A stretch of DNA of 64,000 nt from Zarea fungicola. Its lineage: Eukaryota; Ascomycota; Sordariomycetes; Hypocreales; Cordycipitaceae. A program made the position numbers and the translations under genes. This document shows positions 1-64,000 of the stretch, piece by piece (position 1 is the first letter of the stretch; each line of letters begins with the position of its first letter). The notes under the pieces were generated by a model. It saw only the letters and a program-made list of their open reading frames with translations. It was not told where the DNA came from and did no database searches. The stretch lies in contig FWCC01000348.1 of NCBI GenBank assembly GCA_900169235.1, forward strand, positions 1-64,000, in the 5' to 3' direction.

Positions 1-1018
1 TTCCTTTTTTTTTTTTTTCGTTTTTTGTAATTCCAGCACTGGCAAAATATTCCAGACTGGTGGTCGTTCGAGCGCTGGCAACATCTCATCCTGTTGTGGC
101 GGCGTCACAAACTACGCGGAAAGCGCCAAACTCGCTACACATCTTTCTAAGCTTAGCTGTACCGCAATATTTCAAGACAGTCGCATTTAATCTTTAGTTT
201 CTTCAAAGTATTCCAGCTCTGCTGCTGCTCAAAGTTGCATCATTCAGCCTCTGCTGCAAGGACTGGCTCTAATCGCCTCTCTACTAGGTTGGTGTCCGAA
301 GCCCAATTGAAAAGAAGTAAAGTAGAGGCAGAAGTTTGCTAATTAAGTTTAAATATTTAAAACTGTATTTTAATAGAGAAATCTCTCAAATTGACCATTG
401 AATCGGTCCTCTTCGGCTCTCAATGCGTCAATAGATGCTTCGAGCTTACGGCTCATGTTATGAAACTGACGCGCCGTCGATGACAGTCTAGAACGCTAAC
501 ACGATAATAGGATTAATAAAGTACGGCAAAGCTCATCCATTCTTCGAGCTCTGGTCGTTTCCCCGACTGGAGTGGATGGTCGGCACTCGGCGACAACATC
601 GCCGACGCCATGGGAGGCATTTGGTCTCCATTAACAAAGCCGACTCCGTACCTTTCCATGTTCCGCCCATTGTACCCTGGGGTGTGCCGCTAAGACTGGT
701 CTAGCCTTGTCGGCCTCATTACCTTGCAACTTGGCTGCTGATGCATTGTCACAGCTTTGCACTCTCCCCCATGGAATAGCCGCGGAAAAACTAGGCGGTT
801 CCTTAATGCCACATTCTACACAGCTGCTAGTACCGTTACATCGGCAGGTAATACTCCATGAGCCCGATGAATAGGATAATTAGTGAATATTACATGAATG
901 GCACATCAGAACTACTTTATTACCGGGCCGTCTCAACTACTTCACCTTCGATAGAGACGTTTATGCAATCCACACTGCTGAAAGTTTGTATATAGCTGCG
1001 GACGTTTCTTTCCCCATC
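1..1018. other. Left-edge non-coding stretch
   Basis: No supportable gene. The sequence opens with a T-rich run and has no long open frame on either strand. The last few hundred bases presumably hold the promoter of the amidohydrolase gene that starts at 1019. Confidence 0.5.
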
Positions 1019-2107
1019 ATGGTGTCTCAGCCTCACTCTCTAGCCATCAGGAACGTCCACGTCTTCACAGGTACAGGCTTCACTCCCTTGACGACAGTCT
1101 TCATCGACGGTGAATATGTTACTGCTGAGCGATTGGACACACCTGAAGTGGACGGTAAAGGTGGGTTCCTCATCCCAGGGCTCATCGACGCTCATCTTCA
1201 TATGCGCTCCTCAGATGGACTAGATCAATTGGCCAAGTTCGGGGTCACTTCAGCTATCGATCTTGGGTGCTGGCCGACATCGCTTGTGCAAACACTGAAG
1301 GAGTACTCGGCAAGACCAGGAGTCGCTCAACTGCGAAGCGTCGGCTTGGTTGCCACTGCACCGAACAGCTTGCATCAAAAGATGTTTCCTGATATGCCAA
1401 AAAGTGCGATACTTTCCAGCTCAAGCCAAGCAGAGCATTTTGTTGCAGAGCGCGTAGCTGAGGGAGCTGATTACATCAAAATCATCGCCGATATTCCAGG
1501 CCCCGATCAGGAGACAATTAATGCGATCGTCAATTGTGCTCGAGTCCATGGCAAATTGTCAATTATTCATGCAACAAAAAGCAAGATTTTTGATATGGCA
1601 CTGCAGGCTGCGCCAGACGTCATTACGCATCTGCCCCTCGATGCAGCACTCGCTGGATCGGTCATTGAACAACTTTTAGAAAAGAAGATCGTCTGCATCC
1701 CAACTCTTACCATGGCGCGGGCTCTCACGAGCATGAAAAAGGTACCTGGCATGAACTACGAGAACAGTCACGAGTCCGTCACCCGCCTGGTTGCTGCAGG
1801 AGTTTCCGTTCTCGCGGGCACAGACGCAAATGATCATTCACCCGCTGGTGTAGCATTCGGTGAGAGCCTGCATGATGAACTGGCCAACTTTGTGGCAGCT
1901 GGAATGTCGCCCTTGGCTGCACTGCGATCTGCAACCATAGAATCGGCGGAATATTTTGGCTTTCATTCCGGAGTTATTGAGCCAGGAAAACCGGCCGACT
2001 TGGTGTTATTGGGCAAAAATCCTCTAGAGGATATTAAAGCGACCAGGGATATTCGAGCAGTGTGGTGCCGGGGTATCCAAGTAGCAATTCAAGACTTACC
2101 AGTCTAA
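1019..2107 (+). CDS. Amidohydrolase family protein (imidazolonepropionase-like)
   Basis: Single-exon gene of 362 residues. It shows the amidohydrolase TIM-barrel signature. A PGLIDAHLH metal-binding motif follows the N-terminal beta segment, then a DYIKI lysine of the kind that is carbamylated in this superfamily, then IIHAT and ITHLP histidines, and an AGTDAN aspartate before the C-terminal EPGKPADLVLL strand. All expected metal ligands are visible, so it is probably an active hydrolase of a cyclic amide, peptide or ester substrate; the substrate cannot be read from sequence. The frame is open upstream to 986 but only with a non-ATG codon, so the ATG at 1019 was chosen. No signal peptide is evident, so a cytosolic location is inferred. 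The length fits the prolidase/imidazolonepropionase-like fungal members. Confidence 0.85.
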   Translation: MVSQPHSLAIRNVHVFTGTGFTPLTTVFIDGEYVTAERLDTPEVDGKGGFLIPGLIDAHLHMRSSDGLDQLAKFGVTSAIDLGCWPTSLVQTLKEYSARPGVAQLRSVGLVATAPNSLHQKMFPDMPKSAILSSSSQAEHFVAERVAEGADYIKIIADIPGPDQETINAIVNCARVHGKLSIIHATKSKIFDMALQAAPDVITHLPLDAALAGSVIEQLLEKKIVCIPTLTMARALTSMKKVPGMNYENSHESVTRLVAAGVSVLAGTDANDHSPAGVAFGESLHDELANFVAAGMSPLAALRSATIESAEYFGFHSGVIEPGKPADLVLLGKNPLEDIKATRDIRAVWCRGIQVAIQDLPV

Positions 2108-2627
2108 CTTGATATTACGGCAGCTACTCACTGCTCCTATTAGGCAATAGATGAGTAATTCTGCTTCGTAATCTATCCAACCAGGACTTCACGACTTCAT
2201 TATCCCCAGTGAATGATGCACCGGACTATGGAACTGACTCAGACATGTAAACCCATGTCAGCCACAAGAAAGTCGGCCCCAGCGGCCCGCAGCTACCAAG
2301 CCTGGGTACCAATGCCCTAAAATGGCTAGGTTGCCCTTAAAGCCCGACCACAGTTCTTTACTTGTAGCATTACTTGCTTGGCTATCAGACCGTGGATGTA
2401 TTCTACTTGGAAGTCACAGCTTATAAATCAGGGTCCTACATTCCGTCCTTCCGGCTGCTTAGTCAAATTGTTGGTACTTAACACCACAACTGTCAAGGAA
2501 GAATCTTGAACAGGTAGACCTTATTCGTATCACAAACTATTCGCCTGCAGCTCTATTACAGAACTCATTCATGCGAGTATTTCTCCTCCTTCCATCAGTA
2601 AACTGAAAAATACACAAGCTCGGCAAG
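2108..2627 (+). other. Intergenic, promoter of the DUF899 gene
   Basis: About 520 bp without a credible open frame. It separates two genes in the same direction and presumably holds the terminator of the first and the promoter of the second. No specific site is recognised. Confidence 0.4.
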
Positions 2628-3395
2628 ATGGTTGTCGTTGGCCAACCTCGGGACATGAATAGATGGCGAAGTGAACTGCTCGACCAGAACATCCGCTTTC
2701 CTAATGAATCAGATCAGTACAGGCAGGCTAGAGATGAGCTCCTAAGCCAGGAAGCCAAGCTACGGCAGTTAACCAATGAAGTTGCGGCCCAGCGACATGC
2801 TCTTCCGCCAGGCGGCGCCGTGAATGAAGACTACGTCTTCGAATCTGTAGCGGATGGCTCCAAAATCAAACTCTCCGAGCTATTCGCGCCAGGCAAAGAC
2901 TCACTCGTCATATACAACATGATGTTTCCGCGCTGGTCAGAGGACTTGCGCGCGGCAGTGCCTGGGGGCAAGACTTCTGAGCTACAGCTTGTTGAGCAGC
3001 CATGCCCATCCTGCACCTCACTCGTCGATGGACTTGCAGGGGCTGCCTTTCACCTGGCCGAGCGCACGAATCTTGCCGTGCTGGCCAAGACGAGCCCAGA
3101 GCGGCTACGCACCTACGGAGAAGAACGCGGTTGGGAGCACCTTCGATTGCTGTCCTCGCGCGGCAACACGTTCAACCGGGACTACTTTTCTGAGACCGCC
3201 GATGGAACACAAAGAGCAGTTTTGCATGTCTTTGTGCGTGGCGAGAACGGTATCCGTCACCACTGGACGAGTGAATCGGTCTTTAAGAGTGGAGATACTA
3301 GTTCGCTTGAGCCGATATGGACAATCTACGGAGTGCTGGATCTGACGCCAGAGGGACGAGGAGATCGCGCTGCGTACCCTAATTTACAGTATTAA
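2628..3395 (+). CDS. DUF899 family thioredoxin-like protein
   Basis: Single-exon protein of 255 residues that matches my recollection of the DUF899 family, which is common in bacteria and patchy in fungi. An N-terminal helical part (residues about 10-55, rich in Lys/Arg/Glu) precedes a thioredoxin-like core. That core contains the LSELFAPGKDSLVIYNMMF strand-loop and a CPSC motif at residues 126-129, in the position of the family's Cys-x-x-Cys. The C-terminal part carries the conserved DYF...GIRHHWTSE region. The enzymatic role of the family is not established; a redox or dehalogenase-like role has been suggested only by fold. There are no introns and no signal peptide. The intronless, bacterial-type family raises the possibility of ancient horizontal acquisition, which a phylogeny would have to test. 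Confidence 0.8.
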   Translation: MVVVGQPRDMNRWRSELLDQNIRFPNESDQYRQARDELLSQEAKLRQLTNEVAAQRHALPPGGAVNEDYVFESVADGSKIKLSELFAPGKDSLVIYNMMFPRWSEDLRAAVPGGKTSELQLVEQPCPSCTSLVDGLAGAAFHLAERTNLAVLAKTSPERLRTYGEERGWEHLRLLSSRGNTFNRDYFSETADGTQRAVLHVFVRGENGIRHHWTSESVFKSGDTSSLEPIWTIYGVLDLTPEGRGDRAAYPNLQY

Positions 3396-3572
3396 GTCGC
3401 TTAGATATATCTTGGACAATGAAATGGTTTAGAATCTTGGATTAAATAAGTTGAATATATTTCTGCGATTCTCTTAGGTACATCTTGCTGCTAATTATGA
3501 AGAGCATCTGCTATCTTGCAAAGATCTAGAATGTACAACGATTTCTGACCGTTGCAAAATAGTCTTCAGTAG

Positions 3573-4571
3573 TTATTTTCCTTCCTCAAGGCTTTTCCAA
3601 AATCGTTCAATATAAGTAGAAACCTCGGGTACTTTTTCTCTCACAAGTCCATGTCCCACTTGCGGGATAACTGCAACATCTGTCATCCCAACCTCATTCA
3701 AATCAGCTACGCTGCACACGGGATCCAAATCCCCAAGTATACTAAAATTCTCAATACTCGTCTTCGCTGCGGCGGTAAATTCAGGCTGCCTATCAAACGC
3801 TCCACCATCTCGAAGGATTCCAACTACAGACGGCAGATGCCCCTCGTGATTCTTCATCTGCCAGTCACGGACAGCTTCCGCCACGACTTCTCCGCGAGCG
3901 ACTCTCTCCCTCCAGTCCGGCGGCACAACCAGCTGACCACCCTCCAAGAACTCAATAACCCACTCTTGCGCCTTCTCCTCCAGACCCTCGCCGCCTCTCA
4001 TGTAGCTATTCTCGAGTTCGGTCAGCTCAGAGGTACGCAGAAGGCCCGCAGGGGCAATCAGAACCATGGAGGAGAGGCGTTCAGTGTGACGGGCGGCAAA
4101 GGTTGCCACCGTGGATCCACCGAATGAGTAGCCGACAAAATGCGCCTTCTCCCATTGAAGAACTCCCAACAATTCAATGATTAAATCGTGAAATATGGCA
4201 GCGCTGTGAGGGGTGATGGGAGTGTCTGAGAGTCCATGACCCCACAGGTCAACGAGGACACAATGAGCGTAGGGAAAGGCATTGTGAACTGCGCTCGCCA
4301 AGGGCTGCAATCCGAGAGCTGGTGTCTGGACCCCATGGACGAACAGTACACGATCGATGGGCTTCTTTCGATCCGCAGGCAGAGGACCCGACGGCGGGAG
4401 CGAGTAATAGGCAGCGTTGCCGTACTTTGTGTGAATGAAGGACGCCTTGCCTAGTTTATTGCCGAAAACGGAGACAAATTCCGCCTCTTCTGGTGCTCGG
4501 ATTGGCCCTTCTTGTTCCCCATGCTTCGGTTGATCCCAGGGACGGGGTAGCACAACGGACGATTTATTCAT
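3573..4571 (-). CDS. Alpha/beta hydrolase
   Basis: Single-exon, 332 residues. It has the alpha/beta-hydrolase core: a VLFVHG oxyanion-loop segment, DLWGHGLSD after strand 4, and the nucleophile elbow GYSFGGS. The acid is probably the second Asp of ILGDLDPVC and the catalytic histidine lies in VGHGLV near the C-terminus, so the Ser-Asp-His triad appears intact. The substrate is unknown. The open frame extends 18 codons upstream from a non-ATG codon, so the ATG at 4571 was chosen. There is no signal peptide, so it is probably intracellular. Its 3' end converges on the DUF899 gene with 177 bp between them. Confidence 0.82.
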   Translation of the reverse strand: MNKSSVVLPRPWDQPKHGEQEGPIRAPEEAEFVSVFGNKLGKASFIHTKYGNAAYYSLPPSGPLPADRKKPIDRVLFVHGVQTPALGLQPLASAVHNAFPYAHCVLVDLWGHGLSDTPITPHSAAIFHDLIIELLGVLQWEKAHFVGYSFGGSTVATFAARHTERLSSMVLIAPAGLLRTSELTELENSYMRGGEGLEEKAQEWVIEFLEGGQLVVPPDWRERVARGEVVAEAVRDWQMKNHEGHLPSVVGILRDGGAFDRQPEFTAAAKTSIENFSILGDLDPVCSVADLNEVGMTDVAVIPQVGHGLVREKVPEVSTYIERFWKSLEEGK

Positions 4572-5146
4572 GCTAAGTATTTTGCTAGGAGTTGCAAGTG
4601 TGAACCCTCTGGAAACATCATGCAATGGATCATGTTTCGATGTAGCTACCCCATGTCTTACGTAACCAATATTTGATAGTCCCAGCGTGATTTATAAGCC
4701 AGTTTCAAGCATATATTGCAATCAGATGCGGGGTGCTTAAAGATGTTGAGTTCGGCGAATCCCACCACCATGACGCCTTCGTGTTCTCCCCACCTTTCTC
4801 CATTGGCTGAAATGTAGCATTTATATTGCAGTAAACAAATGATAAATCTACGTACTACCAGTCGCTTCTCTACATTATATGTGAACATTTTGAACTCCCG
4901 CTTGTGTCCCTGCATGAGTTACTCAGGGATCTTGCTCCTCTGACGGCGAATGCTGGCGTGCCGCAGGAAGACATGGAGATTGCCAAAAAAATAGAAGGTG
5001 ACAGTGATATGAGGAATAAGTAGTCCAGAAAAGTCAAACCGACATCCGAAACTGCTGAAACTGAAACTAGCCAGACGTGCATATCATGAAACTGAAGCTC
5101 GGGCGAGATTCACTTTCATGCCTCCTCTATCGAGCACTGTTGATGG
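4572..5146 (-). other. Intergenic between two minus-strand genes
   Basis: About 575 bp. Only short unsupported open frames are present. It holds the promoter of the alpha/beta hydrolase and the 3' end of the F-box-like gene; no specific motif is recognised. Confidence 0.35.
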
Positions 5147-6628
5147 TCACGCAGGCCATTGACCGACACAGATGCTCCCCTTGTATCCCAGCCATTCTCT
5201 CCAGAGCACAGTCATCTCATTTGGAACATCCCACTGAGACTCCTGGCCAACCCACACTTTCCACCGACGCATACTTGCAGCTTCAGGCTCAGCCGGCGTC
5301 AGCGGACTCCCCTTACTCGTCTCCCCTGCTTCAAAGCACTCAAACATGACTCCAACAAATTCGCTTAGCCACATGGCCATCTCAAACTCCATATGCTTGA
5401 GCTTCGGCATGCGCAGCACGGCAGTAGCCAGCGCCACCGCAAGCGGATTGAATGTGTTTGGGTCCGGCATTGTCCGCCACATGTGCGTCGGCCTAACGCC
5501 GTTTCGTACACTGGTGCTTGGCTGGTCTTCGTCGGAACTTTCCGAGTCTTGCGAGGACTCGCTGAGGCCTTCACTGCTGGAGTGATCTGAGTTTGAGCTT
5601 ATACCTCCACGTTCTGATTCAATAGCATTTGGATCACCGGTGTAGTACCAGTCCCCGCTCGGGGCGACACGGGTGGCAATAATGTGTAACTTCTGCAGCA
5701 AAGGCCACGATCCAGGCGCATGGCCATCCTGGGCCCGTGGATCGACAAGCAGGGCTGGGCTAATGGAGAGGTCCTCCAGCTTGATAATCTGCAGAGCCGG
5801 GCAAGATTGTGTAAAGGTCCGTAGTGCGTCGCTGAGGGGATCCACGCCATCTTCTTCAACATTGGCGCATCGAAAGTTGTGGTTGTACGGCTCAGTCTTG
5901 TCCTGGTAGATCCTCAAATTTTGCAGCTTGGGCAGCCGTAATTTCGCCAGTCCTCTCGCAAACGCGGATCGGTGTGCCCTGCGCATACTCTCCATCCGCA
6001 GGCGCGGCTCTATAACCTCTAAAGAGAGCAGCTCCAGCCCAGGCATCGCACCAGCAATCTCCAGCATTGTCGCGGGATGAAGTGGCCTGCCGAGAATGGG
6101 GATGTACAGGCTGACAATGTCCTCCACTACGGGAAGAGGAGCGTCGTCTACAAAACGGAGCCATCGCAATGGCGTCTTAAAGGGCGCCGCAATATCCGAG
6201 TCGACGTCTTCTGCCACATGAATAAGCAAGGTGATTGCCAGTCCTCTTCTGCCCTCCAGTGTATGCAGCTCGTCTTCCCAATTCTTTAGAAGCGCTAGCA
6301 GCGACCGAACTGCGCTTGTAAAGGCCATGATGTTAGCCTTGTGGTCGGAGCGACTCTCTCCATATGTAGGTAGCAAGATGTCATATTCAATCTTGCCAAG
6401 GGTCCGGCGACGGCGCGAGCTCTCAAAGACAGTGCCAAATTGGCTTATTTCTGTGCTCTTGAGACATATGCTGGAGAAGGCTTCTGCCTCGCAAACATGC
6501 TGCCATTGGCGTGAGATGGCAGCATAGGGGACGAACGGCGGCTTCGGTGCCGGTGGCCAGGAAGGCGCAGGCTGGATGTAGAGATAGCTCGCAATCAGAG
6601 AATAAATCTCAGGACTGAGTTTGTTCAT
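5147..6628 (-). CDS. F-box-like fungal protein, function unknown
   Basis: Single open frame of 493 residues from the ATG at 6628; the frame is open further upstream to 6796, but without typical protein. The first 55 residues (MNKLSPEIYSLIASYL ... ISRQWQHVCEAEAF) look like the F-box of fungal F-box/LRR-like proteins: L-P-E-I start, a hydrophobic helix, then a WQ..C element. The middle has leucine-rich segments (LELLSLEV, LPKLQNLRIY, LQIIKLEDLSI, LQKLHI) compatible with irregular LRRs. A Ser/Glu/Asp-rich low-complexity insert follows (around NSDHSSSEGLSESSQDSESSDED). Such proteins usually act as substrate adaptors of SCF ubiquitin ligases; that role is inferred. The target is unknown. Confidence 0.7.
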   Translation of the reverse strand: MNKLSPEIYSLIASYLYIQPAPSWPPAPKPPFVPYAAISRQWQHVCEAEAFSSICLKSTEISQFGTVFESSRRRRTLGKIEYDILLPTYGESRSDHKANIMAFTSAVRSLLALLKNWEDELHTLEGRRGLAITLLIHVAEDVDSDIAAPFKTPLRWLRFVDDAPLPVVEDIVSLYIPILGRPLHPATMLEIAGAMPGLELLSLEVIEPRLRMESMRRAHRSAFARGLAKLRLPKLQNLRIYQDKTEPYNHNFRCANVEEDGVDPLSDALRTFTQSCPALQIIKLEDLSISPALLVDPRAQDGHAPGSWPLLQKLHIIATRVAPSGDWYYTGDPNAIESERGGISSNSDHSSSEGLSESSQDSESSDEDQPSTSVRNGVRPTHMWRTMPDPNTFNPLAVALATAVLRMPKLKHMEFEMAMWLSEFVGVMFECFEAGETSKGSPLTPAEPEAASMRRWKVWVGQESQWDVPNEMTVLWREWLGYKGSICVGQWPA

Positions 6629-6831
6629 GCTAACTTGGCAAGTGATGCACGAGGCAGATGATTCTTTGAAACATGAAGGGTTGTTCTTCCTTGCATGTTC
6701 GTCTTCCCCACCTCGGCATGAACCCACCAGCCTCTCATTAGTGCTCCAAGTATCGAGGAGCGTGCGCCACCACCGGCCGGACTGCCTAGTCGGCAAGCTA
6801 CAGATTAGCTACTGAGGCGGGGAAGGTACAG

Positions 6832-6878
6832 CTACCCACAAAAAGTCTGTGGACACACGCCTATTTACACCAAAACTC
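6832..6878 (+). repeat. Left terminal inverted repeat (47 bp)
   Basis: It begins CTACCCACAAAAAGTCTGTG and ends CCAAAACTC. It is identical, as reverse complement, to 7253-7299. Confidence 0.95.
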
Positions 6879-7252
6879 ACCTACTTTAGCAGGCATTTAA
6901 GATACTAATACAAATAGAGAAAATAAACTTAATAAAATAAAAGTATTATTTCTTATATAAAGATATATATATATTAAGGGATAAGAGCTATTTACTCTTT
7001 ATAAGTTAGCATAACTATTCAAAGTTAAAGATTTTTTGGATTTTTATTTATAGTGGACTTATAGGGCATTATAGTGGATGCAGATTTTCAAAAAAACCGA
7101 CGTTTAACTTTAAAACTCTATGGCCTTAGAATATAATACATTATTTAAAAAGTAAAGAGATAGAAAGCTTACCTTCATAATTATAAACTTTCAATATAGA
7201 GTATATTTCTTCTACTATAATACTCGATTTTAGATAGACTTTTAAAATAGCC

Positions 7253-7299
7253 GAGTTTTGGTGTAAATAGGCGTGTGTCCACAGACTTTTTGTGGGTAG
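7253..7299 (-). repeat. Right terminal inverted repeat (47 bp)
   Basis: Exact reverse complement of 6832-6878, with no mismatches. Perfect arms in otherwise decayed AT-rich DNA suggest recent insertion or selection on the ends. Confidence 0.95.
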
Positions 7300-9513
7300 G
7301 TTTAGGTTTGTCGCATCAGGCCCAAGGCAGCTCCGCGAAGTGATGGCCCAAAAAGACATCGCCAAGACCATTAGTTCTCGCGCTACTCTATGTAAAGATT
7401 GTGTGTAGAGTATTGGCTTGAGTTTTCTTTTTTTTCCTTCGTCTTTATCTTGAGCGGTAGGCGTCAGATGCCTGTGCCATGATGCCATTGGAACCCAAAA
7501 CATCATGTAGGCCATGCCCAGTGGATGTGATGAGTTCCTTTATAGGCCCTGTAACGTCAAGCTCAAGTTGCCAAGCAGATATGGTCTAATAATTATGACT
7601 TGGTGTGGGTGGCCCCTTTTTGGCACAACACAAATCTTAGTCCGCAGACCGCTGGAACCTTGAGGGTTAAGCCTAGGCAGTTTATTCAAGCACCACCACC
7701 CGAGGAAACGTGCTATTTCCCTTTCGAAACCAAGTGTGCGAAACACCAGGCTTCAAATGTCATTTTAGCGGCGCTGCTAGCATGGAAGCGGCGTTCCGCA
7801 CCCGCGCTTCTCACTTCAAGCAGGGGATTGGGAAAACGGCATGCTGGGCCAATGGGACTTTGGTGAGACGCCTTGCATACTCGACAGTTATTATCAATTA
7901 GTTAAGCATAACTAGTGGCCTCACCTAAAACTCGTCAAATTTCCGATATAGAGCGACACTTTGGCTAGATTACGCAATACAAGACGCAATAAAATGGCCA
8001 GCTAGATTAAAATAAAGAGTAGATTCACTTCAAGCTTCCTACAATTTTCTGGTATGACTTTGAAACTAATAAAACACAGATTGATAGAAATATATGTGAA
8101 TCGTACATTAAATGAATTGAGTGAGACTACGATTTATTGAATCTGCAATAGTTCCTTTCTATAGTGACTAGGTTGTTGCAGCTCAATTGACGTTGACCGG
8201 ATCATGCGGTGAGTCATGACCATGCGGTTGAAAATATGAAATATATAGCACAACCGCCTCAACTATATCAATCTTGCTGCTAGAGCCAGTCTTTGGAGGT
8301 GTCATTAAGCTGGAGTCGTTGTGGTGGCAGCATGGAACGAAGAGCAGCAGCGCTAGTTCGATTAGCCATTGACTTACAGGATCTTGTCGTACCTTTCCAA
8401 AGCTTGTGCTTTCTTTAAGGACGAAGTGAGCTACATTGTGTCTACTGGCTTGGCTTAACGGTGTGGAGGTCTTTGGAGCGGTGACGCGAGGGTTGTTGCG
8501 AATCAATTTACAGGCGCACGTATATAGTAGATGAATCGGCTAAAAGCTAAATAGAAGCCGCCTTCTTTTATTCTTTTATCAATTCAAATCTGGGACCGCG
8601 AATCTCGTGCACAAATGTGATGTTCGGGAGAGAGGTCAGTACGACCAATGAGGTCTCAGAAGTGTGTCATGAGACAAGGGCTGATTGTCGGATGGTTGTA
8701 ATGTACAGTGAATATATTAATGAGGTGGCTTGCTCAGGCGGCTCCTGATATAATAATCTTGGGAAGAGATAATGAGAACGCCTTTGCTGACATTCATGGG
8801 CGACAACCTGCTGTGGTCCGCGGGCGTGTATAAAGGATATGATTTCGGTTGATTAGGTGATTTGAAATCCAAAGCCGTTGGAATGCAGACGTGATTACCA
8901 AGCCTGTCGGTCCACATAGATTCAGTCTGTAACGTAATACTGCTACTGCTTGGTAGGATGGGTAGTCTCTGTGCCATTTTTGGTCAAGGGCAGGGTGACC
9001 GTTATAGTGGGACATACTTACTGTGGCGCTACCTTGTGTTAAGGTTAACTTGAAGAAAGTAACAAGTTAGATAACTAGTACTTTCTCCTTTATTAGAGGG
9101 CTACTACTGTCCACTAGACACCTATCAAGCTTACAAACGTTTCACTCATACCTGATAGTTCAAGTATTTCTTTTTTGTTGGTTGATCCATATCCCTTCCC
9201 CAAACTCCTAGACGGCAGCAGTTATAGGCAAATGTGGGCGTCATGAAGATGCAGCGGACAATTGACAGATTTGCGGTATTATAAACTCACATGTGGATCG
9301 CACTCTCCACCGAGCTTGAGCCTAGACTACCGTGGAAATTAAAGCCGGTTTATTGATTCCAAACTACCATACTTGGAACACGTTTGCTGCAGGATACTGA
9401 AATGCACTTACAAGTCAATATATAAGCCCAAATTTCATCTACCCAACTATATCTAACAAGCAGCCAGTTCAGTTTAAAAATCCCCTAAAACACCATCTTA
9501 ACAATACATCATA
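7300..9513. other. Long intergenic stretch
   Basis: About 2.2 kb with only short, unsupported open frames on both strands and no recognised domain. The final 100 bp is the promoter of the secreted hydrolase gene. Confidence 0.4.
9419..9425 (+). promoter_or_regulatory. Putative TATA box of the secreted hydrolase gene
   Basis: TATATAA lies 89-95 bp upstream of the ATG at 9514. That distance is compatible with a fungal TATA element and a short 5' leader. Confidence 0.4.
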
Positions 9514-10641
9514 ATGAGGCTTTCCTTACTACCCATACTTGTTGTCGGCATCACCGCCACGCCAACTGAAACCCGCCTCTCGTGTCATGAAATCTCCATT
9601 CCTGTCCGCGTCCCTGTGGAAAGCGCAGACATACCCAGAACTGCGGGGATTGACAATGTGAATGGCACTTACAGCCTCAATCAGGGTCGTGATGGCGTCC
9701 ATATCCGTGCCAGGTACTGCGAGCCCACTAAAAAGGTCGCTGGACGGCGTGATACTTTGCAAGTCCTCGTCCACGGCATCACTTACACGCGTGACTACTG
9801 GTCTGGCCTCGCCGCACCAGGCACGAAGCCTGGGCAGGACCAGTACTCATGGGTCAAATTTGCCGCCGAGCAGGGATACCCGACACTTTCCATTGATCGT
9901 CTTTGCAATGGCGAGTCGTCACACCCCAATGGTCGCGTCTTCTGCCAACTGCCTTTTGAAGCGGAGACCATCCACGCCATTATCGAAATGGCGCGCAAGG
10001 GCCGTCTACCCAAACCCTGCCGGCCGTTCAAGAAGTTCATCTATGTTGGGCACTCGTATGGCTCTCTCATTGGCAATGGCCTTGCCATCCAGCATCCAGA
10101 CGATGTCGATGCGTATATCCTGACGGGCTTCAGTCAGCAAGTGGCCCAGGGTATGGTCGGGGCGTCTACTCTGCCCATGTTTGCTCCTGCTGCTTTGGTA
10201 GCTCCCGGAAAGTATGGCAGTCTAGACTACTCATACCTGCAAGCTACAAATAAGACTGGCACGCAAATAATCTTCTACCGTGGCAAATACAGTAACAGGA
10301 TCCTCGACTACGACTTTGAGAACCGCGGAACTGTGACACTTGGCGAAGCGATTACCGGTGCTCTAGGGCAGTTTCCGGCGCCCTCGTTTAAGGGTGCAGT
10401 ATTCGTGCTCAATGGCAATGAGGATGCAATCTTCTGCCAGGACTCTATTGAACATGGCCTGGCTGGGTTCGCGGGCAACTGCTCTAATGGGTTTTCTTCT
10501 AGCGTTGGGTTGTCTTACCCAGCTGCCAGGAAGTTTGACTTTTATAACACGGCAAATACGGGGCACTGTCTTAATACGCATGACACTGCACAGGAGTCTT
10601 TCCAGCAGGCACATAAATTCCTTGCCGGAGCTGGGTTTTAG
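9514..10641 (+). CDS. Secreted alpha/beta hydrolase
   Basis: Single exon, 375 residues. Residues 1-16 or so (MRLSLLPILVVGITAT) form a signal peptide, so the enzyme is probably secreted. The alpha/beta-hydrolase fold is shown by LQVLVHGITYTRDYW (oxyanion region), LSIDRLCNGESSHP, and the nucleophile elbow GHSYGS with Ser181. The probable acid Asp is in LNGNEDAIFC and the catalytic His in NTGHCLN near the C-terminus. Cysteines near both ends suggest disulfides. It resembles the uncharacterised fungal extracellular AB-hydrolase-1 proteins; an esterase or lipase-like substrate is likely but not determinable. There are no introns. Confidence 0.85.
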   Translation: MRLSLLPILVVGITATPTETRLSCHEISIPVRVPVESADIPRTAGIDNVNGTYSLNQGRDGVHIRARYCEPTKKVAGRRDTLQVLVHGITYTRDYWSGLAAPGTKPGQDQYSWVKFAAEQGYPTLSIDRLCNGESSHPNGRVFCQLPFEAETIHAIIEMARKGRLPKPCRPFKKFIYVGHSYGSLIGNGLAIQHPDDVDAYILTGFSQQVAQGMVGASTLPMFAPAALVAPGKYGSLDYSYLQATNKTGTQIIFYRGKYSNRILDYDFENRGTVTLGEAITGALGQFPAPSFKGAVFVLNGNEDAIFCQDSIEHGLAGFAGNCSNGFSSSVGLSYPAARKFDFYNTANTGHCLNTHDTAQESFQQAHKFLAGAGF

Positions 10642-11780
10642 GGTAGCCCACCTCTTGTCATGTTACGCTCACAGCATTCTTGGAAATATTCCTACGGCTA
10701 CTATCGTCGTAAAAATATACTAGAAATTCGCAGAGCCTTCTAACGTTTATTTATCCTCAAATCAGGTCGGTCAGCACCGACAAATCCCCATATCTGGAGG
10801 TGTAATCGACGCTACTACCACTGCGGGTGGCTAGGAACCTGTCGCACTCTTATGGGAGTCCTTTATAATGCTTGAGTAGTGCGCACGCAGCGGCACTTAA
10901 ATGCGGACAGAATCAATAGGAGCCAGGATAAGCTCTACCGGCCTAGCAGCAGTATGCACAACTGTTGCGCCAAAAGTGGCCAGCCACTAGGAATGCAACT
11001 TTATGCCCTTAATAAGCATTAATGAGGCTCCCTGGCCTCTTTTAATAATTATATACTATTTGTTTAAGCCTATAGAATAAATTAAGGAGTTCCCTAGCGC
11101 TCTATTGCCTTCTAGTAGCTTATAGAGAGGGGCTCTTGCCTGTGCCCTCCAGGATAGCTCGGAGTTGACTCGGACTCGACTCAGCGGCCGTACATGTACG
11201 AGAAATTCGCAGCGCGCACTAATTCTCTTGGTAATTGGCGGTCTAGGTGACAGTTTGGGTTATATAATTCTTGGCTCACAGACTCCACCAATCCTTTTTT
11301 TTTTTCATGGTTGCCTGTATCAAGACCACTTCGCCCCAGTCATGTAGTGCAACTGCACTAGCATTCTACAAGTTAGTATGTGGAGAGCTGACGTTATATG
11401 CTATAATAAATAAAACCTGCTGTAGGGATGGTGTTGAAACTGTGCGCTTTGATTGGGTCCATCCGTGTCATCCGTGCCGGTTGTTCCATGTGCGGGCGTC
11501 ACTTAACCAACAGTCACAGAGCCTTATTTTATTATATATTTCTACTTGGTACAGACTATTTGCGCGCTTTGAGACTTCTGTTCTGCTAGATTCGTACCAA
11601 TTGACAAGGATCTTAGGCTATGCATATTCAAAGCATTTTGCAGCTTTTGCTGCCAGTCGTTCTGGCTGAAAAGCTAACGGCTAAAAAGTCATCCGAGTTG
11701 ACATCACCGGACAAGTGTGTAGGTTGTACCGACGCTTTCGAGAATTCATTTGCCGGAACTCTGTATTAATGCGTCGCTAG
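10642..11780. other. Intergenic with AT-rich degenerate sequence
   Basis: No gene is supported. About 10980-11170 is TA-rich with repeated TTAATAAGC/CCTTTTAATAA-like words, as in point-mutated (RIP-like) transposon relics. A missing 5' exon of the adjacent oxidoreductase should lie in the last few hundred bases, but I could not identify it. Confidence 0.35.
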
Positions 11781-13329
11781 TGTGCTGAGCTTCATAATAT
11801 TTTGCCAGAGATCATTCATTATCCGGACAGTGACGAGTACAAATCACGACTAGCTAAATACTACTCGCAGCAGCAACAAATCTTGACGCCTGCTTGCACT
11901 GTCAAGCCTCAAACTGCCCAACATGTTTCTCGCGTGATGCAGTTTGCGGAATCCAATGGCTGCCGATTCGCTGTTGCCTCTGGTGGGCACATGTCGTGGA
12001 AAGGCTCATCGAGCATCGACAGCGGGTTTGTCATTGACCTCCGGGACATGAACCGTGTAGATGTTTTCCCTGAAGAACATAGGGTTACACTAGGACCGGG
12101 ATCTGTCTGGCAACACGTGTATAGCACGCTGGCACCCTACAATCTGACTGTCGTTGGAGGCCGTATCAATGAGATTGGCGTGGGAGGCTTTCTTGCAGGC
12201 GGTAAGTGTCGGGATTTGCTACAATATCCCAGCAGTAGTGAGAGAAAACACTTTCTGACGCAACAGTAATAGGCGGTATAGGATTTAGTTCCCATACTAG
12301 AGGCTTTGGCGCGGACTCCGTCTTGAATTATGAGGTGGTCTTGTATAATGGTGAGGTTGTCAACGCGAACGCTGATTCGCATCCTGATCTGTTCTGGGCG
12401 CTGAAGCTTGGCGGAACAAATTTTGGCATCATCACCAAGTTTGACATGACGGCGTATGTTTCACCCCTTATCTATGGGGCTGTTACTGCTTACGCTGAGA
12501 CAAAGGAAGTATTGTCAGAAGTATTTGCCGATTATGAGAAGCACTCTCATGACAATGACAATATTAATGTGTCAAAGTCGGTTGTACGACTCAAGGTTTC
12601 CGGGCTTGACATGGTGATGCCTGTGATAGTCAATATTGATGGCATTTCCGTCCCGCCCATGAGCTCAGCTGAGCCAATCCAGCATGTTGACGGCATAGGG
12701 AGCACCCACGATGTCGTGGCCAACGTGGTCGCGGCAACACTCGAGTCCGACGCTCGAACGTCATGGCACACATTTACCACCAAGGTCAACACACAGCTGT
12801 TCTTGGACATTTTTGCCATTGCCGACAAGTTATTCAACCCAATCATGAGAGATGGACTCACAGTATTTATTAGCTGCCAAGCGTTTCAGAAGAGCTGCAT
12901 TGATGCCGCAGGCAACAGTCCTGTGTATGACACAATGGCGGCCCCAGACGAGGATTTGACGCGCAAGTACACCTGAAGTTACCCGAATACCTTTACAGTT
13001 TACTAAACCCACTAGGCAGTCTTGCTCTTCTTCGTAACGTGGACAGACCCGGCAGATGACACTGTCATGGAGGAGGCTACAAAGAAGCTCGGCAAAATGG
13101 CGGAGGATGAGGCACGACGCCGGGAACTTCTGGTCGATTTCCTGTACCTCAATTACGCAAATAGGGAGCAAAAGGTCTTTGAGCGGTCCTTGACGGCTGA
13201 GAATCTGGAGAAGATGCACAAGATCGAGACAAGTACGACCCAGATAAGACGCTACTGAAGCTCTGGAGTGGTGGCTACAAGCTCCCAGAGAGACAGAGTG
13301 TTGAATCTCGCGACCGAGATGAGCTATAG
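11781..13329 (+). pseudogene. FAD-linked oxidoreductase (BBE/VAO type), apparently disrupted
   Basis: Exons inferred: 11781-12201, 12267-12922, 13016 onward, with introns 12202-12266 (GTAAGT...CAG) and 12923-13015 (GTGTAT...TAG, branch TTACTAAAC). The FAD-binding PCMH part is clear: CTVKPQTAQHV, then ASGGH, whose His is the usual covalent flavin site, then VGGRINEIGVGGFLAG and DSHPDLFWALKLGGTNFGIITKFDM. The C-terminal BBE segment (FLYLNYAN...) follows. Two defects are seen. No initiator ATG or signal-peptide exon is found: the reading starts after a TAG at 11778-11780, which could also be a splice acceptor. Near 13225 the frame breaks, because the family's KYDP...LWSGGYKL ending lies one base out of register and continues to a stop at 13327-13329; in the unbroken frame translation ends at 13258. 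It is a pseudogene, or has a sequencing error in an otherwise functional gene. Confidence 0.7.
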
Positions 13330-13653
13330 TGGCCGGGTTAAAGATACCGCGATGCGACAGGTGGTACCATTGGCGCTCCTTAGATGCGCATGAAATTGGC
13401 AAGGATTTGGTATCTGCATCAGGTAGATCCCGAATGAAGAAGCCGACGGAAAGAAACACAAAATACGTCTTAGCAAACGCTCCTGATGTGGGCAGTCTGG
13501 GGCAGCCAAAGCCACGAAATTTCCGATCAGGCTACATGTAAATCTTGGTTGGGTCGCCGTTCAGCTATTCGCTGGGTCGTTACAAAAGTTATGCCATCAA
13601 GCGGGCAAGTGGGTGTGGAAGCCCCATTAGAAACGCCAGCGGACTAATGAGCA

Positions 13654-13950
13654 TTACTGGTAGGGTAGTAACATTTTCTTCAAGTCTCGTATCCCAAAGT
13701 CAACGTCGTCATCACCATGTTTATAGGCTGCTTGCCGTGGTACCAGAGAGGGAACGTCCACGACAGCAGAGCCGCTGCCAGGGTACGCTTGATTGCCGCC
13801 GGCAATAACGCTGCTGACGACAACATGCTGCGCTAGTTGAGAAGAATCTTCGAATGCCATATTAACTGCGCCTTGGTGCCAATGCTGGTGGTGTACAACG
13901 GGACATATGCCATGGTGATGTAACAAGATTGAGCACGATTCTTGCACCAC
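13654..13950 (-). pseudogene. Possible remnant of a FAD-dependent monooxygenase
   Basis: A minus-strand frame contains HQGAVNMAFEDSSQLAQHV, which resembles the GQGANxAxEDAxxLA segment of aromatic-hydroxylase-type FAD monooxygenases. The rest of the enzyme (GxGxxG and GD motifs) was not found nearby, so at best this is a decayed fragment. It may be coincidental. Confidence 0.25.
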
Positions 13951-14118
13951 TGCACGCCAGCAGAAGTAACAAATGAATTCGATTCAATTCTTAGTCAACT
14001 TAATGCCCGTAACGTAGTAGCTGTACGAATATTCGTGTTTCTAATTTGGGCTAACCTAGATTCTACTTGAAATGATGCATCAGGATAACTGAACTTGAGT
14101 AACCAATGCTTCTTGCAT

Positions 14119-14646
14119 CTATGCTGATTCCTGTCTGGCCTTTATCGCTTTGGCTTTATCCGCATAATCCGTAAACTTCTTTGCCAGATACGCATCCCAC
14201 TCCTCGTCTGAATACTTGTAATCTGCCTTTTTACAGAACATATTTTTCACCGCCACATCGTATTCTTTCTCTGAAACAAGAACCTCGCAAACGATAACAA
14301 ACGAGTAGCTGCTTGCACTGACGCTTGTGAGTGAATATATCCCGTCATGTACATGTCTTGCAACAGCCAAATATAAATCTTCCAACGACACCGGTTGCAT
14401 CATGGATATTACGAATGGTTTTGTATCGAGATTCAGGTTGATAAGTTTAACGTCGATGCTAGGAGGGCCAGTTCGGAAGCCCTGCCCTCCAGCTTGCTGG
14501 ATTTCGCCGGTGATTGGATGGGCAATGTTCCCATCAACAACGGGTCGATTAAATTCGACATCCCATTGAACTAAATGGGCAAGCTCAGCAGCCTTTGTCA
14601 TTTTTGTCGAATGCTGTTCTTCGTCTTTCAAAGTAGAGCCATCCAT
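14119..14646 (-). CDS. Uncharacterised protein, 175 residues
   Basis: Single open frame from an ATG at 14646. It has no recognised family, signal peptide or membrane segment. The central part alternates hydrophobic and polar residues (SIDVKLINLNLDTKPFVISMM, SSYSFVIVCEVLVSEKEYDV), suggesting a compact beta-containing domain. The C-terminus is a charged helix (DYADKAKAIKARQESA). Codon use looks like that of its neighbours. It could be a lineage-specific gene. The tail-to-tail spacing with the broken oxidoreductase is about 0.8 kb. Confidence 0.5.
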   Translation of the reverse strand: MDGSTLKDEEQHSTKMTKAAELAHLVQWDVEFNRPVVDGNIAHPITGEIQQAGGQGFRTGPPSIDVKLINLNLDTKPFVISMMQPVSLEDLYLAVARHVHDGIYSLTSVSASSYSFVIVCEVLVSEKEYDVAVKNMFCKKADYKYSDEEWDAYLAKKFTDYADKAKAIKARQESA

Positions 14647-15288
14647 GTTCTCGGCTTGCTAAGAATGGATCAGATGAAGTGCAGGGTGAGGGAGCTTAAG
14701 CTACATTGCAACGAGCGCATTTATATGTGTTGGTGAACTGGAAGGCTGCTTAACGTTCGCCTCGTATGTGTGCGCGTGGCCTGGGCGATGTTGCCTCGTG
14801 AATACCAGGATTCTCTCCCAGTAAACTACGTAACCTCGCTGTCAACTGCACACGCCTACTTTCAACAGCTACACAGCATAATCTAATAATTGTGTTAGCT
14901 CTCTTGCGACAACACGAAGCCCATAGAAACAGGGCGCGCAAATACGACAAGGCTTTGTCAAGTGGAGGAAGCCACGTCCAATGACCAGGCTGCGCGGGAC
15001 TCTACGGGTCAGGCGGCCCGACCGGGAATATTACCCGTCTTGCTGCAGCGATTATTGGGCGACAGCCTTACTGGTACAGCAGTGCGTTGCTGGTGACGCC
15101 AGTAGCAAACAGTCACATAAGTGGCGTAAGTTAGGCATCAGTCTTGACGTGGTAGTTGCAGGCGTGGTACGTTGTCAAGATACGTGTTGGCCATGACGTA
15201 CATTTCTACGTTTTGTATATAACAGCGCTACTGCACCACTTTTTCCCCATCTTGAGCAACATTTAATCGCCAGGGACATATCATCAGA
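14647..15288. other. Divergent intergenic region
   Basis: About 640 bp separating a minus-strand and a plus-strand start, so it should hold both promoters. A TATATAA-like element lies shortly upstream of 15289 (around 15216-15222, TATATAA). Nothing else is recognised. Confidence 0.4.
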
Positions 15289-15759
15289 ATGTCAGAGGAG
15301 ACCCCCAAACGCTATTTCCCTCCACTTCCACCTCTACCAGGTTCTACTCCGATACAGCGCTTTCCCACCCAACAACGTACAAGTGTTGGTGGCTTGCAAA
15401 TGATGCCATCTTACCCACCCGCACCCCACGAGCGCACTTCTCTGTTTGGTCAGAGACCCATCTTCAATCCTCGAGTTAACGACGCCAAAGATGGCTTCTT
15501 CGCTGCGTTTCCTGCCAATAAGAACTCGCCCGCTGCTGGGTTAGGCACAAACCCACCGGGCAGTGCGTCCTCCACCCCCGAATACAGCGGCGAGAGACCT
15601 ATCTTCACTCCTCGAGTTAACGACGCTAAAGATGGCTCTTTCGCTGCGTTTCCTCGCAAGAAAAACTCGTCCGCTGTTGGCAACCCACCCAGCGATGCGT
15701 CCAGTCAAACCAGTGCCGGTGCTACTAATTCTGCACAAAGGGATATCGAAAAACGCTGA
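15289..15759 (+). CDS. Proline-rich protein with two 27-residue repeats
   Basis: Open frame of 156 residues. The N-terminus is proline-rich (FPPLPPLPGSTP). Two near-identical units follow: RPIFNPRVNDAKDGFFAAFP at about residues 56-75 and RPIFTPRVNDAKDGSFAAFP at about 102-121, each followed by a basic/Ser segment. No known domain is recognised. An alternative gene model uses a 55-bp intron (15713-15767, GTGCCG...TTAG, branch TACTAAT). It joins in frame to 15768-15931, replacing the last residues with a hydrophobic tail (VDIIFLFLVG... ILLLSWSLMM) and giving 195 residues. That would make it a tail-anchored or membrane protein; the donor is weak, so the choice is open. Confidence 0.55.
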   Translation: MSEETPKRYFPPLPPLPGSTPIQRFPTQQRTSVGGLQMMPSYPPAPHERTSLFGQRPIFNPRVNDAKDGFFAAFPANKNSPAAGLGTNPPGSASSTPEYSGERPIFTPRVNDAKDGSFAAFPRKKNSSAVGNPPSDASSQTSAGATNSAQRDIEKR

Positions 15760-15931
15760 AATATTAGCCCTGTACTCGTGCGTAGCAACTGTCTGCGTAA
15801 TAGCAGACCAGACTATAACTGTTGATATTATTTTTCTGTTCCTTGTTGGGCCATGTGGTTACAGTAAAACTGTATGTGGTATCCTTCTTCTATCTTGGTC
15901 GCTAATGATGAGCAGTTTCAAGTCGAAATGA

Positions 15932-17132
15932 AGTTGTCCGCCCTGTCTCCATAGGTAGCAAGCAGATTAGTATTAATAAACTGGTCACCAGTTAAAATTT
16001 TACCAGTAAATGAGTTGGAGATAGGGGCGAAATAAATGTCACTCTTTGCTGAATAAGAGTACCTGTGAGAGTCGTTTTGGGCTCCGTCAGAGCTGCCCCT
16101 ATTGTAGGGGACCTTGAGCAGAAACAATGAAAAGTCATTTCTAGCCGTTATTTCTTCACAGCTGCAAGACTTGCTACGCGTTGATATCCGCAGCGTCGCG
16201 TAGATTTTGTCACCGCACCCTCACATTGGCTCTGTGTGGTCCTGCGTGAAGAGGGCCAGGCGTGGTGTAAGACGCATTATTCGTACTGCGCAATTAGACA
16301 ATGAGTTTTCATGCAACGATTTGAACCTATAGACTACTTGCTGTCTAAAAAATGACGGCTACGGGTCTGGCAGAAAATCGCGCGCTAGTAGGTCTCTGAG
16401 TGCAGTCTAGAATGCGCGGGCATCGCTGGCAGGTACCGCACCTGCACGACGCGTTAAACGATTCCGACCCGTACATTCTCAAGCGCCTTACCGGTGGTCA
16501 TCATCGGCCGAGATAAGACCTCCCTGTCGGGATACGAGGGCCAGCATGCCATTTTGGCCCAAGGTTGCAGCTGCGAGTAACAGCATGGTCGTCACGGAGT
16601 CTTCAGTGTATCTCTCGATTATTGAAGGAGAAGATGCATTATTTGTTGGCCGTGCTCATTATTTCTTGCACTTTCCTGAACCTAAGCGAGTTTATACAGA
16701 ATTGTGATTTACTGTAGCCTGATTTCGTTGATGGAACTGAAATGAGGTGGCAGCTGGCACAACACCATCACAAACAATAGTAGATCTGGCGACAGTGCGG
16801 CGACAGCATCGCGGCTCTCCTTTCTCAGTAATTAATCAGTACAAATAGCATGCCTAAAGTTTTATTTTAACCCTTTTTCGTTGCTTTATTATATACGTCT
16901 AAATAATCTGTTCAGGAAATCTGTCGCTGCACCGGAGGGAACATCATCCGAGACAATGCCACCTGCGCTGGCGCGGGCTGGCGTACCAGTGTCTCTGCTC
17001 AGGAGGCTCACCGTCATTAGAGGAGGCCGTTAACAATCTCGATCTGTTTACAGGTTGCTTGTTTGAAGGTATCAGTCGGAATTTGAGCCCAAACTCATCA
17101 TCATAAGTTTAGAAAGCAGTCCTTGACCCAAC
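15932..17132. other. Intergenic stretch
   Basis: About 1.2 kb with no supportable gene. It presumably carries the promoter of the sulfotransferase-like gene at its right end. Confidence 0.4.
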
Positions 17133-17921
17133 ATGAAGATCCTCTCACTTGGTATGCCGCGCACAGGCTCCGCCTCTCTGGCGGAGGCGTACGCCATCCT
17201 TGGGTATAAGGGCATATACCACTCACTCTATGTCATGGACGAATACAAAGATTGGGACATCATCAGCCGTGCCGCCGATGCCACGTTTCCGGCGCTCCCC
17301 ACCTTCACAAACAAGCCCTTCCCGCCACGCGACTGGGACCAGCTATACGATAACTACGACGCCACCACAGACATGGGCGCCTTCTTCCCCAGGCAGCTCA
17401 TCGACGCCTACCCCGAGGCCAAGGTGGTCCTCGTGAAGCGCGACTACGACGCCTGGTACAGGAGCGTCAATGAGGGCATCTTCAAGTGGTTCGACTACTG
17501 GTTGGTGCGGTTCTACATCCGCACCGTCGAGCCGCTGCTCGGCATGAACGCCGCCGGGGCGGGCTTCAAGGCATTGCTGGGCTACTTTGAGGCACGGGAC
17601 ATGAACGAGGTGCGGCAAAACGCCAGGAGGATATATAAGCGGCACTATGACGCGGTGCCGAAAATGGTGCCGCCGGAGCGCATTCTTCAATTCCGACTGC
17701 AAGATGGCTGGGAGCCCTTGTGTGAGTTTCTGGGCGGGCCGGTTCCAGATGTTCCATTTCCACACGTCAACGAGGCCGCGGCACTGCAGGCCAAATTTCG
17801 CGCCAAGCTGCAGAAGGATATTTCACTCGCGGCTTGGGTGGCTGTGAAATGGGTTGTTGGGCCAGCTGCAGCCGGAGCTGTGCTGTTCTCATACTACAAG
17901 GCACCTTGGGCCGCAGCCTGA
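17133..17921 (+). CDS. Sulfotransferase-family protein (fungal Sulfotransfer_4 type)
   Basis: Single exon, 262 residues. The N-terminus MKILSLGMPRTGSASLAEA is the P-loop-like PAPS 5'-phosphate binding element of this fungal family, followed by YHSLYVMDEY and the conserved PFPPRDWDQLYDNYDATTDMGAFFPRQLIDAYPEAKVVLVKRD block, which holds the 3'-phosphate-binding strand. A W-rich region and a GWEPLCEFLGGPVPD.PFPHVNE block end the catalytic part, as is usual. The C-terminus has a hydrophobic segment (about 235-256, WVAVKWVVGPAAAGAVLFSYY), so it is probably membrane-anchored. These proteins are often mislabelled as NAD-dependent epimerases. The acceptor substrate is unknown. Confidence 0.82.
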   Translation: MKILSLGMPRTGSASLAEAYAILGYKGIYHSLYVMDEYKDWDIISRAADATFPALPTFTNKPFPPRDWDQLYDNYDATTDMGAFFPRQLIDAYPEAKVVLVKRDYDAWYRSVNEGIFKWFDYWLVRFYIRTVEPLLGMNAAGAGFKALLGYFEARDMNEVRQNARRIYKRHYDAVPKMVPPERILQFRLQDGWEPLCEFLGGPVPDVPFPHVNEAAALQAKFRAKLQKDISLAAWVAVKWVVGPAAAGAVLFSYYKAPWAAA

Positions 17922-19153
17922 GCGGCCTAGCACGCCTGCTACTCGTTACTTCTTACACTGGATAAACATAGGCTTACTTGCAGACAAAGAGGGTGTGAAC
18001 CACAAACAGATCAGCAAGAAAACTACGCTCTGCCCGACACTTCCAACAGGGCCGATCCAGCGCGCCCGGGGAGGAACCAACACAGAGCCGCCAGTATTGC
18101 TGATTTTACAGGATTTAATTATGCAACAAGTTAATAAAGTTGACAAAGGCGGATTAAGCGTCCCTTGTCTATGAATCAGGGATAATAGTGGACTGCTGTT
18201 GTTCGTTCCAGTCCTCTCTAATTAGTGCCAGACATTTTGAGCTACACAATGAAACACCACTGCTGACTGTTACTTTTCTAAAGCTGCATATCATATCTAG
18301 GAGATATTTCTGTGCACATTTCATAATATTATATAATTTTTTTCTTGTGTCGCTTTTAAAGCCAAATAACACCCATCGGCCAAGTTTCTCCATCTTGATC
18401 ATTTACGCGCTATAAGCCGATCTCCGTCGGGATCTGGATACGCTGATCGCGACATGGCGCACGGATTGGCGGGAACTGGGCTCCTGCTAGGACCTCACCA
18501 ACGGCCAGGTCCGCCGTATTCACCCAGCAAGCTATCCATACTCGTTTCTTGCCTCCTCGGCTGGGCTGATTCCGAGTATCGCCTGAACTGCGAATCACAG
18601 GTCTAGCGAGGCCGACAGTTGTACAATAGTATCCTCGGGCAATCATGGAGCAAGTTTAGTTATTCGGCCCGCATGGGCTCAAGTCGCGGCTCGGCATATG
18701 GAGATTCCAGATCACGCATCAGCCTAGATTCGGCTCGTTCTTGTCCCGGACCCGGGGCTAACCTGCTAGGAAACCGTAGCTTGTTGATCTAGCCTGGTAT
18801 GGTTGCAATGTCTTGTTGCGTGGTCCGCAGCCTGTTTTTACCCAAGACAAACGCCGCTCTGGCCAATCAATCGCCTGTTTCTTCCTGTTCCTAATCGAAG
18901 TCGGAGGAATTCCCAAGTAATTTGTAAACGAGCCTTCTCTCCATGACGTCTCCACTTTGGCATAGTACATAATGGCATCAATAGCCTACTTGGTGAGGCT
19001 CCTCGTCGCGGCGTGTCACTTAATTTGATGTCTTCGTATATGCCCACGCCACCTAACAGTGTCTGAACTATATCCTGCCGCAAAGAGATCTTCTACACCA
19101 GCGCCATTGCGTAATTCTCCCCGTCGTCTTACTTTTATACTTGAAGGCAACTT
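17922..19153. other. Intergenic stretch
   Basis: About 1.2 kb without a supportable gene. It contains the promoter of the DUF1214 gene. Confidence 0.4.
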
Positions 19154-20461
19154 ATGCGCTACCTTGCTCTCCTTGCCTCGAGCGCTATACTTTGCACCGC
19201 AATGACCAGGAGCCCGCTGCGCACCAAAAACCAGCTCTTCCTCGATGAGCTAGCCACTTCGCTGCATCAAAAAGACCCGTTCACAGAGCAGCAACTAAAA
19301 ACACGCGCAACGTTCCTCGCCACAGTTCGCAGCCATGGCCCGGACATCGTCATCCCGTCGTTTGATCTTCTCGACAAAGCTGTGGACGAGCTGGCGTTCG
19401 CAGCCATCCAGCAGGCCGTCAATGACGACCCGGAGCACCCAAGAGTGGGCTGGGTGAGCGCACCGCCTCGCAGTTGGCGCTCGGTCGCATTAGCTGTCCC
19501 GGGCGGGCGATATGGCGATAATCCTGACTGCGTCTATCGCACGGTCCCAATCAACGGTTCCAGGAACTATGTCGTACGAGGGAAGCGTGCCGGCGCGACG
19601 CCGACGGACCTGTCGTTTTCTCTCACCGACAATTCTCCTGCCCGGAACACGGTTGCCATCCTGACGGGGACTGATCTTGTTCTGGACGATGACGGCTCAT
19701 TTACGATTTCCATCAGCCAGAGCGCCTCCTCGTCGCCGAATCATCTACAAAGCAACGCGTCCGTGAACTTGCTCTTTGTCCGATATAATATTGGCGACTG
19801 GTGCTCCGAGAGCGTGGACTCTTTGGATGTACTCATCGATGATCACGAACCCGCTGCCATCGAGCCCAACAATACCGCAGTCCTCGCCAAAGCCCGACAG
19901 TACTTTCAAGAAATCACCCTCGGCATAGCCTTTGCCTTGAACGCGACCTACTCCAATGCGGTCAATACGCTACCCTTGCCGGACCGATCAGGCGCGCCCG
20001 TGGGGCTCGCCACCCAGGTGCAAGCGCTGGGTCACTACAATTTGGACGTGGATGAGGCCTTGGTCGTTACCATCAAGCCGGGCAAAGCAGACTACTTGTC
20101 ATTATCTGTGACCAGCTGGCTAAAGACGGTTGACCCGCGCGACCAGCCCATCAGCCTGAACAACAAGCAGGTAGTGTTCAACAGCGATGGCACCTGCACC
20201 ATTGTGCTCAGCGCGGCGGACCCTGGTGTTTCCAATTGGCTCAAAACCTCGGAGCAGGGGGCAGGGACAATGTCGCTCAGATTGCAGGGAATTCCCCCCG
20301 GACAGAATACAAAAGGCGACATTGACGTTTCGACACATGTATGTGCGGTAAAGGACTTGCCCTCTGTTCTTGCTGCGGATACGACTGCTATTACACCAGA
20401 GCAGCGAAAACATCAATTGACCGTGAGGGCCCAGGGTTATGACAAGATTCACGGGGAATAG
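19154..20461 (+). CDS. Secreted DUF1214-domain protein
   Basis: Single exon, 435 residues. MRYLALLASSAILCTAM is a signal peptide. After a helical N-terminal part come GDNPDCVYRTVPINGSRNYVVRGKR and a beta-rich region. Near the C-terminus is a DUF1214-type domain (YNLDVDEALVVTIKP...YLSLSVTSWLKTVD...AADPGVSNWLKT...GTMSLRLQGIP). DUF1214/DUF1254 proteins are mainly bacterial, secreted or envelope-associated, with no firmly known activity. Several N-glycosylation sequons (NGS, NAS, NNT, NAT) fit a secreted eukaryotic protein. Lack of introns plus a bacterial-type family makes horizontal origin possible but unproven. Confidence 0.75.
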   Translation: MRYLALLASSAILCTAMTRSPLRTKNQLFLDELATSLHQKDPFTEQQLKTRATFLATVRSHGPDIVIPSFDLLDKAVDELAFAAIQQAVNDDPEHPRVGWVSAPPRSWRSVALAVPGGRYGDNPDCVYRTVPINGSRNYVVRGKRAGATPTDLSFSLTDNSPARNTVAILTGTDLVLDDDGSFTISISQSASSSPNHLQSNASVNLLFVRYNIGDWCSESVDSLDVLIDDHEPAAIEPNNTAVLAKARQYFQEITLGIAFALNATYSNAVNTLPLPDRSGAPVGLATQVQALGHYNLDVDEALVVTIKPGKADYLSLSVTSWLKTVDPRDQPISLNNKQVVFNSDGTCTIVLSAADPGVSNWLKTSEQGAGTMSLRLQGIPPGQNTKGDIDVSTHVCAVKDLPSVLAADTTAITPEQRKHQLTVRAQGYDKIHGE

Positions 20462-21760
20462 CGAACGAGGGTATTAGTGTCGGATAACGCTGCCTATAGT
20501 AGAAGACAGGGACAGATTTCCTGAAACAAGTCAATTAGAGGCATTTAATTGCATGCTATGGATAACATGCAACCAAATCCATTTTATCCCGCAGTAAGAG
20601 TACCTTGTGACAAAAAAACCGATCCTCTGTGCGTGGTCTCCCTAGTAGCTACTTGCAGGCTACACACCAGTTAGTAACAAACCGCTGCCTTGCCAATGGG
20701 CAACAGCAGTTGTCTAATAATTGAAAAATGTATTCTGAAACTCCTTAAAAAAAAAAGGTGGCTACTGAGACTAAACTCCGCCGTACAGCGTCAGAGTGTT
20801 TGTGCATCATTGAAGTCGACTTTCAGAAATTCTCAAATATCGAAGTTTGCGACCCGTATCTTCGCTTCTTGGTCCGATCTACTGGATACAGCACTGAATA
20901 GTACTCAAGCTTGGGTGTCTACGCTTCGCACGAACTCTCTGCACAAATTCTTTCACTCTACCAAAAATGTTCTTGATTGAACCTAAATCTACCACAAGAA
21001 AATGGTCTATGCGTGACTGCAGTGTAGACGGCTCCAGCTCTCTGCGTCAATAATATCATGCATCTATTGCTCAAGCATGCCTAGGCTCAAGAAAGAGTCA
21101 ATGGAAAAGAAATAGGCTTCTGGTCAAGTCCTTGAAGTTTTATCCATCTATTAGGCACGGAAAACGTGCAATTAAAGTTTAAAAAGCTAGGATGGCCTAC
21201 CTTTGTGACGCCAATCAACCAGAGGGGCATTTTTGTTGTACATGCAGCTGGGGTGTAAATGCCTACACTTGCTAGCCCTCTCGCGTGCCGCGCGGATTAA
21301 TGCTTTGGCCACCAGATCGAATCCAAATGGCTTGCTCCCGTAAAAATCATGTGAACATATTTGCAAATGGGGGATGATGGCATCGACTGAAACTGCCACA
21401 GATACATCAATGTTGGAATCGGAAAAGGGAGACTGGTGGCCTCAAAAGCTGATGCAAACTCCGGCATCGCCCACATCCTCGAATAAGCTTTTCCAGACAA
21501 TTCATTAGAGTTTCTTTTGAGTTATTAGCGACGCTACTTTGGCAGAACATCCAATTAATAGGCAGTCAGACACGGCAGATCACATTCGATATTCCAGTCA
21601 AAGGTGAAGTTCAGGTTCTCAGAGAAAAGCCTGTGTAATATATTGTATAGGTAGATTCTAGAAAGATACAAGAGTCGTATTTCATAACCACAAAGCGTCT
21701 AAGTCGCTTCTTTTTTGTGTGTCCAAGACACCCGAGTCACATCATGTCAATGCTCGCCGC
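20462..21760. other. Intergenic stretch
   Basis: About 1.3 kb. Only short open frames without recognisable protein. It contains the 3' ends of the flanking convergent genes. Confidence 0.4.
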
Positions 21761-22473
21761 TTACAGAAGAGCAGCAGCGGCAACGATGGCCAGAACGCTG
21801 GCGCCAATCTTGCCAGCGGCGTTGCCAGCGGGGGGAGCACCAGTCTTGGTGGCAGAGGCAGTGGTGCTTGCGGCACCGCTGGTTCCGGAAGCGACCGTGG
21901 TGGAGGCACCGGTGCCAGAGGCAGAGGTGGTGCTGCTGCCACCGGCGAGGTTCAGGACACCGCCGACGGCACCGCCAGCAGGGGCAAGAGTCTGGTTGGT
22001 CTTGGCAGCGAGAGCGGCAAAGGCGTCGATGGTGTTGCCGGTGGACTTGGCGTTGATGGCGCCGACCATACCCTGTAACAGTCAATTAGTTTCTAGGATG
22101 CATGAATGCTGGCTTGCGATGTGGGACATACCTTTTGGCAGTGGCTGGCAGGCTTGGTCTGGGAGCAGTAGAACCAGATGGGGGTGGTGTCCTTGACGGT
22201 GATGGTGAAGGTGCTCTTGCCAGCGGCGTCAGAGGAGGTGGGGACGAAGCCGGAGAAGAAACCACCGTCGAGGGGAACGCAAGGCTTGGCAAAGCTGGAC
22301 TGCGTAACTGTGTGGTTCAGAGGGAAGTAGTGGAACTCGATGTCATCGCCAACCTGAGCGATGGTGTTGTTGGGAGAGTAGGTGAGGCCGCTCTGACCGA
22401 CATCGACGCGGAAGGTCTGCTTGGCGGAGGCAACGGCGGCGCCGGCGACAACAACAGCGTTTGTGAAGTGCAT
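21761..22473 (-). CDS. GPI-anchored cupredoxin-like extracellular protein
   Basis: Two exons, 22473-22132 and 22072-21761, with a 59-bp intron (22073-22131, GTATGT...CAG), giving 217 residues. There is a signal peptide (MHFTNAVVVAGAAVASA). A single cupredoxin domain (about residues 18-125) keeps the type-1 copper ligands: His in PLNHTV, Cys in WFYCSQ, His in ASHCQ, and Met just after the splice junction (GMVGAIN). A Ser/Thr/Gly/Ala-rich stalk (about 150-195) follows, then a hydrophobic tail ending AIVAAAALL, typical of GPI attachment. The protein belongs to the fungal extracellular serine-rich cupredoxins, usually highly expressed cell-surface proteins. The stalk and intact copper site suggest surface copper binding or redox; the role is inferred. 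Confidence 0.9.
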
Positions 22474-22639
22474 TGTGATTTGGTTTTGGAAGTTGTGAGG
22501 TTGAGTATTGGGTATTAAAGTTGTGTCGAAAGTTGACGGGTATTAAGTATTAGACTGAGCAACGACAGGCTTGATTGACGAAAAGAAATTATAATGAGGA
22601 AATAAAAAAAAAGGTAGATGAGCAGCAGAACCGCATTTG

Positions 22640-22647
22640 TATTTATA
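22640..22647 (-). promoter_or_regulatory. Putative TATA box of the cupredoxin gene
   Basis: TATAAATA on the minus strand lies about 170 bp upstream of the ATG at 22473. It is a canonical element at a plausible distance for a strongly expressed gene. Confidence 0.45.
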
Positions 22648-23471
22648 AGTCATGCCAGCACGGCTCGCTGGACCCAGGTATGGCTGTCGGAGGTCCAGAC
22701 CATGCTACCGCCATGCTGATCGCGCCTTGTTCATAGCCTCCCTGTTCTTACACAGGGCTGTAACGGGGCTTGGCCATATCCACTTCCATCTGAGTATTAC
22801 CAAAAGCAGTACCAAAAAAAGATACCTTGCAGGTCATGGAATGTCTTTATGCCGTGCCCACTCCGCGAATCTGTTAGTGGAGTCACTTCCGCATCCGTTG
22901 GCATACCAGCGAGGCATGGGTATGGATCCTGCGAGCAAATGGCCGCCCATTACAGTTGCGCGGTGTCCGCTCGTTGGTCTGGACAGGGGTGCCCGCCATG
23001 ATGACCAAGACCGGACCACCGCCCATGCCGCAAGGCTACTGGTACTAAGATGATGTGTTATTTTTAGCCTTTGGCACCCAACCCTTTGTCAGCGACCAAG
23101 CTACTGCAGGTACCAGTACAGCAAAGCAGGCGGCCGCAGCTCGAATAGAAATGCCCAATCTAGGTGCCTCGAGTGTCCCTGGGCTTGCGTCGTGGCGTCG
23201 AATGAGTCGGAAGATATCTAGGTCAATTGGTGGTTGAACGCCTTCTATGTTTTGCCAGTGAATGCATACCTTGAACCAACTCAGAACCTTATTCGTGCTC
23301 CCTATCGCGAACACAGCACCGGCATGCCTTCATCTTTTTTGTTCGTCAATTGGAATTTGGTGGCCCGATTCAACAGTGAATCGCCCTGCCAAGGCTCTAC
23401 TACCCGATTTCTTCTTCATTTTTCACAATGAGTTGAACAAGACCTATCCCTGCCGCCTCCAAAACTTAATT

Positions 23472-23855
23472 CTATAAGCCACTTTCAAGTGCTGACAATG
23501 CTATCGCTAGCGTGCAGCACATAAACCGCAGACCGCCAACAGCCTCGATGGCCGTTTCTGGCCTCTGGTTTATTAGTTCACTGGCTTGACTCAAACCTTG
23601 CGCCATGCCCAAACCACATGCGGTCAGCGAGAGCGTCAGCCACGCACAAATACCGCAAGGCCTCAACAAAGCATGACTGTTCTCGCAAGGCTGCCAAATG
23701 ATGAGGCTGACGCCAGTCAGCAACGCTATTGGGATGAGACCCATCGGGCGGCCTAAATAGCCGGTAAACTGGGTATACACCGTGAAACCCCATGAAACAA
23801 GGTAAACAATACATGAAATGAAACAGTCTCTGTTTGGGCAGCTGCGAACCCTTTA
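23472..23855 (-). pseudogene. Membrane-protein-like open stretch, no start codon found
   Basis: A minus-strand frame open from 23855 to the stop at 23472 contains four hydrophobic segments (FISCIVYLVSWGFTVY, GLIPIALLTGVSLIIW, CGICAWLTLSLTACGLGMA, FMCCTLAIALSAL) separated by polar loops. This pattern is unlikely by chance. No ATG and no convincing splice partner were found, and the family is not recognised. Another minus-strand frame with a hydrophobic segment lies at 23045-23314. It may be a fragmented or multi-exon membrane-protein gene. Confidence 0.3.
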
Positions 23856-24785
23856 GAAATTTCCCGGCAGGCAGTAGGTGCTTGCTGCTCATGACCAGGC
23901 AGTCTCATGTCGGCTTGAAACACACCACCGGCCGCCGTCGCACCCGCTCCAAACATTCAGTGTCTCAATCGTCCATCTCACGGGGGCACTGTGGCTTACA
24001 AAGATGAAGCCTCTGCTTATTATCTTAGTATATAAATCCGATGAACCCCTGTCGTCCCCTTTCTGGTGGCTATACTCGCATCCACTCCTCATTATCATTG
24101 ACCGAAAACGGCAAGTCCTTCTTCCCCGGCACCATCGGGCTAAATTGCGACTAACGGCACTTTAATAAAATGGAAAGCAACATGGCTTGCTTCATCCCAC
24201 ACTGCAATTTTAAAAGACGGGTATTGCTGTCCACAGTAACCAGCGGATACAACTCTCCTAGGCCATGGCCAGGGAAAAGGTCACTCTCCATTCATTTTAT
24301 TTGGCGAGTCGCTCTCGACTGACCATTCACCATCCACGGATTTGCCATTACTCAGTGATTTTGCCGAGATTGCCGTGGATTGGCTGCAGTCTACCCTGTA
24401 GTCAAAACTTGATCCGCACGCGCCGATAAACACTGGCTTTTTTCCTTTCTAGTGCTTGCTTGCAGGTTGTAGCGTGGCGTAGCAGTAGACGCGACAAGTT
24501 ATACTCACAAGTGTGTCTGATCAGTCCTTTGAAGCGGGCCGAGGTCCGGGCTGTTATTCAACTAACTGGTGTAGTACTACTTTCGATGGCAGGTGGAATT
24601 CTCCGGTTACCCTGGTAGGCATGTTTCAGAGCTTGTGATAAAGCATGTCTTATCATTTCAATTGGGGAAATGAACTTGATTTAGTCTAGTAGTAGTGTAA
24701 GCCTTGGTGAATGTTCCCGTCAGGAGGATGTGGGAATAGTCCGAAGCAAGCTCTAGAATTCAGCCGCGAAAGGTTACGCCCTGTA
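23856..24785. other. Intergenic stretch
   Basis: About 930 bp left of the NLR/effector pair. No gene is supported. Confidence 0.4.
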
Positions 24786-25979
24786 TTACCGGACTCTGCT
24801 TCCAAGTTGGACATTAACACCGCCGTTGAGATTCCCTGCTTGGATTCCAGAGTTGTTGTTGCCAAAATTTACGACAGCTGGCTGGCTTCGTGTTTCAGTG
24901 GCTGTCGCGACGTCTTCCTGCGAGCGCTTCGGTTCTGATTTAAACAATGCACCCTCTCCATCGTTCCGCATGTGCCGCTCTAGTAGTGCTCTTCCCACCG
25001 ACGCCGCCGTAGCTGCCGCATAATCTTGCCACGCTTTGTTCTTGTGACTATCTGAATAGTCACAAATGCCCTTGACGACAATGCACGGGATCTCGTCCCA
25101 GGCCCCGGCGCCCTCCATCTCGAAAGCAATAATGCCATGCTGTGCAGATATACGGTCGCGATCGTTGCCGGATTTCATGACCGTATTTCCTGAGCCAAGA
25201 CTGCCTATGTACACCGCCGGCTCATGATTATCGGCAGCTGGTCGCCCCCTCTTCACCAGTTTGGCATCATCGCAGCGAAGATCTTGGCAGGTAGCCTTCG
25301 TAGCAAGGTCGCAGATGGGAATCGATTCATTGGCGCAGCTCTCGCAGGACGTGTGGTGGCGATGACAGTAGTCTGGCAAGTAAAGTTTGTCCCCAGTCAC
25401 ACCTGGAAAACTATACTGAGCACGCCTTCGCTCGCGGATCGCGGCCTCTTGTAGATTTTTCAGATGCGCCAAAGCCTTTGCTTCTAATCTCCTACGTCCA
25501 AACTCCATATTAACACTCGCCAGAAGACCGCGAATGTCCTTGTTAGCCCTGCCCAGGCTGTCGTCGATTGTAGTCTTGACTGCGAAATGACCCGGATATT
25601 GTCGACCATAGTCGTACTGGACGATTGTTCTGCTGATGACGACATCTCCTAGGAAAACATCGCAGTCGTTAATCTTGGGCGTCCCACCGCAGATTCCAAT
25701 AATCAAGGCCAGCTTCACCGCAGGAAAGCTCACACGCAAGCAAGTGGCCGTTGACGCTGCATTCGTTGTGCCCATTGCGGGAGCGGTAACAAGGACAACG
25801 TTGTGGAAACCTAACCGCCCTGTGACGTAGGTATTGGTATCTCCCGCCGCCCGACCGAAAGTATCGCCATCGTTGTCCCAGAACTCGTCAAATAGCAGAG
25901 TGACCGCGTCGGCCTCGCGGGGTAAAGCGCAGATGATTGCGGTATGGAAATCCGAACGACTCGTGGGCCTTTTCATCAT
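24786..25979 (-). CDS. Nucleoside phosphorylase (PNP_UDP) domain protein with C-terminal amyloid-like motif
   Basis: Single exon, 397 residues from tandem ATGs at 25979/25976. The frame is open to 26156, but the extension is not typical of the family. Residues about 8-350 are a PNP_UDP_1 domain: FHTAIICALPREADAV, LALIIGICGG, DVFLGDVVIS, and the hallmark FEMEGAGAWDEIPCIVVKGICDYSDSHKNK.W..YAA.TAA end. The Glu/Asp residues that bind ribose and base are present. In fungi this domain is a common N-terminal effector of NLRs; related bacterial immune effectors cleave nucleosides or ATP. After a polar linker, the last 29 residues hold an Asn/Gly-rich segment (NSGIQAGNLNGG) matching the N-terminus of the divergently transcribed NLR, whose ATG is 265 bp away. 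Inferred role: the cell-death or nucleotide-depleting effector triggered by that NLR. Confidence 0.85.
   Translation of the reverse strand: MMKRPTSRSDFHTAIICALPREADAVTLLFDEFWDNDGDTFGRAAGDTNTYVTGRLGFHNVVLVTAPAMGTTNAASTATCLRVSFPAVKLALIIGICGGTPKINDCDVFLGDVVISRTIVQYDYGRQYPGHFAVKTTIDDSLGRANKDIRGLLASVNMEFGRRRLEAKALAHLKNLQEAAIRERRRAQYSFPGVTGDKLYLPDYCHRHHTSCESCANESIPICDLATKATCQDLRCDDAKLVKRGRPAADNHEPAVYIGSLGSGNTVMKSGNDRDRISAQHGIIAFEMEGAGAWDEIPCIVVKGICDYSDSHKNKAWQDYAAATAASVGRALLERHMRNDGEGALFKSEPKRSQEDVATATETRSQPAVVNFGNNNSGIQAGNLNGGVNVQLGSRVR
24789..24875 (-). other. C-terminal amyloid-signalling-like motif of the PNP protein
   Basis: It encodes VVNFGNNNSGIQAGNLNGG plus about ten more residues. The GIQAG core resembles the [IV]-Q-x-G tetrad of RHIM-like motifs. 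It aligns without gaps to the NLR N-terminus at 26245-26331, sharing NF, NSG, AG, NG and a V. Confidence 0.7.
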
Positions 25980-26244
25980 GACCACTGCAGGCATAAAAGA
26001 AAATGCGCAAGGCGCAAGAATCGCTGTAATGAACAACTGGCAAACGTGACCGCGGACATGAGCGCTCCATGGTAGGTCACAAGGCAGCCATGCATGTGGC
26101 TGCAGCAAGACAGCCAACCACGAGAGTTGGCTCAGCCGCATATTAATGCAGCCCAATTGCCCAAGTTTTGTGCCTCCCTACTTTCTTGCATCCGGTGACC
26201 TCGAGCCATGGTAACATCATCCGTATCAGCGCGCGTACAACATC
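25980..26244. promoter_or_regulatory. Divergent promoter shared by the PNP effector and the NLR
   Basis: A 265-bp head-to-head spacer between the two ATGs. It is short enough that co-regulation is likely. No specific element is recognised. It contains the open N-terminal extension of the PNP frame, which I consider non-coding. Confidence 0.5.
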
Positions 26245-26331
26245 ATGAGCACCAATAATTTTGCGGAGCGTAATTCAGGTTTCGAAGCTGGGACGATCAA
26301 CGGGCCTGCGACCGTGGAAATCCACCACCAC
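26245..26331 (+). other. N-terminal amyloid-signalling-like motif of the NLR
   Basis: It encodes MSTNNFAERNSGFEAGTING and about nine more residues. It replaces the full effector domain usual at fungal NLR N-termini and matches the C-terminus of the neighbouring PNP protein. Confidence 0.7.
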
Positions 26332-29193
26332 GCCGCACCGGGTAAGCTCACGACCGGCAGACTACGTGCATCCTCATTAACGGCAAGCAGAACGACCAGA
26401 AACGCCGCCGAGCGCATCGATCCTAATTCCGTTCGCCCCCGATGAAGACTTTGTTAAACGAGACGATATAATCGAGAGGATCGAAGCAAGACTTGGCCGA
26501 CCAGGTTCGTGTGTTGCGCTCGTCGGCGTTGGCGGCGTTGGGTAGGTAACAGAGAGCACTACGCTGCAGGATTAGCGTCTGACCTTTGAAGCAAATCACA
26601 ACTTGCCATCGAATACGCATATCTCGTCCGAAAGCGTTCTTCTGATACATGGGTCTTTTGGATTCATGCAAGCAATAGCGCTCGGTTTGAGGAGGGCTTC
26701 CGAGCGATTGCGACCCGTATCAAGGTGCCTGGTCGGCATGACCCGAATGCCAATATATTTCAGCTCGTCCATGATTGGCTTCAAGACCAGAGAAAAGGGC
26801 CTTGTGTTATTATTCTCGATAACGTGGACAATGCGAGCTTCTTGAAGCTGCTCCCCTCCAATGATGAAGCCGCGGCGACGACAAGGACTGCTACCCCAAG
26901 GCAGCTAATATCGTACATCCCTTGCTGCCAGCATGGATCTGTTCTTGTCACATCACGAAACAGAGACGCTGCACTAGCGCTGGTCGAGCACGCTAATATT
27001 CTTGCTGTTGAGCCGATGAATGAGGAATCTGCACTAAAGCTTTTCCAGAATAAGCTCGGTCAGAATGACGACGAAGCTAGTACGTTCGAGCTTGCTGCCG
27101 CGCTTGAATATATGCCACTAGCTATCGTTCAGGCAGCGGCCTACATTGTGCAGAGGCGTCCACGATGCTCTGTACAAAAGTATCTGGATGAATTCTCCAA
27201 TAGTGACAGGAGGAAAACAATGCTTCTTAGTGTCGAGGGGGGAGAACTTCGTCGAGACGCCGAAGCCAAAAACTCCATCTTACTCACATGGCAAATTAGC
27301 TTTGAATACATTCGCGAAATCAGACCATCAGCGGCCGACTTGTTGTCGCTCATGAGCTTCTGCGATCGTCAAGGTATTCCGGAATGTCTACTGCGTGGCC
27401 AAGACAGCTCTACGAGCAGCGATAGCAGCGATGGTGGAGAGATCGAGGACCACGGAACCAACCATTTGGACCTTGAAAATGATTACAGTGAGGGTACTAA
27501 TGAGGATGGGAGTGTTGATTGTGAGAGAGCCAACGACAGCGATAGCGAGTGGAAGGAACGGCAATCCAATTATACCGACGATGACAGCTTTGAAACTGAC
27601 ATCATAACACTGCGGAATTTCTGCTTCATCAATGTTAATGAAGATGGTGTCACTTTTGAGATGCACAGATTGGTGCAGTTTGCTACAATTACATGGCTCA
27701 GAGCGAGAAAGATCTACAAGAAACAACGGCACCGGTTTCTTAGAAAGCTGTGCGAAGAACTTCCAGCCGGCGAGTACGAGAACTGGCCAAAATCGCAGGT
27801 GCTTTACCCACATGTAGAATGGGCTACCTTACAACCCCAACCAGGAAAGGAATCAATGAGAGAATGGGCTATCATCCTGTGTAGGGCGGCACAATATACT
27901 ATTCTCAAGGACAAAGAAGAGGCACTGGAACTATCGATTCGGGCGATGGAAGCAATGAGTCAGATTTATGGTGAAGAGCATAACAATGTGCTTTGTTCAA
28001 AATCGTTAGTGGCCACGGCGTATATGCTAAGAGGTCATTGGGGTGAAGCAGAGAAGTTTACGGTAGAGGTGATGGAAAGTTCGAAGAGGATACTTGGGGA
28101 AGACCACCCTACTACGCTGACTATGATGACTGACATGGCATGGATATACTTGAGACAAAGCCATTTAGGGGAGGCAGAGAAGTTATGTATGCAGGTGGTG
28201 GAGATGACGAAGATAATGTTTGGGAATGACCACCTCAAGACGCTGCACAGTATGAATAACCTGGCATTTACATACTATAAACGAGGCCGTTTAGAGGAGG
28301 CGGAGAGGTTACAAATTCAGGTAATGGAGAGGAGGAAGATAATGCTTGGAGAAGAGCATCCTCATACGCTGACCAGTATGGGTAACCTGGCATTGACATG
28401 CTATAAACAAGGCCATTTAGGGGAGGCAGAGAGGTTACAAATGCAGGTAATGGAGAGGAGGAAGATAATGCTTGGAGAAGACCATCCTCATACGGTGGCC
28501 ATTATGGGTGACCTGGCACTGACATTTAGTGGTCAAGGCCGTTTTGGGGAGGCGGAGAAGGCTTTCAAGCAGGTAATAGAGAGGAACAAGATAAAGCTTG
28601 GAGAAGACGATCCTCATACGCTGGCCAGTATGAGTTACCTGGCATGGACATTAGGTTGTCAAGGCCGTTTGGAGGAGGCGGAGGATCTTGAGTTACAGGT
28701 ACTGGAAAAGACGAAGACGAGATTCGGGCGACATCATCCATCTACACAACTCAGCATGAGCAAGGTGTTGATCTATACATCCCAGGGCCAGGAAGAGAAG
28801 GCAAAGAGACTTGAGGAACAGCTGCTAGAGAGCTACAAAGTTACTCTCGGAGAAAATCACCCTGATAAGCTGGATAGCATCGCAAATCTGATAGGGGCTT
28901 ACGTGAACCAGGTCCGGCTAGAGGAAGCAGTACAGCTGAGTGTGCAGCTGCTCGAGATGCGGAGGACGACGTTCGGCGACAGCCATCCCGATACGTTGAT
29001 GGCTATGCATGACTTGGCTTTGATATTAGGAGAACTTGGCCGTTCTCCTGAAGCATTTGAATTATGGAGTTGCTGCATCTCTCTTCGCCGGCGTGTACTT
29101 GGCCCGCAGCATCCAGACACTCAAGAATCAGTGAATTTGATGGAAGAATTGCAGAAGAAGGTGACTAGTACCGTTGCAGAAAATAGTTCTTAG
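26245..29193 (+). CDS. NOD-like receptor: amyloid-like motif, NB-ARC, nine TPRs
   Basis: Three exons: 26245-26341, 26391-26541, 26592-29193, with introns of 49 and 50 bp (GTAAGC...CAG; GTAGGT...AAG). The total is 949 residues. Residues 1-29 carry the short motif NSGFEAGTING, then ERPETPP. The second intron splits the P-loop (GVGGVGKS, residues 78-85). NB-ARC continues with WVFWIHASN, Walker B VIILDNVD (155-162), sensor VLVTSRNRD, YMPLAIVQAAAYI (GLPL-like) and MHRLVQ (MHD-like, from residue 440). An acidic insert occupies about 354-419. Residues 551-927 are nine TPR units of 42 residues (one of 41). It is a cytosolic sensor. By analogy with HET-S/NWD2 and the PP-motif pairs, ligand binding would oligomerise it so that the N-terminal motif templates the same motif of the adjacent PNP protein. 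Confidence 0.9.
27994..29124 (+). repeat. Nine tandem TPR units, about 126 bp each
   Basis: In-frame 42-residue TPR units of the form ..NLA..Y..QGHLGEAE.L..QVME.RK..LGE.HP.TL. Units 3 and 4 (about 28246-28497) are nearly identical over long stretches of DNA, which suggests recent duplication or gene conversion, as reported for fungal NLR repeat domains. Confidence 0.9.
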
Positions 29194-29763
29194 CTGTTAG
29201 ATACTTCTTGTATGCATTCTTGGCATGGCTAGCGGAGCAGTTGCTTAACCTACTATAAGTGCATCCGCTGTAATGTGATAGAGCACTCTGCTACTCTTCT
29301 GTCGACGGCCTTATTGCCTGAATTAATAGTCCGTGGGATTATACTGTACAGTACCCTGTCGCTAATATATTTCAAGCCTCAAGAGATGACAGAAAAGATA
29401 AAGAAATCAACGATGGCTCCCAGGGGAGAAAGGAAGGCAGCGCAGCCGGACAAAGGACTCCAAAGGTAAAAATATCCAGAACAAAGCGGCCTAGCTTTGA
29501 CGGCCCTATTCAGATCAAATAAGAATAAAATGCACCAGTTTATTAACAAAGGCAATTTGAAAGCCTGGCGCGGACAATGCCCTGTTTCGCATACTTGGCC
29601 AAAGTGACGTCAATGAAGGCACCAAATCCCTGTCGATCCCGCCACCATAAAAGTAATCTACGCCCATCTCCAAATCGCATTCTCAAAATCGAATTCAATT
29701 CAAATAAATATTTACAACTTGTAAAAGTACATTAATGAATACAAAGTCACTCACACCACCAGC
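29194..29763. other. Intergenic stretch
   Basis: About 570 bp: the NLR 3' flank and the promoter of the hydroxylase gene. No gene is supported. Confidence 0.4.
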
Positions 29764-30789
29764 ATGGATCTCCTACTATCCATCCCCCTCGCGAGCTACT
29801 TCCTCGCCCCGTCGGTGCCGTCCTTTACGACAACCCTCAACATGCTCTTCTTCTACATGACCTGGACGACGCTGATCTTCTCGCACTCCCCCCTGCGCGT
29901 GCACATGACGGGCGTCCTCTCCATCCGCGTCTTCCTATGGCTCGTCCCGTCCCTCTTCACCCTCGCCCTCGAGCTCCTCTTCCCTTCCATCACGCAGTCC
30001 GTCAAGCACGGGGGACGCGCCGCTCTCCCGCCGCGCAGCCAGCGCACCATCTCGCGCACCCTCTTCCTCGCGCTCCTCAACCTCGCCATCCTCACCCTCG
30101 CCGAGGGCGCCTGCAGCTACGCACATGGGTTCCTCTTCCGCGGCGCGCCGCCGTTCCGCACGAGTATGACGCTGCCCTTGCCGTGGAAGATGACCAAGCA
30201 CATTGCCCTGCTCTTCCTCGCGCGCGAGGTCCTCCAGTACTACATCCACCGCTACATCCTTCACTCCTCTTCTCGCGGCCGCGCATCGTCGTTGAACATC
30301 CTCGCTACGCTGCACGGCCAGTACGCGCATGCGCGTGGCCACGCGACGCCGTTTTCGCTGCTCCTCTTCACGGACCATCCGCTTCCAATGCTTCTACATA
30401 GGTTCGTCCCCGTGTATGCCCCCGCGGCGCTGGTCGTCCGCCCGCACCTCCTCACGTACTTTCTCTTTGTGGCGCTGTGCACCCTCGAAGACACCCTCGC
30501 GCAGTCTGGGTACACCATCGTGCCCGGGTTCGTCATGAGCGGCATCGGCCAGCGGTGCGCGGTGCACTACGCGAGCGGAGGCAGTGCGAATTTCGGCGCG
30601 TACGGGATTCTGGACTGGCTGCACGGGACGGGCCAGGGGAGGGATGTGCTGGATGACTTGCAGAAGGAGGCGGAGAAGCAGTACAAGGCCAGCGGCGGCG
30701 GTGGTGCGAGTTTGTTGCAGAATGGACTGAACGGGCTGAATGCGCTGCGGGGGTCGAGTCCAAAAAAGACGTCGCCAAAGAGGAGATGA
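29764..30789 (+). CDS. Fatty acid hydroxylase / sterol desaturase superfamily membrane protein
   Basis: Single exon, 341 residues. Several hydrophobic segments (about 20-45, 48-72, 98-115, 140-160, 220-245) indicate an ER-type polytopic protein. The di-iron histidine boxes of the superfamily appear in order: YYIHRYILH (HxxxxH), LHGQYAHARGH, and the C-terminal HYASGGSANFGAYGILDWLHG (HxxxxxNFG...LH). The tail is basic and low complexity (SSPKKTSPKRR). Family members use cytochrome b5 and O2 to hydroxylate or desaturate sterols, sphingolipids or alkanes. This one is not ERG3 or ERG25 by motif spacing, as far as I can tell, and its substrate is unknown. GC-rich codon use marks a well-expressed gene. 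Confidence 0.8.
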   Translation: MDLLLSIPLASYFLAPSVPSFTTTLNMLFFYMTWTTLIFSHSPLRVHMTGVLSIRVFLWLVPSLFTLALELLFPSITQSVKHGGRAALPPRSQRTISRTLFLALLNLAILTLAEGACSYAHGFLFRGAPPFRTSMTLPLPWKMTKHIALLFLAREVLQYYIHRYILHSSSRGRASSLNILATLHGQYAHARGHATPFSLLLFTDHPLPMLLHRFVPVYAPAALVVRPHLLTYFLFVALCTLEDTLAQSGYTIVPGFVMSGIGQRCAVHYASGGSANFGAYGILDWLHGTGQGRDVLDDLQKEAEKQYKASGGGGASLLQNGLNGLNALRGSSPKKTSPKRR

Positions 30790-31171
30790 AATGCGTGAGT
30801 GACTCCGTTGCCTGTCAGATCAGATGTTTTGTCGAGTTGCGTTGCTTTAGTTACTAGTTGATACCCATTTGTTGTCAAGGGACCACCAGGTGAACAAATG
30901 CTTTTATTAAATGATACCCCATTTGCCCGTCTATAGTCGGAAAAAAAATCCAAAATCTATAATCAAAACGTGCATGTAATCCGTATTCCCATGCTGTAAA
31001 TGCCGACATTAATCCAAACAAGAAAAAGTACTTTAACAAGAAAAAAGCCGGAATGGACCCCAAATCTATGTTGTCCAGTCCATCTATGCTGCAGTTCACT
31101 ATGCAGCAGTTCACCATGCTCAGTCATCTATGCTGCAGTCATCTTGCTGCAGTGTCTGTGCTGTTGCCCAG
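30790..31171. repeat. 3' intergenic region with short imperfect tandem repeats
   Basis: At about 31080-31165 the words CATCTATGCTGCAGT and CACTATGCAGCAGT recur several times in imperfect form. It lies between convergent genes. Function unknown; probably a minisatellite-like spacer. Confidence 0.45.
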
Positions 31172-33401
31172 TTATGCCGCCCAGCCCTTCTTCTTGCGAT
31201 ACCACGCCACCGTCGCGAGCGCGCTCTGGATGCGCATGCCCATGCGCGCATCCAGCACATATGCCTCTGATGCCCGCGCCTTTTCCAGGTTGGTCTCGCA
31301 CTCGTCCGTCTTGCCCTTTTGGAACGCCTCCGTCTGGTCCGCGTCCAGGTCGGCAGGCGGCTGGCCGCACTCGGCCCACGCAATAGCGGCAATCTCGTGG
31401 ATGGCGGCGGGCACAATGTAGTCTTCCTTGTTTCCGCCCTTGAACAGGTTCCTGGGACGATGTTAGTATCCGCAATTCAATCGTCTCCCAACTCATCACT
31501 CTGAACTCATCCCTCTCAGTCATCAGTCATCACTTACTTGTCGTGCGCCAAGACCTCCTCGTCAACCAGCTTCCTCGCCTCGCCCAACCGATTCGCCCCG
31601 CGCAGAATCGACGAAAAGCACACCGCATACACGCCCATCTCATCCCTCTCCTTGAGCTTATCCACCTTGTCCGCCGGCGCCGTCAGCCGGCTCCACGCCA
31701 GATTCTTCTCGGCGCGCTCGTACTCGGCCGCCGACATGTACTTTTGCCCGTTCCACATGTAAATCATCTCCAGCGCGGGGCTCACGGCCACCGCATCCGC
31801 CAGGTCCAGCCCCAGCGCTTTCGCCCTCTCCTCCCACTTGGCCAGCTTTCTCTGTATAAACGTCTCAAAGGGAAGCTGCCTCGCCATGAACTTCTTCTTG
31901 GCCGCCACCTCGTTGATTTTACGAAAATACATCTCTGCCTTTTCCTTTTCCACCTTGGCCTCCGTCGCATCCCCGTTGTGGTGCGCATCGCGGTAGAGCT
32001 CGAGCGACGCCGCGCCGGCCATGTAGTAGTACAGCGCGCTGCTCCAGTCATTCACCTCGAGGCAGCGCAAAAAGTATTTTCGCATGAGAACCCACTCCTG
32101 CGCCGACATGGAAAAGACGGAGAGGGCAAAGTCGTTGATGGCGGTGATTTGCTTCATCTTGGACGGGGCGCCAGAGTCGAGCTTGGCCAGGGCGGCGGGG
32201 AGGTTCTTGTCGACGGCGAGGCCCTTGGCCTCTTCAATGAGCCACATGCGCGAGTCGGGGAAGCGGGCGCGCATGACGGCGAGGAGGCTGGCCGTCTTGT
32301 CGTGGGGGGTGCCGTAGGGCTCGGCCGACTCGTCAAAGTCGGCGGCGTGGGGCTGGATGTCGACGAGCTCCAGGATGGAGTGGTAGTAGCTGAGCAGCAT
32401 GATGCCCGCGACGGCGCCATTCTATCCATCAGTATCAGTAAATGTCCTGCCAGTCTCAGGTTAAATGGTGGTGGAATGCTTACAATATTGGAATGGGCGA
32501 CAGACTGCCAGAGCATGTGAATACCCGCCTCGCGGTCCCCCTTGAAGCCAACCACGGACAGGATGCGCCCAAAGGCCGGCGGCATGAGCGAGAGCATCAG
32601 CATCAGGATGCCCATGCACATGTTGGCGCCCGAGTGGATAAAGGCGTCAATCGGGTTGGTCAGCTCCGCGTCAATCTCGGGCAGCCCAGACGGCGCCGCG
32701 TTGATGCGCAGCGACGCGAGCTTTTCTGCCGCGCCGTCCGCCTCCAGACTCGTGTTGGACGACAGCGGCGTCTGCGTGCCGGAAAACGTCGCATCCTTTG
32801 CGTCTGAAGAGTCTACATCCGAGCCAGTCGTCTGTGTGCCCGCAGCGGCGGCGGCCCGTCTTGAGCTCGGACGCGTGTTGGTCTTTTTAAAGTGCTCATT
32901 CTCCTTTGCAATGATGCCGTCGAGAATAATATACGCCCTCCGCAGCTTCAAGAAGCTCTTCATGCCCTCAATGATGCTCTCATGCAGCACGCCAATGACG
33001 GCCGACATGATTTGCGTCTGCGCGACGACCAGCTCGTATTCCGTGCCTGGCGGGTAGAGGACGGCGCCGGGCGCGTGGCCGGCGGCGGCGCGCTTCTGGG
33101 CACGCTTGAGGTCGTTCCAGGCGCGGGTCTCGCACTTGGCCAGCAGGTCGGCGGCCTTGTTCATGTTTTCCTTTTCGAAGCCGAGGACCGACTTCATGAA
33201 GAAGACGAGGGCGGAGCCGAGATCGTGGTAGGAGGAGTCGCCCTTTTCGAGCTCGGCCTGGGCGCCCTCAATGTCGTCGTTGATGAGGAGGCTGGTGCCG
33301 CGCATGGCCTGCTCGAGGTGCGCGATTTCGGTCTCGAGCTCCTTTTTGGGGTCGGTGTCGCTGGGTCGCGCGGCGCCGAACCATGATGAGAGGCGGCTCA
33401 T
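31172..33401 (-). CDS. IML2: IML2-like inclusion-body clearance / TPR protein (DUF3808)
   Basis: Three exons: 33401-32484, 32421-31538, 31451-31172, with introns of 62 and 86 bp (GTAAGC...TAG; GTAAGT...CAG). The total is 693 residues, the usual size. It begins MSRLSSWFG. The DUF3808 hallmarks include LEQAMRGTSLLINDDIEGAQAELEKGDSSYHDLG, FMKSVLGFEKENMNKAADLL, a Ser/Thr/Ala-rich linker (GTQTTGSDVDSSDAKD), and the central PPAFGRILSVVGFKGDREAGIHMLWQS block. TPR-like helices follow to the C-terminus (GMRIQSALATVAWYRKKKGW). In yeast Iml2 acts at the mitochondrial outer membrane and lipid droplets in clearing protein inclusions; animal homologues are TTC39 proteins. The start at 33401 is preferred over the longer open frame, which lacks family similarity. 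Confidence 0.9.
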
Positions 33402-34671
33402 GGTGACGCAACTGGCTGTGGATGTGGACGGGCTGGTTTGGTGAATGTGAGGGCGAGAGTTAATGTCAATTGAGGAAAGGGATTGTCCCAGAGACCAGAA
33501 AGCCACAAGCAAATGCAACCAGATGGAAGTTGGACAGTCGGACAGATGAACAGATGTACAGATGAAACGAGAAAATGGAAGACGAGAATAAAGACACGGC
33601 CTGATTATGCCAAGTCTACACTGCCAGCAATCCCCGGGTCTGGCGGCGCAGAGACCCGCAAACGATGGATGCTGACGATTTTAGCGGCGTTATCGCCCTG
33701 AAGTCCGGGGGGCTTGTCGCTTGTCGGGCGTCGGAGGCTTCTTGGAGTCCAGCTGAGGCTTAGCAGCGTTTTTTTTCCGTTTTGTTTTTAGAGTTTCGGG
33801 GTTTCCAGATAACGGGAGGTCCGTGATGGACCTTGCTAAACCTTGAAACTCGAACAGAGTTGAAATCGATTCGACCGGCCGGACGGGTGGTGGATGACGT
33901 TTTGTACTGCGTTTGCACGGCACGGCATCCGTTTGGGGAATCGTATCTGGTGGAATTAATTGCTCGTATTGCCAGTATGGAGTCCACGCATGCAGGTCGA
34001 CTCATGGAGGGTCAAGGTGGTGAGCACGGTTGGTGGGAGATGGTGTTTGCCGCGGAGCCTCGTTGTTGCCGGTAGCCGGAGGCTGTGCTGGTGTGTGCTG
34101 GGTAGTGTGCATGTTTGGTTTGTTATGATGTCATTTATTAATGAGTTGATCGAATGAGGAGTAATCAAGATGCTCTTGTTTGGTGATTGAGTAGATTAAA
34201 GTCGCCTTTTTGAGGAGTGTCGCGATGCGTCCTTTGAATAAGTGTTTGCCTGCCAATACGCCGCACAGGAATACATCCTGGAGGAGCCAGCGTCTGAAAA
34301 TACCATTTTCTTTCTGCAAAAAACATAAAGATAAAACGAAATAAAAAATAGCAAATAACAGAAATACCGCATATAAAGGATTTTTCTCTCATCACAAACA
34401 TTACCTCACTTCTGCCCGTCTCGCTTTACCTACCCTATACACCGGACCGAATTGCTTCCGCCCCACGTCGCCGCCGCGATGCAGCTCACGCAAGCATCCA
34501 CCTGCCTACCGATCTGACCTCTAAGCTCCAGAGCAAGCGCCCATCAAACAACAACACACTCGCACGATAAGCATTTGACTCCTCCGGCCCCGTTCAACGC
34601 ATCCAATCTGCGTCTTTTAAGAAGACGCACGCACAAAGTTCCCTATCCACCCAATCACACACACATTCGCC
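33402..34671. promoter_or_regulatory. Divergent promoter region between IML2 and SEM1
   Basis: 1.27 kb head-to-head spacer. A pyrimidine-rich stretch (about 34420-34660) precedes the SEM1 ATG, as is usual for housekeeping promoters. No gene is supported. Confidence 0.5.
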
Positions 34672-35211
34672 ATGGCCGCCGACAAGCCAGACGACAAGAC
34701 AACATCCGCCGCCGACGCCGCAGCGGGCGCCGAGCAGGTACCCAAGGAGACCAAGGCGGCTGCTCTAGGTGAAGACGACGAGTTTGAAGATTTCCCCGTC
34801 GACGGTGCGTTTCTTTACCCACTGCGAGACCCGCGCATAGCCATGTACCATGTGCTGGGGAATGAGAGTACAGTGGCAAGACGGGACGACAAGGTTGCTA
34901 ACTTGCTTGTAGACTGGCCAGAGGACCAGACGGAAGCCGCGCAGGGCTCGAGCGAGACGAAGCATCTGTGGGAGGAGAGCTGGGACGACGACGACACGAC
35001 GGATGATTTCTCGACACAGCTCAAGTGCGTTGCCCAATCCCAAATCCAATTCCCAAATTCCAGAATTTCAAAGTTTTCGACAAATTAATTTTGGCAAATA
35101 CTTGACAAATTCATTTGACGAGGATTTGACCTACTCAAAAATAAAGAAAGACTGTACTAACCATGATATAGGGAGGAGCTGAAAAAGGTTGAATCGTCAA
35201 AGCGCAGATGA
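34672..35211 (+). CDS. SEM1: 26S proteasome subunit Sem1/Dss1
   Basis: Three exons: 34672-34804, 34913-35024, 35172-35211, with introns of 108 bp (GTGCGT...TAG, branch GCTAAC) and 147 bp (GTGCGT...TAG). The product has 94 residues. After an Ala/Lys-rich start it has the unmistakable acidic DSS1 signature: EDDEFEDFPVDDWPED, then LWEESWDDDDTTDDFSTQL, then a basic KKVESSKRR end. Sem1 is an intrinsically disordered subunit of the proteasome lid, TREX-2 and, via BRCA2-like partners, recombination complexes. Two acidic Trp-centred patches (DWPED and WEESWDDDD) are the known ubiquitin and partner-binding sites. The last coding exon is only 40 bp, easily missed by automated annotation. Confidence 0.95.
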
Positions 35212-35545
35212 AACTACGAACAAGCATGGGATAAATGACACTTGATACACACATACAAAAGAGATGTTAATAAAGAATAAACTTGGTTCAAATGAAAAGT
35301 AGAAAAATGGCGAATCTACGTGAGTGCAATTACATGGAACATTAATATGACATCTTCACGGAGCATTGTACGAAAAAGTAAATCATGTTCATAGTGAATA
35401 TTCTGTCCTCCCCTACTAATTTTATAATCATGTTCATATTGAATATTTTCTGTCCTCTCCCACTATTTTATATTCCGTCACAGGCGGCTGCCGTGCCTGC
35501 CTAACTCGCGTCAACCGGCAGCCCCAAGTACACGTCGCAGCACCA
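35212..35545. other. Intergenic between convergent SEM1 and PGK1
   Basis: 334 bp, AT-rich, with a repeated AATCATGTTCATA(GT/TT)GAATATT...CTGTCCTC block (about 35382-35414 and 35426-35460). It holds the 3' ends of both genes. Confidence 0.5.
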
Positions 35546-37067
35546 TTACTTACTCGACAGGGCAGTCACACCAGGCAGCTCCTTGCCCTCGAGCAGCTCG
35601 AGCGAGGCACCACCACCAGTCGAGACGTGGCTGAGCTGGCTCTCGACGCCATACTTGGCGGCGACAGTGGCCGTGTCGCCACCGCCAATAATGACAATCT
35701 TGCCGTTTTGGCAGCCCTCGACGGCGGCATCGAGGGTGGCCTTTGTGCCCTTGGCAAACTTGTCAAACTCAAAGACGCCGGCGGGGCCGTTCCAGAGAAT
35801 GGTCTTGGACTCGGCAATGGCCTCCTTGAAGAGCTTGATCGAGGCCTCGCCGCAGTCGAGACCCATCCAGCCGTCGGGAATGCCCTCGGCATCGGTGGCA
35901 GAGCCGACGGTGGCGTCCTTGTCAAACTTGTCGGCGGTGACAAAGTCGGTGGGCAGGACGAGCTTGACGTTCTTGGCCTTTGCCTTTTCGACGAGCTTGG
36001 GGACCGTCTTGGAGCCGGGCTCGTCAAAGAGGGAGTTGCCAATCTTCATGTTGTCGAGGACCTTTTTAAAGGTAAAGGCCATGCCGCCGCAGACGATGAG
36101 GGTGTTGACCTTGTCGAGGAGGTTGTCAATGAGCTGAATCTTGTCCGAGATCTTGGCACCGCCGAGGATGGCGAGGAAGGGACGCTCGGGGGACTCGAGG
36201 GCCTTGGCAAAGTAGTCGAGCTCCTTCTTCATGAGGAAGCCGGCAGCCTTTTGGGGGAGGTCGACGCCGACCATGGAGGAGTGGGCGCGGTGAGCAGTGC
36301 CGAAGGCGTCGTCTACAAATTGATTAGCAATCATTCGTTCTCATGTATGGTAAGCTGTAAAGAGTACTTACTGACGTAGACATCACCGAGAGCAGTCAGG
36401 CCCTTGCGGAACTCTTCCACCTTGGCCTTGTCAGCCTTGGTCTTGTTGCCGGCGTCGTCCTTGGCGCTGCCCTCCTCCTCGATGTGGAAGCGCAGGTTCT
36501 CGAGGAGAATGACGGAGCCGTCGGGGGCGCCGTTGACAATGGCCTCGACCTCGGGGCCGACACAGTCGGGGGCAAAGGTGACCTTCTTGCCGAGCTTCTC
36601 CTCGAGGACGGGGAGGACGGGCTTGAGGGAGTACTTTGCGTTGACGGCACCGTTGGGACGACCGAGATGGGACATGAGGATGACGGACTTGGCGCCGTGG
36701 TCGAGGGCATGCTTGATGGTGGGGATGGCACCGACGATGCGCTGAGGGTTGGTGACGGTGGTGCCGTCGAGGGGGACGTTGAAGTCGACCTGGGTGTTGT
36801 TAGCGGGGTGGATGGTAGAGTAGTCGCAACGATTGAAGCTGGCCAAATGAGCAGAGAGAGCAGAGAGAGCAGAAAGATGGCAGAGAGGAAACGAGTTGAG
36901 TACAGAACATTGTTGATGTTCATCTTGGCATGGCAACCATTGCAGAACCCTCCTCATTTCTTCTCTTCCTCGACTCGTAGCGGATGGCGGGGCAGACTCA
37001 CGCGAATCAGGACACGCTTGCCCTTGACGTCGACGTCGGTAATGGAAAGCTTGTTGGAGAGCGACAT
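35546..37067 (-). CDS. PGK1: Phosphoglycerate kinase
   Basis: Three exons: 37067-37002, 36789-36372, 36312-35546, with introns of 212 bp (GTGAGT...CAG) and 59 bp (GTAAGT...TAG). The total is 416 residues, exactly the family length. Landmarks: [22 protein letters not shown], then VDFNVPLDG (substrate-binding Asp/Asn), [67 protein letters not shown], and the nucleotide-binding IIGGGDTA with a [17 protein letters not shown] end. It transfers phosphate from 1,3-bisphosphoglycerate to ADP in glycolysis (cytosol). The long first intron right after codon 22 and GC-rich codon choice fit a highly expressed gene. Confidence 0.98.
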
Positions 37068-37948
37068 TTTGGATAAAAAATTGCAAGACTTTTTAAATGT
37101 CAAAACGGAGCAAATTGGTGTTATTCGCTCGTTGTTGCAAGCTTGAATGGTGATGCTGTGTCGAGGTGGGATGGAGGGGCAATGGCCAAGACGAGGTAAT
37201 TTCCGTTTGCATTTGAGCTGTAGTGGGGTAGCTGATAAGATGGTGGGTGCTGTACTGGACGATGCACAATCTACAGTGGACGACGCACTATTTGCAGCGG
37301 ACGACAGTGGATGATGCGCTATTTGTAGGCATATTTGTAGTGGGAATGGGATGGTGCTGTCAATGCTGGTGGGTGGCTGGTGGCAAACTCTCAACAGCGA
37401 ATGGCGCTGAAGTTGGACCTGTGGGCCGCTGCATTACCCAGTATTACGCGGCGACTGGACTGTCTCGTTGAGGGTGCGTGGGAATGGCGGAGCAGTCCAA
37501 TGGCTGATAAAAAATGGTTGATATCCATGGCTGATACTTTGCATGATTATTGGCCATGTCGATGCCAAGTCTGTATCGCAACACTCGCGCAGGATATGCT
37601 CTGATGCTACCGCCATCGGCCCGACAGTTGCACATACTACCATGTCCAGGCTGCCTAGATAAAACAACTGTATTAATAAATACGCCAGACGCCTGTCCGA
37701 CCTAACCAAGCCGAAAAATAAATGAATAAAAATCCAAAAAATGCAATAACCCAACCCATATGCTCGGAAGCTTCTAATACCATGTAAAAATGGCTGCGCC
37801 TCCTTGACGTCATGTCGACAGTCTAGACTCTTGTTCTATGTCTTTATTCGCCCTTTGATACCTCCATTATGCTTGCACAATTGATGCAACACTCCATTAT
37901 GCATGCGCAATTGATCCAATTGACCAATTCATCATCTCGATCCCCATC
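37068..37948. promoter_or_regulatory. PGK1 promoter and downstream spacer
   Basis: 880 bp between PGK1 and the Mpv17-like gene. About 37250-37330 holds three imperfect copies of GTGGACGACGCACTATTTG-like sequence. This degenerate tandem lies about 200 bp upstream of the PGK1 ATG and could be a regulatory array or a microsatellite-like repeat. Confidence 0.45.
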
Positions 37949-38749
37949 TTAGTCGGCATTGTTGGTCAGCGAGAGGTATGCCGTCCAGGCAATACCAACC
38001 GTCGATACAAACGGCTATCATAGTTAGCATACCCTCCCCGAAAAAAATGTGAGAGACATACCAATTGATACTGCACAGGCATCAGGCGGAAATTAATCAG
38101 CTGCACCGCCGGCCACACCGCATAGTTGGCCTTGAGCGTCGGCACATACATGTCCCGGAGCTTGTTGCTCACCGCGCGGCGCCCTCCACCCTCGGCCACC
38201 GTCATGGCCGAGAAGAAGACGGCCACGCCCACGGGCGCAAACACAATCTGGTCAAACGCGACCCTCTTGAGCGCGGGACCAAACGAGCTCGTCTTGGCCA
38301 TGGGGAACAGCTTTTCCAGCAGCTTGAACCACCGAAACTGCACGGGCGCGATGCAGAAGCCGTAGCCCATGAAGCGCGTCAGCCGCTCGAAATCAAACGC
38401 CGGCGGGAGGCCGCCCCTGGTGCTGCTGCCGCCGCCGTGACCCAAAGTGCTCAGCGAGTCCTTTTCGTAGTATGGGCTGTCGCGCCCGCTGAGCTCGCGG
38501 ACCTCGACGGTCATGGTCTCGTCCTTGGCGCCGCCGGGCTTGCGGACGACGCGGTGGCGAAAGGCGGTAATGACCTGGGCGACGGTGTCTGCGACGCCAC
38601 CGAGGAGGGCGTTTGTGACCATCATGGTCATGACTGGGCATGTTGGTTAATAATTATACTCTTTCATGGTGCGTCGTCGTCGTCGTCTTACGCGGTCGCT
38701 CTTCGTACGAGGCATTGAACCTGGCGGTTAATCGGGCGGCCAGCGCCAT
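37949..38749 (-). CDS. Mpv17/PMP22 family membrane protein
   Basis: Three exons: 38749-38692, 38633-38062, 38014-37949, with introns of 58 and 47 bp (GTAAGA...CAG; GTATGT...TAG with branch GCTAAC). The total is 231 residues. The family pattern is clear: MALAARLTARFNASY start, TMMVTNALLGGVADTVAQ, a variable Gly/Ser-rich insert, RLTRFMGYGFCIAPVQFRWFKLLEK, FDQIVFAPVGVAVFFSAMT, LKANYAVWPAVQLINFRLMPVQYQL, and a last tiny exon giving PFVSTVGIAWTAYLSL. Four membrane segments are expected. Relatives sit in the inner mitochondrial or peroxisomal membrane (yeast Sym1, mammalian MPV17, PMP22), where a channel-like role has been proposed. The last 22 codons depend on the 47-bp intron; reading through it would give an unrelated tail. 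Confidence 0.92.
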
Positions 38750-40051
38750 TTCGATGAGCAGAATAAGAGTATGCAACAAGGGCTATAAAAGAAACAAGGG
38801 AAAAAAAATTAGTAAATGAATGGAAGCGGACGATTGATGATGTGGCTCAGAATGGTTCCGAAGATGATAGATAAGAGTACAAGTGGGCGGCAGCTTCAGC
38901 GCAAAGGCAAAGGGAGGGTCGACACTTGCTAGCGTCTGGTGATTGAGAAATGACGTACAATCCGACCCAATATATAGCGATTGACGGCAGCAGTCTGCAG
39001 AGGAGAATCCCAAGCCATACCGGGCGACCAAGAATTTGTAGAGTCGTCTTTTGCAATGTCGAGGTTGGCAATGTTTAATGCTCTGGGGTTGGCCGCTGGA
39101 GACAGGGGGCTTGTCAATGTGTCCTTGACTGCCGCGATGACGAAAGAGGCGTACGGGGTAGAGTCTGACAGGGCAATGCAGCGAGTGGTGAAGCGACTGA
39201 ATAACGACGGATGCAAAACAAAGAGAGTAAAAAAAAAAAATGTAACTTTGAGGCCGTTAAAAGAACCAAGCAGCAGCAATTTTTTTTAAACGCCTGGCTG
39301 CTGCAATGGATGATGTCGAGGGCAAGAGTTTGGGTCGCGTGAGGGTGTGGTCGATGCATTGTGGAAAGGCCCCTGGCTGTCTCATATGTACTCTGTACGT
39401 ACTCTGTACAGTGTGAGGGTGGCTATTCTCGTCTGGTGGCCCCTGCACCAGCCCCTGTGGTATTTTTGGCATCCCCTGTGGCAGACATCAGCTACGTACC
39501 GAGTACATCCACTAAATACCGAGATTCCCCCTTTGAGTCTTGTGGCTGCTGTGGCTGCTGCGGCTGCTTCTTGTGGCTGATCCATCATCGATAATACCAG
39601 CTCGTCACACTGCATTGAAACATGCTCGGTGAATAAAAGTGGTAAACAGGTGAACATTTAAAAAGGTGAGACAGAAGAAGCAAAATGGGGCTCAAATGTC
39701 CAAAAACTTATGCTGAGATACTATATAGAGCAGTGCGCTTGCCATTGCCTCCCAGCCGAGCACCTGTACGCTTCTCTTGCCATCTCGTTCCTATCAACTT
39801 CCAACCAGCCACATGATTTGCATTCATAGTAGTTAAGCCTCTTCTCCCCAGTCAGCCCCGTCTCGCGCTCGCTCAATCCCTGACTTTGCAAAACAGACTG
39901 AAGTCTTCTGCTGCTTCGTCCACCAAGCCCGCCCGCACCGTGCACTGCGCAGCCCGTGTTGGCCGCCTTGATGGTGGCTATATCTACTGGTTCGACCAGT
40001 AGAGTTGGCGTAATGCGTGTTGGGATTCTCTGTAAGCAGCGCTCGAAGCCA
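38750..40051. other. Intergenic stretch
   Basis: About 1.3 kb: the Mpv17-like promoter and the 3' flank of the TmpA-like gene. No gene is supported. Homopolymer A and T runs occur near 39229 and 39280. Confidence 0.4.
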
Positions 40052-41901
40052 TCAAAAATCCCATAGCGTGCCAAACGCGGGCATGCCAGCTAATATAGTT
40101 TCTTTAGCGACTAATTAGCAAAATAGTTTCAAAAAAGCATACCTTTTGCACAAATTTGCATGGCTTGATCGTTGAAGCTTTTGTTCGATGTAATAAATAT
40201 AACCTCCGCCTCAAAGCTCGCCCAGGTGTCTTCAAGAAGCTGCCTTAAATCCGGTCGCTGCCCTCTCTCCTTTGTATCCCATAAGACGAGTCTCCCAGGC
40301 TCAATATGCTTTTGAATTAAACCCGATATTGTTGAACCAAAAGTTTTTTCTTGATCTGAGCCAATCCAAATCAGGAACCAATTAGGGCTCTGTATGCAGG
40401 TAGACAAAGCTGCCCCAATACCGGTCCCTGTACAAATTCGAATACCTCTGCTAAACATTGCAGATGCGTGCCCGATACCAGCTCGAGTATTGTTAGTCGA
40501 GCACAAGGTACTTTGCTAAGAATGGAATCCTTCATACCGAACTTGAGCTGCCTCGTCCAAACCGTTTTAGGCGGAGCGTTTACTAGACTTCGCGTAAAGT
40601 CACCTTGAACGCCGCAAACCATGTAGTGATACCGAGAATCAGGGCCCTCGCTAATAATTCCAAAGGCATGATATTCCAGAGCCGCGGTGAGACTGATTCG
40701 GCCAAGGAGTCCTTGCTGCATCCCACGGTCGAAACGTAGGATAGCAACTTTCGGCGATGGCTACAAAAGGAACATCAGCCACGTTCGACTTGAAATAATG
40801 GCATACTTACAACTTCCACCAAGACCGCGACTTTTCGGACCGTAAACCAAGGGATGATAACACTTGAAGAGGTTAGCAGAGTTATCGCGCAGGCGTTGGA
40901 TTGCTACCTGCAATATTGTGATGGACAAAGCGAGCCACAGTTCCGGATTACTCAGCAGAATTGCAAGCTTACGCTTCCAGCCCCTGATGTTTGTTGCGCA
41001 AAGACTCTCGATAATGATTAAACTCCAAGTTGCCTAGAATGCTCAGTATAATGAAAGAGCTAGATGGATCGCTACTCACCACAAGCCCGAGCCAACCAAT
41101 GAAGCGGTGCAATCTTTCAAACAGGTCATGGTAGTTACTGGATCAGTTTCTTTAGCAAAAGAACATATATTGGGTTCAAAAATGGAGCATTACTAACTTG
41201 CGCAGCAATGGGTTTGCGCTCAAGGCAGTGACCGTTAAAAGAGCCGTCGTAATAAATCCGCAAATAACCACTTGTGGCCGATAGGCATCGCGATGATGCA
41301 TAATATAAGTAATCTTCAATGTCATCCAACTACCAACATGTCAGTTACTTCAATAGTAGTAGGTAGACATCTCAAGCTACCTAATGCCAGAAAGTGCGCA
41401 GCCTGAGTGGACGCCGCCAACATGTTGCAGAATTGATGCTGCCACCAACCTTAATCGCAAAGGAGCCCACTATCGAAATTGTTAATGTTTGTTAGCTCTG
41501 AAAGAATGTAAAATTACCTTGTGTAAACTGTAAATGGCAAGAGTATACATGCAGCGCATGAATAGCTCATTGCGCACCAGGATCGCTAAGAGTATATTGC
41601 CGAGGGCAAAAGTTGCAAGCCGTTCTTCACCGTATTCAAATCGCCCCAGCGCGGTCAGTATCAACCCGACGAGATTGATGCAAATGACAAGTGTAAAGAG
41701 CTTTCCGTACGTGTTCAGCCATAAGAGAAAGTCATCCCATGGAATGTTATGCAATCCACATCGTCTTTGTATTCGTCCACCGGCCTTCTCAATTGGCAAG
41801 TGCGAGATAGGTGAACCAGGTGGAATAATTGCCAGAGGTCTGAATTCAGCAAAACCAAGAGCCACGGGAAGCGGTGGAGTTACGCTCTTAATCGCCACCA
41901 T
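40052..41901 (-). CDS. TmpA-like membrane flavoprotein (ferric-reductase-like), one splice region unresolved
   Basis: Exons inferred: 41901-41518, 41469-41381, 41329-41198, 41137-41080, 41033-40908, about 40862-40811, 40760-40538, 40481-40143, 40089-40052. The N-terminal half has membrane helices (LFTLVICINLVGLILTAL, LATFALGNILLAILV) and IHSGC-like HVGGVHSGCALSGI and FERLHRFIGW elements of a ferric-reductase-like domain. The C-terminal half has GIISEGPDSRYHYMVCGVQGDFT, RGIRICTGTGIGAALSTC, WFLIWIGSDQEKTFG and PAFGTLWDF. I recall this from Aspergillus TmpA, an integral flavoprotein affecting conidiation, and from the C-terminus of NRPS-like TmpB proteins. Between 40908 and 40862 the only good GT-AG intron leaves the frame one base off. 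An in-frame alternative skips exon 5 (41080 to 40903). The gene may be alternatively spliced or damaged. Confidence 0.72.
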
Positions 41902-44900
41902 GACTTGTCTGATTGTAGTCTACTATGCGCCATACTTTACCAAATGCATTCAAATAGGAATGTTATAGATGTATGACTAATTTGCAACAAACACCATGAA
42001 ATAAAGATCTTGAAGAAGGAACGAGCAAAGTTTGTGATTTTTCAGCAGGGCAGAGGCCTTCATGAGCAGACTATATAGTATACGACCGATTGTTGGCCGT
42101 CACCCATGTCATACATTCGGAGTGACTTGGTGATGCAACACCAAGGTTACGACAGAAACACATTCCGCGAGGAAGCTAGGCGCGTTCCATTACCTGTTAA
42201 AAAGTCCTACTGTACTGCCTTTGTATCGGGGCGATATGAGAGACCGGTCCTCCCTCTGTCTGCACATTCTTCGTACGTAGGGGTTTTGATTAAGACAGTT
42301 CATGAAGTTTAAGCAGTGACATCAATGTATTGCCGTCAATTGACAGGAATTAGATCGAACTGATCGAAAAAGAAAAGTATTGCGGAACGCAGACAATTTT
42401 CGTTTGTAGTTTTCACCACAATAGCTCCACAGCGTGGAACAGACAAATGCAGCACTATATGACTGTTCTATTCTTCAAGTAGCTAAACGCTATAACTATA
42501 CGACAGTACAGTAATATCCTGGCTTAACTTGGGCTTTTATAGATTTATCTTGGAAGAATCGAGTGTTGCGAACAGAATAGTACACTTCCTCGATATGGAA
42601 CAAATAGAAACTGCACCAAAAGTTTTATATCCCCTTATGAACATGAATCCAGTGTTTGTTTCCGGTTCATTTGCACCATCATGAAAAACATACGTTGATA
42701 TTCAGTACCCAGTATGTAGCCAACCATAGCTATACATGTATCGTGAATAAATGCGACATGAGGCTTAGGCGGTCTAAACGAGCGACCAGGAGTAATAAAC
42801 GGCTTATCTATGGCCTGAAAAGCTATACATACTGCTATCATGCCTACTATTATAGCTAGAATTGCTTTAATAGCCTTAACCTTTGCTCTATGGCCTAACG
42901 GCATAGGCGTTCGTCACACCAGGGAGGGCGCCTATAGGCCGCCTACTTAGTGCTAAGCAACTCGAGTTATAGAGCGCCCGGCAACTGACTCGCGTAAAAA
43001 GATATGTAGTGGAATTCTAGAATACTAGCAACCTGTCACTCTGGTGTTTGCCGGTGGATCGGGTTTCGCTCGTATTTTCGCCTGAGTGGTGGCTCTGGAT
43101 CATAGCCCGCAAAATACATGCGGCACGGCCCGAAATGTGTCGGGGGGGTGGGGATGGGGGTGGCATGTGCCATCCCTTGACCACCTTGTCCAGTTGTCAC
43201 GCACCAGCAAGTGGTTGGCAAAATTGTTCGCCGTGTTTGGTGAAGCCGCGGCCAGTCTTGTCACTCGCGTGACTGGCGTCCAAGCCCATGTAGAATGGAC
43301 AGAAATTGAGGCGGCCAACATGCACTCTTGGATGCCTCATTGCTGGACCAGTCATGCGACTTTACACTAAGAGAATCAAAGGAAAAGTAAATTACCAAAT
43401 TTGTTCCAATACGTGAAAGATGTGGCAGATGTACTAAATTTCAAGAATGAAATCCACCTCCTACTACGTCTTACATATCCTCCCACTTGCACAGCTTTGT
43501 AGGGGCAGAACAACGTGGATTCTTGTAATATATTATGAATGAAGTTATAACACGAGGAAAGTAAATACGAGATATAGGAGTATTTAAGAAAATGTTATGC
43601 AGCAGTCTCTGTCCACGTTAGTCTAGGCAAGGCATCATCCTTAGGCGCTATCATCTTATCATTCTATCTGTACTTAAATTCAGTAGGACAAGACAGAAGT
43701 GCAAAATGAGGCAGCAATAGTGGAGCCCGGGAGACTTGTGTTTTATCCGCAGACAAGGTGTAGGATTTTGGCCCGTGAGTATGGTTAAATACATTCAAAA
43801 GCGGCAGGGAGGGACTTGCATTCAGGTGAAATTACTTCATTCTGAAGCAAAGCTGGGTTTTCATTTACCATATCAACAGACTAAAGCCAGCTGCTAGTAA
43901 AACTGCTGCTTTGATATACAACATCCAAGCATACAAGCTAAGCCATCCAGCTGTCCAGAAGTTCTTCTTAGAGTCTCAAGAAGGCCATCGAGTTATTAAA
44001 GAATGTCAAAGTGCCATAGAAATGCTTAATAATATGCATTCCCAGGAAAGAGGCGTTTGTCTGTATGCCCGGATGTCATTTGGTCATGTTATTATATGAG
44101 GTGTCGTTAGGGCCAGTATTGAACCTAGTTCTCAGTGCAAAGATTAATAGGGTATCACAATCGTTACTCGGCATAAGATTCGCATGCTTATTCAGTGGCC
44201 CCGATACTAGACTCTTCTTCTGAGTGGTCATGCATGGAAGAAGACTGGGTGGAAAAGGCGGAATGGGTTTAAACAGCCCTTTCCTAGGGATGGCAGCTGC
44301 AGGCTTTCCCCACCGACCAGGCACCACAGAGGAGCCAAATGTAAGACGATTAAATGGGTCTAGATGCGAATGAGTGCCTAGAGGGCGACATTCAATCATG
44401 GGACTGTTAAGACGCTGAGCATACTGGCTTATTTTTAGAGGAGAAAAAGACTGAGCGTGGTTGGAGCGACTGCTGCAATATTATATATTAGTACTACAGG
44501 AATTAAAGGACGAATGTAAACAAGCAAATGAAAAACAACTTTCGATCGTCTCGGGCGTCACCGACGAAAGTAACCGATCAGGTTTAAAACAGATCAATTT
44601 ATCTCCATAATTTTGCCCTGAGACAGTCTCATTGGATGGGAAATCAGGCAACTCTGATCCATCGATTTAATCTTGTGACTATATCTCAGCAAATGCTGGA
44701 TGCCCACTTGGAGCTCTCGTCACATCCGATGACAGATTACCAGCCTAGAATCATACTACCCGGCCTTTGTCTGCACATTTTTTAAACTAGTATTGCAAGA
44801 TTTTCGCCTGCAAATGGATAAACTAGTAATTACCAGCTCTCTGGTCGTCCACAGACGCGGCGGATAGCGGCCATGTAATTACTCACTTTACCAGACCTAT

Positions 44901-45119
44901 TTCTTGGCCGCACCCTCCTATTAGTTCCTTCCAACTAAACTGTATTAGTGCTTCAAGCAGGGTTAGGTCGTTGCTGCGCCTTAGCCGAAAAAGAAATATT
45001 AACTACCCAATAAACAGAAGTGTTGGGGAGACAATTCCATAGCGTAAAGCGGGCCTGCACGGGTACACCTGCTCCTCAAAAGGCCGGCTTCACGGCGTAC
45101 CCAAAATTCGGAGTGTGGC
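41902..45119. other. Gene-poor AT-rich stretch with probable repeat relics
   Basis: About 3.2 kb with only short open frames. About 42635-42990 is TA-rich with words such as TTTAATAGCCTTAACC and GCCTATAGGCCGCC, which look like a mutated (RIP-like) transposon fragment. A poly-G/GT-rich patch lies at 43140-43165. No gene is supported. Confidence 0.4.
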
Positions 45120-45574
45120 TCAGCTAAACGATGTACCAATTGACATTCCGTACGAAGTCGCGAATGGGGAGACTAGATTTTGAGCGGAGGCAACAACGTG
45201 GCCAAGACAGTTTCGGCAAGCGATTTCGGAGCTGATCATTTCGAAGGATAAGCTATTGCTGAAATGACAAGCACCAACGCTTGCTTCTGGTTCTAAAGAC
45301 CCTTCGTTTAGTATTCGCGTCTCCAAAATTGACAGGTTGACGGCCCGAGCGTCGGTATGACTCCTGTTATGAATGATCCTCTTAACACGCAAGTCGGCGG
45401 CAAATTCGAGGGATGGCCAACGCTCCAACAAGTTCGCGCACTAGCAGTTAAACCGCAGAAGATCTCTCCAAAGAGTTCTAATCCGCTATGTAGCAGATCT
45501 TCCATGTTGTAAGGGATATGCCTTGCCATGCATACATCCAATGCATCCGACTTCTGGTCTTTGAGATCAGCCAA
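45120..45574 (-). pseudogene. Frame-broken open stretch, possible decayed gene
   Basis: Two overlapping minus-strand frames read as continuous protein-like sequence: ALDVCMARHIPYNMEDLLHS then, one base out of register near 45430, LLERWPSLEFAADLRVKRII to a stop at 45120. Composition is protein-like in both parts. No family is recognised. It is consistent with a pseudogene carrying a single frameshift, but could be chance. Confidence 0.25.
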
Positions 45575-46495
45575 TAATAGTTCAGTTCCTCCCGGCTGCC
45601 GATCTGCTTACCGAAATGCCAATTTGGTATATTGCTCCTTTCATCTAAGGGACAAGGTTATCGCCAGAATACTAACGCGCTATCAATTACCGGTCCAAGT
45701 CGTGTAGCAGGTATCTCTATGACTCTGTATCATTTGTCAGCTCTTGGCAATGAATCCATGATCTATCAGGTGGAACTGTGGCGGTGGAAATAGCCCCGAG
45801 ACATTATTCTGGATCCCGAGGCTTGAAGTAGCCTCGGGTAAGCATCATGGGAACAGGGCTTCAGCTATATCTACACAGTTCCTTGTCAGTTTTGGTGTTC
45901 TCCTACAGATGAGAAGGTGCCTGCATCCCAGTGGCCTTTAAGTGTACCCAGCCAGCATTGCTAATGCTTCCGATCATGCTAGGCACCAATACTTGGAACC
46001 ATAGGTTTGTTGTATTCATGTCCAATAGATGGTCCACTCTGTACGGAGTGCCTGCAAGCACATAAGTAACTATCGACATTGGTTTAGCTTCTGAAGCTAT
46101 GAAACTGCATAATACATCCTCTGACTTGTCATGGTACCCGGATGGCATCATTATTCTGCAGATTTGGCAAATGAGTCGTCACACGCTGCGGTGGCCATGA
46201 TGCTGCCAAAACATGTTGATGCAGAAGTATGCACGTAGCAATCGGAAATTCTGCGATCGATCGGAACCATTTGTGCTACTAAGCTCTAAATATATTTTAT
46301 GTCTGCATGTCGCCGACCATAAAGAGTAGATAGCAGGGAAAACATAAATAGCTATAAGCAGGCAATACTTCACAGTTCTAAACAATAGATATTTCATCTC
46401 ATCTGCGATATAATATTGTAAAGTTATAGCTTGACTTTTTAGTCTATTACAAATAAGGCCCTTCTCGAAGTCTCCATCAGCTTCCAAGTTTACCA

Positions 46496-47271
46496 ATGGC
46501 AATTCCAGCTATTGCAAGAGATATTAACCAGGAGCAAGTATTCAATCAAAATGACCACCTAGATATCCTTGCTATGGTATCCGACGTCGAAATTATTTCT
46601 TCACCAAACCTCTCTCACTTTCTCGAACCACCGTTAGTAGAGACTGGCTGCGGCTTTAACACATGCCCTACCCAAAATGACGGCTATGCTCTATTGCTTG
46701 ATCCGCGAAGTCCACGGAATCCACCAAGTTCAGCCGATACCTCCACCTATTCTACTACGAACCTCGACACTATTCTGCAAACGCCTTTAAATTATAGCAT
46801 TAAAGGTCCTGCTTTAGAGAAAAATATGGTATCCGATGGCCGTCCATTGAGGGGGACCTCGATCTCAAGCCCAAGTAGTAGAGCCCCGGCCAAATTTACG
46901 CTGGAAGAAGATCAGCTTATTTTACGTTTACGGGGCGATGGTCGAACTTGGAAACAAATTGCTACAAAGCTGCCTCGACGATCACCTGGCGCACTCCAAG
47001 TACGATTTAGTACCAAGCTGAAGTTTAAATCAATTATCGGCAGGACAGACATTGTATGTGCATTTCGGCGTGAGTAAAATACCCTCTTCGCAGCAACAGA
47101 AGCTAATTAACAAGCGATAATCAGGATCAGCAAATAGAGAATGCTCTATTAAAGTATGAGCAGCAGCAGTGGATATTTGTGTCGACACAACTTGGCGGCG
47201 GTATTAGCCCCAAAGAATGCCGAGAACGTTCATTCGGCAAATTCAGATTAGAATTAACTTATATTAAATAA
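46496..47271 (+). CDS. Two-repeat Myb/SANT-like DNA-binding protein
   Basis: Two exons, 46496-47053 and 47125-47271 (71-bp intron, GTATGT...CAG, branch GCTAATTAAC), giving 234 residues. The first about 125 residues are Ser/Pro/Asn-rich and disordered. A Myb-like repeat follows (KFTLEEDQLILRLRGDGRTWKQIATKLPRRSPGALQVRFSTKLK), with the expected spacing of aromatic and helix-turn-helix residues. The second exon supplies a weaker repeat (DQQIENALLKYEQQQWIFVSTQLGGGISPKECRERS). Small fungal Myb proteins of this kind are presumed nuclear transcription factors. It lies 1.6 kb from the RiPP precursor in AT-rich DNA; involvement in that cluster is speculative. The stop comes right after the second repeat. 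Confidence 0.65.
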
Positions 47272-48902
47272 TCTAAGAAGTAGAGTAGCATGTCTAAATA
47301 AATGTATAAAATTCTGTTTAATTTAGGATCGTTGGCCAGCCTGGGTTAAGTGTAGTCCTGCTCACACGATTCAGGCCAGTTCATCAATATAATGTTGAAC
47401 ATCCATGAACTATGGGATAAGAATATCAGTAAGCTTTTTAAAAACGCCATCATCAATGCCGTGATGAAACTGCCTGATAAAACTTGTTACAGAATGCTGA
47501 GTACAGATATCTATAGATGTTGTGAGCAAGTTGGTTAACCATGATCACACATCATGGTTAATTGACCTCGTTGAAAACCAGCTCCTGGACCCTCTACCGC
47601 TTATTTCCCATGGTGAGTAACACCCATAAACTTACAGTGAGGTGTATTCGTCTAATGTTGTATAGTTTTCCCTCTATCATCAGCCAAAGCTGCATATCAA
47701 GCTTTTGAAGCGGGATCGAGTGGAAATGTTGTCAAGGTTGCTATTGAAATGTAACGATACTTAATATAATCACAAAATATTGCATTATGTCACGTTGAGC
47801 TAGCACCTGCAATGCTCGGTCTAGATGATATGGGGCGCGAAGAACGTAGGTCAGATCCTCCACGGTCGAACATCACCTCCGACCGGTCTACTATCCATTC
47901 ACCCTTTTTTGCGTAAGATGTACACCTTTTCGCCTTCTTCAGCAAAGCTTTAGGGAAATTTTTCACTCTAATGTAATGACGATACTTAAGTGTGAAACTT
48001 AAAACGGGAATAATTTCGATTAGGATTATAGACTCTTCTTACGCCTCCTGGTTACCTATATAGGTTCTATGTACTATTTCAAATAGCCAGCAGTGCGCGA
48101 GCTTAATCTAATTATTTATTAGCTGCCTTCAATATTTTCATAATGGTTGTTAGTATTTATTCTGTCTACTATCTAGGTCAAACGGATAGATATAGTGGGA
48201 ACTTAAAAATATACGTATATAAGGGTAATGTACTTGGTATTAAGAACCTACTAAAATCCTAGTGTACTTTTATTGCCAACTAAGACAAGTTACTATGTAG
48301 ACATAGTATAGCTCTCTATTAGATAGGTTAACCTGTTACCTAACGTAGCCCTATAGGTAAAAGCATTTACGCTGTAATGAATAATTATATGTTGTGGCAA
48401 AGGATGTGGTCATATAACTCTATTAATTACTAAAGAGGGAAGAGTCCTCTCCAGTATATACTACGCCGCTATCTCGCCTTTTATCCGCCGCCTTCTAGCA
48501 TGTGACATAGCGTGAGTCGTGACACCTTATAGCCACTATGCCAGATAGTTCGATCCGGCCTTTCTTTACCGATTTTCCAGCTCATTAAAAATCTCAACAG
48601 GGATAGAACGCTAAAGAGACATGGTGACTGCGTTTCGTCCCGTGCATCGGCTTGTAAATGATTGCGATATACAGCTGCCGAGACAATATTTCATGATATA
48701 GCGCTACGATGCACCTGACACTGATCACGATAGAGTCGGGTATTGTAGCGATTTATCTGCAAATCGTGCTATTTAGAGAATCCATGTCCCAATCTATCGA
48801 TATCAGTTGCCTATCGTAACCAATCCAATACATGCCGGCCTCTCCTACACGATTTGTATGCTTGATTGTATTCTTGACTTGTATGCCTCCCAATCAAGAG
48901 GT
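47272..48902. other. AT-rich spacer left of the RiPP precursor
   Basis: About 1.6 kb with no supportable gene. About 48050-48400 is strongly TA-rich with RIP-like character. A perfect 11-bp inverted repeat with a 5-base loop lies at 47535-47561. Confidence 0.45.
47535..47561. repeat. Hairpin with 11-bp perfect arms
   Basis: TTAACCATGAT, CACAC loop, ATCATGGTTAA. It could be a palindromic regulator site or chance; it stands alone in non-coding AT-rich DNA. Confidence 0.5.
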
Positions 48903-49241
48903 TTAATACTCCTCATCCTCACTCTCAGACCGCTTGCCCCAGCCAACTGGCATAAAGTACAGAATATCAGGGTTACCGTTGGCATGCACGGCCTCGCCCG
49001 CCGCATTCTCTTCCGAACGCTTGCCCCAACCAGCGCTGTTGAAGTATAAAATATCAGGGTTGCCGTTGGAACGCTTGATCTCGCTCGCCGCATTCTCCTC
49101 GGAACGCTTGCCCCAGCCCACTGGCATAAAGTACAGAATATCGGGGTTGCCGTTGGCCCGCTCATCGACGCTGTCTGTGCCCACGGGCACGGCGAGGGCG
49201 CTGCCAAAGAGCGCAAGGGCGACGGGGACGAAGAACTTCAT
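48903..49241 (-). CDS. Secreted, Kex2-processed repeat precursor peptide (dikaritin-type RiPP precursor)
   Basis: Single exon, 112 residues. A signal peptide (MKFFVPVALALFGSALA, residues 1-17) is followed by three 29-residue-period units. Each contains a core NGNPDILYF(MPV or NSA)GWG followed by Lys-Arg (ends at residues 46, 75, 104) and an acidic spacer (SEENAASEI, SEENAAGEA, SESEDEEY). An extra Lys-Arg at 56-57 frees the second unit from its spacer. This is the architecture of UstA-like precursors (ustiloxin, phomopsin, asperipin, epichloecyclins): secretory entry, Kex2 cleavage, and Tyr-containing cores that are oxidatively cyclised. Two DUF3328/UstYa genes nearby support that reading. The cores of units 1 and 3 are identical; unit 2 differs at three residues, so two related products are expected. 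It does not resemble Sordariomycete alpha-pheromone precursors, whose cores are Cys/Trp-rich. Confidence 0.85.
   Translation of the reverse strand: MKFFVPVALALFGSALAVPVGTDSVDERANGNPDILYFMPVGWGKRSEENAASEIKRSNGNPDILYFNSAGWGKRSEENAAGEAVHANGNPDILYFMPVGWGKRSESEDEEY
48930..49154 (-). repeat. Three tandem 87-bp units encoding RiPP cores
   Basis: Residues 30-104 of the precursor; period 29 codons. Unit 2 replaces the MPV codons with NSA. Flanking spacers diverge more than cores, pointing to selection on the core. Confidence 0.9.
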
Positions 49242-50348
49242 TGTCAAGCCTTGAAGATGTTTCTTTCGTTTAATAGATTTATGATGGTATGAAATTTCCG
49301 TTGGTGCTGAGACTACAACTCTTGGACAGACGGGGTACTGCCGGCTTCTATATCTAGAAGTACCTCCCAGTTGGTGAACTGCCTCGACCACGCAGGATCT
49401 GGAAGCGCAACGTTACAAATACAACTACTGCAGGGAATGAATGACATGTAACGCACTCTCTGCACCTTGGAATAGAATTGTGACGTCTCTTCTGCCGTAT
49501 ACATTACCGGAGTTTACCAGTCTGGGAAAGCGGCGACAAATCAGACAGCTTCCGGTCACCCGTGCTTGTCTACTGATTCTGAATTAAGCTCAGCTTCCGA
49601 GTCAACTCTTGAAAATCTCTTTGGAGCAATTTTTGCCTATAATGTATGAGTTGGCCTATATTGCGGTGGTGCATGCCATTCACGGCAGACATTTTACGAA
49701 GTAGCAATCTAACGCTCAACTTTGGCCCTCACCATGCACACCAATTGCCAATTCAAAATCATAAATATTCAATCGAGGCACATTAGATCTGCATCTCTAA
49801 AAGTACATCTAAACTTTCTAGTCGCAGCAGCAGTCCTGTGACTACCATCGGGTCCGCGTCAGCACCCATATTGTTGCAACCCCGCCAGCAAGGCTCGCAT
49901 GTTGTTACCCCCCGCACGCCAAGCTTCCTGCAATCTTTCCCCATGACTGCCGGTGAAACGGAGATCCGGAAATATTTGACGCAAAACGAATCCCATGTCG
50001 TATTCTCAACTCTCCGCCAATCCAGTCAATGTAGATCCCTTCTTCTTCCCAAGCGGTGGGCCTGCCCGCTCGGCGTTAACCTTGGCGGCTTGGCATGCCG
50101 ACATAGTATGCCCGCCTACATTTCGTGCTTTTCCTCAACAAGATATCGCCGTTGTCAGTGAAAATATGTAACGTTTGGGGGATCCTTTGGACTACGGGAA
50201 CACGTCACATACATGGGCTTGTCCCTCACTTCAACACAGGAAGAAGGAAGCGGCCTAGCCTGCCGAGGCTCTGCGACTACAGAACACTCTCCAAAATGCC
50301 CTGTCACTGTACGATTTGAATCTTTAACCTACATCACAGCGTTTTGAA
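49242..50348. promoter_or_regulatory. Divergent intergenic region of the RiPP cluster
   Basis: 1.1-kb head-to-head spacer between the precursor (minus) and the first UstYa-type gene (plus). It should contain both promoters and any cluster-specific regulator sites. Short open frames here have no recognisable protein. No operator is identified. Confidence 0.5.
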
Positions 50349-51290
50349 ATGTTTGGTTCTCTTCCTCGCAAAGCGGATGGCAGGGCATCTAGCCCAGCTT
50401 CAGATGAGGTACCATTCCTGGCCGACGAGGAAAAGGACGGCTTTGGCCTGCCACAATCGCCCCCTCGACGCAAGATATGGACAACTTGGCCGCTTTATTC
50501 TGTCTTTTTCAACTTTTTACTATTACTCATTGTTGTGAGCAATTGGAGAGTACTTGGGCTTGACCCCAATAGGGCTTATATCCCCAATGAGATATACTGC
50601 AAGTGACCAGAGCCCGAACCTGCATCGAGATGAAAGCAGCTGACATCTTTCAAGCACCGGCGCAGTCAGCTGTAGAATACAAGACTGTCCTTTTTACTGG
50701 TGGCCTCAAGGGAGACACTTCTCCGTACATGGGCTCATCCAAGGCGGTAGATGAAAAATGGAATGAGCTGTACACCGGTATGTGAGGGCTCATGCACTCT
50801 TACTCGAAGGCAGCCCCCAGACTAAAAGAACATCTTGCTTGTAGAAGCCGCAGTTTCTCAAATTGATGCAGAGATGGCGGCCAAGCTCCCCAACGCCACC
50901 ACGCCATTCAACGACGACCCAACGCACTACGTCGTCACCATTGACGTCTTCCACCAGCTTCACTGCCTCAACATGATGCGCAAGCTCGTCTACCCAGGCA
51001 TCTACCCGATGGACCTGACCTCTGGGTCGGACAAGAGCAACGATACCATTGTCCACTTTGAGCACTGCTACGAGCAGCTCCGCCAGTCGCTGCAGTGCCA
51101 CTCTGATGTGAGCACCATCTTTTGGGAATGGAGCGAGAGGAGGAATAGGTACCTGGGCAACGCGCACACCACGCACACGTGCAAGGATTTTGAAAAGATA
51201 CGTCAGTGGGGGATTAGAAACAAGAAGCAGAGAGACCTGGACTTTTTCAAAAAGGCCAAGGGGGCGCCGATATACAAGGATGTAGATTAA
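50349..51290 (+). CDS. UstYa-like DUF3328 oxidase, copy 1
   Basis: Three exons: 50349-50598, 50655-50777, 50845-51290, totalling 272 residues. The first intron (50599-50654) has a GC donor (GCAAGT) and AAG acceptor with branch GCTGAC. Only this splice yields the family's Y-S-P-A-x-x-A-V-E-Y block in frame; the second intron is GTATGT...TAG. There is a cytosolic N-tail, one membrane helix (about 47-64), and a lumenal domain with the two diagnostic motifs HQLHC (161-165) and HFEHC (195-199) plus QSLQCHSD. UstYa-type proteins are secretory-pathway oxidases thought to use the HxxHC histidines for a metal. They form the cyclising ether or C-C links in dikaritin RiPPs. It is divergent from the precursor and tandem with copy 2. 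Confidence 0.9.
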
Positions 51291-51888
51291 CCATATAAAG
51301 ATACCAATTTTGAAACAGGCTCAAACTAGAAGAATAGCAAAGAGTGTAATGAGATCTTTGTATTCTAATTTATGTACATAATTCTATACTTGGAATTTTT
51401 AAAACTAGTTTTGCCTTTTCAACAATAGTCGTTTCTTCGAGACGTCTCCAACGGTACGTTGAGGAGCAGCGAAATATTGCCGCTACTCTCCATACTTGCA
51501 TGGGAGGAGGATTGCAGCAGTATCATGCGGGGATGATGCGACCAGGTGGACTACGGCAACTTGCAGTGGAATCAATGAAACGAGAGAGAGCGGCAATATC
51601 CGAAGAGAGACTCGGCCGAATGCATGTAACCTTACAGCCAAGCATCAGGATCCATCGTGGCGCATTCAAACAAGGCTTCGATGGCAGGTAGTAATTCAGG
51701 CTCGCATGCAACGAGAATACAGCAGCCTGATAGTGCGTTATGGGACGGGCGAAATCCACTCTATTCTACTCAACTAGAAACGCCAGTCAACAGCAAGTTG
51801 ATGTCGATATTCTGTCGTGTTGGATCTCATTTTTACCAGAACTTTTTTTAACAAAAAAAAAACAGCTCCATCAATTTTCCAGGAGAAT

Positions 51889-52862
51889 ATGAACGGAGAG
51901 CACGGGCTGACCCGAGGCGGGGAAAGGGCAGACTCGCTGGACACTGAGAGCCTTCTCAGCCAGGAGCACCGGTCGGAGAAGCAGCTACTGCAACCTCTAG
52001 TCTTGACGACGAGGGCGAAGCGAAACAGGCGGATTAAAATATGGCTGCATGCTGCCGCATTGGTATTCTACAGTGTCCTGACAATTGTGCTGTATACGTG
52101 GAGTTTGCGGTTGCGCACGGTGCATGGCAGCGACCGCGTTTCCCGGTGCGAAATAGGCATGATATCGTGTAAGTCAAACTCAGAGCTCTATGCTGGGATG
52201 AAGTGCGCGGCTGATGAGAGAGGATCCATGCTTCCCCGTAGCACCCGCGCAAGAAGCAGTGGAGTACGAGCAGAGGGTCATAACACACAATCTCGACGAC
52301 CCAAACAGCAAATACAGAGGTGCGCCGAGTCCCGCCGTCGACGCAGCGTGGGACGAGCTCCTCCAATGTATGTGTATTCGTTAAAAGTCCAGAGCTCTAG
52401 AGATTAACACGGGGACGAACAGACAACAACCTCCGGGCGTACGAAGACGAGCTGCGCGCCGCCAACATGACGTCGGTGCCGCTTCGCGACGACAAGGGCG
52501 GCTACCTGGTGACGCTCGACGTGTACCACACGCTGCACTGCGTGAACCGCGCGCGCAAGGCCCTGTACCCGGCGTACTACACAAGTCCCAACAGGCCCGA
52601 GGTCGACCGCGCGCACGTTGAGCACTGCCTCGACCTCCTGCGGCGGGTCCTCATGTGCCACGGCGACGTCGCGCTGCACACTTACCAGTGGCTCGAGGAC
52701 CGGGCCGCCCCATGGCCGACGTTTCAGACGACGCACCAGTGCAGGAAGTGGGAGCGCATCGTCGAGTGGTCCAAGGGGAGAAACACGGGGTCTCTGCTTG
52801 GGCCCATCTTGCAGCATCCGACACTGGGGATATCATACTCCGACGAGGGGCAGCATCTATAG
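51889..52862 (+). CDS. UstYa-like DUF3328 oxidase, copy 2
   Basis: Three exons: 51889-52168, 52242-52367, 52423-52862, with introns of 73 bp (GTAAGT...TAG) and 55 bp (GTATGT...CAG). The total is 281 residues. It has the same plan as copy 1: a polar N-tail, a membrane helix (about 51-72), the S-P-A-Q-E-A-V-E-Y block right after the first splice junction, HTLHC (171-175), HVEHC (200-204) and RVLMCHGDV. Both first introns interrupt the same site before the SPA block, so the two copies are ancient duplicates with conserved structure, although their sequences differ widely. Paired UstYa/UstYb enzymes are usual in dikaritin clusters. The ATG at 51889 is preferred over the further open frame because nothing upstream resembles the family. 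Confidence 0.9.
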
Positions 52863-54000
52863 CAGTTATGGTAGTTAAAAGAGCGAATAGCTGCCATTAT
52901 ATAATGATCCTCACCTTTGAACTATTTTTCTTCTGATCATTCAACGATTGTTATTCCCTAGTATGGTGTAATACACTTGGGTTTTGAAATCACGCCCTAG
53001 GCGATAGGGACCTCGCTAAGCAAAGTGGTCTTATTGGTGATGCTGATGGCGAACGAGGTGGAAGCGACCCCGTGCCCCAAGTCGAACAATAGTAGTGCAG
53101 TCATGGTGACACCAAGCAATGGCCGCAATTTCATGCTGTCTTCACCTTGGCCTGATAATTGAAGTGTGAGCTGCACCCGCCAGCCATATGGAATGAATCA
53201 AGATGCACTCACATGTGTTGCTACCAGTTAAAGCACGTCAATTCATGTGAAAAAAGGATTTAGACTACCATATCCGACTTTCCACCGCATCAAATATTGT
53301 ATGAGTCGTTCTGTATTTAATTATTCGTGTACCGATAGATGCTCATTCTGCCCACACCTGATCCTAGTAGCTTGTTGTCGATGGCAGAATCCTTCACCCC
53401 TACCTCCTTCTAGCGCCCTGCAACAAGCTTCATATCGTACGCTCAGGGCTGGAAGCTGATGCGCGACCGGGGGCTTTAGCGGGGCAGGGCAGACATCCTG
53501 TCGAATCAGCAATCTTGAAAAAGAACCCCAAACTATATTTTGGCCCAAGCTTCATTAATGTTCTCTAGTTCATTTTAAGACCCTGAACCTGACTCTTGGC
53601 GTCATCGTCCTGTAGCATCACATTTCCTATCGGGCCTCACATCGAAAACTTGCCTATTTGGGAATATGGATCCAGTCATTCCGCGGCGCCACACCATAAA
53701 CTCCGCGCCTGTCGGAAGATGAGACTGTCGAATGTCTCGATTTTACTGCATATTATCATCCTTGTGCTATCTTATATCATGAGTCGTGAGTTAACTCTTG
53801 TGCGGACATTCTACAACGTAAACTCTGCATACCATCCACCACTGTCTAAATAAAGATCCGCGGCACACTACCCGCAGCCTAAATATCCGCCGTCTGTTTT
53901 CATCCGCATGTATAAAGTAACACTGCAGCCTCCATCTCGGTTCCCTTGATCTTTACACATTGATAGTAGCTGAGACAACTGGAACCCAATCATCTACAAA
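52863..54000. other. Intergenic stretch
   Basis: About 1.1 kb between UstYa-like copy 2 and the SDR gene. No gene is supported. The final bases before 54001 (CATCTACAAA) are a typical start context. Confidence 0.4.
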
Positions 54001-55056
54001 ATGCCGGAAGCAAAAACTGTACTATTAACAGGGTAGGATCTTTAATACCAATGGCAGAGGAAGAATGAAGACTGATACTTTGGTGTCCAGATGTTCGAGC
54101 GGAATCGGCGAAGCATTGGCTAGAGAGTTTCAAACTCAAGGTATGCATTTACGGGAATGGCCACGATACGGACATTGCTAACAATAAACCTCTGCACCCA
54201 CTTACAGGATTCCATGTCATTGCAACCGCTCGCCGACCAGATAGCATTGCCCACCTTGCCGAGGCCGGCATGACGACGATCCCCCTCGATGTGACCAAGC
54301 AAGAGAACATCGTGGCCTGCGAGGCCGCCGTGCGCAAGATTACGGGTGGCAAGCTCGACGTGCTCGTGAACAACGCGTAACGCCCCCCCAACCCCCATTC
54401 CTACGTAATCCGTTGCACTCGCTAAAACCCATGCTTCTAGCGGTGTTTTGATCCGAGGCGCCCTGGCCGACGCAAACGAAGAACAAATGAATTACATCTT
54501 CAACACCAACGTCTTTGGCCTCGTGAGCACCGTCTCCGTCTTCCTCCCGCAGCTCATAGCCGCCAAGAGCGGCGTCATTGTCAACATCTCGTCCGCCTCC
54601 TCCGTCACGCCGCTGCCCTTCAAGGGCCTCTACGCCATGACCAAGGCGGCCCTCAACTCGTACGGCCGCACCCTCGCCATCGAGCTCGAGCCGTTTGGCG
54701 TGCGTGTCCTCACGTGTCCCACTGGCTACATCCAGACGCCCCTCGAGGCCAACGGCCGCGACTACGTGCCCGAGGGGAGCCTGTACAAGCCCATGGAGGG
54801 CAAGATGGAGGTGGGCGTGCCGCCGCGGCAGATGCCCGCGCCGGTGTTTGCGCGGCGCATCGTGCGCGAGGCGTGCAAGGCGCCGGCGTGGAAGATTGGC
54901 CCGTTTCGGATCAGCGGCATGGCGGAGTGGCTGTGGGTGGGCGAGATGGCGGCTACGGGACGCTGGATCAGCTGGATTGGGGAAGGGTTTATCCAGTACG
55001 GCATGAAGGGCGTTGTGAACTGGCCAGAGATAACGCGCACTCTTCTTGGGAAATAG
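54001..55056 (+). CDS. Short-chain dehydrogenase/reductase (AYR1-like)
   Basis: Four exons: 54001-54032, 54091-54140, 54208-54376, 54441-55056, with introns of 58, 67 and 64 bp; the third has a GTAACG donor. The total is 288 residues. It is a classical SDR: the TGCSSGIG cofactor loop is assembled across the first splice, with VIATARRPDSI after strand 2 (an Arg pair suggests NADPH), PLDVTK, LDVLVNNAG across the third splice, and the catalytic Ser (ISSASS), Tyr and Lys (YAMTKAAL). The C-terminal part has a hydrophobic region. Its closest recalled relatives are NADPH-dependent 1-acyl-dihydroxyacetone-phosphate reductases, but many biosynthetic SDRs look alike. It stands in the same orientation as the UstYa-like genes, so it could be a tailoring enzyme of the RiPP cluster. 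Confidence 0.85.
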
Positions 55057-56867
55057 TGCACGGGGGGGGGGGGGGGTAGATTGTGGCATTGTGCTCAGCT
55101 GTCTGCTGGGACGGAGAAGAACCTTGTACAATTGTTTTGAAGAAATGGAAATATAACTAATAAAGTCTTGGACGCCACTTGATAATTGCTTTTAAAATAT
55201 TAAAATAGCAGCTGCTTTAGTAATGGACAAGTTAATTGTTAGCGTCACCGAGGAGCATACTATTCGAATCAATGACCCGATGCAACGGATCAATATGCAT
55301 GTACATTGCGTAATGCTGATGATTGATAACCGCGTAAATGCCTCGAAATCTGAGGCGTGGATGCTTAAAGTGCGTTAATATGGGCCCAACTATTTTAAAT
55401 AAACTCTTGCTTTTTACAATTATGCGCAAGTTCCGTTAGAGTATTGCTGACAGTTGTGGGTGGTGGTCCAATGGCGGCTCGACTCGAAAGCAGCGTGACT
55501 GGTCATCACTCTTGCTTCTACTGGTACGCTGGTTTAGCATAATACTAGTCTCGTAGTTGACCGTGGTATCTTCTGCATGTTGAAACACCACTCGCGACTC
55601 TGCCATGCCAGCTCTGTAGCTGTTGCGATCTGGCCAATCTTTGGCAGTCTGTCCCGCTGTAAAACGCTTCCGCAGCTCTTTATACAGGCTATATTATTAG
55701 CGGGTCAATAAAAACTTGGGACTGCTTGGTGGGCGCACGGTCCTTGACTTGTCACAGTAGCGCCACGTAGCATTGCTGCCGGCTTGTGCCGACGTAGCAC
55801 GTCTCAACGGCCTTGGCATTTGCTCCTTATATAATTGCTGCGCGATGTACTCCGTATACCTAGTACAAGCCAAGGTGGCTTGTTTCTTGAACAGTCCAAC
55901 TACGCTCCTAGTTTACTGTACACTGTATCTGCGGTAGGCTGTAACTGACCTTCACAACTTACTCGCCAAGCAATACCCTATGGAGGTTGCGCGACTCAGC
56001 CTTACCGGGCTGCTTATGGCGCTGTAGGTTAGGCCCGCAAATGGACGGGCATTATCCAGTAGGGATCGTCGCTGACAGCTTACCAATTGGGCGCCGTCAG
56101 CTTACAGACCAGTACAATTTCCCGGTCGGCTCGCAGAATACCGCCATGCCGATATTTGATTTACTGAGTCTTAACCTTGTTGAGTCGGGCTTTGCATCGC
56201 TCTAATTGACCATTCACTACAGAGGTACACGTCACGGGTAGTAGATTATTGCTCCGAATAGGGGTTGGAAGTGAACGGGGAAATAGTCTCGCTCCATACA
56301 CATTATTTCACTTGATCATAATTACCATTTAGCTATTTAAAGCAGAATAAAGGAGGACATATCCACATCCACTATGCTCTTCGCCACACAATGACCACTT
56401 TTATGGTGCGACTGATGGATACTCGCATGCTATAATCCAACTCGAAAACTGATCAAGGTATTGGTCCGTCCGGCTCCCCTGCCGTCCCATTAATTCCGTA
56501 GCCTTGCATCCGTCTGAATATCCCCAGAAGGCTGCCAAGCCTAGTCAGTACCATGCACTGAAAACGGCCATCGACCAAGACGGACAACTCGTACAGCCCC
56601 GGCCCACAGCCCCAAGCTGAGTTCTAAATTTAGGTTACACCTATTCTCCAAGCATGTACAGCGAATACTAAGTTAGTCTGCTGTCGTGAATCTTAGCTAG
56701 CTGTAATAATTTTGATTCCTTTTCTCTTCATCTTTTACTTATCGTATCCCAAACTCGAGTCTACGATCCGATTCCATCGAAATCCCAACTGATCACGGCA
56801 ACTGAGTGGGAAGAGAAAAAACCAAAGTATTTGAATCGACTGGGACAGTTTCCCAACCGGGCCACAG
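55057..56867. other. Long intergenic stretch
   Basis: About 1.8 kb. A run of 15 G (55062-55076) directly follows the SDR stop codon. No gene is supported; the right end is the ABC transporter promoter. A first exon encoding a signal peptide for the transporter might hide here, but I found none. Confidence 0.4.
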
Positions 56868-59800
56868 ATGGGGTCTCAGACACAGATTCTCCTCAACGAG
56901 CTGAGTGTTGCCAGCTTGCCACAAGATCCCTTCCTGCCCGTCGACGGCCCATTCGGACCCGCGTTTCTCGACACCGAAGCGTGCATCTGCGCATTGCGAC
57001 GAGCGCCGCTGCAGAACCAGGTCGGCTGGCAATGTCTTGGCAATAAAACGGAGCTCGTGTACACCACCACCCGCGGCAAGTGGTTTCCCGCCACGGGCGG
57101 CTCAATAAATGTGAACAGCTCCGTGTCGGATGCGCAGAACCCGCCGGACACGACGCGGCCGCAGGTTTTCGACATCACCAAGGGCGCCTTTCAGTCGATT
57201 GGCAGCAACGACACGAGGCTCGACATTTTCTCCAACGCCTGCACTGGCCAGAACCAGACGACATTCTCCACAGCGTACTACCGATCGGTGACTGCGCTTG
57301 CGAACAATGCGGTGCCGGTCGATGCGGCGCCTTGTTTCCGGCCAGGCGCTGTCCCGCTCCAGATCCAGGCGGCGGATGACTGGCTTCAGTCGGGCTGTCT
57401 TCCTGGCTTCCTATGTAGGCCTCTCTACTTACATATCCAGACTTGGGAGAAACAGTGTCCTGTAGCTAACACCTTTGCGTTTTCTTAGGCGCGAATAATA
57501 CCGTCAACTCCCTCCCACAGTTTTGCCCACCAATTACACAATGCCAGCAGGCGCGATTGACAGGAAATGTATGTAGATTTGCAGGCTTCAACATTGGCAT
57601 GGGCCCCTTTGAGCCCGTCGTGTGTTTGCAGCGCAATTATTGCCCTCCCGGCGGTAAAGATATTTTCGCATGTCCCAAGGGCCATTACTGCCAGCCCGGC
57701 GCCGCCACCCCGACGCCGTGCAGCTTCGGCAGCATGTGCCCAGAGGGCTCGCAGTTTGAAGTCTTCATCATCCCCATCATCATCCTCATCGCCATCGATG
57801 TACTATTAGCCATCATCATTATATGGCACAAGATTGCGCGTCGATTCGGCAAGAAGCGTAGCAGCAGCGGCATTGGCGGCATAGTGGGAAAGCGAGGCCG
57901 CGGCCAAGGGCTCATGCGAACCATGACGCTCGGTGCGGCGGGCCGGTACGAGGGACTGGCGGACGAGACCGACTATCCCGAGATGGAAATGACGACGACG
58001 GTCCACGCGACGTACATTCCCGGCCACGACCCGTGGACCGGCTTCCAGGAGGCGCTGGACATGGCCACGGCGCAGGGCATGCACGTGGAGCAGCTCGAGG
58101 GCGAGAACGGGCTGTCGCCGCAGCTGCGCACCTTTCTCGAGTCGATGCGCAAGGCGACGGTCGACCAGCAGCAGCTCGGCCTGACGTTTAGCTACACCAA
58201 CCTGAGCTTCCAGCCGCGGCGCGCGCCCAAGCCCATCCTCTCCAACGTCAGCGGCTCCATCCAGCGCGGCTCCCTGGTGGCCGTCATGGGCGGCTCGGGC
58301 GCGGGCAAGTCGACGTTTGTCAATGTGCTCATGGGCAAGATTACCCGCACAAAGGGGCTGGTCGCCGTGAATGGCATCCCGGGACGCATCAGCCGGTACA
58401 AGAAAGTAATTGGCTACGTGCCGCAGGACGACATTGTGCTGCCCGAGTTCACCGTGTACGAGAACATCCTGCACTCGGCGCAGATCCGGCTGCCGCGGAC
58501 GTGGTCGCGCAACGACATTGTGGCGCACGTCAACGCCGTCATTGACTGCCTCGAGCTGTCGCACGTGCGCGACTCGCGCGTCGGCACCGTGGGGAAACCA
58601 ATCATCTCGGGAGGGCAGCGCAAGCGCGTGAGCATCGGCATGGAGCTGGCCGCCGCGCCCATGGCCATCTTCCTCGATGAGCCCACCAGCGGCCTCGACG
58701 CCACGGCCGCGGGGTCCATCATGAAGGCACTCCAGGCGCTGGCACGGCTGGGCATGACCATTATTGTAGTTATTCATCAGCCCCGCGTGGAGATTTTCGA
58801 GATGCTCGACAACCTGATCCTGCTCGCCAAGGGCCAGGTCATTTACGAGGGGCCCGAGGCGGGCGTGCAGCGCTTCTTTGAGAATGTCGGCTTCTCGTTC
58901 CCGCCCGGCAGCAACTACGGCGACGTGGTCACCGACATCATCACGGGCAACGGCCGGCCGTACAAGCGCAGCGGCGACATCTCCATCGAGTCCCTGATTG
59001 CCCACTGGCTCAGCTGCCGCGAGACCTTTGGCAAGGACACGGTGGGCGAGGACGGGCGCGCGTCCAAGCTCACCCTGCGCGAGACCTTTTTGCCCAAGAT
59101 GGACCGCGTGGTCTACCAGGTCCTCAAGACGCGCGGAGCCACCCGCTTCCGGCAGATGTGGCTGTGCTTCCGGCGCTCCATGGTGCAGCAGTACCGGACC
59201 AAGGGCCTGTTCTGGTTCGAGATGGGCCTGGCCGCGCTGGCCGGGTTCCTCATCGGCCTGGCCAACAATGGCAAGTCGGGCGTCATGTTCATCGGCTTCT
59301 ACAAGAAGCCCTTTGACGTGCTCTCCATCGCCACCGACCTCATCTCCGTCCCGCAGCTCGCCCTCCTGACCTGCATCGGCATCGGTCTCGTGTCCGCCGC
59401 GCCCGGCGTGCGCGTCTTCTCCGAGGAGCTGCTCCTGTACCGCCGCGAGGCCGAGGCCGGCCACTCGCGCATCGCGTACTTTCTCGCAAAGGTGTTTTCT
59501 GTCCTGCCGCGCATGGTCCTCCTGTGCCTGCACTTCACCACGCCCCTGATGCTGCTCGGCACGCCCATCATCGGATGGGGCATTACCTTTATTGCCAACC
59601 TCATGTATGTGTACGCGATTTACGGCCTCGCGAGCTGCGTGAGCATGGTGACCAAGCGCGAGGATGCGCCGCTCTTTGCGACCATGATCAGCCTCATTGT
59701 GGGCATCCTGTGCGGCGCGGCGCCGCCGCTCGCCCAGGTCAAGAGATGGGGCGTCGAGTGGCTCTGGCGGGCCTCGCCGGGCACATGGCTCGCGGAGCTT

Positions 59801-59980
59801 TACTTTGGGCAGCTGGTCGCGCCGTTTGGGTACTTGTATGATGTGGACTTGGCGAGCCAGATTACCGGCTTCAAGCTGTACTGGACGTGGCGCAATGTGA
59901 TTATTTTATTTGCGATTGGCACCATATATCGAGTCATTGCGTTTATTGGGTTGATTTATGGAAACAGGGTACGGTTGTAA
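56868..59980 (+). CDS. ABCG-type half-transporter with Cys-rich ectodomain
   Basis: Two exons, 56868-57414 and 57489-59980 (74-bp intron, GTAGGC...TAG, branch GCTAAC), giving 1012 residues. A Cys-rich extracellular N-terminal region (to about residue 270, with CPPGGKDIF.CP.GHYCQPGA) precedes a membrane helix (FEVFIIPIIILIAIDVLLAIIII) and a cytosolic linker. The nucleotide-binding domain follows: Walker A GGSGAGKST (450-458), signature ISGGQRKRVSIG (from 555), Walker B AIFLDEPTSGLD. The six-helix ABCG domain ends the protein. It is like yeast Adp1 and animal/plant WBC proteins with an ectodomain. No signal peptide is visible at the chosen ATG, so an upstream exon may be missing. It is a possible exporter for the RiPP, but such transporters also occur alone. 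Confidence 0.92.
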
Positions 59981-60475
59981 TTTGCAAAAACTTTGGAATG
60001 TTGGGAATATGTGAAGCTGGTTACCATGCTTGACCAGGGATATCAAGATTATGGTATCAATCTAGGACATCTGCATTTTTTATACCGCCGCGACATGGCA
60101 ACAAGAAACCTAGCTGAGGAACAAAAAATATAATTGAAAATAAAATCTAGATAAAGTTGGCAGATATGCTTCACAAAAGTCATTTCACAGCCGAGTCCGA
60201 ATAGCCGGTGCAATTCCAGTGGGGCCGGTCGTGGTCCGTCGCCCGATTGGCTACTCGGTAGTCTTTTACCAAGTCGATTTCCAAGCAAGGAGATATTTTA
60301 CAGAAATAATTAAAGCTGTTGCATGCCCTTTGTTTCTAATCCCCGTTGTTCCGATGTGGTTGAGCTATATAATGGGCGAAAGGGGAGCTCGTGAAACTCT
60401 TCACACTGGGCTGGGGCACCATCTATTCAACTGAAAACAGAGCTGCCGAGGACGATTTCTGGAATTATTGCCAAC
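59981..60475. other. Intergenic between ABC and MFS genes
   Basis: About 495 bp in a same-direction pair. Promoter of the MFS gene; no gene is supported. Confidence 0.4.
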
Positions 60476-62460
60476 ATGCCCATTTCCGAAGTTTTGCGAA
60501 ACACTACTCTCGGTGCAGCGGTCCGGTTTGTCTCGAGAGATGCATTGCTCAAGCACCCGAGTTATGGCTCGGCGGCCACTTCAACCGCCGAATCTTCACA
60601 TTCAGACCAAAACGATGGCAATGACATACTCCTGGTGGACTGGTAGGTGCCCTCCTCTGCTTCCATCGACTGCATCTTGTTCTAGGCGGTGCCGACTAAC
60701 CTGGCGCTGATATGTATAGGTCCTCTGAAGACGACCCCGAGAACCCCCGGAACTGGTCTGTCGGTCGAAAGCTATTCGTATCTGTGCTGATATGGTAAGC
60801 TCGACTACCGCTATTCTACTTGAAATTCTTGCTAATTATTCTCCAATCACAGCCTGTACACATTTACTGTGTACTGTGGATCATCCATCTACGTCCCGAG
60901 CACCGAGTACGACCTCCCAACCATCCTTTGACCCGAAGAATAACATGGCTGATTCATTCTCAGACAGTTGAGAGAAGAATTCCACGTCTCAGAGACGCTG
61001 GCATCCCTTGGCCTGGCCATGTACGTCCTCGGATGTAAGGAAAGCCCGCGTATTTCCACACCTTCAATCAGCAGTGGCTAACTTGCTATAGATGGCCTTG
61101 GTCCGCTGCTCTTTTCACCACTGAGTGAGATCCCGCAAATCGGCCGAAATCCGATATACATTATCACCTTTGCAATTTACCTGATTTTCTCGGTCGGCGC
61201 CTCGGTCTGTCATAATTTTGCAGGCTTTGTCATTCTCCGATTTCTGCAGGGCTTCTTTGGGAGTCCGTGCCTGGCGACTGGGGCGGCATCATTGGGAGAC
61301 ATGGTGAGTTGGTTCACTTGACGAGGAGCGAAAAGACATATTTAAAACTGACAAAAGATATCAGCTCTCTGTTATCAAAATTCCATATGCAATGTCGGCC
61401 TGGTCCGGAGCCATGTACGCTGGACCGGCGCTGGGACCGTTGCTCTCCGGCTATGCAGTCGTGGCAAAAGGGTAGGTTCTGGTCTCACGCACTTGTTATA
61501 GCTTCTGTTTCATCACCGTCTGACATTATCAAGCTGGCGCTGGTCCATGTGGGAGATTGTCTGGCTGTCCGCCTTTGTCTTTGTACTTTTATTCGCCTTT
61601 TTGCCCGAAACAGCCACGCCGACTCTTCTCTACTACAAAGCCAAACGCCTTCGTCAAGAAACAGGCAATGCCAACTTCAAAGTTAAGGGCTCGGAAAGTC
61701 GATCGCGAGGATACATTGTCAGAATGGCGCTCATCAAGCCATTCGCCATTACACTCAAGGATCCCGCCATTGCCTTTACAAACATCTATGTAAGAATAGC
61801 CCCTCACCTAATCGCATACAATCCCCACCCCAGAACACTAATACATTGTTGCAGACTTCATTCACATACGGCATCTACTACTCCTTCTTTGAAGTCTTTC
61901 CACTCGTGTACCCCAAGATCTACGGCATGGGCACCGGAGACACAGGCGCCGTCTTTCTCTGTGTCCTCATTGCCTGCATCCTCGGTGCTGCATGGTACTG
62001 CATCTGGTATCGCCTCACCACCGAGCCACGTTTCCGGCAGCTGGGATCGTTTGATGTGCCGGAGACATTCCTCAAACCCGGATTACTCGGCGTTTTTGGC
62101 TTCCCCATTGGTCTACTGGTGTTTGGCTGGGCGGCGCGCGCCTCGGTGCCGTGGCCTGTACCCACACTCGGCATTGTCATTGTGTGTGGCTGCTCATTCG
62201 TCGTCGGACTGGGCATCTTTATCCATCTCCCGCTAAGCTACCCACAGTACGCAGCGAGTCTCTTTGCGGCGAATGATGCGCTTCGAAGCTCTTTCGCCAC
62301 GGCTGCCATATTGTTTGGCAGACCGTTGTATATAAATCTTGGCGTTGGAAAAGGGTGCAGCCTTCTTGCTGGAATAAGTTTTCTTGGCGTTTTTGGTTTC
62401 TGGTATCTGTATTTGTACGGCGACAAGCTGCGAAAGCGTAGCAAGTTTACTGTTCAGTAA
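60476..62460 (+). CDS. MFS drug:H+ antiporter (DHA1 type)
   Basis: Eight exons: 60476-60642, 60720-60794, 60853-60906, 60964-61034, 61092-61303, 61365-61471, 61534-61789, 61855-62460. The seven introns are 57-77 bp with regular GT-AG ends. The total is 515 residues. There is a cytosolic N-tail with the DHA1 hallmark DPENPRNWS. Twelve helices are expected, e.g. FHVSETLASLGLAMYVLGYGLGPLLFSPLSE; motif A (GRNPIYIITF), FLQGFFGSPCLATGAASLGDM, YAMSAWSGAMYAGPALGPLLSGY (motif C) and FAFLPET. The central loop has the usual RLRQETGN. Its relatives export polyamines, fluconazole-like drugs or fungal metabolites (FLU1/TPO1 group). With the adjacent transcription factor and ABC transporter it makes a plausible export module for the peptide cluster. 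Confidence 0.92.
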
Positions 62461-62617
62461 TATTGTGGCGAAATGGTAGCACAGGAAATGGACCATGCTG
62501 TCAATTGTTAATCTCCTCTCATTAATATACCCGGCGTTTTCTCGGAAGTGTGGAGGATGGGCTTTTGTGTGTTGAATTGAGAGTGCAATGGTCCATATAT
62601 TTCGGTCGTCAATGCCA

Positions 62618-64000
62618 TCAAGCAGTCTCAAGTGTATTTATCCACTGTTCCCCGATTATGTTGGCCCAAATTGTCTCCTCCGAGGGAGGAAATATGGTGG
62701 TTGGTGTCGAAATAGGTGGAGGTGCACATATAGTCTTTGTCTGCAGTAGGTCGTTGGCAATCAGCTTGAGCTCTTTTATCATGCGCTTTGCCCGGGGCCA
62801 AATGTCCTCGTAGTGTTTTAGTGTCCCAAGCGTAACTCGAATTCGTGAACGTGCTGCACGCGTGTCCTCGGCGTCAAAGGCCACTTTGCAGGCGACAAGG
62901 TGGGCAATGGTGCAGCAGGCAATCATGCAGATGATAAAAGGCGATAGCTGCACAGCTCGTATGGGAAGCATTACGAGGCACTGGTTTTGTTTGCGAATTG
63001 CCTGGAACAGCTTTTCCGAGTGCATGTCGTGCTCGGGCGCGTTGATGAGATTGGTGTTGGTGTTTATTAACGGTGGGGGTGGCGGCCGGCAGCTCGACCG
63101 CTCTTCTGCAGAATCATACTGTAGGCTCGACAAAGGCCTGTGAATAAAAGCCAGAGAGCTAAGAGGTGTCAAATTTTTTGAATAACGGCGAAACAGAGCC
63201 AACGACTTGAAAAATGTACTCACGTGTGCATCATCATGTGTGCCTGGAACATGAGCTGGTCAGACACTGTCGATTTTACAGGGAGCTCGCGCAGCTTTTC
63301 CGGCAGCATCAAGAACCAACTAAAAATGGTGGCTTCCCAGTCGCTGCAGACTCTTTCGGCATGTGATATGCTTTCGTACTGGGTGGATGCCTGCAACGAC
63401 GCCAAGTATATCGAACTGGCCTCTATATAGTAGGCAAAGGAGGAGTACGTCTGCTCAACTATTGCGTATTCCCGGTTTTGATACTCTTCAAAGGAGGGGG
63501 ATGTTGTTGGGATATCCTGTGTCAAGGTCAGTCATGCCTCGAGGTCATGTCTTTATGCGCATACCAAGCGGTTGTATTGCGTTTCATCACAGGGCAGGTT
63601 GACCTCCTGGACGTGGCCGGCAAGGAACTGGTGAAAGTCCCAGCGGATAATGGCAAAATTTGTATCGACCAGATAAATCATCCACCAGGTGCGGCGCCAG
63701 CTCTCCGCGAGGACAGGATCCAGTCCGGCTGCGGAGTTGGCAAAGTCGCTCGTATTCATTCCTATACTTGTCGCCTGAGCAATGGCGAGGGCAAGCAGCT
63801 CACTGGCCCCGGTGATGTCGTCGCACATGCTCTTGGCCAGCGCCAGCAACAGTGTGGCTTGAACTGTGAAGCCGTCTACAACACCACCAACGCTGCCCAC
63901 AACGCTTTCATTTACAAATCTGCCGTCAACCAGGCCTTCGTACTCTTTGCTTTGGGGAGAGGACTCTCGATAGAATGAGCCGATGTATCGCATGACATTG
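62618..64000 (-). CDS. Fungal-specific transcription factor (partial, runs off the right edge)
   Basis: Three exons visible: beyond 64000 to 63565, 63516-63224, 63158-62618, with introns of 48 and 65 bp (GTATGC...CAG; GTGAGT...TAG). The visible part is the middle and C-terminus of a fungal_trans (PF04082-type) regulatory domain: SELLALAIAQATSIGMNTSDF, then LAESWRRTWWMIYLVDTNFAIIRW and the helical DWEATIFSWFLMLPEKLRELP segment. The C-terminal exon is helical with AHLVACKVAFDAEDTRAARSRIRVTLGTLKHYEDIWPRAKRMI. The N-terminal Zn2Cys6 cluster expected for this family lies outside the window. It is convergent with the MFS gene, 157 bp between stops. It may be the pathway-specific regulator of the neighbouring cluster. 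Confidence 0.85.

Follow-up and report, generated by a model that had tools for sequence, protein, structure and literature searches.

The dikaritins, or ust-RiPS, are recognised by one or more DUF3328 genes encoding the class-defining enzyme; their original definition comprised five genes, tyrosinase and methyltransferase included, but clusters lacking the tyrosinase have since been accepted (PMC12048977). The window analysed here, a stretch of 64,000 nucleotides from Zarea fungicola, holds a three-gene cluster that invites comparison with several described systems. With ustiloxin, phomopsin and POI2 (type G-10 of the KEX2-processed repeat proteins, KEPs) it shares a secreted KR-repeat precursor containing Tyr and Ile, and with ustiloxin also the presence of two DUF3328 genes. 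As described in PMC7329392, the cores of those systems read Tyr-x-Ile, whereas Ile precedes Tyr in our cluster; by the same account ustiloxin and phomopsin need a tyrosinase, whereas none was matched on the contig of our cluster (C439), nor on C230, where a second copy lies. Both the missing tyrosinase and the departure from Tyr-x-Ile are counted against the class assignment made below. No methyltransferase family turned up among 17 scanned proteins, which cover part of the ORFs near the cluster. Asperipin-2a, which carries a cross-link from Tyr-O to Phe C-beta (PMC12186524, PMC12048977), resembles the Zarea fungicola cluster in its KR-repeat precursor and UstY oxidase unaccompanied by a tyrosinase; it has one UstY gene, however, where Zarea fungicola has two, and the DILY-x4-GWG core with its invariant Trp belongs to the latter.

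The boundaries given beforehand, 48903 and 52862, agree exactly with the precursor CDS and with the end of the second oxidase. The precursor (Table 1) contains three units of the form GNPDILY....GWGKR, starting at residues 31, 60 and 89, with the cores NPDILYFMPVGWG, NPDILYFNSAGWG and NPDILYFMPVGWG in that order and KR after every core. Its translation bears out the original prediction of a signal-peptide precursor with three Tyr-containing cores ending in Lys-Arg, the putative signal peptide being a hydrophobic N-terminus judged by eye. A 15-mer with at most three mismatches occurs three times in the precursor versus once in the best of 300 shuffles. Over 16 codons, the three pairs of repeats show 4/3, 4/0 and 5/3 synonymous/non-synonymous codon differences, a pattern that suggests selection at the protein level. 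KR immediately precedes core 2 only, so that cores 1 and 3 would have to be trimmed at their N-termini in some other way; in a Zarea relative KR stands ahead of core 3 as well, at a place where the window precursor reads VH.

Table 1. Features of the cluster, its surroundings and its second copy (window coordinates, except for the C230 rows)
Feature	Position	Strand	Basis or remark
Single-exon gene for the precursor, a KEX2-processed repeat protein of 112 aa	48903..49241	-	ORF and translation, homologues, C230 paralogue
Repeat 1, GNPDILYFMPVGWGKR	49104..49151	-	residues 31-46 of precursor
Repeat 2, GNPDILYFNSAGWGKR, KR also directly preceding its SN	49017..49064	-	residues 60-75
Repeat 3, GNPDILYFMPVGWGKR	48930..48977	-	residues 89-104
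Oxidase A (UstYa/DUF3328), exons 50349-50598, 50655-50777, 50845-51290	50349..51290	+	PF11807 E=2.1e-43, splice model, homologues
Oxidase B (UstYa/DUF3328), exons 51889-52168, 52242-52367, 52423-52862	51889..52862	+	PF11807 E=3e-57, splice model, homologues
Myb-like ORF	46457-47077		not counted in cluster
SDR ORF	54409-55056		not counted in cluster
ABC transporter ORF	57470-59980		not counted in cluster
Transcription-factor ORF	63553-63999		not counted in cluster
C230 oxidase B	151.8-152.7 kb
C230 precursor	153.4-154.0 kb
C230 oxidase A	156.4-157.4 kb

Both oxidases score far above the Pfam cut-off for UstYa (PF11807), and their hand-spliced three-exon models have open reading frames; the first intron of oxidase A is GC-AG, with GT in its paralogue. 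The HxxHC pairs are HQLHC and HFEHC in oxidase A, HTLHC and HVEHC in oxidase B. Two DUF3328 genes with paired HxxHC inside 4 kb had been claimed beforehand, and the PF11807 matches and splice models agree with this. At least 55 PF11807 matches are present in the genome, merging into 40 loci over 43.1 Mb, and the chance of two such loci lying at most 3 kb from a random point is about 1.5e-5 under a Poisson model that ignores gene clustering. In the AlphaFold 2 model of an oxidase A homologue from Akanthomyces lecanii (P0018), a long hydrophobic helix spans residues 32-60 and the HxxHC motifs are located on helices 150-164 and 179-201. The same layout, a single transmembrane helix and HxxHC(x)nHxxHC on paired helices, is described for CctR of cyclochlorotine biosynthesis, a DUF3328 dicopper enzyme (PMC12435403); CctR hydroxylates a non-ribosomal peptide according to that source, whereas oxidases A and B are tied to a ribosomal precursor. 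A PDB sequence search with P0018 gave 0 matches, and Foldseek with its model gave 95 at E<=10 (best 50 of 95 listed), none at E<=0.001 and the best at E 0.67, so that no solved fold was recognised. The AlphaFold model of an oxidase B homologue (P0078) was poor, with pLDDT 47.9, and was set aside; both points count against the assignment made below. Homology to CctR makes A and B probable dicopper enzymes with the core as their substrate.

Most likely, the product of the precursor gene is secreted and cleaved into a series of similar short peptides, which the two enzymes, as copper oxidases, then modify. It has repeated cores with Kex2 sites (and the signal peptide judged by eye) and adjacent DUF3328 genes with two HxxHC motifs, all features of ust-RiPS. 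We assign a probability of about 0.75 to its being a three-gene, tyrosinase-less cluster of the dikaritin (ust-RiPS) type, whose oxidases cross-link the core into a cyclic peptide. The precursor would enter the secretory pathway and, judging from the sites, be cleaved by Kex2 after each KR; KR and the N-terminal residues through N-P would be trimmed to leave an 11-mer, DILYxxxxGWG. The calculated [M+H]+ values, linear and with loss of 2H, are 1297.6285 and 1295.6129 for DILYFMPVGWG, 1242.5789 and 1240.5633 for DILYFNSAGWG and, for the C230 cluster, 1219.5742 and 1217.5585 for DILYNNPAGWG and 1179.5429 and 1177.5272 for DILYNNGAGWG. Oxidases A and B would each span the membrane once and, from homology to CctR, carry a dicopper centre formed by their two HxxHC motifs. 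Located in the Golgi or in endosomes, and possibly working together, they would oxidise the core, most likely by bonding the side chain of the invariant Tyr so that the peptide becomes cyclic. Because DUF3328 enzymes perform other chemistry as well, hydroxylation and halogenation among it (PMC12435403), which counts against a cross-link, the cyclic nature of the product is something we only infer.

Besides the precursors of the window and C230 we found 16 other homologues; relatives occur in the genera Zarea, Cordyceps, Torrubiella and Fusarium. Their cores follow the pattern D-x-L-Y-x4-G-W-G. All 54 extracted units keep the Tyr and its distance to the Trp, a count weakened by an extraction pattern that itself required D, L, Y and GWG; without that pattern, all 18 sequences still agree at the D, I, L, Y, G, W, G, K and R positions of their first unit. 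As further independent support, every precursor protein has as many Trp as GWG units; Ile is replaced by Ser and by Val in one of the 54 units each. The residue two past Tyr is M or N throughout the 54 extracted units, and membership of the G-10 subgroup, with its Tyr-x-Ile, was rejected. The DILYF-containing core proposed beforehand as the mark of the family is not supported as stated: DILY-x4-GWG defines the family, and DILYF belongs to one branch, with members in the window, Zarea, C. javanica and two further sources. Between Tyr and GWG the cores read FMPV, FNSA, NNQA, NNPA, NNAA or NNGA. In a more specific form of the cross-link, which we consider rather unlikely, an A/B dicopper heterodimer would link the two invariant aromatic residues, Tyr and the Trp six positions after it (Y-x4-G-W); the diverged pairs would then make two orthogonal rings in one genome, each variable ring interior having diverged along with its own enzyme pair. 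Alternatively, the oxidases might hydroxylate, dehydrogenate or halogenate Ile, Leu, Tyr or Trp and close no ring, so that a decorated linear peptide results. Hydroxylation, halogenation and isomerisation have all been linked to DUF3328 proteins (PMC12435403), and a title among the references of PMC12186524 concerns dehydroamino acid installation by DUF3328; the constancy of the Tyr and of its distance to Trp nevertheless makes this unlikely, as does the presence of Tyr in 65.6% of DUF3328-linked KEP repeats versus 38.2% of the others (PMC7329392).

The second copy of the cluster, at C230, is a homologous, strongly diverged trio of precursor, A and B, and the precursor carries seven DILYNN[GP]AGWG units; a single genome holds two enzyme pairs that have diverged, each beside a core of its own. 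Linkage of the DUF3328 genes to a different precursor had been named in advance as counting against the original prediction, and the opposite was found, both oxidase types sitting with a homologous precursor. When ORFs of at least 60 aa from 104 kb of C439 were compared with 29.8 kb of C230 (tblastn, E 1e-4), the matches were the precursor, A and B (with antisense frames) and one further UstYa gene of C439, and nothing else. The Myb-like, SDR, ABC transporter and transcription-factor ORFs of Table 1 have no counterparts near the C230 trio at this ORF size and were left outside the cluster as unsupported candidates. A transporter or peptidase is a further feature looked for in dikaritin clusters, and the ABC transporter ORF would be the candidate for it. 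Next to the C230 trio, and only there, lies a third membrane ORF, L035 (ending at 8563, minus strand), which carries two HxxHC motifs and matches no Pfam family at 0.01. A and B split into two groups, with support 100/100, in a phylogeny of 42 rows that comprised 28 of the 58 A matches, all 10 B matches and four sequences from this genome. As far as the sequences allow a test, core and enzymes appear to diverge jointly, in a scheme set by two loci (C439 and C230) with which three other loci agree; the A tree and the B tree disagree over the position of the C230 copies.

Outside this genome, linkage was read from record metadata and locus tags. In C. javanica the precursor (V2A60_010364) and B (V2A60_010365) share a contig size of 3,295,904; precursor and A share one of 136,486 in F. 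austroafricanum and one of 6,138,274 in F. oxysporum, the latter pair being weaker since its tags come from different strains. These records indicate precursor-oxidase linkage in C. javanica and, more weakly, in the two Fusarium species; among the 16 further precursor matches, just three share a contig size with an A or B match. Two contigs, of 4,363 and 38,710, carry A as well as B. Along with the C230 trio, this linkage lends good support to the class first proposed, a UstA-type precursor with UstYa-like oxidases. It also speaks against linear, unmodified KEX2-derived signalling peptides that adjoin DUF3328 genes by accident: although 78% of KEPs have no DUF3328 neighbour (PMC7329392), the retention of the trio at two diverged loci, where the surrounding ORF matches amount to one UstYa gene, renders such an accident quite improbable.

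A separate alpha pheromone gene was sought through the motif WCxxxGQxC, which gave five single matches versus three in the control, none of them inside a repeat protein. That the precursor itself is a mating factor is suggested by UniRef, which lists the relative from F. austroafricanum as 'Mating factor alpha', and by the layout of repeats and KR; KEPs in general, alpha pheromones included, have secretory repeats between dibasic sites. The cores are devoid of Cys, however, as are 17 of the 18 precursors (the lone Cys of P0007 lies in an N-terminal extension), whereas comparable alpha pheromones have two conserved Cys (PMC6339444), and mating-factor and pheromone KEPs are described, few exceptions aside, as being without DUF3328 neighbours (PMC7329392); we consider this origin very improbable. 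Mimicry of an insect neuropeptide of the adipokinetic-hormone type (W-G, then KR) by insect-associated fungi is hardly credible, for although several relatives are Cordycipitaceae and repeat 2 matches Pfam Adipokin_hormo (PF06377; E 6.8e-4), the 20.5 bits fall below the cut-off of 22.9, like an unrelated DRMBL match, and concern the atypical repeat only, and GWGKR is common to the Fusarium relatives. The amidating enzyme family (PF03712) had no match in this genome, but as the controls were equally without one this does not establish its absence.

An Rfam scan of 44-56 kb gave no match and a tRNA scan found none. A repeat scan for other precursors returned three rows (the window precursor, another frame of the same DNA and one new), but its filters missed the C230 precursor, which makes it uninformative on the absence of others. 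Diagnostic core strings had no match in the running text of the literature searched, and shorter fragments matched papers that, among those listed, were unrelated by title. This is in keeping with the earlier statement that no described product with this core was recognised; the precursor may well figure in some KEP survey table. As DUF3328 neighbours have already been recorded for 1758 of 7878 KEPs (PMC7329392), the arrangement is of a known kind and the core family is a new addition to a large class. The dikaritin-type cluster proposed here represents a compact three-gene family spread over several Hypocreales genera, with two diverged copies in one genome that differ in the residues of the presumed ring interior. 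Such a two-copy genome lends itself to finding out what in the core is recognised by DUF3328 oxidases, and if each A/B pair accepts no precursor but its own. The predicted cores give exact masses for searches of culture extracts.

The original prediction of a repeat precursor accompanied by two UstYa-like oxidases is confirmed. The precursor, a Cys-free protein of 112 aa with a hydrophobic N-terminus, carries three GNPDILY....GWGKR units, and both oxidases (A and B) match PF11807. The precursor gene and A are divergently oriented, with B downstream of A on the same strand. In the assembly (43.1 Mb in 456 contigs; the window is C439:1-64000) the trio recurs in diverged form on contig C230, and together with the repeat precursor and its PF11807 oxidases this repetition supports the proposed dikaritin-type class. 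Where the first intron of A begins with GCAAGT, its paralogue has GTAAGC.

Features of the two trios
Feature	Contig	Position	Strand	Basis or remark
Precursor gene	C439	48903-49241	-	ORF translation
Oxidase A	C439	50349-51290	+	PF11807 match
Oxidase A, first intron	C439	50599-50654	+	GC-AG, donor GCAAGT
Oxidase B	C439	51889-52862	+	PF11807 match
Precursor, seven units	C230	153.4-154.0 kb		B paralogue on one side, A paralogue on the other

A search among 5.8 billion proteins returned 17 matches to the window precursor, its own sequence included, with Z. fungicola (82% identity), Cordyceps javanica (two), Torrubiella hemipterigena, Fusarium austroafricanum, F. oxysporum, F. lateritium and nine others. 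These 17 and the C230 paralogue contain 54 units of the pattern D-x-L-Y-x4-G-W-G. One branch (the window, Z. fungicola, C. javanica and two further sequences) has FMPV or FNSA as the x4 residues; a second has NNQA, NNPA, NNAA or NNGA. The KR preceding core 3 is present in the Z. fungicola relative and missing from the window precursor. Among the seven C230 units, codon differences summed over all pairs are 142 synonymous versus 18 non-synonymous.

Linkage outside this genome was read from contig sizes and locus tags in protein records, and such metadata tie the precursor to A or B in 3 of the 16 other precursor matches. The C. javanica precursor (V2A60_010364) and B (V2A60_010365) lie on contigs of identical size; in F. 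austroafricanum precursor and A are likewise on contigs of one size (136,486); in F. oxysporum both are on contigs of 6,138,274, though the locus tags belong to different strains. A and B occur together on contigs of 4,363 and 38,710 bases.

The history of the two copies was approached with an oxidase tree of 42 rows (28 of 58 A matches, all 10 B matches and four sequences from this genome). The A of C230 is 75% identical to a Thozetella protein and 72% to one from Purpureocillium, versus only 61% to the A of C439; Fusarium proteins likewise are nearer to it than the A of C439 is. The B of C230 shares 97% identity with a Zarea fungicola protein (over 167 aa) and 78% with Purpureocillium, both nearer to it than the B of C439. 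The 97% of this B and the 82% of the window precursor, each to Z. fungicola, make the host a probable member of Cordycipitaceae. The two trees disagree, since the C230 B joins proteins from Zarea, Purpureocillium and Fusarium at 100/96 and stands outside the group holding the C439 B (90/80), whereas the C230 A is sister, at a not firm 85/86, to the Cordycipitaceae group containing the C439 A. The two trios may thus reflect duplication or separate arrival. A scheme pairing core type with enzyme group, defined from these two loci, agrees with 3 of 3 further cases, a small number: the B of C. javanica (FMPV core) belongs to the window-B group (90/80), and the A proteins of F. austroafricanum and F. 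oxysporum (NNQA cores) fall outside the window-A group (100/100).

When ORFs of at least 60 aa from 104 kb of C439 were compared by tblastn with 29.8 kb around the C230 trio, the precursor, A, B and their antisense frames were common to both; beyond them the comparison gave only a family-level match of a further UstYa gene (C439:91.8-92.5 kb). Adjoining the C230 trio is a membrane ORF (L035, 9276..8563, minus strand) with the motifs HVTHC and HTSHC, for which a Pfam search at 0.01 returned no family match.

HQLHC, HxxHC, C201 and C229 are kept among A-type proteins (alignment of 32 of the 58 matches). AlphaFold predicts the Akanthomyces lecanii homologue of A (pLDDT 78.8) with one HxxHC motif on each of two helices and with a long hydrophobic helix (32-60) that is probably a transmembrane helix. 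CctR is reported to have a single transmembrane helix, a lumenal helical domain and two coppers bound by paired HxxHC motifs at a dimer interface (PMC12435403); the predicted model resembles this in its putative transmembrane helix and helix-borne motifs. DUF3328 enzymes with a dicopper site are described as active in vitro, joining Tyr-O to Phe-C-beta as in asperipin-2a (PMC12186524). By analogy with CctR and the asperipin-2a enzymes, A and B may act in the same manner.

In the most likely pathway the precursor would be secreted and cut by Kex2 after KR, the KR would be removed, and the N-terminal residues would be trimmed up to N-P; X-A and X-P dipeptides have been described as signals for STE13 (PMC6339444). 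A and B would then oxidise the core in the late secretory pathway, giving what is presumably the cyclic peptide originally predicted. Candidate partners of the core Tyr are the neighbouring Ile/Leu or the Trp, invariant as well. The invariance of Tyr might be expected, as a survey reports Tyr in 65.6% of the repeats of DUF3328-linked KEX2-processed repeat proteins, or KEPs (PMC7329392).

Tyrosinase gave no match on C439 or C230 in a genome search that found nine on six other contigs, and the cluster is therefore grouped with asperipin-2a rather than with ustiloxin and phomopsin, whose Tyr-x-Ile feature is absent from the window core. The pairing itself is common, with DUF3328 neighbours for 1758 of 7878 KEPs in that survey (PMC7329392). 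Judged by its text description, survey type G-6 (49 KEPs, 46 of them DUF3328-linked, with Cordyceps, Beauveria and Torrubiella among its genera) might hold relatives of the window precursor, but it has several Asp where the window core has one, and the genera named omit Fusarium, which the window family includes (PMC7329392). The diagnostic core strings were absent from all literature searched. The cluster adds a new core family to an already known kind of system, and its novelty is moderate.

Genome-wide, at least 55 PF11807 matches merge into about 40 UstYa loci, with five close pairs (C167, C230, C266, C360 and C439). On C157 a KEP-like ORF (524..231, minus strand, of L014, G000:C157:121512-123872) has, between its KR sites, three units resembling HKYSVSAKEADA. 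Close by lie a UstYa gene (C157:123012-123329) and, where the contig ends, part of a tyrosinase (C157:123776-123859); together they are a candidate third, different RiPP cluster. At G000:C43:18097-25254 a UstYa gene lies 6 kb from a strong match to tyrosinase, arranged as in dikaritin clusters that contain a tyrosinase; a repeat scan, which also missed a known precursor, found no precursor there. Within the window, a 126-bp tandem repeat (28093-28683) lies within the long ORF at 26590-29193, which we judge by eye to resemble an NB-ARC/TPR-type protein.
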